NCBI RefSeq assembly: GCF_029227915.1
Contig: NC_079888.1
Coordinates: 10,151,001 to 10,215,000 of the forward strand
Reading direction: 5' to 3'
Origin: Hydractinia symbiolongicarpus
Lineage: Eukaryota > Cnidaria > Hydrozoa > Anthoathecata > Hydractiniidae
DNA length: 64,000 bases
The translations under genes and the position numbers were made by a program. Below, in pieces: positions 1 to 64,000 of the stretch. Below the pieces are notes generated by a model. It searched no databases and was not told the origin of the DNA. It saw only the letters and a list, made by a program, of their open reading frames with translations. Position 1 is the stretch's first letter. Each line of letters opens with the position of its first letter.

Positions 1-838
1 ATTTATCCAACATGGGTGTTGGATGTTGGATGGAATGTTGGAATCGTTTGCCTTGGCCTTTAGCAAGTAAAAAAAACACACGATAATCTGCGTTATTTCA
101 AAAATAGTAAATTCTTATGTCTTAATTTGTATTTACTTGCGTTATTGTTTTTCTTTGTATTTGTTTGTTTCCCTTTTTGTACCTGTACTTGTACTTGTAT
201 ATCTGTGTGTATTGAACCAAATTCAGTTTTTGAATAAATCGCATGTTCCTTTTCCCACCGAACAATCGGTATTAAAACATAACTAGCCTTTAGCATTCGT
301 CCATGAACATTTCGAGTGTTCCTACTCACGTCTAAAAATGATAGTACCCGCTCGTATCGTTACTGTGGTAACGGTATAAGTTCATAAATAAATATTAAGA
401 AAAATGTCAACAAATAAATAATAGCAATACAAAGTTGATATTGTTATTTAGAAACTTGTAAAAGCTCAAAACAAACAATGACTTAGCTATTTTTTCTTTG
501 GGGTATGTTCGCTGCTTTTTTTACTGCACGTTACCCACGACAACAGCAATCCGCCTCAAAATAAAGCAAAATCGCGGACACAGGTAAGCAAACCGCGAGT
601 CAGACTAGCGCTATTAAAAAGAACAATGAAAACTCGCTTATTAGCTATAACTTTTTATTTACTCATAAGTAATTTATTTTCATATTTAGCATGGGATTTT
701 GTATCAATAGATAACTTCCTATCTAAAGTAACTTAAAAGATGCTAAACACGTAAACATAAAACTACATAAACAAAATATTTGGACACTTTAGAGCTTGAA
801 ATTTATTTGATAAACTTCGTTTATCAAAATATATTCCA
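1..838. other. non-coding, no gene seen
   Basis: AT-rich DNA without a convincing coding region. The longest open frame here (about 78 codons, minus strand, 93-329) is low in complexity and shows no recognisable domain. A few palindromic and T-rich stretches are present, but nothing I can name. Confidence 0.6.
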
Positions 839-953
839 TCTATATTATAATACCCGTATACGTCCGACCGTCCGTCCGTCCGTCCGAGACGCACGCAATG
901 TGTTTTAAAAAGGACTGGCGAACCCGTGGATTTTTCCACGGGCTAACGACTAG
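839..953 (+). mobile_element. 115-bp mini-Helitron
   Basis: The segment starts with TC (TCTATATTATAATACCCG) and ends with CTAG. A perfect 8-bp stem hairpin, CCCGTGGA-TTTT-TCCACGGG, ends 9 nt before the CTAG. It lies between an A (838) and a T (954), the known Helitron target context. A CCGT microsatellite occupies the middle (about 866-891). The hairpin and CTAG end match the Helitron units at 28.9-30.7 kb (GTGGATTTTTCCACGGGCC then CGACTAG), so it belongs to the same or a sister non-autonomous family. No coding capacity. The family call rests on terminal structure alone. Confidence 0.7.
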
Positions 954-1700
954 TATATAAAGTTATATTACTATGCGACGCGTCCCTATTTGAAGTTTTA
1001 TTTTTAATTAAATAAAGCTCTGCAATTTAATTTGTTCTGTCCTTCCTACCTCATTGTTTGTTTACATTGTGCTGCCATTTTTAAATTTCTAACGCTTGCC
1101 TCAGTTCACGTGACTATGTCTATTGTTTATTGAGAGATCGCGCAAGCAGAGCCCTCCATCGCTGTTATCTTCAATTACAAGGTTCGTATTGTAATTGAAC
1201 AGATTTTAAAGTTGCTATCGTTACTGAGGTAATCGCTTAAAAGTTTAAAAAATCTCCACTGAGAAAAGCCCATAGAGAAAAACGCTTTAGATATTATTAC
1301 AAAAGTTAGGGTATTTTTTAGCCATATTCCTTAACTAGCCGTCGGGTTAAATAAATGTATAAAATAAAAACATTACTTATAAAGCTTATCTTGTAAACAA
1401 AGCGCAGTTCATAATCCTATCAAATCTAATAAAATTAAGTATTTTATACAGTCTGTATGAATATTTGTATGTTTTTAGAAGCTATCGTGTCTCATGTAAT
1501 GAACACACCTTCGGCTTTTACACTATATAATTGTCTCAGTAATATTTTTGTATCTCTCCTAAAGATTACGTTAGAAATTGGACATGTAGGCACTTAAACT
1601 AATTGACTACCAGAAAACAGACATTACTAGTATAATCCATCTGATGTTTAGCACTTTTACTCAATATTATTTCCTTTAAAAGTTTAGGATGCATTGCCAA
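954..1700. other. non-coding, no gene seen
   Basis: AT-rich sequence between the mini-Helitron and the 3' end of the exonuclease gene. No coding region, RNA gene or clear repeat was recognised. Confidence 0.55.
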
Positions 1701-1707
1701 ACAAACT

Positions 1708-2604
1708 TCACAAGTGATTAGCCAATTTTTGAATAACTTTTTTATCCTTAGTAACAAACGGAATGTTTTCAACCCCTCCTGTTAACAACTTCTTTAATCC
1801 TTCTCCTCCTTCTCTTTGGTATATCGCCACCATGTCTCCATATCTAATACCAGCCAACGCTACCTTTTCTACCATATAAGTCGTAATTGCGCCGGCTCGC
1901 AAACAATTTGTATATGTGCTTTTAATCAAATTTATATCCAATAAAAATTCGTAATATTCTCTTGCATATTTAAAAGTGAAACTGTGGTTTTCCAACTCAG
2001 TGGTATCGACAGATGCGTTCAGAAGAATTTTTTTCAAAGCTTGGCAGTCAGCTAGAGAATTATGATGGTCGAAGGTGTTACCGACATGTTTCTCATAAAG
2101 GTTATTTAACGAACAACTTTCTCTTGAACGGGCTTTAAATAAAGGCAAAGTGTCTACAAACCCTGCCACCACTTTCTCAAAGTTTTCTAGTTGATTATGC
2201 TCTTTCATTGTAAGCATAATATGTTTTACGTCAAATTGTTTAGCGTTATGAGCTATGAGTACAATCTTCTTCCCGAAAAAAGCTATCCATTCTACAAACC
2301 TTTTCAATCCTTCTTCTACCCTCACTGAGGAAATCTCTATTGAGTTTTTATCGTAAAGCTTTCCACGTCGTTTTGATATCCCTGTTACATGTGTTTGCGG
2401 TATATTCCCGTTGGGGAGAATATAAACATTAAATGGCGAAGTGGATCTTCCATAGCTGATTGCTGAAATTTGAATTAGTTCGCAATTTGGGAATAAAGTC
2501 GTTGTTTCCATATCAAAGATACATAAAATGTATTTGTCTAAATTTAAAACTTTTGTTTTTTCTGGCGAGGACAGTGGTGTTGTTGTGACATTTCCCTCCG
2601 CCAT
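1708..2604 (-). CDS. intronless DEDDh 3'-5' exonuclease-like protein, 298 aa
   Basis: Single uninterrupted frame of 298 codons. The three DEDDh (DnaQ/RNase T superfamily) exonuclease motifs are complete: ExoI FDMETT (D31, E33), ExoII HNAKQFD (D125) and ExoIII HNSLADC (H181, D186). These acidic residues would bind two metal ions for 3'-to-5' hydrolysis of DNA or RNA. The C-terminal third (after about residue 190) is not recognised. The start ATG sits in a good context (AAAATGG), but a TATAAAAAG lies only about 21 nt upstream (2625-2633), so the transcript start and exact initiator are uncertain. No signal peptide. A second, broken copy lies at 7201-8820 in the same orientation, so this is a duplicated gene or part of a repeat family. 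Substrate unknown. The intact frame suggests it is functional or recently so. Confidence 0.8.
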   Translation of the reverse strand: MAEGNVTTTPLSSPEKTKVLNLDKYILCIFDMETTTLFPNCELIQISAISYGRSTSPFNVYILPNGNIPQTHVTGISKRRGKLYDKNSIEISSVRVEEGLKRFVEWIAFFGKKIVLIAHNAKQFDVKHIMLTMKEHNQLENFEKVVAGFVDTLPLFKARSRESCSLNNLYEKHVGNTFDHHNSLADCQALKKILLNASVDTTELENHSFTFKYAREYYEFLLDINLIKSTYTNCLRAGAITTYMVEKVALAGIRYGDMVAIYQREGGEGLKKLLTGGVENIPFVTKDKKVIQKLANHL

Positions 2605-2976
2605 TTTAAACTTTAAACTTTCAGCTTTTTATACACTTGAGTTTATCAATTTTATCTAAAGATAAAGCACAAACAAATTATTCATTTTTTTAAATAAATT
2701 TCTTAGAATTTCTTTTGTTTCGTTAACAAAACCGGATTAAATTACAGATTGTATTTTACCAATTAAATACCCAGGGTTAATTCAAACCTAGCCAATATTT
2801 TCTCTGTAAATACAGCTTGATAGGATTTTTAATATAAATTTTACTTCTTATATATGTTATTATCAAATTGGGGGAGTAAGGTAGCAGTAACCATTTTAAA
2901 AATCGGAAATTTTAGATACAAACGTACATTTTGAGACAGCATGGCTAAGTCCAGCTCTTCTGGCAAGGTAGCTAGC
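2605..2976. other. upstream region of exonuclease gene
   Basis: Non-coding, AT-rich. It contains the TATAAAAAG-like element (minus strand, 2625-2633) and, at its end, the left target-site copy TAGCTAGC (2969-2976) of the neighbouring hAT-type element. Confidence 0.5.
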
Positions 2977-5431
2977 CAGGGGCGGATCTAGGGTTAGGAA
3001 GCCTAGGCAATTGCCTAATTTTGTGGCAGAAGAAAAAACATTCTATAGATAGAATAATCCATAAAAAACATTCTATAGATAGAATAATCCATAAAAAACA
3101 GAATTATATTTGTAAATTTGTTTTTGGCATCCCGCTCATTTTGACATCATGACGATGCGGCGTTTTATCAATTTTTTTATCATTGATATTTTACTCAAAA
3201 GCAAACCCGGGGCGATCTTAGGCAAAAATGTCGATTCGCCTACAACGTCCGCGGGTTTTAAAGTTTCGAATGAATGAAAATCACAGATGGAAAAAAAACC
3301 GCCTAAAACGTCCGCGGGTTTTCAAGTTCCAATGAATGAAATTTTGAAAGTGGAAGAAAAAACGCCTAAAACGTCCGTGGGTTTTTAAGTTTAAACGCCT
3401 AAAACGACCACGGGTATGGTTACATGGACGACAAGTGGTGCTTCTCTTTCAACATGGTTTAGCTGGGTCAGAAGCACCTCAAGTGGCTTGAATAAATCAA
3501 AGCAATTGTATGCTAGCTAAGTTAAATGAAGAAGTTTTGAGTTTGGAAACCCTTTCAGATATTAAAGGGATTGGAAATGCTGGAGGGAAGTATTGTTGCC
3601 ACGTGTGCCATGTTGTTGTCTCAAACCAAACCTTCATCTGCCTCTGCAAAAGACAATAAATTCATTGCTTTAAAGTAAGTAATACTTCATATATTTTAGT
3701 TTTTACTGCTGCTTGATTTAAGGCACTTTTGTGTCAAGAACTATTCTTAAAAGTGGTAAAGCACTAGATGTTCTTACAAAACGTGTGATTTAAAAATCTC
3801 TTTCTTATGAAAACAAAAGGTTTTAACTTGACCTCGATCAAATGGATTGTTTGTTTATTAAAGCCCATTGCTAAACGAGATAACTGAGGCAATTCATGTA
3901 AACACTGTCTTGGCGGTCAAAAAAATATTTGGAGGTGTATGTTAAGTTTGGTGTGAGTGTCCCTAAGAATTTTGACTTTGTTGGAACTTTTAAACAGTAG
4001 ATTTTATATACAACATCCCACTGCCCGTTTTAAAAACCTTTAAGAACACAAGGAGATCCTTAACTTTCCTATGCTGTTTTTAATTGTGATAAAATTGCTA
4101 AAAACAAAAGAATGAAACAATACCTAATCTATGAATAGTCCAAGTTTGTTGTATAATATTTCTTCTTTTTTGTTGAGCAATACAACATATATAATTTTGT
4201 TTTAGGAATAGATATATTGATGTCAGCCATGATGAATATTCTTCGGACAATGAAAATCACCATCAATTAAAGAACACAGGAGATTTATTATGAATCCTTA
4301 TAACTGTAAACAATGGATATATATCTATATATCAAATGGATGGGTATGATATCAAAATAACTTGTACCGATAGAAATGATTTTCACGTAAAATGATACAG
4401 ATCGAAACAAGAATTGCATGTTAAAGAACGTTCTGCTACATACTGCAAACCAATGAAAATGTCATGTTAACTTATGCATATGAGTCAAATTTGTATATAT
4501 GTTGCTTTTTATATGAGAATCTTCAGAATTGAACTAGTTACTAAAACTTTCTTAAAAATTTCAAAGTTTTAAAATACTTTTAAACATAATTGACAGGGGC
4601 ATGTGAGGGTAAATAATATGCAGACATGTTAAATGTCTTGATGTTATTTTTCTGATTTCTAACTCTTTTCTGGCTTAATAAACTACTTAACTTTTGTGGA
4701 AATTTTTTAACAATAAAATTAATGCTTAATAGACATTGGTGCAAAACTACACCAGTAACCTTAATTTTAAACTATATTAACTTCATAAAGGGGTAACTAC
4801 TATATACTTTTTGTAGTCGTTTATTATGCGTTGCTATCTTACACATGCTGCTTTTGTTTTTGCATTTGCAGGTTGTTAACACAGGCTGTAATTTTCCAAA
4901 CAATAATTCTACGTTGCACTGCTGTTGACTATCTATTCCTAAAATTGTCTTGTAATGTAATTTTTTGTTGTATTATTAGCTATTAGACTTATTGCATTCT
5001 TTGAAATAAAGTAACTCCCGAAATTTGTAACTTGGCGATTACTTATACTCGTATTAAATGCGTAAAACGTAAAAAAGATGCTTAGATGATACCAGTGTGG
5101 TATGTCATTCAAAGGCACTATGGCAACGCTAACCCTGTTTCGAGTCTAATTTACCAAACGGAGTTTTCCATCCGCATGTTTTAGCGAGGATACCAGTGTT
5201 AAACTACGGAGGTTACTTTTATTTATTGGGCTATAAAGACACTTTCGTTTCTAATCTAGGAAGGATTTTTAATAACTAAAAACCTCCCTTTTGGAACGAT
5301 TTTAGCTCCTTTTATAATAAAAACACAAAACGCCCGCTTTACCTCGTACAAACCACAACCTTTGATATTACTTTGCCAAAAAATCTGTCAAATTTTGGCT
5401 AACCAGAAAAAAATCCTAAATCCGCCACTGC
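2977..5431. mobile_element. hAT-type non-autonomous DNA transposon, about 2.45 kb
   Basis: The left end CAGGGGCGGATCTAGG and the right end CCTAAATCCGCCACTG are imperfect terminal inverted repeats of the hAT form CAGTGGCGGATTTAGG. The 8-bp motif TAGCTAGC stands immediately left (2969-2976) and right (5432-5439), as expected for hAT target duplication (one extra C sits at the right junction). No transposase frame is visible. Inside are a 33-bp direct duplication (about 3035-3100, unit containing CATTCTATAGATAGAATAAT) and a run of about 60-bp repeats (3237-3420). A possible two-exon gene fragment (3577-3674 joined to 4206-4293, plus strand) encodes 61 residues, with GTAAGT donor and TTTTAG acceptor. 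This could be a captured host gene end, but the evidence is weak. Confidence 0.7.
3237..3420. repeat. degenerate tandem repeat inside the hAT-type element
   Basis: Four starts of a unit beginning GCCTAAAACGTCCGCGGGTT, spaced about 63 bp and then about 30 bp apart, with diverging tails containing AATGAATGAAA. Probably subterminal repeats of the transposon. Confidence 0.6.
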
Positions 5432-5629
5432 TAGCTAGCCTAATTTATTGGTAATCGTTTGAAATTGTTATTCACTTATAAGAGCTCCTTATCCTAGCCA
5501 AAATTATTAATTTTTATGTATGGCTTTCTGTTTATTTATATATGGTTTAAAAGTGAAAGTAGCCAAATGCACTTTAGCTACATCGAAATTCTTAATCAAT
5601 AATTCTTATGCTAATGCAGAAAAGTAGCT

Positions 5630-6145
5630 ATACCTTTTATTATTACTGTCATGAAAACATATTCTACAAATAAAATTGCTTAGTTATTGTTTTAGCTGGA
5701 TGGGGAATCTGTAGGCTTTTTTTCCTGTATTTTTGTTTAAACCGAAGCTGCGGTAAAGTTTTAGAAAATGGTATTTATACGACATTGTTTTACTGAACTA
5801 AACGCTGAAACATTTTCCGAAAAATAAAAAAGCTTGGCAAGCTGTTTTTGCCATGACGGGGTAACAACGAGTTGTAAACTGTGTTTTTATTTTAGATAAA
5901 TGGGCAGTTTTTGTTTGGAAAATATATTACACCTGAAGCTACGCCTCACTCCATTTACGACATACTGCATACCTGTACTAGAGCACTTTACCTGAATGGG
6001 TGCATAGAGATAAAATAATTTACTATATCTCTCTGTGGCGCAGTTTACGGTTCTTATTAATTGCTACACCGGGTGTTCAACGCTGGGTAACACTTTCACT
6101 TGTGACTTAACCTGGCGTTTCGCCGCCGGTTCCCCCAGCTAGTAT
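5630..6145. repeat. dispersed repeat, copy 1
   Basis: About 500 bp that recurs in the same orientation at 48730-49220. Shared blocks include CATGAAAACATATTCT, TTGTTTTAGCTGGA, TTTACGACATACTGCATACC and TTCTTATTAAT. The 3' side ends GGCG-TTT-CGCC then CCCAGCTAGT, which resembles a Helitron terminus (hairpin then CTAG), but that reading is tentative. No coding frame. Confidence 0.6.
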
Positions 6146-6149
6146 ACCC

Positions 6150-7200
6150 ATATTTTTTCTGTTATAACACACTTAACACGATTTTATAGCTATAATACAA
6201 TTATCTTTCACCGAAAATATTTGGACTCAAAAATTCCCTTTAAATTAAAATTCATGAATAATTAACTAGTTCTGCCAAATATAGCTTTAATCCACGTCCT
6301 TGTGACATTTACAGAAATGACGTAATTATTAAAGAGAAACGTTAATGACAATAAAAATGGCGCATAAAGTAAAACTAAACTCCGATCTTCATAGCGCCTA
6401 ACATCAAGAACTCTAACTTCTGATGCCTTTTCATTTCTCTTTAAAATTTTAACACGAGCTTTGTAAATCATACGGTGCGCGGAATTTTTTTGTTTTATAT
6501 ATTTTTTTTTTTTGACAGCGGCTAGATGCAGCATGATATGGTAATGAGATTTCTTTTAAAAAAAACTGCTTTTGTGAAAAAATATAAAAAAACAAACGTT
6601 TTCCGCACACCCTTTTAATACGAACAACCCAAGGTTTGTTTTAAAACAGAAGTCAATATAAAATCATGAGTTTGTAAAAAGTTGAGCTCGTGAAAGCTGC
6701 TTATTTTGTTCTTTATTTCATATTTATAAATGAGTATATCTGTTGACTCAGCAAATTAAAAAATTAAACAAACTGTTTCTATGTGCCTGAAGGTCAATAT
6801 TTTCATAAAATAATAAAAAAAGTTCGTATTGATAATACACTGACTAAAAAATCCATCTGTTTAAACGGCTAACAATGGTTTACTGCCATCTTAAGTGGGA
6901 ATTTTTTTGTTTGAAACACACTTTTCTAAAAAACTGATACTAATAAAATTATACTACAGACACACAAAAATACCAGGATTTCTCAAAATAAAAACATGGA
7001 TATTTTCTAGCATGCCGGTTTTCTTGCGGTAACTTTTAATTAATGTTACCAGACAAATAATGATAATTATTAAAATAAAAATGTTATGGAATCGTCATGT
7101 TCAGTATAACTTTGCAAAAAAGGGGCTACCGCCATCTTAAGCTGTACTGGTCGTAACATGATCCTTCTTTTAACAATTCATCGTTACATATAAATGTCTT
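6150..7200. other. non-coding, no gene seen
   Basis: AT-rich sequence. A 90-codon minus-strand frame (6262-6534) is lysine-rich and shows no domain or splice context. Nothing else recognised. Confidence 0.5.
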
Positions 7201-8820
7201 TCATTCCAATTTTGACAAGTGTTCAACCAATTTTTCAAGAACTTTTTTATTCTTAGTAACACACTGAATGTTTTCGACACCCTGTTAACAACTTCTTTAA
7301 TCCTTCTTCTCCTTCTTTTTGGTATATAGCAACCGTGTCTTCATACCTAATACCAGCCAACACTAGCTTTCCTTGCATATTACTTGTAATTGCACCTACT
7401 TTTAAACACTCTGCATACGTGCTTTCAATCGATCTTTTATTTGATAAATACATGTAATATTCCCTTGCATATTTAAAAATAAGACTGTGGGCCTCTAACT
7501 CGCCATTGTCGACAAATGCACATCGAAGAATCTTCTTTAAGGCTTTGCAGTCATTCGCGGCATTGTGCCAGTCAAAACTACCTCCAACGTATTCCTCGTA
7601 AAGGTTTCCCAATTTGCAACTTTTTTCTGAACGGGCTTTAACCCTATTTGGTCCGGGGTTTTTCAAACATACTATGACCGGGGTGGGGGCGGATTCCGCC
7701 CCTCCTCAATAACTTTTCATAGGATTGTTCAAATTGAATCAAACTTGGCACACTTATAGTACGTCATAAAAGGAACAAAATGACGGCAAAAATTTTTTGC
7801 TTGCGTCAGCACATTTTCTGTGACGTCATCAGAAGCTTGAAAATTGTTAAAAATGCAACTATCTACTTAAATATAATTACTTTTGTTCTAGAGCGAATTT
7901 TTACATTCTGTTTGAAGTTTCTGAAAGCTAAATAAATTTTTTTTAACATATCTTCCGGTTTTTACATGGATCGGATGAAAAATTGCCAAAAATTGCCCGA
8001 AAATCCGTTTTTTCCGATTTTCGGGTAAAATCCGACAAAATCGGGAAATCGGATTAGTCACGTGTCAAAATTATTCAAAATGATTCTTCTTGATGAAACT
8101 TGATGAAAGTTGTGTTGCAAGTTTCAAGTTGTAAGGATAATCCTAACAGGAGTTATTATATTTTCCCCATTATAAGGATTTCATAGAGATTTTAGGGGTA
8201 GTTTCGATGCTAAAAATTTAGCATGCAGGTGTCTAATAGATAAATGTTGAAACTCAGTAAGTATCATAGCCATATAAGAAAGCAATCAGGAGTTATTAAA
8301 AAAAAGACCGTCAGGGGGGCGGAATCCGCCACCCCCCGGACCGAATAGGGTTAAATAAAGGTAAGGTATCTACAAATCCAGCGACTACTCTTTCAAAGTT
8401 TTCCAGTTTAGAATGTTTTTCCATGGTACGCAAAAGATGTTTGACATCGAATTGTTTAGCGTTGTGAGCAATAAGTACAACTTTCTTTTCGAAAGACTCC
8501 ATCCATCTTAAAAACCTTTCCAATCCTTCTCGTGCCCTTACTGAAGGAATTCTTTCTAAGTTTTGGTCGTAAAGATTTTCTCTTTGTTTTGATATTCCAG
8601 TTACATGATTGTGAGGTATTTTGCCATTAGGAAGAATGTACACATCGAGTGGTGATTCGATTCTGTCATAGCGAATTGCTGAAATTTGGATAATTTCACA
8701 AAAGGTAAACAAAGTTGTTGTTTCTATGTCAAATATACATAAAGTATATTCATTCAAGTTTGAAACCTTTACTATTTCTGGTGTAGTGAGTGGTTTTATT
8801 TTAATACCAATCTCCGCCAT
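7201..8820 (-). pseudogene. second DEDDh exonuclease copy, split by a MITE and frameshifted
   Basis: The N-terminal half (ATG at 8820 down to 8355) and C-terminal half (7637 down to 7201) align throughout with the intact gene at 1708-2604. ExoI FDIETT, ExoII HNAKQFD and ExoIII HNAANDC are all present. The halves are separated by a 709-bp element inserted at TTAA, and removing it plus one TTAA rejoins the frame at the same residues as in the intact copy. A second lesion is a 2-bp shortfall in the codons for LLTG near the 3' end (about 7280), which shifts the frame to an early stop. Without the insertion the catalytic core would be whole, so inactivation is probably recent. Upstream bases resemble those of the intact copy, as expected of a segmental or retro-duplicate. 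Confidence 0.85.
7642..8350. mobile_element. 709-bp piggyBac-type MITE, copy 1
   Basis: It begins CCCTATTTGGTCCGGGG and ends in the inverted form CCGGACCGAATAGGG, flanked by TTAA on both sides (7638-7641, 8351-8354). The uninterrupted paralogue shows a single TTAA at this point, which proves both the insertion and the 4-bp duplication. TTAA targets and CCC- termini are typical of piggyBac. Subterminal GGGGCGGATTCCGCC palindromes lie close to both ends. No transposase. A second, reversed copy lies at about 44568-45205. Confidence 0.88.
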
Positions 8821-8869
8821 TTTTAACGGTAAACTTTTATTTAAATATATATCGTTGCTTTTATTCAAT

Positions 8870-11497
8870 GTTTTCCTACACGTAACGTTTAAGCTGGAAT
8901 CGTAGTATATCTTTTGTTTTTCGGCTCAAATATCGATTTAAAATTAAAGTGTTGTTACCGAGGATGAGATAATTTTCTTTCTATATTTTCCCAAATTTAT
9001 TTTTATATACATATAATTTTTTATATTAAAATGCTGAATATAAGCACTTGTTGCTCATTAAATACGATGGCCCCTATGGTTCACTTTTTCAATTCTTCAC
9101 TCTTTCATTTTAAAAACACTTTCTCGCCTATGATCGAAATAGTTCTCTTCTGTATTCTCACACTTCTCTTCTTCACTTAACACTTCTCTGCATGTGGCCA
9201 AAAACTTTCTCTTTACAACTAAATTTAAAAATCTGGTCCGCAACTTTACACCCATGTCTGTATATTTTTTTTTACTTTTCGCAAGAGATATATTCGGCTA
9301 ACACGTGCTCAATTTACCAACAGCTTTATTGTAGTAGGTTCCAAAGCACGTGCATGAAAAAAATACTATCACGAATCAATTCAGATCAGTAGCAAATGAT
9401 TTTATTTATCAATAGAGACAATAAATGGCAAAATAAATGGCTGCCCAGATTCTTTAACCTTATGGTAGTGTCCACCAAGCAAACCACATGCTTTTTCTTT
9501 ATTATGAATGTGCTGTAAAGAATATCAGGCTGGGATTTTATGTTAAAAAAATAGGTCTTTTGTTTTGAACAATAAGAAAAACTATAATGACCAGCCTGGT
9601 TAGTATTTATTCTTAAAAAAAAGGTGATCACCCTCGTCCACAGGACCCTATTAGATAACAGTACCACTGGTTAGACCATCCTGTGTAAATATTAAATAAA
9701 TAAATAAATTTGTCTTTTCAAAATGTTTTCAAGATATTCCTATTTTTAAACTGCTCTATTTACAAAAGTGCGTAACATATATATTGTCTCGATTATTCAT
9801 ACATAACAATGACGACAAATCCCTGAGGACATAAGGGTGAATAAATGGCATATCTGGTCCCGGACATTAAAAAGATCAATTGTTCTTAGTAATTAACTCT
9901 CCAATAATTTTATGTGTAGTGGGTTGTATACTTTAGATAAAAATATATTGTGGTATTCCATTTAAGACATTCCTTTATCTTTTTCAGTACATTTATTCAA
10001 AAAATCCAGCTCATTCAATATTCCGGACTAGAATTGCGTCCGGGGAAATATTTCGCTGTAAACGAATCAGAACGCAATATTCAGTGTTTATTCTTAGAAA
10101 TACTCGTTACTGGAAACAAAAATTCAAAATAACTGTCTGGTTTTTAATACATTAATACATGCTTACATTCAGTATGTTAATTTGCCACGTGTTTTTTATT
10201 TCTTATGGAAATCTAAAAGAAATTTCGCACCTAATTCGACGCCGAATTCGCCATTTACAATTCGCTTCATTAAAATCCTCCTTTGCGTTTCGGCGAAAAG
10301 AATTATTCAAATTTAAAACAAACGAAACTGGTCATGCTGAGATACATTTCGTCTGTGAAATCGCTGTCGAATTCCTCTGGTGTAATTTAATTGACTCTCA
10401 AAAATAAATGAACAAAATTGAATCCTACTTTTTCGCGTAACACCCAAAAGTTCAGGCTTGTCTAATTAAATCAATTTCCGCACGATACGCACAACATTTA
10501 CTTATCCGAAAAAAATAAGTTTAAATCTGTTTTTTTTTTAACACAGTCATATAAGCTGCTGTTAAAATAAAACTGCTATTCATAAACAGCTTTAAAAAAT
10601 GTGTGTGTTGTTTTGTAAAGGATACCCGTTGCTTACGAAAATGATATCTCAGATCGATATGTATGTTTCCTAATTTAGAACTTGCAAGCTAACCTAGTTA
10701 ACTAAGCTTTCTTCAAACGAAAGCTTAGGCGCAAACAAATGTCAAAACAAATCCCTAATATTCCAATCCACCTCACACCCCGAATTACAATCAACCAATG
10801 GGCACAAGGCCGGCGTGGTCACATGTTACCGTCTTAAATAATAAAAGAATTAATTACATTTGTTTAGGTGAGTAGACCCATTCTCGCTTAAAACAAAAGA
10901 TTTCCCGATATTGGCCACGTGAACAAAGAACAATAGAATTAACCAATTAAAAAGCACAGTCAGAATACTGACCGCAAAAAAATCGTTTGACACTCAGCGT
11001 AATTTTTTCAACCTTAACTATTTTAATTTTCTGGTGGTAAGAAAAATTATGCTGGATCTCAAGCCTATACTTGTACTGATTGTTTCTATGTATATCAGAA
11101 CACTTGATGTACTAAAATTTTCAGAACGATTTCCTAGAACTTCTTATCAATTATGAATATTTGCCACATGGCACAAGCACCGTGCTGGGTAATAAAGATA
11201 AAGATGAAGAATAGGCTTTGTGAATATTGATTGGAATAAATATTTGTTGTTGGAGTTTCGTTACTTGCATAGCTCAGCTACAAAAAGGTTGACAGTCGTA
11301 CAAAACAGCGGGACTCGAACCTAGAAGTAAGCGTTACTTACAAAACAAATGTTTACTTGTTTAAATAAGATTTTACGCATAAGACGATTTTCTTTTTTTC
11401 ATTCGACATGTGTAGCGAAAGTTAATTTCGGTTCATTTTCTTCACCTGAGAACCGCGTTCCTAGGATTTGTTTGTTAGATTTTTTTTTCATCATCGT
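8870..11497. other. non-coding with possible LINE 3' tail
   Basis: No gene recognised. At 9660-9715 (plus strand) the sequence ACCATCCTGTGTAAATATT runs into an AATA repeat, which resembles the 3' tail of a non-LTR retrotransposon. Around 11195 AATAAAGATAAAGATGAAGA is similar. Open frames at 9192-10407 are short and show no domain. Confidence 0.5.
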
Positions 11498-11500
11498 ACT

Positions 11501-11601
11501 ACGGTGGCCCATAATAGTGATCTTTTTTCTTTTGGCGTGTTTTTGTCTTTCAGCGTTATCTTTTTTCGTTATCTTTTGGTGTGGCAGTTATGGGCCACCG
11601 T
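11501..11601. mobile_element. 101-bp MITE with 14-bp perfect inverted repeats
   Basis: The left terminus ACGGTGGCCCATAA and the right terminus TTATGGGCCACCGT are perfect inverted repeats. ACT flanks both ends (11498-11500, 11602-11604), consistent with a 3-bp target duplication as in PIF/Harbinger, though superfamily cannot be fixed from one copy. The core is T-rich and non-coding. Confidence 0.65.
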
Positions 11602-11604
11602 ACT

Positions 11605-12480
11605 AACCTCTTTAACGAATTTACGGCTGAGTCTCAAACCTGTGAACATTTCTGCATGAAAAACCGGTTTGAGAAGTCTCCAGGCGAGGTTAGTTATGCG
11701 CATATTAGTTGCCAGAGGATGTGTTGTGTGTGATCAACCAGACGAGGAAGATAAAAAAGTTCTTTCAATTTTATTTTTTTTGTTTTTATTAATATACTTC
11801 TTTATAGCGTTAAAAATCAATACATAGATGCGATAATTTATAATCGCAAAATTCTCATTAAACTAATGCCGCAACAAATTACTTCAACTTTGTCCAAACG
11901 AAGCACATGGTAGTTATATTGCCTAAAAAAATAGGAGAACAGAACTTTTTGATATTTTTAGTTCAAATTTTGAGCTAAAATGTTATATAAAATAGAGGAT
12001 TTTCAAATTTACTTTTGCATGTATTTTTTTATTCCAATTATTGATGGCTTTGAAAATATATGACAGCTGATTTTTCTTACCGACAAATCATTAACATTGC
12101 CCACCTAACTACTGACAGTTAGGTAACAACTGCTTTTTTATAAGAAACATAGTTTTTCAGTTCAGTTATGAATGTTTCTTCACTTTAATTTCTAAAAATT
12201 AACAAAGTCAGACTGATTTATGCCTAAGAATTTATTTTCAGAATGACACTTCTCGGTCTATCAATATACTTGTTCAATTTCTTCATTATTTTGCGAGTTA
12301 AAAGTACTTATGGTCTCAATCTCAAGCTAAGAAACATTGTGCTTCTTACATAAGAGATATCGTGTAAACAGACGAGTATAGCTTGCTAACAATACAGTTT
12401 TTGTTTCTTAACCACGATAGATAATATGAGAAGAATCAATACCCAAGTTGTTTCTACCATCCAATAATTGCAAAAACGAT
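11605..12480. other. non-coding, no gene seen
   Basis: AT-rich DNA between the small MITE and the Penelope-like fragment. No coding region, RNA gene or repeat was recognised. Confidence 0.5.
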
Positions 12481-12549
12481 GTCAAAAATTGTTGAAGATA
12501 CTAAAAATTTGAATGTACCAGTAGAAACAGTTGTGAAAGAAGAACCGAA

Positions 12550-13038
12550 AAGACGCTGATATGCATGTATCGCGGACGAGTCTCAGAGAAATCCGAACAG
12601 TCCTTGAGAAAACTAGATGTCCCGTGCAAAGTCATCTACACTTCGAGAAAGTTGAAAACGTGTTTGCCTCTGTTGAAGCCGCAAGTCAAAAAGTGTTTTA
12701 AAAGTCGTGTGGTCTACTAAATAGAGTGTCCACGATGGGAATAGTGCTATATTGGACAAACGAGCCCACATTTGGCCACGCGACTAAAGGAACACAATCG
12801 AGTTGGTCCTGTGGGAAAACATTTTAAAGAATGTAATTCTATGTTATCATTGGAAGATATGTTGATCTTATGCTCCACAACACGCTCCGTATATCATTTA
12901 ATCACTCTCGAGGCGTTAATGAGCAATTATATAAAACCTATTTTGAATACAAACGATGAGTATAGAAGCCGAGCGTTAGTAATTAAATTTAATTTAGCTT
13001 TCACCATAACGTTGGGTGTAGTTATGATTGTTGTATGA
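12550..13038 (+). pseudogene. Penelope-like element C-terminus with GIY-YIG endonuclease (dead)
   Basis: One plus-strand frame, broken by two in-frame stops, encodes the end of a Penelope-like reverse transcriptase fused to a GIY-YIG nuclease. Recognisable parts are RSEK/RKLDVPCKVIYTSRKL, then a Cys-rich IECPRW, the YIG half CYIGQT, TRLKEH, GPVGKHF, and the family tail TLEAL..IKPILNT.DEYRSR. The longest uninterrupted part is 12772-13038. The upstream reverse transcriptase is absent, so this is a 5'-truncated, degenerate copy. A related fragment lies at 48110-48443. Confidence 0.7.
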
Positions 13039-13049
13039 TATATGTATAT

Positions 13050-14190
13050 AGGAATTGTGAATATTTTATACCGTTTTTTAACCCTTTTAATTTGCTTTTA
13101 GAACTGATGATGGATAAATTTATCCGAAATATATTGTTAATAAAGAAATAACAATCATTGTTGGTTTAATTCTTAAATAATAAAAATTAGTATTGTTTGA
13201 AATTTTGAATTGTAATTTGTAGTACAAAAGAAAGAAACCACATTGAAGAAAATGTTTCGAAATAACAAAGGGCATTTAAAAAGAATGTCTCATTTTACAA
13301 TTCAACATATATATAATCTAAAAAGTTAATGGAAATAGATTTAAAATTATAAAAGAATATATAGAAACACATGTGAAAAAATTGTTCGGTCTTAGTTTGT
13401 AATAAAAGAGACTAGATTCCACTGTACATATGTTTCATGATTCATGAAGTTTTTGCGCGGGTTTAAATCTCGTACATTTTATTTTCGCGTACTCCTCACA
13501 GGTTGTGCCTCACTGTATTGCACATCTTAAAATTTTAAAATTTTAACATTCTTTTCCTTATTAATGGATCATTTTGCATGGCTAATTGGCGTTTTATCAT
13601 TCTGAAACGAAACATTTTTCGAACATCAAAATTATTAGAATTACAGAGTGTAACAAAGTGGCAGAGCATTTTGCTAAGCGTAATTGGTAAGTATTTTGAA
13701 TTTAAGTTGGCAAATATAACAGTGGTCGGGTGACAATCTGGCTTGCTTTCCTATATTGATCTATATCAATATAGGAAATCAATATAGTTATTTTTTACTT
13801 TTACAAAACATATATAATACAATGCAGCATGTGAACATCCCGATCTGTGTGTAGGGAAGGCAATTACTTTCGACTTTTTCATAGTTCTTTACCCTAAAAA
13901 AATAGTTGTAAAGATTTTATGCAGTAGAGATCAGACGTAACAATAACTAGTGCACATATTTTTTTAGTCAGCAGATTAAAATTCAGGTTCGTAGCAGCGT
14001 AGGAGGCTGAGGGTAGATTTGTGCCGGTCATGGTGACTATGTATGAAACATGTATGCACAATGCTAAGTAATGTCTTGATTTGTTTTCTGTCCCTTTCTT
14101 TCCCCTTCCTTCCCCACTCTTCACTCCCCAATCTTCTTTCCCCTCTCCCCTGCCCTGCTACGTCCCTTGTAATTGGATCAAAATTAACTG
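13050..14190. other. non-coding, no gene seen
   Basis: Penelope 3' flank followed by AT-rich DNA. A short hairpin (CCTATATTGAT / ATCAATATAGG, 13750-13775) and a pyrimidine-rich stretch near 14090-14160 are the only notable points. It may hold the 3' UTR of collagen gene A. Confidence 0.45.
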
Positions 14191-14191
14191 A

Positions 14192-15637
14192 TTATACATA
14201 AAGATAAAATAATAATAAGGACCAAAAACAAGCGAGATAACAAAAGTTCTTACGTTTGACGTGACCGTGTCTGCTTCTCCAGTTTCTCAGCTCGGTTGTC
14301 AAAGCCGCTACTCGACCCATTAATCTGTCAACCCGTAAATGCAATTTTTTAACAATCTAACAAAGATTAGTAACACTATTAATAACTGCAAAAGTGAGCA
14401 GGATTTAGCTCTTTAAGCGCCGTAAATACATTTTCCACAAAACGTATTTTGAACGTGGCAAATTTACAAAATTTGAGTGGCTAAAACTGAATGGTCGAAA
14501 GTGAGATTATTAGGTCACATTATTAACTTGGTGAGGTTATGTAATTTTGTTATCCGCATTCTATCTCAATAAGTTTACGAATGTTTATAATGAATACGAA
14601 TTGCGGACTGATGTGACAATAAAACACTAAAAGACAGTAAATTACCCTTCTATCGCACACACCAATCTCACCCACACCTCCAACAACCCCATCTTCACCT
14701 GGTTCTCCTTGTTTGCCAGGTTCTCCTTGAACTCCATCTGCACCAGGACTACCTTTAGCTCCTTTGTGTCCGTGTGTGCCAGCATGTCCAGGATAACCCT
14801 GATACAACAAAAATTTATTTTGACTCATTTTATCAAATTCTTTTTTCTTTTCTCAATGTATAGAGGACAAATAATGTGAAGTTTTAAAGCCTAAAAATTT
14901 TGATGCAATAAAAAAGCACAACCTATCTAGCCAGCTACATGTCCTAGTGGTTTGTTGGTGGTCAAAGTTCCCTTTACCTTGCTTCCCTTGTCCCCGTTGT
15001 ATTGGCTTCTGTCGACATATATAAACATATTGTTAGTATCTCCTTTCTCGCCCTTTTTGCCTCTTAATCCATCAAACCCCTTCGGTCCTGAATCACCTTT
15101 GGTTCCTGTGAAACCCTATAAATGTATTTTAAAGTTATTAAGAATTTATCACATAGAGTTGCTAACAAACTACTTAAGATATTAATGTGATAAATCACAA
15201 CGCTTTATAGACAACGGTTTTAAAAGGTACACGAAAATTTTGATACATTTTGTGAAGAGCACATACATTTCCACAAAATCGACAATGACCGGCATCTCCC
15301 TGTTCCCCTCTACCATGGAGGTGATCCTCGTCTGAAGGAGCACTTCCAGGATAGCCTTTTGCTCCTTTGGGCCCATAATATCCTTGACTTCCTCTAACAC
15401 CTTTAGCTCCACGATCACCTTTTTCACCCTGTATAAATGAAATGTAAATTAGTTTTGAATCCATTGATCAAACTTGGGTTTCTAGAATTAACAAGAAAGA
15501 AATATAACAAGTATTGACAATATATATTATACCTTAGCCTGTGCTAGCTTTCTGATATCATACTTTCCGTCAGAAGGTAGCGTGGACACAAAAGCAAATA
15601 GTAGCACGAGTGATAACAAACATAAATTTCGCTTCAT
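14192..15637 (-). CDS. short secreted collagen-like protein A (5 exons)
   Basis: Exon model (CDS): 15533-15637, 15267-15428, 14978-15115, 14646-14798, then from 14356. All introns are GT-AG and phase 0. Exon 1 is a signal peptide (MKRNLCLLSLVLLFAF) plus a short linker. Exons 2-4 encode Gly-X-Y triplets with two breaks: a non-collagenous stretch ending GHCRFCGN (Cys pair) at the exon 2 end, and NNMFIYVDRSQYN in exon 3. Exon 4 ends GVCDRR. Exon 5 encodes a heptad-like segment (LHLRVDRLMGRVAAL). Read straight through, exon 5 stops at 14192, giving about 240 aa. A GTAAGA donor at 14253 could instead lead to a further exon. Expected role: secreted trimer, disulfide-linked, extracellular. Not a classic minicollagen, since no polyproline or C-x3-C-x3-C domains are seen. 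Function unknown. Confidence 0.8.
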
Positions 15638-15976
15638 GCTGACTGTTTAAAATTTATATTCTTTTTTATCTGAAATAAATAATGGATAAATATGCAGCTA
15701 CAAATAACAGTTATAACACTTATGAGTTAGACAGTTCACATAGTATCGTCTCTTTTTACGACTCAATTCACGGTGTTGCTATAGCAATAACCAGTAAAAA
15801 ACGCTTTTCCGAGAAAAAAGTCAGAAAATGCATATTTTTTTTCAAAACTTGTACAATTTTGACAAAAAAATATTACAATGTACAATTGGGAAGATAAAAA
15901 GAAGTAACAATAACGAAATAAATAGATCCTATTATATAAAAAAATGCAGTATTTATAAAATCATTTCTATCAGAAA

Positions 15977-16352
15977 ATACGTATGACAATGCTAAATTCT
16001 TTCACCAAAAAAAGAGAGCGAAAGGAGAAATATACAAGGTAAAAAAATCATAAATTTATGTAAAAAATACACTTTGCATTGCATATTTTAACATTTTAAC
16101 ATTATATAAGCCTCTATTAAGCCTGTTTAAAGGTTTAAATGTCTGTCTGTCTGTTTATTTGTTTGTTTGTTTCCTTGTGTCCTACTATCTGTCACTTAAT
16201 GAATAATATTTTGTAATTTCATAAAATCAGAACATCCTGTCCACCTCCTAAATGTCGTGGTGGAAAAACAATGCTAAATTCTTTCACCGAAAAAAGAGAG
16301 CGAAAGGAGAAATATACAAGGTAAAAAAATCATAAATTTATGTAAAAAAATG
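15977..16352. repeat. 83-bp direct repeat flanking a 195-bp repeat
   Basis: The block ACAATGCTAAATTCTTTCAC...TTTATGTAAAAAA occurs at about 15985-16067 and again at 16268-16350, almost identical. Between them lies the 195-bp sequence 16068-16262 (ACACTTTGCATTGCATATTT...), which recurs at 19287-19482. It contains GTCT and GTTT microsatellites. The shape suggests an insertion accompanied by local duplication, or duplication of the spacer. Confidence 0.65.
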
Positions 16353-17109
16353 TTATATAAAAAGTACAGATGTCGTTAAATTGATCTTGTAAAATACGTA
16401 TTCAACGAAAGTTCAGTCTATATTCGTTCCATAATATGTAAGCATTTTTCAAATTATCAACGTTGAAGCTAACTCGCGTAAATTCAATTGGTTGGATCTA
16501 TGATAAAAGAGAAATTACATCAAATATACTACCATTAACTTAAAAAATAATTTTCCTTCTAATTTGAAAAGTTTCCAATGAAAATTTACGAACCAAGAAA
16601 ATATATTTCCTGCGTTTCCTACATTAGGTGAACTTTCAATGTTTTCGGTAACCGTAAGAGGGTGATATTTTGAAGAAAAAGAAAACAGACTTTACCCAGC
16701 TGGAACTACCAAGGAACTAGATAGAAATTTGCTCCACATGGAGAAAGTTGACATAAAGAAATTATATAGGGGAGAAAAACAGGGACAAAAATATTTGTTC
16801 CACGCAGATATGTTCAAAAGACAGAGAACGGTCGAAATAATTATTGGAAAAATTATCTTTTTTTTTCATTTAAAAAAATCACCTAAAAACAATTCGCTGT
16901 AATTCATTATTTGTAAATTATGTCATTGTTAACTAAATTTATTTCCGAACTCTACATTTTAGAATCATTTGAAAGGTGGAGTTCATCAGATTGTATCGTT
17001 TGATGCTTTACCGACATATATACGGTGTTCATTGGACTGCGACCTTTTTTAGTGGAAATGCGGCAGATTTCTTAAATAATTTGCACAGTAAGGAAACCCA
17101 CCTTATCTG

Positions 17110-18466
17110 TTATGGTTCGTTAGTATCACTTTTGATATGTGCGTCCAGTTTTTTACGTAATTCACCAATACGTGTGGTCAGCTGGTTAATGTTGTTTTTC
17201 AATCGTTGTATAATCTATAACGCAAGAGTGAAGTCTCCAGTGAAGTCAGGAAAGGCTAGTGTGAAAAGGATAGATAATACAAAACAATAATAATATCTTA
17301 CGCTTTCATCACAAGCTCCACGCAGGCCTTTATCTCCGAGGGCACCAGCAGGTCCTTTTGGTCCAACATCCCCTGGAAAACCTTTCGATCCAGAAGCTCC
17401 GGGTTCCCCTTGTCGACCGTGAATTCCTTCATGACCATGATCTCCTCTTAGACCCTTAATATTAAACCAGAATTACGGTAAAAAAGAATTAAAAGTGACT
17501 ATTGCCCCTGCGAAAAGTTAAAAAAAAACTTTCTTTCTATAACTGACTGTTGACATAATGTTCAGTTATAGCGAACTCTGCATCTTAAATTCTATTTTGA
17601 TTAAACCGATACAAGTTTTGTCCTTTGTGTTAATTAGTGATCACCTAAATTCGTGACGCTTTGAAATAATAGCCTCTTAATAGACAAAAAAGTATAATCA
17701 ATTACAACCTTCGCTGTACTAAAATATATAATATGTATATATCAAACCCGTTCGCCTTTAGCACCTTTCGTAGCAATAATGTTGTCGCTGGGATCTCCTC
17801 TAGAGCCTCTAAAGCCTTGCTTACCGGAATCTCCTTGTCTTCCCCTTGGTCCAACATTACCTTTGATTCCTTTATATTTCTAGCAGAAAAATATATAAAT
17901 TGGTTATCTAAACATATTAAGAACTGGTTTCCTACGGAAAAATATGACAAAAATATAACTTACTGCAATTTCATCGCAATGTGGGCAAAATACATCGGCT
18001 CCAACTTTCCCTTTGCCGCCTTTAATAACAAAGCCAGGCGGTCCAGTTGGACCGCGATTACCTTTTTGTCCACGTTTTCCCTCTAACCCAGTAGGACCAA
18101 TATCTCCATGTTGACCTTTCGCACCTTTCTTGACCTAAATGTAATAAGATGAAGTGACACAGGCTTATAAAAGAGATTATTTTTCTTGGTATTTCCAATA
18201 AAAGATGCTATCTGCGGACTTTTACATAACAAGCTAACAATGTCTACAAATGTCATATAAATAACATGCTGACATCTGGCTGACACAGCATATAATGACT
18301 TGTGTGAAAATATGAATTTTTAACCACTAAAGACAAGCACTAGCTATCATGAGCAATTTGAAATATACAATTTGTTGAAACAACTTACCTCGTAAAAATG
18401 ATGATCGTCATAAAGTGACTGAACAGCGACAAAAAATGTCAAGCACACCGCAACTACTTTCTGCAT
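17110..18466 (-). CDS. short secreted collagen-like protein B (5 exons, 212 aa)
   Basis: Exons (CDS): 18389-18466, 17964-18134, 17748-17879, 17302-17454, 17110-17214, all phase 0 with GT-AG introns. The sum is 639 nt, ending in TAA, i.e. 212 aa. Signal peptide MQKVVAVCLTFFVAVQS then YDDHHFYE. Gly-X-Y blocks follow, with the non-collagenous end DVFCPHCDEIA in exon 2 (CxxC), the break SDNIIATK in exon 3, and GACDES closing exon 4. Exon 5 is a 34-residue amphipathic helix (IIQRLKNNINQLTTRIGEL) that could form a three-stranded coiled coil to register the chains. The exon 3 donor is GTTTGA, less standard than the others. It lies between genes A and C in the same orientation with the same exon plan, so the three arose by tandem duplication. 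Extracellular role inferred; partner unknown. Confidence 0.85.
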
Positions 18467-19286
18467 GATTTTTATTTCTCAATATCCTGTGTTTCTATTA
18501 GTAGTCTACAAGAAAAACAACAACAAGTACTATAGCGAACTAAAGAATTATAACATTGGTCTGGATAATTCATTCTTTTTTAAATAGCAACATCAAAGCT
18601 ACACTGGGCTTAAATATAAGAATAGACTTTGCCAAGCCAACCAAAAACTTTTAAAACTAAAAACACACCACAACAAACAAAATAAGGACAAATAGTAAAC
18701 TAGCTGTCAACGTATTCGTTAAAATTACTCATTAAGACTATGTGGAATTTAAACAAATAGATTTTTAAGAACCAAACAAAGATATCACCTACAATTTGTA
18801 ACGTTTCAAGAAAATAACCTTTGTGTAATACAATGGGGGGTAGCACTGACGAATAAATAACAAACATTGACAAATAAAAAACATACAAAGTAATAAAATT
18901 CCATAAGGTACCATCCATTTAGTAAGTTTGCAATCACTGATTTTTTCGTTCCCTTTTTCTTTTTTGTGTGCAATCGTGTACGTTGAAAAAGCTCCTCTTT
19001 GCTACCTCCCCCTACCAATTTTTCCTCATCTTTCTATTGTTTTACTATGGATTTGATGGCACTATGTAGGCACTGCTTCTGAAGAATATTAGTATAATTT
19101 CTATGCTTGCTCGCGCTTTAACATAATTGAATTCTTCCCCACTTTCGTACACAATAAATAAGTGACCTATAACCAATGAGTGAGTTGGCAAGCAAGCAAG
19201 CAAGAAAAACAAACCAACAAACAAACCAGAAAACAAGTGTGATTCTTTACGAAGAGCGGATCATGGATACCAATAAACTGGCACAA

Positions 19287-19482
19287 ATACACTTTGCATT
19301 GCATATTTTAACGTTTTAACATTATATAAGCCTCTATTAAGCCTGTTTAAAGGTTTAAATGTCTGTCTGTCTGTTTATTTGTTTGTTTGTTTCCTTGTGT
19401 CCTACTATCTGTCACTTAATGAATAATATTTTGTAATTTCATAAAAACAGAACATCCTGTCCAGCTCTTAAATGTCGTGTTG
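19287..19482. repeat. 195-bp repeat, second copy
   Basis: Nearly identical to 16068-16262, same orientation (TACACTTTGCATTGCATATT...ATGTCGTG). One copy lies in each spacer of the collagen cluster (A-B and B-C). It is preceded by a CAAG/CAAA microsatellite at 19190-19225. Confidence 0.8.
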
Positions 19483-19980
19483 GAAAAAAACGAGCGCTTT
19501 AAAACAATTTATAAAAAAAAAAAATTAAATCCAAAAAGTTTCTGTAGTTATCTATGTACATTTGTTGAAAATTGCAATATTAATTTAAGTAAATAGTTTA
19601 ACAAAAAAATTACACGTAAAATACAAACTGAATTATAGAAGATCATCATAAAATGAATTATTACAAAGGATAACTTTAAAATGTTGCACAACAATCTTTT
19701 GGCACGCTATCTGAACGCTTTCAACATTATTAGTGTACATTGTTATGTTTTAACCAGTGAAAGGTCAACCACCTTTAGCTGAAAGTTTTCTTATAAAGAT
19801 GGCGTTCCCTAAAAATGAAGCATAAACTTATTCAAGTTTTACATGCACGCGATTGAACAGTATTGTCCACTTAGGTTAAACAGAAAACTTGGATAGAAAC
19901 TAAAACAGATTTTCCTGAGACACACCACAAATGTTTTTATATACTACTAGTTGTATAAAAAGTAATAATAACAAACTTAC

Positions 19981-22066
19981 AGCGGCGAGCTCTTTAGTAA
20001 ATATATCTATACTTTTTGCCAGCGTTTTTACTCTTCTCTCTAGAAGTTCTAATCTCTAAATGAAAGCAGATTTCACGGTAGAAAGTACACCACCAGACTT
20101 TAGTTTCAAGTTTTCTTGCAATTACATCTTAAACTTTAGCTGCAAATACTTTTTATGGTTATATATTTTACTAATTATTCTCTCAAATATAGAATAAATT
20201 GTTAAAAAACAAAACTAATAAAGTTATCGTCATTAACTCTGTGTTTGATCATAGCTATAACCCCTCACGGAAATATTAATACCCGAAGACCTACATAAAA
20301 GCAATGTGCTTAAAACTCACTAATTTCTTCCAAGTGCCTGGAGGTCCTTGTTTTCCTGGGAATCCCGCAATACCAACTTCGCCAAGCACTCCCTTTTTAC
20401 CTTTTGAGCCAGGTTCACCTTTTTCTCCATGTTCTCCATGATGACCGTGAGGTCCAGGTACCCCCTAAATTGAAATTTATTCAGGGTTTTAAAAAATTTA
20501 AAAAAAGGGTCACCTGGGAAACCCTAACAATTAAATCGTATAAATCTATTCCGTTGTTGCGACTTTAACAATTACGAAATGCAGTTATCACTATATAACA
20601 AAAACTCATATAAGGAACGCTACTAAACACTTTTTAGAAATTAAGATTTGCTTCCAAATTTGCGTTGATCAAAGGAGCACCACTTATGAAAAAACGAAGC
20701 TAGTATCTGAATACAAAAGTAATATTGATATATGCACCTTCTCTACCAACCTCTAAAATGTGTCTGGGCCTCTACACTGAGGAAGTCTCATAGGATAAAT
20801 AACAGTAAATAAAATCAATTAATAAAGATATAATAAGTATTAACACACACCTTTTCGCCTGGTTGACCTTTTTTACCATCCACCCTTAATGCATTTGCGT
20901 TTGTACTTCCCTTCTCACCTTTTTCACCAAGGATACCATGATCACCTTTAGGGCCAGTGGCGCCTTGTATACCTTTTGTGTAATGATTCTGGTGCTAAAA
21001 GACGCCAATAGGTTATGTGAACGCATCATATGGTGAACGCATCATATGGTGAACGCATCATATGGTGAACGCATCATATTGTGAACGCATCATATGGTGA
21101 ACGCATCATATGGTGAACGCATCATATGGTGAAGGAACTGCAGTTATTATCATGACTATTTAGAAAAAGACTAGGTTCTCGAATAAAAGAAATGGCGAAT
21201 AATGTAAAAATAAAAATTACATTTTCCCAATGATGACAAGCGTCGTGGCAGTGACCATCGTGTCCTCTTGCACCACGATGACGTGACGTCACGTTTACTC
21301 CTGGTGACCCAACAGCTCCTTCATATCCGCGAAAACCTTTCATTCCGTCATTTCCTCTTGGTCCTGGTTCCCCTTTCTCGCCTTTTTCGCCCTAAGTTCG
21401 AAAAACAGAACTTATATTGAAAGTATTTGGCTGGGATGTGATGCCAGTTGGATTGATAAGACAGACCATATATTCGGGTTTTATTAATTTCAATTTGTTG
21501 TTACAAGGGTATACTTTGACACAGAATGTTTACTGACGCAATTTTTGCAACACAAAAACGTTGTAACAGATGGATAGCTAATAGATAGAGCTTTTTCATA
21601 ACAGATGAATTACAACTTGGACATGTGGATGTTTGTTTATTTTGTAATTAACTTAATTTTTTTATTATATTTTAGGTAAATATTCCCTTGTACATTGTTG
21701 TTTATTTTGTAAACAAATACAATGTTATGTGACAAGGAGGATGTGGCTGAAGCTTTTTCATTAAGAGGGAAGGGCATTCCTGTGTATTTTCGAATAATCT
21801 GTCAAGATAACGAATGCAGTAAAAAATAATTTACAAGAGAAAAGGTTGTCTAAACTACATTTAGCTATGCAAAAATACATTTAAATGGGTGATTAATATT
21901 TAAGTAAACCCGCTGCTAATAAACTATGAAAAACCAAAACAAAAAACATTGAAAAAGTTACCTGTCTGATGTGATGATAATGTACATGCTTTATCACTTT
22001 GTCCTGTCCAGTCACACACACTGCCTTTAACAGCGCCACTGCTACGCATGCAAGTAAAAGCTTCAT
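19981..22066 (-). CDS. short secreted collagen-like protein C (at least 5 exons)
   Basis: Exons (CDS): 21962-22066, 21221-21391, 20851-20994, 20321-20464, 19981-20055, all phase 0. Signal peptide MKLLLACVAVALLKAVCVTG then a His-rich linker (HVHYHHIRQ). Exon 2 is 57 codons, the same as in gene B, and ends GHCHDACHHWEN (CxxxC). Exon 3 has the break STNANALRVD. Exon 4 ends GTWKKL and, unlike A and B, lacks the terminal Cys. Exon 5 is coiled-coil-like (RLELLERRVKTLAKSIDIF) and ends at a strong GTAAGT donor (19975-19980), so a further exon probably exists. Reading through would stop at 19900. An alternative upstream ATG at 22102 is only about 13 nt from the TATA box, so 22066 is preferred. Intron 2 carries seven 16-bp repeats. 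Confidence 0.8.
21017..21128. repeat. 7 x 16-bp tandem repeat in an intron of collagen gene C
   Basis: Unit GTGAACGCATCATATG, seven copies in exact 16-bp phase. One copy has a single substitution (CATATT). It lies just downstream of exon 2 of gene C on the minus strand. Confidence 0.95.
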
Positions 22067-22114
22067 GATTAGTGCAGCTAGAATAAACTGAATAGAGATC
22101 ATTATTCGGTGATA

Positions 22115-22122
22115 CTTATATA
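22115..22122 (-). promoter_or_regulatory. TATA box of collagen gene C
   Basis: TATATAAG on the minus strand, about 50 nt before the ATG at 22066. With initiation about 30 nt downstream, the mRNA would start near 22088 and exclude the alternative ATG at 22102. Confidence 0.5.
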
Positions 22123-22129
22123 GTGATTC

Positions 22130-23730
22130 TCAGGAAATGCATACTTGCAAATTATTCTCAAACAGTGTATGTATTGTTTTAAAGGGAGAGCAAAGAAATT
22201 CCATGTTAATTTTCTGTTTTTGGACGGAAGTGAAACCATGTTGCAGAGACCCATTGTGTATATAACCTCCTTCCGCGCTAAAGTACTTTTAACCGGTTAA
22301 GTATACATATGTTATTATGGATGGGAAAATGTTGTGTCTCGTAAATATTTTTATTGGGTGTTATAATGTTCCTTTGTCAACCACACAAAGTAGGGTTTTG
22401 TGGCCATAGATAGAAAGATTATGGAAGTAAAATTACTATTTTCAATGCCTTCAAGTTACGGCTTGGAGATTTGTAAATGTACATGTATTCCTTTAAAGTG
22501 CTTTTAGATAATAGCCTTTTACCCGGTACTGCGGCAAGATGTCCATCTGAACTGACGTAATGAAATTCTTTCCTTTTTTGTTGTTGTTGGGTTTTCTTTG
22601 TTTTGTTTTTTATTATTACACAGGTAAATTAATGTAATCATATCTGAAGTCTTATCTCCAGTTTGTTGTTCAACATGTTTTCATCATCAGGATGGCACCC
22701 CCACTTTAACAAACTGAGGGGCAATTGAAAATATAAATATTTTTTTTATAAAAAGAAACTTGAATGTAACTATTTTTAGTTCTATTACTAATCACCCTGC
22801 CATTTGTGACCAAATATGTCCAAAACAATCATTTGTGTTCTAAACATTACAGTCGTCAGCATAAAAAAACTGAGCAACGTTGAATATTCGACCTAGTAAA
22901 CAATTTTTTCTTTTTCTTTGAGAAATGGGCTACATTGAAGCTGGAGTAAGGTCTGATTTAAAAAGGCGAATAACTTCTTTGTTTATTTTTTGAGCAGCAG
23001 AAAAAAAATCTATTTCCATTTTGTTGATTTTCAAGCAAAATCAATACCACGTGTTTGGTGCGTATAAACTTTACGTCTTAACTCCCCTGCAAATAATAAG
23101 AAAACATCTAGCTCTATATTTTACTGATGCAGTCATTTTGGCATTAAAAATCCCGCAAGCAGCAGCACCTTTGCGAAAACTCAGTTTCCAACAAAAGCAT
23201 GGCGCCAATATTCATAGAAATGCTTTCAAAAGGAAGACGGTTTCGTTCAAAATAGAAGGATATCCTAACGTAAAATAGCAAAGATTAAACGTGTACGCCT
23301 GGTAATTTTCAAGACGACATAAGGGGAAAACACACGATTAAAATTACAAAAATAACGAGATATATGTAAATGCTTTTATATTGTGTACATATTATATTGT
23401 AGCGTAGACAAAATAAATTCGTTGATAAATGTCACAAATTTTTTGATTTCTAGAAGGTACTGTGAATAGGCACAAAATAATTGTTCCAAACGCATAACAC
23501 AAGCATATGTGGAACTACTCTTGTTCACAAAAGTAAAAAGGTGTAGAGAGAAGAAGTTTTCACCTCTGACAGCAATATAATTTCGCAACTACTTAGAAAC
23601 CTAGAACGGCTCCCTGCCCACTGCAAATACTTCTAAATGTTTAACACTATTAAACAAAAAGATTTATGCGAATACTGAAAAGAGCAAAAATGTTTGAAGG
23701 GTGAGAAGCATGTCCCTTAATATTGGTAAT
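22130..23730. other. non-coding, no gene seen
   Basis: Upstream region of the collagen cluster. AT-rich, with a frame of 85 codons (23021-23278, plus) that shows no domain. No RNA gene or repeat family recognised. Confidence 0.5.
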
Positions 23731-23731
23731 A

Positions 23732-25612
23732 TCCCAGTAAACACAAAGACGTCTTAAAGACGTCTTTTCTCGTCTCTAGCTCGTTCGGACGTCTCTCGAC
23801 CAGAAAAAGACGTCTTAAAGACGTGTTTATAATACGAGTAAAATCTCGTTCAAAAGAAACGTCTTAAAGACGTTTTTATTTGGTCTCCGTTAGACCAGTT
23901 ATATCTCGTTTTAAAGAAACGTCTTAAAGTCGTCTTTATTTGGTCTCCGTTAGACCAGTTATATCTCGTTTTAAAGAAACGTCTCAAAGACGTCTTTATT
24001 TGGTCTCTGTAAGACCAGTAAAATCTCGTTCGAAAGAAACGTCTCAAAGACGTCTTCATTTGGTTTCTGTAAGACCAGTAAAATCACGTTGGGAATAAAC
24101 GTCTCAAAGACGTCTTTATTTGGTCTCTGTAAGACAAGTATAATCTCGTTCGAAATGAATGTCATCATTTCTTTTCGTTTTAAAGATAATTTCACAAGAA
24201 ACAAATAACTACGTTTTTTCTTTGCCCATTTGCAATAATTGGCGTAGAAATAAACGTTTTTGATATTTCAGAATTTTTTATACAGAGGTAGCCAAAAATT
24301 CGAATTAAATTTGTCCAAAAAAGGATACATTTTACAATGAAAACACCGTTCGAAAGACCGCATAGAATAAACTTGTAAGGAACATCGTTCTATTTCAACA
24401 AATGATGCATTTGATGTTTACTTTTCAACAAAAAAGAATAATTTGCTCCATAACACAACAAGTAAATACTAAAGCAAAAAAGGCTGTATTTATCCGAGAT
24501 ATGAATGGACAATAAAGAAAATATTTTGCTGATTAAAAGTAAGTATCTTAGATATTTTTTGTACTTTCTCGCGATTTTTGATCCTCACGCGGAAGATTAT
24601 GCTTACCACTTATTTTAAGCCGGTTTGAAATCAAGGGGAGCTTTCATCAATACTTGGGAAAATAATACTTTAAATGCTTAGTTTTAGCTTCACTATCCTT
24701 TCCCCTTTAATTGCACATGTTCTAAAGTTTTAGACCTCTTAAGTTTGTTCTTGAAAAAAAAACAGTAGCTACTTTATATATTGGTGTAATTACTGAAATT
24801 CATTTTATTAAAGGGTTGTTTGGAATATATCTTCAAAGAATAAACACATTATCCAACGTGCACAATATGTGCACAGATATATTTTACAAGCAGAGCTCAG
24901 ACCGAAGTGTTAGTGATTGGCGAAAATAAATCGACGCTGTTGTTCAAGACAAACTTCAAAGATACTAACTGTTATTGTTCATGGTCAACAATTATAATTT
25001 TGTTGTATTACACTGTATAGTTTGTGTTTACATGCACGCTTTTTTATAAGCAAAACAGCTTCAAATGCTTGATTGTTGCTTATCTGTTGCTCATTGAACA
25101 TTCATCTTTTAGAACAAGAAAAGTTTCCGAAAGTAATGATTTTGTTTTCGTTGTTGTTGCTTATAAAAAAGCTTGTATGTGATATTATTTTATTCTTATT
25201 AAACTGTTTATTTATATAAATGATATAAATATCAAGTTTCTATTAAGTTCTTCATCATCGTTTTCTTAACCCTTTTTTTGTTTTGGTTTGTCACATCTCC
25301 ATCAGAATTAAGATTACTAAATTCCTAATACGCAAGGGCTGAAATTATTTGAAGCAGGCCTGGCTTGACTGTATAACTTTTAAAAGAGGCTAAATTAAAG
25401 ACGTTTTTAAGACGTTTTGGTACCTACGGGAACGTCTCAAAAACGTCTTTAAAACGTCTTTAACACGTCGCAAAAGACGTCTTATTTACGTATCTCAAAG
25501 ACGTATTTAGGCGTTACGCTTTTAGACGGGTCAAAGACGTCTTAGAGACGTCTCATCTGGTCTTCAAAAGACGTTTTTAAGACGTGTTTAAGACGTCTCG
25601 TGTTTACTGGGA
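23732..25612. mobile_element. about 1.88-kb foldback-like element with GACGTC repeats
   Basis: The left end TCCCAGTAAACACAAAGACG and the right end CGTCTCGTGTTTACTGGGA are inverted repeats, extended inward by many copies of AGACGTCTT-type palindromes on both sides (23745-23825 and 25395-25600). The left arm runs into 60-bp tandem repeats. The middle, about 24180-25390, is unrelated AT-rich DNA without a coding frame. No convincing target-site duplication is seen, so the superfamily is open. The arrangement fits a non-autonomous foldback or MITE-like DNA transposon. Confidence 0.7.
23830..24165. repeat. 60-bp tandem repeat array (about 5.5 copies)
   Basis: The period is exactly 60 bp. Each unit contains AAACGTCTTAAAGACGTC and TTTATTTGGTCTC.GT.AGACC. 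Units differ by a few substitutions. Open frames of 69-77 codons here simply reflect the repeat (period 20 residues) and are not considered genes. It is not a CRISPR array: the repeats are contiguous, without unique spacers. Confidence 0.9.
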
Positions 25613-25824
25613 GATAAAGTGCATTTATTACCGTTCTCCCTAAATATTACACTAAAGAAGCTTGCCTCATTAAAGATAATTGAGCTAACTCATTTACTTC
25701 AACTTATGTTATAAAATGTTAACAAAAAGATTCTACTCTGGCATGAGCAACAGAAGAGGAGCACTTTATTCTTCTCCCCATATTTTAAGCACCTAGAAAC
25801 TTTATTAAAGCAGTAAATATTTGG

Positions 25825-25862
25825 ACTGAAGATATGCTTATATCAATAAGCATATCTTCAGT
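25825..25862. repeat. perfect 17-bp hairpin
   Basis: ACTGAAGATATGCTTAT and its exact complement are separated by ATCA. Both arms match at all 17 positions. Confidence 0.95.
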
Positions 25863-26751
25863 TGTAATAATGAATTCCAGAAATCTAATATATTGCAAGA
25901 AATCCACCAAAACGACCAACAAAAGTGATGGCCGATGAGTGTTTATTTGCTTTAAAAAAGACATGCGCATTCATTTGAGGCTGAGAAATGTATGAGCACA
26001 GGCAGCTTGATGAAGATTTAACCCGGATTATTTATCCGGTAGGTAGGTTTTTATCACGACAACGTCTAGTTTTTTAACAGTTCACACTCGTTTTTATACC
26101 TCATAAAGTTGATTAAAGGTTACAAAAGTTAATGTTCATACACCCACTCGTATTTGTAAAAAATACACTCTTTTGGTTCTGATTAAAAATGAAACAGAAA
26201 CATATGGACGTTTCTGGCAGATATTGTTTTAAAACAAAAACAAAACAAAAATGCGTGGATAAGAAAAGAAAATTAAAAACATTTTAAAACCCTAGGCACT
26301 TGCATGTTTTTTGCCATGTTTTCAGACAAAACAAAAGAAGCAAAATGCAGCCATTACATAGTTTAATAAATATTTTTCATATTCAATTTAAATATTTTGT
26401 TTAGTTTTCCAATAAATTACATTTTACTTTCGCTACCTTTAATACAGTATCGTCTTTGTGCTGCCCAATGTATCACACCATCTTTCCTGTTTGGTTTTAA
26501 GATCCTGTGTTTGTCATAGGTGTTGTTATTTCAGCACTCAGTGAAGAATTAGCTCATATGCAGTACAAACTCATCATGTATTTCCGAAATACATTCTTTA
26601 TAACAGTGAATCGCACAAAGGTATCGGGTTCCACATACCAAATGCTCCCTAATTAAGAAAAAATTTCAGGTTGCTCTTAAATCAACCCATTTTAAAAAAA
26701 CTGGATTTAGAGATAAAAAGTTATTTTTTCATTTCCCATATCTCTACATTG

Positions 26752-26812
26752 CCGACTTTCATACAGCGCAGTTTGGGCACGAGTAACGCGCTTGTAGGGA
26801 CAAATTTTAGCC
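26752..26812. repeat. arm of a 60-bp dispersed inverted repeat
   Basis: CCGACTTTCATACAGCGCAG and TTTGGGCAC.AGTAA, then TAGGGACAA, recur in the opposite orientation at 28742-28802 with few mismatches. The shared part does not extend further on either side. Confidence 0.8.
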
Positions 26813-28741
26813 TGTTTTTGTTTGACTCGATAGCCCAGTCACGTTTCTCGGTCACTTTCTCACAAAGAATTATTTGTGTCATAAGGAAAGGGCAGAAATG
26901 TGTAACGTTCTCCTAATTCTTTGCATATTATACTAACGTTTAACTTTTAAATAATGTGTTGATATGGTGCAGCTAGTCCTCTCAGCGGTATATTAACTTT
27001 ATTAAAAAACTTCAAGTAAGAACAACCTACAGTTATTAACTTTTACAAAGTTCAAAGTTGGATATCATACAAAGGCTATTTTTAGCTATGTGGCTTGTGA
27101 CAGTGAGCATGGACTGAAGTACTTGTTAAAATATACATAACACATCCCCTCGTTATAATCAACCTTCAAGGTATAAATTAAATATAGCTAGATGAATGAA
27201 ACCACCAATGTATAATGTATGCTTGGCTATGGCTAGCTACCTAGAACAAGGGCAAACAAGAAGGACAACCAAACATGAATTAGGGCTAGCTAATTGTAGC
27301 GAAAGTAGAAAAAATGGATAATCCAATATCAAGCTGAAAGAATCAAGATATGGATAATCATCAAAGGCCATTGTCAAATTTGGATGAATGGTTATTAAAA
27401 ATGCCACAACTACATCATATGTAACAGCTTACTGTCTTAATTACGTAATTATCTAAAAGCGAATATTAACTCCACCGACTACATAACTTTATGGTTTAGC
27501 ATCTCGTAAAATAACTTTGTTGTGATTGAATTGGAAGTCATCGGATGAAAAGCGAATTAGTAAAAACATTCAAACATCCATGTAGCTACTATAATTTTGT
27601 TGTTTCGATTCAGATAAAGACGTGGAATAAAGGCATATTTCCAGATAATGTATAAGGAAATGATCTACAGATCCATCGTCAATTTAAAATTTAAATCTTA
27701 AAAGTTTTTTAAATTTTTAATTTAACTTTTTCTGGCTAACTGTTTTATTTTTTATGGGAAAAAAGTTTTTTTGTGGATGCAGGTAATCTTTAAAAGAAGT
27801 GATTTTTACAGAAAGAAATTTTCATGTTTTTTTAAGCTTTTTTCTTTAGTTCACAAGTTCACAGCGAATTTTAAAAGTCAGTCATGTCTTTACAAATTAT
27901 TCGCTGAAATAAATTCCTGTGAATAAGTATCAAGAGAACATTATGATTTCTTTTCAACGTTATACCATCTCTGTCAGAAAAGTTTGACCTACCATCCCCC
28001 TTTTAATATTAGATTCCTAACCAATTTATAATTTTGGCTAATCTGGCAATTTTAAAGTTTTTTGCAAGAATTAATTTAATGTCTTTATATATATATATAT
28101 GATTTTTCATTTGCTGGACTCGTTTATGTTTTAGGAAACTTAAAGATTATGTATGTCAAATGTTGATGAAGATTTTTGCATAAAAAATTTTTGCTGATGC
28201 TGAAGATAGAAAATAATCAGTATTTTCAAATAAGGTAGACTAACAGGTAACATAATGATAATATAACAAAAGTAGTTGCAGTGATGTTTTTCCTGTCCTT
28301 GTCCAGACAAACCAAAACTAACTGGCTTAAACTACACCTAGTTAGCTAACTGTATAACTGCACTTGCTTACTTTTGAAATATAGTGGTAGTAATTATTGG
28401 AGACAATACTTTTTAAAGATAAAAAATAAAAATGAGCAATGTGGTGCCAACAATAACATTTCTTTCTGGTTAAACATGTCGGACACTTGACTTTTATTAG
28501 CTAGGCTAAACCTCTTACGATGGAGTCAACTGATTTTAGTCATTATTAACCTTAAACTTTGTGTTTTTTGGATAGAATACAGTCCATAAACCATTAAAGA
28601 ATACTCTTCTTTGATTTTAGTGTTATAATAGTAAACCAGGGAGGTATAAAAGTTATTTTATACCTCCGTTGGTAAAGTTACAAGTTAAATTTTTTGTTAA
28701 TGTTGTTGCTTTCTTCTAGTTGCGCTACCATTATGAAAATA

Positions 28742-28911
28742 TTTGTCCCTACTAGTGCTTTACTAGTGCCCAAACTGCGCTGTATGAAAGTCGGTAATTA
28801 TACTTGTTTTGTTTATTTGTTGCGCGATAAAAAAGTCTTGCTACGGAAACGCGAAATACAATGTATACAGGACGGATCAACCCGCAGATTTATCCACGGG
28901 CTACCGACCAG
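28742..28911 (+). mobile_element. Helitron 3' remnant with mutated terminus
   Basis: Ends in ATCCACGGGCTACCGACCAG: the Helitron hairpin region and terminus, with CTAG changed to CCAG, immediately followed by the TC start of the next unit. Its 5' limit is not defined. The first 60 bp match 26752-26812 inverted. Confidence 0.5.
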
Positions 28912-29249
28912 TCTCTATAAATATCCGCATTTTGTCTGACGGTACAAAATACATAATAATAAAAAAAATGAAAAAACGAGGGTTAATTTTAGCCACAACT
29001 CGGTCACGGGTTGATGACGTCATCAAATAAATCTTCAAACCCTAATATCTCATCAACCGTTTGTCAAAAGCACATGATCCAATACATTTTCTTAATCAGC
29101 AGTTTAAGCTCTACATAATATGGGCAACGTGAAAACAAGGTTCTAATTTTTCTTGTGGATGTGTCGCTGAGGTCATCAAAATTCAAATGACGCTTCTTTT
29201 TTATTTTTATCCTGCCTTAGTGGATTACTCCACGGGCCTAATCGACTAG
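28912..29249 (+). mobile_element. non-autonomous Helitron, 338 bp
   Basis: Starts TCTCTATAAATATCCGC and ends GTGGA-TTAC-TCCAC then GGGCCTAATCGACTAG. The interior holds GATGACGTCATCAAA and AACCGTTTGTCAAAAG, the internal blocks of the longer units downstream. The next unit starts directly after CTAG. Confidence 0.75.
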
Positions 29250-29400
29250 TCTCTATAATAATACGGAGACTATGTATGTCTGTCTGCAACAGGCAAAGCG
29301 GTTGTGTTCATTTTTCTTTGATGTTGCCGAAAAAGCAAGTCTAGTATGTTAAATTTTGTGACGTTTCAGCACGACGTCAATAGCACTACTTTAACGTCAA
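29250..29400 (+). mobile_element. Helitron 5' part, cut by the next unit
   Basis: Starts TCTCTATAATAATACGGAGA directly after the preceding CTAG. It has no 3' hairpin of its own before a new TC start appears at 29401. Confidence 0.6.
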
Positions 29401-29986
29401 TCTCTTATAATAATACGCTAAGTGTGTCTGTCTGTCACTTTTGCAAAGTGGATTACATTCTTCAAAATTTTCTTTAACAAATTCTATAAAACATCGCCTA
29501 TAAAATTGTTCTGTAATTTACCAAACTTTACCGATAAAATAGTATTGACGTCAAAGGAAAGTTAATTAAGATTAGTGAAGCCATTACAATGCACTTAAAA
29601 CTTTGAGGCCAAATAACTTGGAAACGAGGTGGTGACGTCAATGTTTTTTCACCGCGTGGGTAACTAGGGACCATCTAGGATCAATTTGGGTAATTTTCCT
29701 AAACCCGGATCCCCGAATCCGTTTCGGAATGGATGGGTTGATGACGTCATTAAAAAACCTTTAAACCCTAATATCTCTGCAACCGTTTGTCAAAAGTACA
29801 TGATCCTATACATTTTCTTGCTCAGCGTTTCAAGATCTATACGATGAAGGCAACAGGCATACACATTTCTGAAAAAAACATTTTGTGTTCTGACATGTCT
29901 CTGCTGACGTCATCAAAATTTTAATGACGGTTGTTTTTTTCTGTTATCCTGCCTAAGTGGATTTTTCCACGGGCCTTATCGACTAG
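29401..29986 (+). mobile_element. non-autonomous Helitron, 586 bp
   Basis: Starts TCTCTTATAATAATACGC after an A. Ends with hairpin GTGGA-TTTT-TCCAC, GGGCCTTATC and GACTAG. The interior is nearly identical to the unit that follows (for example AAAGTGGATT.CATTCTTC, GAAACGAGGTGGTGACGTC, ACCGCGTGGGTAACTAGGG). No coding capacity. Confidence 0.85.
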
Positions 29987-30731
29987 TCTCTATAATAATA
30001 CGCTAATTCCGTGTGTCTGTCTGTCACTTTTGCAAAGTGGATTTCATTCTTCAAAATTTTCTTTAACAAATTCTATAAAACATCGCCTAAAAAATTGTTC
30101 TGTAATTTACCAAACTTTACCGATAAAATAGTATTGACGTCAAAGGAAAGTTAATTAAGATTAGTGAAGCCATTGCAATGCACTTAAAACTTTTAGGCCA
30201 AATAACTTGGAAACGAGGTGGTGACGTCAATGTTTTTTCACCGCGTGGGTAACTAGGGACAACCTGGGACCAATTTGGGTAAGTTTTTCAAACCTGGGTC
30301 CCCGAATCCGTTTCGGAATGGACGGTTTGATGACGTCATCAAAAAACCTTTAAACCTTGATATCTCTGCAACCGTTTGTCAAAGATACATGATCATATAC
30401 ATTTTCTTGATAAGCGTTTCAAGACCTATACAATGAAGGCAGCAGGTATACAAATTTCTAAAAAAAAAATTTGGGGGGTTTGACTGGCCATTGCTGACAT
30501 CAGCAAAATGTTAAAACCCTTATGTTTCATTAACTGCTTATCAAAAAGATATGATCATATACATTTTCTTGGTCAGCGTTTTAACATCTGCATAGTACAG
30601 GCAACGAATAAACTAAATTTCGCCAAATATTTTTGTAATTGCACTGCTGACGTCAGCAAAAAATCTAAAACAACCTACTTTTCCATTGTCCTTCTGCCTA
30701 AGTGGATTTTTCCACGGGCCTTATCGACTAG
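29987..30731 (+). mobile_element. non-autonomous Helitron, 745 bp
   Basis: TC start (TCTCTATAATAATACGC) immediately after the CTAG of the preceding unit. Ends with the same hairpin and CTAG at 30728-30731. It differs from its neighbour by an extra block near the 3' end (about 160 bp with CATGATCATATACATTTTC), i.e. an internal duplication. Confidence 0.85.
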
Positions 30732-31256
30732 TATCCTATATTAAATTAATGAAGCCATTACAGTGCACCTAACTTTGACGCCAAATAATTGGAAACGAGG
30801 TGGTGACGTCAATGATTTTTCACCGCGTGGGTGACTAGGGACCACCTGGGACCCATTTGGGTAAGTTTCCCAAACCTGAGTCCCCGAATCCGTTTCGGAA
30901 TGCAAGGGTTTATGACGTCATCAAAAAACCTTTAAACCCAATATTTCCGTAACCGTTTGTCAAAAGTACATGATCCTATACATTTTTTGGATCACCGTTT
31001 CAAGATCTATAAGATGAAGGCAATAGGTACACAAATTCCCCAAAACAATTCTTGGGTTTTGACAAGTCATTGCTGACGTAAGCAAAATTTTAAAACCTTT
31101 ACATCTCATTATCCGCTCATCAAAAGCACATGATCATATACATTTTCTCGATCAGCAGTTTAAGCTCTACACAATAGAGGCAACGTGAAAACAAGCTTTT
31201 GAATTATTTTATGTGGATGGATTTCTGACAAATAACGCTTCTTTTTCGTTTTTATC
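30732..31256 (+). mobile_element. truncated Helitron copy
   Basis: Contains the internal blocks of the two preceding units (GAAACGAGGTGGTGACGTC, ACCGCGTGGGTGACTAGGG, TGACGTCATCAAAAAACC) and the end block of the 338-bp unit (CAGTTTAAGCTCTACA). It lacks the TC start region and stops at TTTTTATC, where the others continue into the terminal hairpin. Confidence 0.7.
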
Positions 31257-31259
31257 ATG

Positions 31260-32753
31260 AAGCATCCGCAACCTATCACCGGCATTTATTACATCTTTAT
31301 CAAGTTCATTTGGAAAATAAAAAAAGCCTTATTCACATGGTCATACGTTAATAAACTGAGAACCACAAATAGCATGGTACTGAAACTCCTAGTAGCTAAG
31401 CTTTTATCATTTTGGATCAGAAATATGAAAAAACAGAATTCTAAAATTTTTCAACACGTGGGTGTACTACGTCGTTTTTGGAAGACACTGTTCTATTGTT
31501 TTTTTAACAATTTGATGCATGAATTATATGATGTACTGAGATTGTAAACTTTTATATTTATATATCTAAAATTCTTCACGGAACTGATGTACTTCGCCAT
31601 CCCACTCCTTTACGCCCGTAGGCGTAATTTTATTTTTAGAAAAGACATGAATATGTTACTGCATTAACTGCCTGTTCAGTAAAAGGACTGCCTTGACAAG
31701 TAACTACATTGCCCATAACTATCTTTTGGTTCTCTTCTTTGGACACCTTGTGCAGGTTAAGGTTGTTCCATAGCTTACACAGAGGACCCCATTACATGGA
31801 ACATACGGCTCTGTAATCGTTCCATGATCTGGAGATTCTGTTCCAGATTAATTTTCCTTAAATCTTTATCTTAAATATACGCATTCATGCAACATCTTTC
31901 AGCAAGACCCATTTAAATCTTTCCTCGTCGGTAATTATTTTAAACCTTTTGGTAGACAGTTTCTCCAGGATTCTTCTGATTGATCGTTTTCAGACGATGA
32001 ATCAGAATAATCATTATATTTCTTCTTCTTTTTTTTTACAAGAGGGATTTTTACTTTTTTGTTGTTGTTCCATTATGAAAGAGGGCTCATTTATTAAGTT
32101 TACTGACCCCTTAACTTCGGGGAGGATAAACGGGCCGCTAAAGGGTTTAGAGCCAATGTTAGATCGAAAGGAGATTACGAAATAAAATTATAATTTTACT
32201 CTTGCTTATCAATATCTCAGTATAAGTGCAACAAGAAATAATTATTCAATTCAAAAATTTCATTTACACACGATTTTTATGAAAGATAAAAGTTAACTCA
32301 CTTATGAATTTTATCCATATGATCTAAAATATGTAATTGGAGATCTAAAACATATGACCAGGGTTCTGTTCTCACTTCGTATACTCCTTTGTGCTCATTT
32401 GATTCCATTGTAAAATGTGTATCCTTAACAATGTACTTATTGCCAGCCCATTATTGTGCCACATCTCGTTGCTTGTTGATTGCAGCTGTTTTAATGTTGA
32501 ATGTCGTCAACTAAGTAAAGGAATTAGAACATATCTGTATTGTAATCAAAAAACTTACATTTATAAGATCCACATGATCATAAAATGAATTTCTTTTTAA
32601 GATATGGTGTAAGATGAAAATTATTACTCAGTCATTGTTTTCAGTTTTTCCCATAGTAACGTCTGCTTTCAAAGTTTCCATCGTTTTTTCAGATATTTCC
32701 ACTGATGGGATCTGGCTTTGTATGCTTTTGGGGGTGATGTAATGTGAATTGGC
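31260..32753 (-). other. traces of a decayed minus-strand coding element
   Basis: No intact gene. On the minus strand short coding-looking stretches remain: a Lys/Ser/Glu-rich segment (YNDYSDSSSENDQSEESW, about 31930-32060) and a segment at 32290-32520 (VKDTHFTMESNEHKGVYEV). Both could be the 3' part of the Pif1-type element at 33.8-35.3 kb, or a separate transposon. I cannot name the family. Confidence 0.35.
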
Positions 32754-32757
32754 TTAA

Positions 32758-33716
32758 GGTGACATTGTACATTATTGTATCAAAAAATTGATTTTTTTTA
32801 TTAGCCATTTATACTAAAGAAACGACGATCTTTCCAATGGTTCAACTATTTATTTATTTTTTGAAGGGGAATATTGACTTTATTCAAACAACTAACTTTT
32901 CTTTCTGATCGGTCTTTCATACCTTAAATTGAATAAGAGTTAAGAGTGAATGTTTTAACACTTATTATCCTCTTGAGTATAACTTTTAAAAATAAATTAT
33001 ATTTCCTTTCCGAAAAGCAATGACCATTGCATCTGAAAAAAAAACACTTTCCTTTCTAAAAATGTATGCTATCCTGTTCTGTTTCTGCAAGTCACAGAAA
33101 AATGTTAAACGACTTAGAAAGTTCTATTTCTATGGTATTCTCAGTCACGTCTTTGCGAATAATAAAATTTAAAAGGACAGCCTTCTGAATATTCATCGCC
33201 TCGGAAGTGTGAAATTGTCACCATCATTAAAGGTGTGATATTTAAAAAATCTTTAAAACACTTTTTCGTAGTGTTGTTTTTTTCGTATACCATCTATTAC
33301 ATTTCAACTCTCTTTTACAACACTACAGAAGATCTACAAGGGAGAGTGCTGCTGTGCTGTAGCCAACGTGTTAAAAAATGGCTTTATTATAAAAAGTAAA
33401 ATAAATCAAAAACGGGGTCTTTGTGGAAAATAATTAAAAAAATCGTTTTTACATACATCTATCACGATTCTATAGAACATCGAATGAGATTTGGAGACGA
33501 AGTAGTTTTGTAAATGAAGTCGCTTTTTTAAAGGTAGGGTGTGTTTCAAAAATGTCTCTGTACTTTTCACGAGTTAAAAAGTTTCAAATTATTATTATAC
33601 CATTTGATAGGTGGTTGAAAATGCTTTTTGGTGATGCATGAATGAATAAACTTTGATTAACTATCGCTGGAAAAATCGCGATTTAATAAACCATGCTCAA
33701 AAGGTATACCGTCACC
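32758..33716. mobile_element. 959-bp MITE with TTAA target duplication
   Basis: Terminal inverted repeats GGTGACATTGTAC (left) and GGTATACCGTCACC (right; inverse GGTGACGGTATACC), flanked by TTAA at 32754-32757 and 33717-33720. TTAA targets occur in piggyBac and Kolobok families. The termini differ from those of the CCCTATT-type MITE, so this is another family. No transposase. It lies within decayed coding sequence of the neighbouring minus-strand element. Confidence 0.7.
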
Positions 33717-33849
33717 TTAAGTAAAATGTAATGCTAAGATAAATATTTACTGGCACTAATCTTTGAGGAAATTGTCTAAAAAATAGTATATTAAGGTGCT
33801 ACGTTTAACGTTTCATGATTTTACAAATATAATTATTGTAATTTAGAAC

Positions 33850-35300
33850 TGCTTACCCAACAGATTTGAATTCTGCAATATGTGAGCTGCTACTGGCTTA
33901 TTTTTGATAATATGCAGTGTCGCATTTTTAACTTTCCTTGGGATCGATTCAACAGCATTGATTTTAAAGATGTCGTGTACAGTAATGGCAATCTTTGTTT
34001 CTAAAAACAAAGATTTTCATGTTTTTTTCTGCTATTTTGTCATACATGTTAAATATATTCTTGTAGGCAATCTAAATACACTTCAGCATGTCAGCTACAT
34101 TTGGTGATTTTTCTATCTTTTGAAAATTCGTTCACACACTAGGCACAGAGTGCTGTTAATGATTTTACTTCAATCTTGGGTAGGATACAGTTCATGCAAA
34201 ATGAATGCTGACATTCTTAAATATATACAGGAAGTTTTGCATGTTATTACATAAGTTGCGCTTGCACAATTTTAGATAGGATTTATTTCGTTATCCAAAT
34301 TTTTTACGTTGTATATATTCTGTGGAAAACTGTCAATGTAATTCTTTCGTAGTTTTCCCATAATATTTCGTGTACATTTGGCGTTTTCTAATTTTGTCCC
34401 ACCACCTGTATTGCTTTTTTTATTATGTCTATCACGTTTCATGGGGTCACATGTAACACACTTTGGGGAAGAATGTGGGATCCTGCTACTTTAAAGTTTG
34501 CTGAGAGTTATTTCAACATTCCTCATTTTTGAATAATAGTTTAGGTGCATTTTGGTGGTATGTACACCTGTTTCTTCATTCACTGGATTTATATAGAAGG
34601 CAATCTTATTCCTTTCAATCAATTTCCGTAGATCTATTTCGTTTTTCCTCATTTAGGCTGATCAAGGTCACCAAAGAAATTGACAGTTGGTACACCACCA
34701 TAATAATTATCAAAGTCTCCCGTAGCCTTGCATAATCTTTGGATGCACCAGGCCGCAAGAAGCTTTGACTGCACGCTACGTTCATCAATATTCAGTTGAA
34801 ATAATTTTAGTCCATTATTTTCATGCATCCTTGTATACTTACTATCTCAGTTTTCTTAGAGATACATCATCCAACGGATAGTCAGAAAGCTGGACAGAAT
34901 TTAAATTCTTATCTTTTTTGAGTTTGTGTGGTGGTGGAGTCATTGAATGTATAGTGCGATCATTAGGTACGAGTACTGAAGCAGATTTTACCAGCTGTTC
35001 CTTGTATTAATAAACGTAAAGGCTGGGTACCTGTTGGCAATGTTCCTTTTACGACAATTTATTAGCATGTAAGATGTTTATTTGAGGTAAGGTACAATCA
35101 TTGGCATGCTGCAATTCATTTCTTTCCTCTTTTTCAGATATAGATTATAACCATATGTCAGCATTATTTAGCCATTGACTACCAAAACTTTGAATTGCAT
35201 AATTATTCCAATCAAATGTAGGCCCTCCATTGTGAAGAACCTGTTGTACATCCGGCTCATTGATATCAGCAACGTGATGCCTTGCAATATCTCTCAGTAT
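33850..35300 (-). pseudogene. decayed Pif1-type helicase of a Helitron-like element
   Basis: Several minus-strand fragments in shifting frames follow the order of a Pif1/RecD-like helicase. They are NEPDVQQVLHNGGPTFDWNN (about 35210), PLRLLIQGTAGK (Walker A region, about 35010), NDRTIHSMTPPPHKLKKDK (about 34930), and YYGGVPTVNFFGDLDQP (about 34660, equivalent to the GDxxQLPP motif). KINAVESIPRKVKNATLHI follows at about 33930. Stops and frameshifts separate them, so no protein is made. Pif1 helicases are the motor of animal Helitrons. The Rep domain is not seen here. Confidence 0.6.
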
Positions 35301-35307
35301 TTCTCTG

Positions 35308-35364
35308 CCCAAAATTCAGTCATTGCAGAAATGAAGATCATTTCTGCAATGACTGAATTTTGGG
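35308..35364. repeat. perfect 27-bp palindrome with 3-nt loop
   Basis: CCCAAAATTCAGTCATTGCA (20 of 27 bases shown) continues to GAAATGA, then AGA, then the exact complement of all 27 bases. It lies at the upstream edge of the Pif1 remnant. A perfect arm of this length in diverged DNA must be recent or maintained. Confidence 0.95.
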
Positions 35365-35859
35365 AACTTTGGGGAACTTGCATATGTATATTGTGATGAT
35401 TGACATGAATACTGAGTATCGGTTTTATTATTGACTACACGAGTGTGACTTTGCGTTCTCTCACTCTTTTTTATCGAATGGTTGTTTAGCCTTCTTCAAT
35501 GCATCTATTTTATTTATTTATTATTAAAATTTTATACAGGATTAAAAATAGTTACACTTCAGTAAGCTAAGTACTGTTAAAAATGTGTGTCCTGTTTTTT
35601 TTACAATAATATAAAAATTCGAAATAAAGAACTAAAAAGTATCTAACAGGAGGTTACTCTTCCAGATCTGTTACGTGTTGCCTAAAAAATCTTGGTTTTC
35701 CCACTAAATCTGCATTCTTGACTGCACGCAAGCTTGGTGACTTAAGCATGAAAGCCCTTTTGCATTTGGATTGCCAGAGATTCACCGCATTGGTCCCAGG
35801 ATCTCTTGCGCAGCAGTCCATCACCTTCTTCAACGCAAAAGAGTTGCCCGCCACATGCA

Positions 35860-36824
35860 TTACATTCGCCAGGGAAACCACAAAACAGTGACCCATCTCC
35901 GACCACCATTTCTAAGCCTAAACTATCAGTAAACAAAGGAAACGTAAGTAAGGTTCAGGTCGGCATAATAAATAAAGGTAATACGTGTTATGCAAACTCT
36001 ATCCTGCAAGTATTAACAGTCTTTCCGAGACTATGGCCATCTGAATCCACCTTTTATCACCACTAGTCAAGTCCATTTCCTTAATTATGTCGCTCATTAA
36101 GAGTTCCAACTCACCTCCATCTTCCTACGGGCTTTGCAAAACAAAATGCAGGCACTTGATAAAAAAAGATTTTTATTTTAATTCTCAGCATGACCAGATA
36201 TTCTACAGGCAGTTATTGACAAGCTGATTGGGTAATCCCCTGTGGTTGACAATCTACTCTCTCTAATTCTGACAACAACAACGTCGTTTAACTCCTGCTT
36301 TTTTGCACCTTCAAGGGAACAAAAAGAAACCATACTAACTTTACCTATGTGCACGTCAATACCAGACGGTTTCAACACGCTTTTACAACCACAACTGCTT
36401 CTGGGTGGTGACAAATGGTTTTGTCCCCAGTGTTTGATACATCAAGAGAGCACTATTGAGACTGAGATTTCTATCTGTGGTGATATTCTAATTGTACAGT
36501 TAATAAGATAATCATCGATAAACGGGTCAACATTCAAAGACAACAGGGTAGTTAACTGCCTTCCTATGAAACATCATGTTTTAAAAGTTCCATCCCACCC
36601 AACCGATGACGTATCGTCCAATAACAACTACCACTTAGTTGCAAGCCATCAACCATTCTGGTACATTGACAGCCGAGCATTACTGGGCACTCAAAAAACA
36701 GCAAAACAACTGGCTTAAGTGTGACGACCGCTCTATTTCCGAGGTATGTTCTTCCCATCTTAACAATTCTTTGGCTTACATACTTTTTTTGCTAGAAATT
36801 AGCTTGTTCCTATCCACGAATTAA
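35860..36824 (+). pseudogene. ubiquitin-specific protease (USP) domain, frameshifted
   Basis: Three plus-strand pieces in different frames together cover a peptidase C19 (USP) fold. The Cys box is GIINKGNTCYANSILQVL (Cys codon 35986-35988). The middle part has LTLPMC, then WFCPQC (half of a zinc-binding pair) and STIETEISICG. The His box is INHSGTLTAEHYWALKK, followed by NNSLAYILF. Between 36066 and 36242 homologous residues persist (LVKSISLIMSL; KKDFYFNSQHDQ) but in shifted frames, and a stop follows IVQLIR at 36511. The catalytic Cys and His are preserved, but the frame is broken at least twice. It has no introns, so it could be a retrocopy or a transposon cargo. It stands head-to-head with the Pif1 remnant. 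Confidence 0.7.
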
Positions 36825-36829
36825 ATGGG

Positions 36830-39800
36830 GCAGGAAATCTTTCCCTAGCGGTTTCTATTTACCCCAGCTGAACCTTGTTTGGTCAGCTTTACCGTAATCT
36901 TGGAGTTTGCTCACTCCTCTCTCGTTCTTGGGAACCTATAAGAAGAATAGCAAGGGGCCTGACAACTTGTCTTGTCTTTGGGGATGACGATCCCACTGGT
37001 TACCCCAGTTCAATAGGGAGGCATAGTTTGCTCGCTTTATCTACAGGATTGACGATTCATTGTTTAAGTAGCCATATGGGGTTGTAATCTACTCTGCCTA
37101 TCCTTTTTATCTACTATTTTGGGACACCACCCCTGTTAGGAAAGGCTGGTACTCTCCTGTGGCTGGCCCACCGTAACAACTATCTGTGTAAGGCTGAGTG
37201 TTTTGTACCCGTAACACATGTGGAAAGCTACGGCCAGGTTCACAAGTCCTGGCGCACAGATAGTTGATTACTTCAATTTACATTCTTTAAGAATCATTTC
37301 AAAATTTATCCGTTTTAGGATACCTTAGTTTCGATAAGTTTTATTTATTTATTTTTTTATTTTATATGTGCCTATTTGATTCGGTTCGAATTGCTTTTGT
37401 TTGTATTGTGCTCCTAATGTTGTCCTGCTATGGTTAATGGTTTATTTAATAAAATCCTTGTAATAAGGGAGATTTTGCTTAGATGCAAAACCTTTAGAGG
37501 GTTGGTTGGACCTCTACATTTTACTACCGTTTGTCATTAGACAAATATTATCATTACAGCCAACTGTTTTGACACCTTATCATCAATAACATGCACTGAA
37601 AACTTCAATGAATAAACAAAAAAACATCAAAAAATACTTACACATTTTTAAGCAGTTAAGTACCTAAGAAAACAAAATAGAAGGGTCAGTAATTATTGCA
37701 GAAAACACTAATATTTGCATAAAATAATTATGTTTACGAAGTTTCTAATACAAGTAAAATTTACAATCTTTAATAAACTTTATTAAGCTTTGTTTATATC
37801 TATTAATATTTGTAGTTTGATTAAGTACCTTATTGTATACATAGATTTGCAGAAATAATTAAAGCTGTTATAAAGTAATAAAAAAATCCAAAAGTTATCC
37901 ATCAGCCAGGATAACTATCTTTTTAGTAAGCGTTCACAAAACAACTTGAAGTGATAGTGCACTGCAAATTGTTATACTTGTGAACGCTAACTCAAAAGAT
38001 GTAGAACATTCTTATTACATTAATATATGACTTCGTCCTTTTTGCACCTGTTAAAATATTAACCATTTACTGGTTTCGGTACATCCGAAATCCATTAGCT
38101 TTTCGATCACCCTGTTAAGTGGAGAATATCGAAATTCTCCAGTTATATTGTTATACTTTGTGAACGCTAACCCAGCTTTTTTATTAAATTACTTTTGTCA
38201 CTATTCGAAATATGACACGATTTAACATTAGTCATAATGATGCAGGCTTCATATGTATTTTTTTATTTATATGAAAAGTGATTGAGGTTAATGCGTTATC
38301 GAATGTTTAAAAATAAATAAGAAACTTGTATGATAGTGGGATTTAGTATGTATAATCTGACATGTAGCAAGAGGAAGGAAAAATTGAGGACGGTGCAATG
38401 GTTGATGTGGTACATGTGTTTTAAAAATCGGGCCCATCCGCACCTCCGTTAGCAACCCAAAACTTAGAACTGGCATCGCTAACGGGGCCGGGATGCAATT
38501 CAAAGTATAATCTATACCTCTTCTAACTTAATAATGAAGAATCTATAAATAAAAAAATAATATGCACAATAATTTAGCGATAACAAATCGCACCTCTTGT
38601 CTACATTATAAATAGTAGCAACGGTGTGGTTTAAAAAGAAATAATTCTGTTTAACTAAAGGAGAAAAATAAACTATTTACCTTTTTTTTCACGGCGGGCA
38701 ATTCGGGGTATCAAAATATACATTTTTCCGTATGCGGACGGTACGGACCAACGTTACTAAAATTTGAAAATTCATTGGTGTATTAATACATCGCGTGAGC
38801 ACCATATCTGCTCTCCGACGTAACAGTTTCATAAGAAGACGAATACTGCTGGAAAAGCCGCCAGGGAGAAGCGCAGTTCAGACAACATAGAAATAAAAAA
38901 TGGCTGCTTCGCGTACTCCGAATAGCAAGAACGAGCAATATACCAACAGATTGTATTCAGAATCATATGTGGATTTCTATTAAAATTGACTTAGATCTTA
39001 TTTATGGCTGCTTCTTAGTTCATAGTTTCATACGAAGGTCAATCAGACAGCTTGGATTTTAGTTGGAGTTGAAATTAAAGAAAGGAGCATATAGCAACTG
39101 GCAATATCAGACATTTATGAACTCACAAAATATCTTTCTTTGAACAAAACAAATTATAGTATATATAAAAATATGTAAAAATATAAACAGCATTTATCAA
39201 ACCAGCATCTCACGCAAATGTGAAAATATACAGAAAGTATAAAATAAAGTTTGACAATACTTTAGCTTTAGCTAGACTAGTGCCTGCCAGGCAGGGTATA
39301 AATTTCAACCAGAGAATGAGTATTTATCATTAAATTTCTAAAAGATCTATAAAATGACTATTACTGCGAAGGATGCAATTCAAGCCTGAGAGTTCTCAAC
39401 ATCACGTATTTGTCGGATAAGTCTCAAAATAATCATAACTTATCGAAATCAAATCTTCGATTATATGAGTAAATTTGACACAAATACACAATAATATAGA
39501 ATCCATATCACAAAAAGATATCTTTAAAGTGCTGTAATAAACAATCATGAAAGCAAATAAGAAATAAAACAATAGGTGAACTTGAATACGATCAGAAATC
39601 TTCCCTAGGAAGCCAAAAGGCCGCCGTGATTCGTTTCAAAATGTGGATCGTAAGTGTCATGCATGATACACGTTCACGATGTTCAGCTTCCTGATGGCTG
39701 TACTGTATGTCTGCTTAAAAACACAAAGTTTCAACAAAATAAAACAAATTTACACAGCGACACGATGTACCAAAAATAATGACAGTCTCGCATGGAAAAT

Positions 39801-40195
39801 TAATGCAATTGATATTTAGATGATAATAAAATTTCGTTATAAAACTTGCATAACATTTGGAAACACTTTTTGAAAATTGAAAATATCAATCCATAAATAG
39901 GAAAGTGAAAAAGACTTTGCCTAAATGAACTTGAAATTACAAAATGGATGAAATGATCAGAAGAACTAACATCTCTTCTTTAAAATAATATGTGAGATGA
40001 AGTTATTCAATAGGGATAATTTTTTTACCGAAAACGGACCACAAACGATCAAATCGCAAAAAACATCTCCCGCAAAATATTTTTTTGATGCAGTATGTAT
40101 AATTTTCCAAATAAAATTATTTAAAAACAAATGACCACAATACCAATGTAGGGTTTCAGGAAAAATACTGATAATTCAAGAAACATATACCAAAA
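36830..40195. other. non-coding, no gene seen
   Basis: 36830-37270 is less AT-rich and contains a hairpin pair CAACTATCTGTG / CACAGATAGTTG (37176-37265); its nature is unknown. 37.9-38.2 kb has three copies of a short motif TTGTGAACGCTAAC, one inverted. The remainder is AT-rich without coding signals. Confidence 0.45.
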
Positions 40196-40199
40196 TCAA

Positions 40200-40478
40200 T
40201 CAAATTACTTCATTTTTAACTCTCTGCATATAGGAACTATCACATACTTTGCACTTTCTATTAAACAAAGCTAAATTACACATCTTGCAGCAACCCTCTA
40301 AATGAATTGGCACATTATGAACACCTTTCTTTCGGTATTTTCTGACATCATATCCATTCTCGCGCACATGGATCAAGTGAAGAAATTCGTGACGGAAAAT
40401 GAGAGGCCATCTATTCTGAAAAGTAGTGTTCTCCGCATATTTAGCAACTCGTTGATGTTTTTGCTCTCTACCTTCCAT
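40200..40478 (-). CDS. hypothetical 92-aa protein with Cys4 zinc ribbon
   Basis: ATG at 40478. The protein has a basic N-terminus, an aromatic/His stretch (HEFLHLIHVRENGYD) and a C-terminal CKMC-x8-CKVC arrangement, which would bind one zinc ion. It starts 19 nt after the stop of the neighbouring frame 40497-41015. The two may be exons or frames of one gene, or of one decayed element. A C-terminal zinc ribbon of this kind occurs in some transposases (for example piggyBac), but nothing else here supports that. Family unknown. Confidence 0.35.
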   Translation of the reverse strand: MEGREQKHQRVAKYAENTTFQNRWPLIFRHEFLHLIHVRENGYDVRKYRKKGVHNVPIHLEGCCKMCNLALFNRKCKVCDSSYMQRVKNEVI

Positions 40479-40496
40479 GGTGTTACACCCTAAGCC

Positions 40497-41015
40497 TTAA
40501 CCGTATAACTTCAAACATTCTTCAGCCTGATAAGGTGCTACATTGCTGAGTGTCCACATGCTGGGACTAATTCTTTGATCGTATAAACAACATGCAGTGA
40601 ATAAGTATTTTGCCTGAACTTTTATATCCGCCAACATTGTTTCGTCAAAGTTACTGATTCGAACAGCATAGGATAACAATTGTCGAAGACATAATGATTG
40701 AAAAAAAACTTGATGCAATCGAAATTTAGCTTGGTCGTTGATAAGATTAGATAATATCATTTCAATAAGAGATGGGAAATGTTTCATGAATAAAAAACTC
40801 TCTTTTATGTTATTTATGTTATTGGCTAGTTCTTTTAATTCTACATTTACTCGTGTTAATTCTTTTTTTTTCTGATCAAGAAATTTCTGTCTCTCTAACA
40901 ACACTTGATTTTGTTCTTCTATTTTCTTTTCCATTTCGTTTACTTTTCTTTTATTGCTTTGATGTATACCTAAAGCTTTCCTATTTACATGTTCCTTACT
41001 AACCTTAGGTGGCAT
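40497..41015 (-). CDS. hypothetical 172-aa coiled-coil protein
   Basis: ATG at 41015 (MPPKVSKEHVNRK). Residues about 20-70 form a long charged coiled coil (NEMEKKIEEQNQVLLERQKF). Residues 75-172 look globular (SLIEMILSNLIND, SYAVRISNFDE). No signal peptide, no recognised domain. It lies between two other minus-strand frames (40200-40478 and 41100-41592), all in one orientation, so they may be one multi-cistron element or a decayed gene. Confidence 0.4.
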   Translation of the reverse strand: MPPKVSKEHVNRKALGIHQSNKRKVNEMEKKIEEQNQVLLERQKFLDQKKKELTRVNVELKELANNINNIKESFLFMKHFPSLIEMILSNLINDQAKFRLHQVFFQSLCLRQLLSYAVRISNFDETMLADIKVQAKYLFTACCLYDQRISPSMWTLSNVAPYQAEECLKLYG

Positions 41016-41099
41016 GGTGCTCAATGTTTATATACAGTAAACAAACAAAATAATTCAGAAGCATATAAATAAAGTAGCTCCATTAGAAACTACAAACAT

Positions 41100-41592
41100 T
41101 TCCAAATTTATTCTTCACGGAGTAGTGTAATTTTACCGTAATTGCTCCTGTTTTGATTTTATAATCGACGGTTGCTGGTTTTGCTTCGGATATTTCTATC
41201 TCAGCAATATTACCAATAGCATTGGATTTTTTGTTAACTTACGAATGACTACAGATTTATTTTTAGCTTTCTCGAAATGAGAAGAGAATGCGCCAAAGTG
41301 AGTAAATTTCAAGTTATACTCTTTCGGATGACCACTTTTATCACAAACTAAAGTTTCTGTTCTGCCGTAGGTAATATGGTAATCACGCACAGCACGAAAA
41401 AAATTGATGATATATATCTTTATGTATGAATTCCACAACTTCAACACACCAAGGATTACGGAACTTCTGACGGAAAATTATTTTACGATGGATACTGTTA
41501 ATCACTCTAACTAAATGCCACTTTAAAACAGGACTGACTTTTATTTTACTTTTTTTCAGTTCCTCGTATGATTCCAATGGTTGGAACGACAT
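41100..41592 (-). pseudogene. hypothetical protein in three frames
   Basis: Starts at ATG 41592 (MSFQPLESYEELKKS). Around the T run at 41398-41404 the reading continues in a second frame (RAVRDYHITYGRTETL ... VVIRKLTKN), and near 41215 in a third (NAIGNIAEIEISEAKPATVD, VKLHYSVKNKFG) to a stop near 41094. Amino-acid quality is good across the joins, which implies two single-base lesions in a formerly continuous protein of about 165 aa. Family unknown; linked by orientation and spacing to the two frames downstream. Confidence 0.4.
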
Positions 41593-41599
41593 TTGAATA

Positions 41600-43100
41600 G
41601 TTGTATTACTATAAAAAATAGGTACATAAATATAATGACGATTTCACAGTCTGCCGTGATACCTTCCAACTACGGAGTTGGAAATGTTAGCTGGGATGTA
41701 AGTATAAAAGTGCATGACATAGAGACAATCATTATGAGCAAATATAAAGTGCATCATCACCACTTCACTGCTAATATTCAGAACTATTATAGATTGATAA
41801 TGGTAGCTATAGCGGAAGCAATTTCATTCACCTATGAAAGATGGCTACCGCAGCACACAAAAAAAATGTGAAAGTTACCCTAAATTTTTAAAAGCATGAC
41901 GAGTTAAACATAGTAAACAAAAATTATAGAATAGTCCAGTAATCCTCTGAGAGTTAAATCAAACATCAAGAAGAGAAAAACGTGGCCGTTTTATACTATT
42001 TTATAGAAGATTTAGTGCACTAACATATTTTGTAATGGCAATGTGGTGCCAAAGAAATCATTGAATATATAGACCACGCTGATTTCACAACAAACAAATT
42101 GTATTAATTGGCGAGCGAATAGGTTCGTCTTTCACGTGAGGTGAAACGTAAACACAGTTTTGTTAGTATAATACCCATACCAGATGAAAGGAAAACACAT
42201 TAATTTTACAGAATCTCCTCTCGCCAGTTGTAGAAAAGCTACGGCCGTCCCGGGTCGATTTTGTCAAACGCCGCGGATGTATATTTTGACCCGCATATTT
42301 ACCCGCCGTGTTTTGAGACTGACCGTGAATGGAAGCTGAAAAACAAAGTTTTAAATTTATAAAATAACCAATGTGTCTAATAGATTTGAAAACGAGTCAA
42401 TAAAAGTAAACATAGCCTACATTTTCGTTTTTGTTTCCCACGTCTACTATACTCTGAAGACATTTAGAAAATTAAATATTTAAAAAAAAGTCAAGAAAAA
42501 TAGAATACAAACCATTTTTGTTTGCTTTGGAGGACTCCCCTTCCTCATACCACTTTGACCGCGACAAGGATCGTGATCTTGACCTTGACCTTGAACGTGA
42601 TGTTGACCTTAATGTTAAACTTGATTGTATACCTGAAACTATAACAACCAATAACTCGACTAATGTAAGTATATGCTGTGAAATATTTAAATATGATTAT
42701 TTCTGGTGCATACCTTACACCTCCATATTTTCTCAGATTTTCTTGACATAATTTAAAAGATCTAAAATGCATAGTGTACCTAGTGTATGTTACGTACCAA
42801 CTCCTTTCAGAATAATCTTTACAATAGCAGAGGTCTGGAAACATTTTAAATTATCAGGGCCCTGGAATTTTTACAAAATGAGGGCACTGGAAAATCTTCA
42901 ATATCAGAGCTCTGGAAAATATATTTAAAAATATCAAAGCTCTGGAAAAATTACAAATCAGACCTCTGGGACATTTTCTTCAGTATAATTATGTCATTAT
43001 TTATAATTTATTACAATGGAGACAAGGGCAATTCTCATCCATAACTTGATAGACACCATCCATAATACCATCGTCACAAATTTTATCCAATTCTCTCAAC
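41600..43100. other. non-coding, no gene seen
   Basis: A plus-strand frame at 41581-41871 has 96 codons without a domain. A short GACCTT-type simple repeat lies at 42580-42615, producing spurious Asp/Leu-rich frames on both strands. Repeated CTCTGGAAAA motifs occur at 42830-42970. Confidence 0.45.
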
Positions 43101-43124
43101 AAATCTATATAAGCAGTGACACCA

Positions 43125-43436
43125 TCAGCATATTCTTTTTACTTTGACAGTAATGCTGGACAAACCTACTAGACGCTTTTCCTCATCATTCCTTTTTATC
43201 ATACGGGGATGATGATTCATACGAGGATGATGATTTATATATAATACTCTATCCTGAGAAATTTTTTCTACCAAAGTCCAGTTAGACTCCTTTTCCACTC
43301 TGGAAAGGGCTGTATACGTAGTACCAATACTAAGCTGTTCCATGACCTTTTCTGACTGCAGCTTTATTCTAGCATGTGTAATCTGCTTTGTGTTACCAAT
43401 GGTCATACCCTGGCAATTTTTGTTTTGAATTAGCAT
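43125..43436 (-). pseudogene. Pif1 helicase C-terminal fragment
   Basis: NCQGMTIGNTKQITHARIKL followed by GTTYTALSRVEKESNWTLV matches the C-terminal motifs of Pif1-type helicases (KSQGMT... and TALSRV). A duplicated NHHPRM hexapeptide shows slippage. Remaining helicase motifs between 43.5 and 44.2 kb are not readable in one frame. Confidence 0.7.
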
Positions 43437-44348
43437 TTCTTAAATTAAATTCTGGTAAGCTACACTGCTTAGCATATTCATGCTCATCCTTTTTTCCTTC
43501 ATCTGCCACACTTTTTATCCATCCACTAACAATGTCAGGTACTGGTACACATAATGATTGTAACCATATTCATGACAGTTAAAGTTCTCAACACTATCAG
43601 GTAGTAGGTCACAGTCATATGGATTGGTAATGAATGCTTCATTTTGTTCAGCCAAATCTGTTAAAATATGAGTACCTAGATCATTATCTTCACATGACTT
43701 GGAATCTGAAACTGCAAGTAAATACTATTTTAGCTTGCTTGAAAATTGCTACTTTGTCTTTTCTTCAAAAACAATTTTTTCTTCTTAAATTTTATGCGGG
43801 CTTCTATAACTTTTTTTAAAGAAATAGCTAAATCACCGGTCATTGGCCAGATTGGTTTTAAGGAAGACCAGTAAATACAGGGGCATAATCAGCTCCACAT
43901 GCATATTTTCAACTACAGTTACAAATCTTAGCCCATTTTTCTTTTCTTGATATCCATATTCTTTTACCCATTTTGCTAATATCTTCTTTACCACCAGCAG
44001 AATTCATTGAAACGAATTCAGTGAGTAAACACCAGAAACAGGGTCATCTTTCTCAGTCGATTGCAACCATTTAAACAATTCTTCAGCAGTGTTTTCAAAA
44101 CTAACATCAGATCGAAATTTTGAATCATGTTTTTGGCTAAATATAATTGCATGACTGTGAGTTTCACCTTTACCTTTCCCAAATTCACCATGAATTAGAA
44201 TATTGTAAATCTTCTTTCATGACAGTTGCATAATAATTAATACACCTTTTATCAAAATAACAATATACAAGTAACAATATGCAAGTTCTGCAAAACTAAT
44301 TCTCGACTAAAACTACCATCAACTTTTCGCCTGACCAATTCTTCCTCT

Positions 44349-45479
44349 TCATTTTTTGACACAGCAATATTTGATGAAAATTTTAAGTAAAGGAACACAA
44401 TGGTACTCCGCCCAACTCATTGTCTCAAAATATGCTGGCATATCACAAAACTCAGTGTATCTGTAAAAACGCAGTATTATCAATCTCCTGTTTTCTTTCT
44501 TTCCAAAAAGGATGGGAATTAGGCATATTTGCGGCAACACTTATTATTTTACGAAGAACGCTATCATCAACAATATATGAAACTTATTGAGTTTCAATAT
44601 TTATCTATTAGAGATCTACATGCCAATTTTTTAGGTCCCATACCTTTCAGAGGCCCTGATATTGGCTATTACTCGAAACTACCCCTAAAAATCTCTATGA
44701 AATCCTTATAATGGGGAAAATTTAATAACTCTTGTTAGAATCATCTTTAGAACTTGAAACTTGCAACACAACTTTGTTTTATTAAGAAGACTCATTTTGC
44801 ATAATTTGGACACGTGATTAATCCGATTTCCCGATTTTGTTAGATGTTACCCGAAAATCGGAAAAAACGGATTTCCGGGCAATTTTTGACACTTTTCATG
44901 TGATCCACGTAAAAACCAGAAAATATGTTAAGCAACTTTTATTTAGCTTTCAGAAACTTCAAACAGAATGCTAAAATTCGCTCTGGTACAAAACTAATTA
45001 AATTTTAAGCAGATCGTGGCATTTTTAACAAACTTCAAGCTTCTGATGACGTCACAGAAAATGTGCTGACGCAAGCAAAAAATTTATTGCTGCCATTTTG
45101 TTCCTTTTATGACGTACTATAAGTGTGCCAAATTTGATTCAATTTGAGCAACCCTATGAAAAGTTCCGGTCATAATATGTCTGAAAAACCCCGGACCGAA
45201 TAGGGTTAAATTCAGTAATAAAAAATTTAAATAAGGATGTTGAGATACACGACTATCACCAGCATAGTATATGTGCTGAACATATTCATCATAACTAAGA
45301 TTAACAAGATTTGGAATAGTGATGTCACAGCTAGCATTAATAAAATCTGTGGGAAATGCCATGGTAAAGAACCCAATTGTTTTTAGTTCATTTAACGGCT
45401 GAGAATTAGAGTAATTCCAATCTGCTGAAGCAAATGCACCATTTTTCAACAATTCTTTACTAGCACTCTCTTTTACCAA
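44349..45479 (-). pseudogene. Helitron-like N-terminal domain split by a MITE
   Basis: Upstream part (45479-45210): ELKTIGFFTMAFPTDFINAS and YDEYVQHIYYAGDSRVSQHP, YLNFLLLN. Downstream part (44560-44349): NMPNSHPFWKERKQEID and FCDMPAYFETMSWAEYH (one frameshift). Both belong to the Helitron_like_N region that precedes the Rep/helicase. The intervening sequence is the piggyBac-type MITE. Confidence 0.65.
44568..45205. mobile_element. piggyBac-type MITE, copy 2 (reversed, one end lost)
   Basis: Its right end CCCCGGACCGAATAGGG plus TTAA (45206-45209) is the inverse of the left end of the 709-bp element at 7642. The interior aligns in reverse, for example GAAACTACCCCTAAAAATCT and ATGACGTCACAGAAAATGTG. 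The other terminus is missing: homology fades near 44568 without CCCTATT or TTAA, so that side is truncated. It contains about 40 bp not found in copy 1. Confidence 0.85.
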
Positions 45480-46562
45480 AAATTTTTAAATTATTATATG
45501 AAGCTCTTTTTGAGTATCTCTAGTTTCAAATAGACATGCTACGCCTGATGTAGTTATTTCATCATCAACACCATGATCTGTTTCCTGCTGAGCCGGACCC
45601 TTGTCTTCTTCCTCTCCAAATTCGAAACGTTTATCACCTGCAAGCGTGCAATTGCTTCCTGTCCTTCAAGAAGCATCTACAACGTATCTTCAGCAATTAT
45701 AACAATTTATAAAATTCATTTAGAAAATATTGGAAATAACGGCCATTTTAGTCTCTATTTAAATGATCTTGGCCATTATACAACTTGTACTCAAGTTTTA
45801 CTTGATAACAACCTCCACAAGGATAACCATAACACAACCCTTTTAAAGCCCTCTCAACTGTATCACGCCCATGTCTCCATCAGAACTAAAATATTCTTAA
45901 AACTTAGCTGGTATGTTAAATCACGTTTTAGACCTTTTCATTTTATCTTTGTAACATCTATCACAAATTCCATCTTTATTAACATTCCATGGTTGAAATG
46001 TGATAACTTTTGGCTGATTTAGTACGGTTAGGATGCAATTTTTTAAATTTTTCCTGATGATACTCCTTTACATTACATTCTACCTGACTGCACAGCTTGT
46101 CAATAACATCTTTTATTATGCGATCATCTGAGTGCAAAGAAACATATTTTTTTATCTTTTTTACTACTACTTTTTTTTTACAAATTGACTCTTTTTTTGA
46201 CTCATCTTTTCCCAATTTTTTTTTAGAAGAAATACTAATTTTACGTTTTCATCTCTTTTTACTAGCTACAATCACATTTTTAGAACTATCATGACAACAT
46301 GCCTCAACAATTACCTTCTGATCTGCGTGATTAGTTGTTTGGCTTGATCATTCTACTTCAAAGTCTATATCACTATCCGTATTAATACTAGTTGATTTTA
46401 GTCTTATCGCATCACTATATGACTTCGCCGTTATTGCACCTGTCGAAATATTAGCCATATACCGTACTGGTATAAGAAACTGGAAATGGTTCCGACCTAT
46501 GCTACCTACAAGCAATGAATTGGGTGACGATTAATGACCAGGTCCTAATTCCCAATATCGAC

Positions 46563-46915
46563 TTATGCAATTATATGGATGAGAACGTACACAATTTTCT
46601 GATGTACGTACATATCAATACTTAAAAAAGCAGCAGTTCCATGACAAAACACCTCAGTAGCATATACTGAATTTTGTTTCTGATGTGATAGAAAACAATT
46701 CCATGATTTGTTATTGTGCACATTAAAAAGAGTCTGGTTATAAACCTGGCGATAATTTAAAATATAATTAACTTGATCTTGCCTCCTCTCTACATAAGAA
46801 ACAACAGCTAGCCTCAGTTCATGATGATCATTAAACATTTTTTCTGAAGAAAATGATCTTCCAACTTATGGCCTTATACCAGCAATTTCCATCTCCAGGG
46901 ATGGGGTTGAAGTAA
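46563..46915 (-). pseudogene. OTU-type cysteine protease domain, frameshifted
   Basis: FNPIPGDGNCWYKAIS contains the OTU catalytic motif DGNC (Cys codon 46882-46884). After one frameshift the domain continues with FNDHHELRLAVVSYVERR and VYATEVFCHGTAAFLSIDMYV, the usual helix and strand order. The catalytic His near the end is not identifiable before the stop. It lies at the 5' side of the Helitron remnant. Confidence 0.7.
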
Positions 46916-47839
46916 GTGACACTTAATCCAATTCAAGTAGCCTTTGACACAATTTGGTCTGCAACGAAACAACAATTTATGCGTGATGCAATCCTTCTGT
47001 ACTGTGCCATGCCAATTATTATTCAATAAGAAAGAAAAAAACTGTAGATAGCTGCTAGCTAGCTAAAACTAGATATTATGAATTTAAGAACCTAGCTAAC
47101 CTGTCAAAAACTTTACCCTTGCTAACATTTAACAACTATTAAATTTAACTAGGCTTTATATAACTTTATATGCACTTGAAAACTAAAGGCACTATTGTTT
47201 TTCTCTAACATTACTTTTAAAGTTGACTTGGCATTGCATGAAGGGACTTTTTTTCTAGTTATGATTTGACGCTTTTGTATCTAAATGCAATAGTAAAGCG
47301 TGTTCTATACCTATTGGAAAATTATGAAATAAAAATACACAACAAAATGAAATTAAAATATACCAACCGTACTAGTTTAAATAAACTAGTTTGAACTTGT
47401 TTTTTCCTTTCGAATGTTGATCCTCTTTTCGAACACCACGGAGAAAATGACTGGTTGGCTTTATTTTTTGTTTGCATTGCTACCGGCATTAATCTGGGTT
47501 AACGAGAAATTTCTAAGTTGACTTATCGAGTGAAAAAAGTGACACTTTCGTCAAAAAATTTTGTATAGTAGAAAATAGAAAAAAATAATACGCTCTTAAA
47601 TGCCAAATGGGCTCCCCTGCGCTCAGCTTGTTTCGCTTTGCTCCGCAAAAAGAGAACTTGATATCTGTAAATCAAAGAGACATTACAGACTTCTGAAACG
47701 TGTTTAACCTTATCTATGTGTAATATTTCGTTTTTTGTAACAAAAAAGTCCTCTTAGCATTTATACTTGAAGCTTTATACATCTTACTAAGTCTTTTTTA
47801 ACCCAACCGACTTTTTTAGGAAAAATTTCGATTTTTAAG

Positions 47840-48075
47840 TTAACTTTCTTATCTTGAACTTTCTCTGTCTCGAACAATCTCTATCTCGAACAAAAAACTT
47901 GTGCATAAATAAAAGTTTGAAATATTCAAAGGGACTAAACAAGGTTCGAAAAATCAGGGAATTCGAAAAACCAAATTTTGAAAAGTCCGGGGTAAAACTA
48001 AAAGCAAAACTAAGGGACCAAGGAAATAATTCGAAATTGAGAAATTTGAATAATTCATTGTTTGGAAAATCAGAC
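47840..48075. mobile_element. fossil pogo/Tigger-like terminal repeats
   Basis: CTTATCTTGAACTTTCTCTG, then TCTCGAACAATCTCTATCTC and GGGACTAAACAAGGTTCGA, resembles the terminal region of the Tigger at 59485-62373 (TTATCTCGAACTTTCTCTAT, GGGACCGAA). A decayed inverse form (GGGACCAAGG then ATTCGAAATTGAG) follows at 48017. This suggests a short, old, non-autonomous relative. Alignment is by eye only. Confidence 0.4.
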
Positions 48076-48109
48076 TTGAACAGTGCCTTCTTAACTTTCT
48101 TAACGTTGA

Positions 48110-48443
48110 AATAACTTTGCATGGAGCACAGTGAGAAAGTTGAAAACGATGTTACCATCTTTAAAGCCCTCAGTGAATAAAGTTCGAGAGGTGGCATAGT
48201 GTATAAAATTTCTTGTTCACGATGCACGTCGTCTTTTGTCGTCCTTTACTAAACCGCGTAAAAGAGCACAGACGTATTGAAACACCAGTGGGCAGTCACT
48301 TTCGCACTTGTGATTGTAATCTTACAATGGATAATGTTAAAATTCTTGATATGTCACTGAAATCTGTGTATCACTTAATGACTTTGGAAACGCTCTGGAT
48401 TAAAGACATTAAACCAGATTTGAATACAAAAGCCACACATTAA
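48110..48443 (+). pseudogene. Penelope-like GIY-YIG fragment, copy 2
   Basis: VRKLKTMLPSLKPSVNKV, then a Cys pair segment, RVKEHRRIETPVGSHF, LKSVYHLMTLETLWIKDIKP and LNTKATH. These match the order seen at 12550-13038, with at least one frameshift before RVKEH. The DEYRSR tail is lost. Too degenerate to be active. Confidence 0.65.
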
Positions 48444-48729
48444 CCATCAAAGTCTGATTGATTATATAGCTTAGTATACCTTAAGGACTTTATAATTATA
48501 GCTTAACTTTTTATGTTCAAGCAAACTTATAAGAACCTAGTGTAAATACTGTATGATACGTGTGTTTATATGTTTTTATTTCCTAACGGTTTTAACTGTT
48601 TTTATTGTTTTATTTTAGACCTGGAGATGAAATTTTGTTTCAAAATATATTGTCAAAATTTCACATTGTTGTTCTTATTCATTGATTAATCTAATTACTG
48701 CGATGTTTTTACCGTATGAATACTATTTA

Positions 48730-49220
48730 CACCTTTTATTACTGGCATGAAAACATATTCTGAAAAATATAATTGCTTAGTGATTGTTTTAGCTGGACGG
48801 AATAGGCTGTTTCCTGTGTTTTTATTTAAACCAAAGTTGCAATAAAGTTTTTTTGGAAAATGGTATTGCGCTTATACGGGTATGCAACATGGCTCACCTG
48901 TACTAAGCGCTCAGCCCAGTGTCACGAATAATTTTTAAACTTTTACTGGAACATTTCCCGATTGTGTTTGCTTTAACAGAAAAAAAAAATTATTTCAGCT
49001 AACATTGTGCGAAAGTTATTTTTGTAAAAAAAATATGTTACACCGCAATCACCATAATGTTGTGTGCGCTTCGTTTGATTTACGACATACTGCATACCTG
49101 TACTAAAGCGCTCCACCTGAATGTCTGGCACGGTTTATAGTTCTTATTAATCGCTCCACCGGACGCTCAACGACAGTTAACACAGTTGCTTGTGGCATAA
49201 CCCCGCAGACAACGTTCATC
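48730..49220. repeat. dispersed repeat, copy 2
   Basis: Same family and orientation as 5630-6145, with moderate divergence and small indels. Shared landmarks are GCATGAAAACATATTCTGAA, TTACGACATACTGCATACC and TTCTTATTAATCGCTCCACC. Confidence 0.6.
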
Positions 49221-49224
49221 TACT

Positions 49225-50225
49225 CTACGAAGCGATTGTTAACACGCCTAACGTTTTCTTGTTAATAATTCCAGTTCCTTTTAAACATTTTATTCCCTAA
49301 AATCTCTAAATTAAAACTAATAGCCATTTTGTGTATGTGTTCTATTTTTTTGTCTGTCAGGATGTGTGCCCATAACCGGAACTTTGTAAACATTCACACT
49401 TATCTATATAATCACATATTGTCTTTATTTATTTATTTTCCCAAAAATTTTTCTACGATTATTGTTTTTGCGCAACCTGAAATAACGACATAGCAATATG
49501 TAGAAGAAAAGTCACAAGAACCATGCGCCTAAAACAGTTAAATATATATTTAAGAAAATTATCGTGACCTATAAAAGCATTCGATATCAAAAAGTTATTA
49601 TAATTCTGTGGTTTAGATTAAAAACTTTAAACAAACAAGCACAATTGGTTAACAAACAGAACATGTTTTCAGCGAGCTTACTCAATGGTTTGGTTGAAAA
49701 AACAAACAACTTCAGAAACAAAAGAAATCCGAATTCGATATTGCAACAACATTAATATGTTTGGCGAACTTTCAGAATAAGAATGAAAGAAAAGAAAATT
49801 ATAAATAAACAAAATACACAAACAAACAAATAATAATGTTTATAATACAACGTGTACAATGATCTTGTCTGTGCCTATCCGAAGAAGTCGAAATCTTCCG
49901 AAAATGACCAAAAACAAGCTGAAAGGTGAAATACATAATTATATAAAAATTATAATTTTAGTCAGATTTTTTAATTTGTATTATATTGATGGCTAACAAA
50001 TAATTTTAAAAAGTCTTAGGATCAATTATCAAGCTAACTTAAATACGCGGTTCAATTTATTCACAAGAAAGCCCTTTTTGGTAAAACAGGCAATAAAAAC
50101 AAGGTTAGTTATAATTGCCGAAGAAGCAAATAGTTTTTACAAACAATACCGCGATCATAAACATATAGGTGGCACGAGACGTATAGTTAATTATTTTATA
50201 TTGTCACAAATTTTACTTAAAAAAA
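49225..50225. other. non-coding, no gene seen
   Basis: AT-rich sequence downstream of the vWFA gene. It presumably includes that gene's 3' UTR. No domain-bearing frame, RNA gene or repeat recognised. Confidence 0.45.
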
Positions 50226-50230
50226 TTTTT

Positions 50231-53200
50231 TTAGTGATCTATTTTCTTCAACGAAGTGCAAAAAAACGCTAAATTTGCGAAATGTGATTTTTGTCAAGAT
50301 AACATCGAAAATAAAGAAGGCGTTGATTATGTCGCAAGGATAAGGAATCTTGATAAGGAATGCAACTAAATACTTACTAAATTTGATAGCATTTTCAAGT
50401 AGACTGAATACGTAGCCAACATGTTCTGTTACCAAAATAAAACCTTTTCCTTTCGCCTTTTCCTTTGGTTTCGCAATGCCATTTAAAGTCGCTTCATTTT
50501 TAGCGGCGTTTTCACCAAGTCCGATAACAATGATGTCGATATTATTAGCTAACAGTCTTGACGCGACTGGAAATTTTTTTTCGTTCAGGTCAACTCCGAA
50601 TGTGACCAACACAACGCATTGTTTTCTGGAGTACTTTGAACCGTTTTGTTTCTCAAAATTTTGTTTTTCAATTTTTAGCAAACGCTTTGCGTATCTCAAT
50701 CCTTGACCAATTTTTCTGCTTTCAATTCTTTCCCTATGATAACAATAATAATAATAAAGGAATGGTGTGCCACAGATGTGCAAGTTAAGCGAACTGCCTC
50801 AGAGTTGCAGTTTAGCCGAATTAAACAGAGCTTGTTTATATTTGAGTTTTACTCATACAATATGAACTGTTTTGTCTATATGTGTCAGTATATATTTTCA
50901 GTCATTGTACAAATTTCTCAGCATTTAATATTTCTTTATAATAAAATAGTTAATGTTGTATTTAATACATCATAGCTACTAGCTAGAACACGGCATCGCA
51001 TGCCAGATATTGCCCTACATAAAAACTGGATTTGCACCCTTTTAGGTGGTCACAGCATTTTCTCTGAAATATGTTTTCTCAAACATCAGTAAAGTCTTTA
51101 ACATATGATATGAAAACAGACAAAATTTCATCCGTTAAACCGTAGTTGTCTTAAATTCAAGATTAAGTGTCCCTTTAAAGTACAATACTTTATGTACACA
51201 AAAGGATTTTTGCCTTCAAGTTGTTATGGGGTGCTTTTTGTCCGATATAATGGAATTGTTATTAGAATCTTTAGCTATACTTTTAGCTATACTATTAGCT
51301 ATATTTGATGAAATTAGGCAAAAATAACAAATCTTGTCCTAGGCTGAATATTGGGCAAGCTTCACCCGACACATTTTGATATCCAACAATGATTCTGGGA
51401 CTTACTAGCTAGGAAGTTACCTAGCTATGTGCAATGAAGCGTGCTACAAGTTACAAGTAATATAGTATGTTAGCCTAGGGAATTCAAATCATAAAACGTC
51501 ACCATTACAATATGGTAGCTAAAACAAGAAATTAAATACATAACTTGTATGCAGGTAAAAAATGTTTGGAAGATCCTACTAAACTAAATGTTTGGAAGAT
51601 CCTACTATTAGAAAGAGTTTGTGTTTTGTGTGTTCGTGATGTATGAAAAGCCAGTTTGTTAAGGTTTTTTGAACAATGAACGCTGATGATTGTAACGTAA
51701 TGGTTAAAGAGGGTCATTTACTTCTTAGAAGTTCTCGCACCATATTTATATTTCTAGAGGGTTTGACCTTTACATTTTAAACAAACGTTTTTGTAGTGTA
51801 GTATATACAATATGTAAATGGGATAAAATTAATCGGAACCTTTTGAATATTCTGAAAAAGTTCACTTACTGAACCGTGCCTGAAACATTTTCTAGACACT
51901 CCTCTTCAAAGCACTCATGAAATCCATATTCCAGCTTTGATGAATTTGCAAAGGTAACAAGAGCTAATTTATTTTTTTCATTACGCATGTTTTTCAGACA
52001 AGCAATTGATAAGTTACCCAACATTGCCAAGGGTTTTAAATACTCTGTCGTGTTGTAGCTGACGTCAACAAGAAAGACGATATCCGTGTTACTAGCTTGA
52101 CTGAGATAATTCCTCATCTCCAATAAACTTGCTGCTTGTTGGAGAGATTTTGGGTCTATTTCTTCTTCCTCATTTGCCTCTGTAGCTTTAGCTGATACTA
52201 TAAAAAGGGAAAATTAATCAAAGTTTTTTCAAATCCATTTAATTTAACAAGGAAGGAAAACTATTTGGTATAAGAGGGTGGGGAGGGCGCTTAAAGTGCA
52301 CTTTTGGGCCGCGGGTACTTTATACCACTTTTCCTCTATACTTACAATATCAGATAGGTTTAAAGTTGGCTTTGATGCCAGCTCCGACAGTGCGCTTGAA
52401 AGAGGAAAGAAAGTTACTAGTTAAAAACATTTTTCTTAAATTAACCAAACGATAGGGTCCGTAAAAGAAACAGAACTTTATTTTATCATAATGGTGTGCG
52501 GGACGCGGATATCGGAGGAATTATGTGTGAATTTTCAACCAATTTGAGATCAAGAAGGTTATAATGATGCTTTGCAGTGAAAATCATTGGACCAATCCAC
52601 TGATTATAGCCTTCTTTTGTAGTCCCCAGTGTTTTTTATGCTTCACATTACTAATAACTTTGTCTTTTATGGTTTTATATTGTGAAAAAAAAATTTTTCA
52701 TCACACATATTTCAATTTTAGGCCCACACGCATCGAGTATCTAATATTGATAGTCCATGATGATGTTTGCACTCTTGAAATAATGTTGCAATCGACATGT
52801 CAGTGAAAGTACCTAGTTACGTACACCAGAGCTGTCAAATCAATTGCAAAACAATTTAAAGTAGTTTGACATATGCCAAAATTTCTTATTCAGACATTAA
52901 GTCGACACAAGTAGATTTGTTATCAAGGAAATCTTATATACTACGAAGCGTCGCGTTTCACGGTAGTTTTTATTTAAAAGTAGTTTAATTCATGTTACAA
53001 ATACCTTTATTAATAAGGTGCATAGTATTTACTATGCATTTGTTAAGATGCGCACGCTTGACGCTATCGAGAGAAATTTAGGTTAGTTTGATTTTGTTAG
53101 TTTTAATCAGGGATAGATACTGGCAACTACACAACAATAACATGGCGTGGGTCTCTGTAGTAGGGACGAATGCCATGACAAAAGAAACAATCTATCATAT

Positions 53201-53996
53201 GAAAAATAGGTCAAAAATGATAGATTAGTTCCCTATGTATCTGGCATCCACAATCCTTCAAAAATCCTTCTGTAAGACAGCAATTTAAACTATTTTGACT
53301 TATTCAACTGGCTACATTCTTTTAAACGTTTGTACGGGAAAATGGCAGAAAAGGCCAGTGAAGACAGCAATGATATAAAAAAAAATTTAGAGGGGCTTAT
53401 TATCTTTTTAAAGCTAGTAAACATAGTTCTATATAAGAAATGGTTGCTACGCTGCGGTTGCTTCTATTTTTCATCTACTTATATTCGTATACATTACAAT
53501 CTATACTTTGTGCTACCGCCAGAACATAACAAAAAGTTATTTTAGAAGCATTTGATTTCAAAATAACAAAAATATCAGTAAGTCAGTGAATGTGCCAAAA
53601 TCTATAATGAAAATTTGCAAAAAAAACACCTGGTTGAATAATTTGGTAAAATTTTAAAATTTGGATCTAGAAATTGGTGCGTGATAAACTCTTTTACCCA
53701 AAAGCAGGTCGGTTTTGAGACTCCTATTGACAAGAAAATTTTTATATGATCTCAAACATGATCAAGAAAATTTGTATATGATCTCAAACATGATTACAAA
53801 GACAATATTGTTACTAAAACTTGAAAATATGGAAAAATAGACATCGCTCATCGTTTTATTTAGTACTCTTGCTGCAACATTTAAGACATAAGGCAAAATG
53901 TGAAAAAAGATAAAGCTGCTTACCATGAATTGAGGCAGCACCAACCAAGAGAAATAACACAGTCAATGGGATTCGTGTTTTGTTAGAAGACATCAT
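50231..53996 (-). CDS. secreted von Willebrand factor A-domain protein (4 exons, 264 aa)
   Basis: Exons (CDS): 53924-53996, 51870-52197, 50378-50733, 50231-50268. Donors GTAAGC, GTAAGT and GTAAGT, acceptors TAG. The sum is 795 nt, divisible by three, ending in TAA. Exon 1 encodes a signal peptide (MMSSNKTRIPLTVLFLLVGA). An acidic linker (EANEEEEID) precedes one vWFA domain from about residue 62: TDIVFLVDVSYNT gives a MIDAS of D69-x-S71-x-N73 (usual DxSxS, third position changed). Further core parts are NKLALVTFANSS, QCVVLVTFGVD, VASRLLANNIDIIVIGLGE and GFILVTEHVGYVFSLLENA. Such domains bind extracellular ligands, often collagen or matrix, with a metal ion. The tiny last exon is the least certain part. 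The duplicate ATG at the start is in frame. Confidence 0.75.
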
Positions 53997-54106
53997 TATT
54001 TTTCTCTTCGGATTTTTTCTTTTTAAGAATCGTCAAATTCGTTTTATTCTTCGATTTCTAAACGTTGTTCTCTTCACTTTAAACAATTGAATGCGTTTGC
54101 ATGCTT

Positions 54107-54114
54107 CTTATATA
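54107..54114 (-). promoter_or_regulatory. TATA box of the vWFA gene
   Basis: TATATAAG on the minus strand, about 111 nt upstream of the start codon at 53996, giving a short 5' UTR of about 80 nt. Same octamer as at collagen gene C. Confidence 0.45.
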
Positions 54115-54119
54115 AGCTT

Positions 54120-57100
54120 GTCTAGTTAGAACCAAATAATGACACTGAAACGTTTAAAGTTATTATAGTAAACAAAAAACGTGTTTTCTTTACGTCTAGT
54201 ATCGCGAGTGACCCAGTTAAACTATTTTCGTAATCTTTTCGCCTGCGTAATCCGGAAGAACTATTGTTATGTAATGGTGGGTGATACGCGATTAATAATT
54301 CCACTTCCTTTCTTTTAATAGCGGTCAAAGGGGCGATGCAACTTGTCATCAATTGTGCGCAGGAAAAAGGACAAGGGGGGAGCGAGAAAGAAAAATATTT
54401 TACCTGGCGGATTCGAGGCTAGTTATTACTAACTGTGGCAAGGATGCTTTTTTCTTGTTCTAAAACTGTAGGCGTATTTTTTTATTATTTAACAATTATG
54501 ATATAAAATTTAAAAGGATTCAGCGATTTTGCCCTTTGAAAGTTTTGTCCTTCCTTTTTGTAAAAGTAGTCTAATTTTTTCAAAGAAACTCTTGCATGTG
54601 TCAAATACTACAGTAGCTTGAAGGATATATTCATGTCTTTTTCTGTGTAGTATTCTGAACCACTGTATATTTTTAATATTAGCATTTAAAAACGACAGAG
54701 AAACTGCCAGGCGAAATGATTATTGCTTTTCCATTTGCATACTGTAACCAAATTTTTTAAAATGTTTTGTCGTTTAAGGTGCTTTAGAAAAAAAGGGGAA
54801 AATCATTAACCTAATTTTCGCATCTCTGGCTATAGCATATTTAGTTGTACATGTATATATCTAAACTGTCATATAAACATGTCAAATTATTTTGACGCAG
54901 TTGGTTAAGTATATTTTAATCTGATGTCAGAAAATTTCAAGATCTCATCACAAAGTGCCTTCCTTACGTAAACAAGCATCGTGGGCTGTTATTTCGCAAA
55001 AAAAAAGAATCTTTTTACATAGCAACTTAGGTGGCTTTTTCTCAGATTTTTTTTTACGTGCGCTCTAGGGCGTAATGCGCGCGTTGACACGTCTACAGAA
55101 GCTTCACTTTAAACAAGGTAAGCGGCACTTTCTCATAAACGAAGATGCTTTCTTGCGCTCTAAGAATATCCTAGATTTCATACAGCGCTGTGATTATAAG
55201 ACTGCCATTACCTAATTTGCCCATATGCGCCATGTAATTATTGCACATGCGTAATGTGTACATAACAAGGCCACCCTCTCAAAGTCGAAATTATGGCGAA
55301 ATGTGAACTCTTAAATTGGTGAATTTGGGAGATATAAATTTCATACTAGTTGAATTGGTGAGAACGTTTTTCTTTTAAATATACCTTTTATGAAATTGGC
55401 AATTGCCAATACCATAAGAGGTATATGTCACATCAGAGCACATGTAAACATTCCACATGGGTGACACAAAGAGAGAAAATAACGTTCTTGCCATTTATCG
55501 TCAAAAAGGCAAAAAAGCGACATTAACCGTATTTCAGGCCGGTTTAAAAAAGTCCCGTTCAATAAAAGATAAAGGAGACACGGTACTGCCGCAAAACTTG
55601 GCACAACTGTTCGTTAGCACATTAAAGGTCAATTGAGCCAAAAATAAAATAAGATGACGTCATTCTGTCCAAAATCACGAGAAAGGCTAAAATATGACTA
55701 CGCTTTTTCAAAAACACTTATAACTTGAAACAAATATTCCTTCAAGAACAACCGTTCAAAGATGGTACCGATTTTTCTGCGACAACCATTTACGTATCCT
55801 TAGGAGAATCGGATAATGCTATCATGTCAGCTGATATTTTATTTTATTCTTTGGTTTGTTTTTTGGTGTTTTTGTTTTCCATCATGAATAATATATTAAG
55901 ATATTAACAACTTCATATTTCCTAGTGATAAAAAAGAACGAAGATAAGTAATAAAAACAATACTTTTATAAGTTATTTCTCAAATAAACCATAACGTCTA
56001 AACAGTTTGAGTAGTTGGTTTGGTGTTGCAATGGTAAACTGCTATTCCTCGGTAAAAAATAACAACAACATCAAGAAAAACAAGAGCTTTTGTAAAAATA
56101 ACAGAAATGTTTTAGAAATTTTTTAAAGTACTCGTTCTTCTTTCCTAATTTAAATTGTTTGGAAATCTGTTTATATTTTTTTTGATCGACCAAATAATCA
56201 AGTTTGATTATAGCTACTTAAACCTTCGCAACAAACGTTTCTACAAGCAGAGAGTTGTGTAACCCTTGAGGAAAGATACTTTAAGCGGGTAGCGTCAATG
56301 GAAACGTTAAAACGGAAGCTTTTACTGTGCATAAGTATTTGAGTCAGCTAAGTAGCGAAATATTTTTAGATTATTGTTGTTATTATCACTATTTTTAGTA
56401 TTTTTTAAACATTTTAATCAGATAATAATGTAGACAAACAAAATAAACTTGAATCCATTGCATTATTATATTTGCCGAAAAAACCGTCGCTATAGTAAAC
56501 AAAATTAACAACATATGCGTCAAGCGGCTCAAATCTTCTTCAAAAAACAATACACCTAAACAATACTCTTTTCATTTCAATGCTGACATAATGGCTCACT
56601 CGTAGCTTGTCTACACTTTAAAAACTGCCAAAATTCCTCACGTAAATGACTAAGTTGAATCGTAAGTATTTTTCGTATTACGTCAATTCGGCAGCAGGTC
56701 TATCGCAAAAATCTCTCATGCCGCGCAACAACAAGTAGAAATTTGGATGAATTTTTTGCTTAACACATTGTTGAGAGCACAATAAATTTTCATATCTCTT
56801 GAAATTAAACATTACCGTTTTTCGTAGGATTTTCTGTGAAAGCAATATAGAAAGGTTTGCTAAAGTTGTGATGTACATACTTAAAACATCCAGATTTCGC
56901 AAATAACGAGTTTCACAATGATTTTCGCAGGAATTAGCTAATTATCATGAAATTAACCAAAAAATATTAATTAATGCAAAAATTAATTCCGTTAAAATAG
57001 TTGGATCAACTTTCTCCTGATTGCATTTGCTTGTGTTGCTTTAAAAAACACGCGCAAAATCCTAACCGGAGGATTTAATCTAGAAGTTAGAGAAACTATT

Positions 57101-57330
57101 GGTGTTAGTGTTAAGTCGTTGATTGTCTAAGAAATTTTACAATTAAAAAAAGAAGAGTTTTAGTAATTCATGATGGAGTTTTGTTGTTAAATTACCTGAA
57201 GCTTTAGACACCTCGTTTTGTTCAATTTTAACTAGTTCAAAGACTATTTAACCAGTTTATTGATTAAACAGAGAAAATGGGTAAACTACGCTTAACCATT
57301 TATTAACCCAACATAAACCAACGTAATCTA
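54120..57330. other. non-coding, no gene seen
   Basis: AT-rich intergenic DNA upstream of the vWFA gene. Open frames are at most 76 codons and show no domain. No tandem repeat or element end recognised. Confidence 0.45.
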
Positions 57331-57399
57331 TAAAAATGGTGGCGAGAATGAACGTGTGTGTTGTAATGCTAATACAAAATACTCGTGGTTTCCATCAAA

Positions 57400-58385
57400 C
57401 TTCAATTTGTGTGTGAGACTTTGATATTATGACTTTCTCAGATACTCACTTATGTAACTCGAGATACAATAACAGTCTTCCTGAGAAACTAAACTATACG
57501 TTTGTACAGAGAAATCGTAGCTGTTTTTATAAAAAAAAAAATGAAAATCGGAACGTTGACAAAACTTGGAAACAGACTTCATCGAAGATCATAAATTTTT
57601 GAGAAAAAACCAAAAGGTTTTCTCATAACGTTCTATTGTCCACCCACAAGTCAAATTAACTTTCAGAAACCTTCAATGAATCGTTCAATGATCGTTCAAT
57701 CGATTTCTTTAGATTCAATCCTCTTGAAGGATGCTAATGTCTACTATAGTAAGAAATCCGAAAACAACGAATTCATAATGTCGTAATCTGTTAAAGGCTG
57801 CTTTCAAACCACTCGTTACCGAGCAGAATCGCATAACAAAAGAAACGTCATTGATAATTGATATGAGTGCCACCGCGCGTTTCAATGTGATAAAAGAGAC
57901 TAACGTGTTTTCAACATCAATATCTGACCATGAAATGATCTGTTGTATTCACAAACTTAACTAAATGAAATTTTTAGCAAAAACCATTCGTGAACTTAGA
58001 GTATAACCCTATTGCAGTAAACAATGAACTTCGACAAAAAGATTGTTCTTGTGCTTCAATTCAAGTGGTGTTAACGAAGCTGTAAGTTAACTCAATACCA
58101 CCTTAAATAAGACATTTAATAAACATAAACCATTTATTGACAAGCGAGTTAAAGGAAGGCGTTGTGATTGACTTGACTAAGATACGAAAGCTGCACTAAA
58201 CAACCGTGACAAAGTACTACGTAAAGCAAGCCGTATGAAGGATGAAAATAACTGGAAAATATATAAGACACTCGGTAACCATTATAACAATCTGCTAAAG
58301 TATGCAAAAAGCAGATTCAACAAAAACATACTAGCTGTAAATCACAACAACCCTGAAGGCTTCTGGTAAGATTTTCTCTTCAGAA
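57400..58385 (+). pseudogene. LINE endonuclease and linker relic, plus strand
   Basis: Broken plus-strand frames read like the apurinic-type endonuclease and linker of a jockey/CR1-type LINE: FDIMTFSDTHLCNS, FLITFYCPPTSQINF, LKDANVYYSKKSENNEF, then ISDHEMICCIHKL (SDH motif). The linker continues with NNRDKVLRKASRTKDENNWK, AKSRFNKN and NNPEGFW. Many stops. It stops where the minus-strand LINE begins (58396). A matching reverse transcriptase relic resumes at 63130. Confidence 0.65.
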
Positions 58386-59809
58386 GTCTCAACGATTGAT
58401 TGATTGATTGATTGATTTAATTTATTTACCGTCGGTTATTATATACAATAGTTCTTTAAAAAAAATAATATTTTGCAAAAAACTAATCAAAACCGACCAA
58501 ATATTTTTATATATTTACAATTTAGATGAAAACTATAATAAATAAATAATGAATAAATAATAAATAAAAGATAAACATTCCCCCTCTCCCATTTTCGTAT
58601 TGATTACGCAAGTTATGGAATCAATTGCCGACACTCTGTGCATGAACAGTGAGAGCCATTCCATTTTTTAATCATTTGCTTAAATTTAACTAGATCTTCG
58701 CAACTCTTCGTATGAAAAGGAAGTTTATTCCAAACTTTTGGGGCTAAACATCGCAAACTGTTTAGACCAAAGGTGCTTGTTTTTACACTGATGGTTTTTA
58801 GGTGTTCATGTTTTGACTTCTTACTGGCCTATCAGTTTCCTCAAAAAGGAAATTATCTTTCATGAAATAAGGACTGATGTTTCTCCGAATTTTAAATATT
58901 TCTATGCATAAATATCTATGCCTTAGTAATTCCATATAATGTTTATTTGGGGGGCAATCAACTGGTCTTGGGTCATCATGAATAAAACTTAAAGCCCTGT
59001 TGTGGAGTTTTTCAATTTTCAAAAGAGATTTCGAAGAAGAGAAATGCCAAACTAAGGGACAATAATTAAAATTTGCATACACGAAGCTTTGTGCTAAAAT
59101 AGATCTTGTTTGCAAAGATAGTACATTTTTAAATCTAAATAATGTATTCAGCTGGGCTGAGGCTTTTCGACAAAGATTACTAATGTGCAAGTTGAAATTT
59201 AATTTATCATCAATTGTTACTCCTAAAAGTTTTACGGACCTTTCTGATTGTATGACTCTATCGCCAATGTTTATATCAAGCTTCGAGTTATCAATTTTGG
59301 CTCTTGATAGAAGGATCGAATGAAATTTGTTTTGATTTGCTATCATTTTGTTATTATTTAACCAAGAAAGGGCAATTTCGGATTCCCTTTCTAAAGTCTT
59401 AATGAGATTTTTAATAGTGTTTGAATAAGCTGATATCGTATTGTCGTCTGCGTAATTATGTAGGTCACTATTTACAATAAAATACAGTCGACGTTCGTTA
59501 TCTCGAACTCCCAAGGGACCGAAAGAAAAGTTCGAGATAGCGAGCGTTCGAGATAGCGGAGGTTCGACATAACGAGCGTATTTCATGAAAAGTTCGAGAT
59601 AACGAGTTTTTCGAAATTTTTTGAAATTTTTAGAAAAGGGCAAGGGTCAGTAGTTCGGTCATAAGTATCTGTGGGCAAGCTTTTAAAATTAAAATTCACC
59701 TGAATTAAGGGAACTTGAAGGAACTGTTTGGTCAAGAAAGGGAAATGGATAATAAAGAAAACAGCATTTTGCGTACATGTATACTTATTGTTGATTACAA
59801 TTACATACA

Positions 59810-62040
59810 TTATTTTTGATCGAAAAAGCTCAAAATACTAGTTTGCTTCTTGTTTTTCATTTCACTTTTAAGAAACAAATCTTCAAAGCGAAGCAGGAGG
59901 CGTTGCATGTCATTTCCATCATCAGTAAATAGACAAGCATTTTGTAAAGTCTCCACTGCAGTGTTTATTTCTGATTTTGTTGGCTTGCTCACTGGCTCAT
60001 CAAACACCTCGATGACATCGGCATTTTCATCATGCTCCTCGTCATTCTCATCTGTACTTGGCCGTACCGACTCAAGGATTTCTTCATCAGTCACGGGATT
60101 TTCGATTGTGGTCAAATCTTGGTCAATATCGACAACATCACGGGCCGAGAGATCAGCAGGAATAATGGTATCGTCAATGGCACGCAGTTGTGTGAGATCT
60201 TTCTCCAGTTGTTTAAATGGATCATCAATATCATCAGTTGCATTCTGTTGAGCTTTCTTGGAAATCTTTGATTTCTTGAAGCAATTTACGATGGTTTCTT
60301 TCTTCACTTTGTCCCACGACGAAACAAGTATTTGAAGAGCACGCAGAATTGAAACTTTTGGAAGATCTTTGCCTTTTTCTAGGTTTTGAATCATCATGTT
60401 GACCAATTTTTGGCGATAAAGAGACTTATGACATCTTATGACACCTTGGTCCATCGGTTGTGACACAGAAGTTGTATTTGGAGGTAAGAAATCAATTTAA
60501 TGTTGGACAGTCCACCGACATCAGGGTGAGCGGGACAGTTATCGATGATCAAGACTATCTTTCGACCTTCTTTTAGAAACATTGCATTGATTTCTCGCAC
60601 CCACTCTTCAAAAAGAGAGCTGTCCATCCAACTCTTCTTCTGCGCTCTGTACCTGCAGGGTAGGGATGTTACATTTTTGAAGTACCTTGGTTTCTTCGAT
60701 TTACCAATCACAAACATTGGTAGTTTATCTCCGACAGCATTGGCAGCTGCAAGCCCGGTAATTCGGACTTTGCTATTTTTACCCCCAGAGCATTTTTCGG
60801 ATTTGTAGTGATACGTTTTATTTGGCAAGCATTGGTAGAAGAGACCGAATTCGTCGGCATTGTAAATATCTTCTAGTTTGTAGTTAGTTAATAATGTTGG
60901 TAAAGTGGTTTCAAACCAAGATGCTATCATATCAGGTTGAACAGAATTGCTTTCACCAACGACCGTCTTGAACGTTACATTGTGCCTGAAATAGAAAATA
61001 AAACAAATACCGACTTGTATAAAAGATTTATTGTTAACCTGTTCGTGCATTTTTTCGAATACGAATGTTCAAATTTCAATTCGAATGTTTTTAAAAATTC
61101 TTGTGTGAACACCCTGTGAACATTATCATTATTACTTGTGCATGGCAACAAGGAAAAGCAAACCAGGAGAAAAAGGAGAAGATGGATCTTGCAAAAATGA
61201 TAATTGATCAAAATTTAATCAACGTTGTAATGATAAAAGAATTTGAATTGGCTTCACATGTTAAGGGGTTCCACGTTTATAAAGCATTGTGGACTCCAAA
61301 AAATGGGGAGACTTTACAATGCGAAGGAGAGCCTAATAATCCCGTTGACAAATATGCTGTGTGTGTCAAGAAAGAAAACAAGATAGTTGGACATTTACCA
61401 CTTGGAAAATCTGGAAAATTTGCTAAAACAATATTTTATTTCCTCAGAGCTGATGAATTAAGCTCGTGCAAAGTAACTGTGACTGGAAAACCAGTTAATT
61501 TGGGAGATGGTGAAGGCATGCAAGTGCCATGCAATTTGACATTTATTGGAACGGAAAAGTGCATCGAGATACTCAAGAAACATATTTAGTTTATGTTAGT
61601 CTTTTTAAGATTTTAATATCAAAATAAAACCAATTCGAAAAAAAGAGATTTAATATTCTTACCTTTTTTTCCATTTACCAAGCCAACCGTCTGAAGCTTT
61701 GAAATCTTCTACTCCAAGCTCCTGTGCATAGCTTTTATCTTTCTCCTTTAGTATTGTCCCATCGATTGGTATGTTTTTGCTTCGTTGTGAAACAAACCAT
61801 TTGAACACGACAAGATCTACTTCTGAGAATTTACCATCTCTAATCTTTCTTTTCTTGCTCGAAGATTTTTCGAGAGCAGAAAAAAGTTTTTCCTTATTGG
61901 CTAGCCAAGTTGATATCGTGTTTTTAGGCACCCCGTACTTTTTAGCGATATCTTTATTTGGAATACCTTTTTCCAATTCTTTTAATGCTTGGCATTTTTC
62001 TGCCAAAGTTTTTACAGCGAGCTTTCTTTTCGGTGGCACT
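59810..62040 (-). pseudogene. Tigger/pogo transposase, single frameshift
   Basis: Exon 61663-62040 (acceptor TTTGTCAG, donor GTAAGA) encodes the psq-type helix-turn-helix (KCQALKELEKGIPNKDIAKK, YGVPKNTISTWL) and the CENP-B/Tc5 DNA-binding part (GWLGKWKK). After a 677-nt intron, exon 60985-59810 (acceptor TATTTCAG) encodes the DDE_1 nuclease: IYNADEFGLF, GKNSKVRITGLAAANAVGDK, LIIDNCPAH and QPMDQGVI supply the three aspartates. A one-base deletion near 60488-60498 (after LSNIKLI) shifts the frame before the third aspartate. The acidic C-terminal tail ends QTSILSFFDQK, a PIP box (QxxIxxFF) for PCNA. A first exon with the start codon may lie at 62.05-62.17 kb. Non-functional as it stands. Confidence 0.88.
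61182..61589 (+). CDS. HIRAN-domain protein encoded in the intron of the Tigger transposase
   Basis: An intact 135-aa frame on the strand opposite to the transposase, wholly inside its intron (60986-61662). The ATG at 61182 has a strong context (GAAGATGG). The frame is open without ATG back to 61101. From residue 22: HVKGFHVYKALWTP, GETLQCEGEPNNPVDKYAV, KIVGHLP, then VPCNLTFIG. This is the HIRAN pattern G-Y..., GE, L.REP.NP.D..AV, VG..P. HIRAN domains (HLTF, bacterial and standalone forms) bind 3' single-stranded DNA ends. A TATAAAAG stands at 61018-61025 and AATAAA at 61623-61628, 34 nt after the stop, so it looks like an independent transcription unit. Because the other strand is an intron, the frame is not a shadow of coding sequence. 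Function inside the transposon is inferred. Confidence 0.8.
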   Translation: MDLAKMIIDQNLINVVMIKEFELASHVKGFHVYKALWTPKNGETLQCEGEPNNPVDKYAVCVKKENKIVGHLPLGKSGKFAKTIFYFLRADELSSCKVTVTGKPVNLGDGEGMQVPCNLTFIGTEKCIEILKKHI

Positions 62041-62479
62041 CTGACAAAGGAAATCACAAAAAAAACATTGCAAAATCTACCTGTTTTACAATGGAATGTC
62101 TTCTTTTTATTGCAACATTTTGTGACTTTAAAACAAGCAGTGCAAGGTCTTCTTTTTTCAAAATTCCTCTTCAAGAGTTCGAGTTAACGAGCGTAAATCA
62201 GTCCAAGGGACTGAGAAAAAAGTTCGAGATAGTGAAAGTTCGAGATAACGGAGGTTCGAGATACCGAACGTTTTTTTGCCTACTATTGCTTACAGAACTC
62301 AAGGGACCGAAGAAAAAGTTCGAGATAGAGAAAGTTCGAGATAACGGAGGTTCGAGATAATGAGCGTCGACTGTAAAATAAATCATTCATAAATATATTA
62401 AAAATAATTGGGCCCAACACAGAACCCTGAGGCACACCTGACAAAATTAATTCAAATATACTATACTCCGCATTTTACA

Positions 62480-62800
62480 ACCAATGCCGCATCAACTGGA
62501 CATTGGCCACAATAAGATTTCATAATTCTTTATAAACTATAAGATTTCGCGCATAAAAGCAGGGAACAGAAAATGTTTCTATAACTCACAAAATCTTAGA
62601 TTTTAGCTAAAAAATACAACTCGGGTAAAAATCTGAACAAGGGAAGATATCGCCATCGCTGAAACATTTATCTTAATCTTTAAGGCTTGCAAAAGACCAT
62701 AAAAAATGTCACACTTAAAATCTTCAAGAACAACAGTAATAACTTTAAAAAACCTTTTTAATTAATTGCATTCTTAGTAAATGTATTTTTGTTTAAAGAA
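62480..62800. other. non-coding, no gene seen
   Basis: Diverged DNA between the 5'-truncated minus-strand LINE and the hypothetical frame below. It may contain unreadable LINE sequence. Confidence 0.4.
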
Positions 62801-62809
62801 TACAGCTCA

Positions 62810-63028
62810 TGCTGTCTTTGCTTCCTCAAGAAAAAAAGATTTTGACAAACGCATATGTCTATATTTTTCAGAAAGCAAAGTATATTGTTCTGTGACAGGA
62901 GTAGAAGGGAACATTTTCGACTTAGAGCAAGAAATGACTTTTGCACACTGATTAAAAAAACCTTCGACTCGGGACTTGTTCGAAAGAATCGACAGAGCCT
63001 CTCTTATGTTCACAGATAATATTAGCAT
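62810..63028 (-). CDS. hypothetical C-terminal coding fragment
   Basis: Open minus-strand frame from an ATG at 63028 (open further upstream to 63097), about 72 aa: LILSVNIREALSILSNKSRV, FNQCAKVISCSKSKMFPST, YRHMRLSKSFFLEEAKTA. Composition looks protein-like, but no domain is recognised and no splice partner is obvious. It could be a transposon remnant. Confidence 0.25.
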
Positions 63029-63129
63029 GGAGGCCAAAGGTACGTTTTTTGGAACGGTATTTTTTATGGAATTGTCCGGGGCGTGAGATACAGTCAATCA
63101 CAATCAACTGCTACCTAAATTACCCTCGT

Positions 63130-63617
63130 ACGACATTTGGGACCAAGAACTCACCTATATATTCCAACGCATTCATCTTGTTAAAAGAGAAGGAAACCAA
63201 TACTTAACGCTGTCCTCAAGGCTCGACCTTTGGTCCCTTACTATTAATTTTATTTTTATCAGTGTTCAGCGTGTTCGTTTCATCAAACGCCAAATTTACA
63301 AAAGACTATTGTTAGAAGCACTGTTGATAGAAAATTGTGTGAGAGCTTATGAATACTTAATGCAAACGCTTAATAATAAATTCGCTAGGAATTCCGTTTA
63401 CTATTTTGGAGCTTACTTATACAATGCTTTTCCTTTAGACCATCTTAATGGCTGGTCATTGGTCAGTTTGATAAATTTATCCCTTATGGGAACATGTAGC
63501 AATGAGATCATTATTCACAAACACAAGGTAAACAAAAATAAACTGGCATTGTTGACAATTGAAATGTGCGACGATATTATTGGTAACTTGATACTTTTGT
63601 TTACTTTCAACAAATGA
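63130..63617 (+). pseudogene. LINE reverse transcriptase relic, plus strand
   Basis: Broken frames with LPKLPSYDIWDQELTYIF, then CPQGSTFGPLLLILFLSV (the PQGS..GPLLF motif of reverse transcriptases). Farther on come NKFARNSVYYFGAYLYNAFP, similar to the C-terminal ...GA.LWN.LP of jockey/CR1-type LINEs. Probably the downstream part of the plus-strand LINE at 57400-58385, separated by the nested insertions. Confidence 0.5.
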
Positions 63618-64000
63618 TAGTTGTGCCAATTTTTTTTACTCATTTAGAAGGTAGTCAAAAATAACGCAAATCAACATGCCGCAATATGAAGAGAAACAAA
63701 ACAACAACATTGAAATATATTTCTTGCGCATTATGCTGCGTTAAGGCTCGTTTTTACTCGGCTGCGTTCTAGTTTTACCAAAGTTTGCGCGCGTCCAATA
63801 AAAAAACTCGAAAAATGCAGTCAAATTGAAACGACGCTTTAAGGAAGGATATAAAGACAGAGTTTGGATGGGAATAGAAATAGCCGCTATAAAAATAAAA
63901 CAGAAGTTGATTAAAAGCTTCTTAGTTTAAAACTTAATGATTTCTAAACCCTTATTTGTTATTTTTCCTTCTGTAAAGAAATGTATAGGTTGGGCAACCC
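63618..64000. other. non-coding, no gene seen
   Basis: Window end. No coding region or repeat recognised. Confidence 0.5.

Follow-up and report, generated by a model that had tools for sequence, protein, structure and literature searches.

Introduction

Tigger/pogo elements are not known to need anything beyond their transposase. Drosophila pogo and human Tigger share with the element described here a transposase with CENP-B_N, HTH_Tnp_Tc5 and DDE_1 domains, a TA duplication, inverted ends and a C-terminal PIP box (PMC5371812). The pogo transposase is a PCNA interactor, and the same source describes the role of the PIP motif as unclear.

In HLTF, the base-stacking tyrosines of the HIRAN domain are Y72 and Y93, residues N90 and N91 cannot be dispensed with, and fork reversal by HIRAN-less HLTF is restored when the HIRAN domain is supplied in trans as a free protein (PMC4666394). 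HLTF's HIRAN is also important for the removal of Cas9 from cut DNA (PMC11237066). The HIRAN of Rad5 binds ssDNA without requiring or preferring a 3'-OH, and binds PCNA too (PMC7804152).

Here we analyse a Tigger/pogo element of the hydroid Hydractinia symbiolongicarpus that departs from the known plan in two ways: its transposase gene is split by an intron, and this intron contains another gene, for a HIRAN protein, in antisense orientation. It lies in a 64,000-nucleotide stretch of contig NC_079888.1 (hereafter the window), to which all coordinates refer. Unlike the HIRAN domains of HLTF and Rad5, the window protein stands alone, with no Snf2 motor or RING; it is transposon-encoded and is without equivalents of Y72 and Y93. 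A stand-alone protein of HIRAN fold, lp_0118 (PDB 3k2y), which from the fold match we take to be a HIRAN protein, is bacterial, 12% identical and found in an unrelated setting. PIF/Harbinger elements are two-gene DNA transposons that carry a transposase gene and a Myb-like gene. The element described here is like them in combining a transposase with a gene for a putative accessory DNA-binding protein; their second gene is not known to lie in the transposase intron, and it is not a HIRAN gene. No report of a HIRAN gene in a DNA transposon was found among the titles and abstract openings of literature on HIRAN together with transposases or transposable elements. A word search of the main text of two pogo surveys (PMC7386202 and PMC7325037) found none of the terms intron, passenger, ORF2, accessory, antisense or HIRAN.

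Results and discussion

The element and its transposase

The element (Table 1) is flanked by a TA duplication (59483-59484 and 62374-62375), and its inverted ends (59483-59508/62350-62375) are 92% complementary, with TA on both sides. It splits an ORF that we assign to a LINE on the basis of its YADD and GVPQGSVLGP motifs; a Pfam scan of the two ORF halves gave no match.

Table 1. Features of the Tigger/pogo element and its flanks in the window
Feature	Position	Strand	Evidence or remark
LINE ORF piece with YADD motif, split by the Tigger element	58801..59482	-	ORF list
Tigger/pogo element	59485..62373	transposase on -	Inverted ends and transposase domains
Terminal inverted repeat containing GTTCGAGATA-type sub-repeats in tandem	59485..59583		Transposase-strand 3' end; repeat families D1, D2, I1
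Rest of the transposase in a different frame (second part of DDE_1, then the C-terminus)	59813..60496	-	ORFs and domains
PIP box QTSILSFF (PCNA-interacting motif), transposase C-terminus	59822..59845	-	Sequence
Transposase exon 2, DDE_1 first part	60439..60985	-	Frame break near 60490
Transposase intron, 677 bp; HIRAN gene within it on the opposite strand	60986..61662	-	In-frame GT-AG join
TATAAAAG, possible HIRAN promoter element (weak)	61018..61025	+	About 0.2 expected by chance in the stretch
HIRAN-only gene, 135 codons and stop, antisense to the transposase	61182..61589	+	ORF, alignment, Pfam relatives, predicted fold
AATAAA, possible polyadenylation signal (weak), 34 bp past the HIRAN stop, within the intron	61623..61628	+	About 0.2 expected by chance
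Transposase exon 1 region with its DNA-binding domains, CENP-B_N and HTH_Tnp_Tc5	61662..62039	-	Donor AAG/GTAAG at end
Opposite terminal inverted repeat, 73-nt sub-terminal unit twice (62203-62275, 62299-62371)	62203..62373		Repeat family D1
Second half of the split LINE ORF, GVPQGSVLGP motif	62376..62474	-	ORF list

All transposase domains exceed their Pfam cut-offs (CENP-B_N 42.0, HTH_Tnp_Tc5 42.7 and DDE_1 67.7/56.0 bits). The aspartates of NADEFG, DNCPAH and QPMDQG, which we take to be the Asp triad, are all present in the window transposase, the third of them past the frameshift, and across 13 aligned relatives two are invariant and one nearly so. The frame itself is broken in the window copy, near 60490, while the HIRAN frame is open, just as the original prediction had it. 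Another protein of H. symbiolongicarpus, P0241 (413 aa), is uninterrupted and 98% identical to the exon-2/3 query, in which an X was placed at the frame break; its first 22 residues match read-through of the 3' end of the window intron. A loose PIP-like pattern occurs in 76 of the 90 transposase homologs, among the matches listed, whose C-terminus is covered.

The span that had been proposed as bounded by the transposase donor and acceptor is exactly the intron, because the GT-AG join 61662/60986 keeps the frame, giving WLGKWKKR/HNVTFKTVVGESNSV. The final coding base of exon 1 is 61663, and its last codon is completed across the splice junction. The protein database holds 200 homologs of exon 1 at E <= 1e-10, of which the best 120 were examined. 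The donor, within 1 residue, is the end of 67 of these; 24 extend 2-30 aa past it and 6 further, 3 continue into exon 2, and the alignments of the other 20 stop short of the donor. Homologs of exons 2/3 number 888 at E <= 1e-30, and among the best 120 of them 30 are fused to exon 1 with no intron at this site. The intron is therefore old, since 67 of 120 listed exon-1 homologs stop at the donor, yet the 30 intronless relatives mean that a HIRAN gene in this intron is not universal in Tigger elements.

Several further observations concern the element's surroundings. Upstream of exon 1, the minus-strand frame stays open through 62040-62183, with a cysteine-rich stretch and no Met, and by eye a mini-intron (AACAG/GTAGAT...GTCAG/AG) with an additional 5' exon looks possible. 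An exon-1 gene model of H. symbiolongicarpus, P0192, passes by eye from the donor into terminal-repeat-like sequence, which suggests an internally deleted copy or cryptic splicing. A 27-bp stretch at 47849-47875 lies in a short array of tandem TATCTCGAAC-like units and is a 93% match to the element's terminal sub-repeat; it may be a relic or MITE belonging to this Tigger family. The window also contains three related exonuclease-type genes on the minus strand (1711-2628, 8314-8925 and 7253-7705), apparently a local duplication; two scanned ORFs have an RNase_T match, one of them also a PML C-terminal domain, and the third is alike by eye only. A von Willebrand factor A domain exon lies at 50220-50798 on the minus strand. 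An Rfam scan of the whole window at gathering thresholds returned 0 matches.

The HIRAN gene and its product

A HIRAN gene of 135 codons does lie antisense in the Tigger transposase intron, on the plus strand with the transposase on the minus strand, as had been predicted. The signals proposed as its own, AATAAA and an upstream TATAAAAG, are both present, but each is weak, with about 0.2 expected by chance. The Pfam HIRAN model (PF08797) scores the window protein at 21.0 bits, below the gathering cut-off of 24.7, and matches 17 of 40 relatives at E <= 0.01. The predicted structure of the window protein has the HIRAN fold, and the model is taken up by one HIRAN domain, which leaves no space for a motor or a nuclease.

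We read the equivalents of HLTF residues off an alignment of the window HIRAN. N52/N53 of the window protein correspond to HLTF N90/N91; of 40 aligned HIRANs, 37 retain an equivalent of N91 and only 2 an equivalent of N90. D94 and Y73, which have functional roles in HLTF, have equivalents in 40/40 and 37/40 of the aligned HIRANs, respectively, and both are also found in the window protein. Both stacking tyrosines are valines in the window protein: the Y72 position is V32 (V in 27 and E in 11 of the 40) and the Y93 position is V55 (V 17, M 11, I 5, K 4). Because the equivalents of N91, D94 and Y73 are kept and those of Y72 and Y93 are lost, DNA or fork binding by the HIRAN protein is plausible from its sequence, and specificity for a 3'-OH is less so. 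Of the DNA-end-binding passenger originally envisaged, the stable antisense passenger in the intron is supported; 3'-OH ends are only a possible ligand.

The nested arrangement in other genomes

For protein records from other genomes, we tested at each codon of a protein tail whether the underlying DNA could be the complementary strand of a HIRAN gene. We examined 20 exon-1 read-through tails, each at least 8 aa past the donor, and found antisense HIRAN in four. The tail of P0156 is compatible at 42 of 44 residues, spanning CKIVVTGKPVNLGDGEGMQVPCKLIFTGIEKCIDILKRHLYTC and the stop (score 38, best of 20 shuffles 9); the others are P0137 with 20/20 (8), P0164 with 19/20 (8) and P0145 with 16/17 (7). 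The HIRAN stop is about 17 codons beyond the donor in P0156, P0137 and P0164. The remaining 16 tails had no acceptable antisense HIRAN match, with scores of 8 or less. The exon-1 tail of P0123 was not counted, as it gave 42 against 31 in one comparison and 6 against 8 in the antisense test and is ambiguous.

The reverse relation, HIRAN records that run into antisense exon 1, was seen in two of 37 HIRAN head or tail segments, the only ones to beat all 30 shuffles: P0043 (13/13; score 13, best shuffle 9) and, more weakly, P0045 (10/11; score 8 against 7), whose BLOSUM score against the window plus strand is 41 against 32. P0096 matches at 8/8, but the shuffle maximum is also 8, and we left it out as ambiguous. 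The Penaeus indicus record P0306, a 'tigger transposable element-derived protein 6-like', contains antisense HIRAN at 25/27 (score 21; the runner-up among the 120 records reached 10; first 170 aa scanned), situated between parts that by eye resemble exon 1 and exon 2. None of 18 exon-2 read-through heads gave an acceptable antisense HIRAN match; the head of P0268, by eye the antisense of a HIRAN start, scored 6 with a shuffle maximum of 6 and was rejected. The tails of P0156, P0137, P0164 and P0145 together with P0043 look like one subfamily, perhaps from one host, and are therefore best treated as about one case. As judged from these sequences, there are some three or four cases of nesting: the window, the P0156-type subfamily, Penaeus and, weakly, P0045, which belongs to a different HIRAN subfamily.

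Contig sizes were also compared between lists of homologs, with P0292 (one of the 120 exon-2/3 rows) left out. Among the matches listed, five contigs of at least 5 kb have identical sizes in the HIRAN and exon-1 lists (null 0.013) and two in the HIRAN and exon-2/3 lists (null 0.006); the shortest of these contigs measures 5,944 bp. Most of these contigs are long, so they speak for shared genomes more than for nesting. The coincidence at 3,327,591 bp matches a HIRAN to a clearly different exon-1 subfamily and probably reflects mere co-residence. Size coincidences below 5 kb (761, 1214, 2359, 2783 and 2814) are near chance (nulls 0.05-0.9) and were not used as proof. Two of them, similarly near chance, join intronless transposases to HIRAN records: P0284 (515 aa) with P0120 at 2783 and P0293 (521 aa) with P0059 at 2814. 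Should these pairs be real, intronless Tiggers would have a HIRAN gene as well, located outside any intron.

A viral contig collection gave 0 matches each for the HIRAN protein, the TIR pattern and transposase alignment A2. Its single match to alignment A1, contig L001, is phage-like; visual inspection of the listed ORFs around the match revealed no HIRAN, and the contig was dropped. A genome contig collection gave 0 matches for alignment A1 and 0 for the TIR pattern.

We consider it probable that a Tigger/pogo lineage has a standing second gene, encoding a HIRAN-only protein antisense in the transposase intron and co-inherited with the transposase. For other genomes, the nested arrangement is indicated by protein records rather than by DNA.

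A possible role in transposition

The HIRAN protein would be made from its own intronic transcript and would work in trans, alongside a transposase with a PCNA-binding PIP box, at the DNA ends or replication forks that transposition makes. At the site of excision or of the gap, it may bind to ssDNA, to 3' ends or to fork structures, in place of the HIRAN domain of the host HLTF/Rad5 remodeller. The outcome would be that the post-cleavage complex is shielded from eviction, or that gap repair is steered so that the donor copy is restored. This molecular role is drawn by analogy with the described HIRAN domains, and our confidence in it falls somewhat short of even. More tentatively, the lineage may extend from hydroids to shrimp, with the HIRAN protein taking over or blocking host HLTF/Rad5 fork remodelling at transposition sites and forming with the PIP box a two-component, fork-tied system.

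A narrower version of this explanation makes the HIRAN protein a counter-defence decoy. Its competition with host HLTF/Rad5 would be over DNA ends or over the remodeller, and would prevent the host from removing the transposase from cut DNA or from carrying out fork reversal at the element. Two published findings fit such a decoy: a free HIRAN domain works in trans when HLTF lacks its own (PMC4666394), and the stripping of Cas9 from cut ends by HLTF is HIRAN-dependent (PMC11237066). The predicted protein, a lone HIRAN domain without space for a motor or nuclease, fits it too. However, HLTF is just one of several possible partners, and DNA binding by Rad5 HIRANs differs (PMC7804152); we think this version rather doubtful.

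Probable selection on the HIRAN protein

The protein database contains 854 HIRAN homologs at E <= 0.001. The best 120 of these, minus P0001, which is the window's own cluster (8 member sequences on 8 contigs), are 52-80% identical over the aligned part. Among 40 aligned HIRANs, 3 columns are invariant and 45 nearly so, and 39 relatives keep 50-75% identity. We also compared 12 HIRAN-transposase pairs, one record from each list matched by identical contig size. Seven of them show identities to the window of 65-75% for HIRAN and 63-71% for the transposase; in 10 of 12 the transposase is no closer to the window than HIRAN is, so HIRAN seems to evolve no faster. The exceptions are the 5,944- and 1,214-bp pairs, in which HIRAN is the less similar (64% against 81% in the latter). 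A Mantel test of HIRAN/transposase tree congruence was not significant, either with 6 pairs (r 0.59, p 0.057) or with 8 (r 0.15, p 0.25).

These figures bear on the idea that a single captured HIRAN gene is a neutral passenger, merely carried along, its open frames reflecting recent spread. The window copy, with its frameshifted transposase and open HIRAN frame, agrees with that idea, and the original prediction had likewise allowed for simple youth. Youth alone is unlikely, however, because the 39 aligned relatives keep their identity at 50-75%, and with HIRAN frames lasting over such distances, the conserved columns and the HIRAN similarity in 10 of 12 pairs, neutral carriage is improbable.

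The intron outside the HIRAN gene behaves differently. In P0156, the 17 intronic residues between the donor and HIRAN score 21 against the window intron, no better than shuffles, whereas the HIRAN-antisense part scores 104; in P0268, 55 intronic residues score 39, slightly over shuffles (95% point 35, maximum 47). With an intron that is barely alignable outside HIRAN, the matched pairs and conserved columns point to selection on the HIRAN protein. It might instead be antisense transcription through the intron that is selected, as a means of regulating transposase splicing or dosage, since the HIRAN gene lies wholly within the intron on the opposite strand and any HIRAN transcript therefore overlaps the transposase pre-mRNA. 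But conservation is seen in the amino-acid sequence and predicted fold of HIRAN; beyond the ORF, the intron of P0156 cannot be aligned and that of P0268 aligns only weakly, which leaves this a decidedly remote prospect. That a separate HIRAN-bearing element with its own ends inserted once in this intron is hardly credible. In its favour, an exact inverted match of 11 bp (TTTTTTCGAAT) surrounds the ORF; it is the longest within the intron, and 2 of 200 shuffles reached its length. Against it, records from other genomes have the same order of exon 1, intron and antisense HIRAN, with exon-1 ORFs running into antisense HIRAN and the reverse.

Implications

The layout that we favour, with a gene conserved antisense within the transposase intron of a Tigger/pogo lineage, is unusual. 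It uses both strands of a single 677-bp intron without overlapping the transposase coding sequence. A HIRAN-only protein would serve as a natural, small and possibly dominant probe of HLTF/Rad5. A co-inherited HIRAN gene would be a second link of Tigger/pogo elements to replication-fork repair, and would make the question of how pogo elements use the fork directly testable.
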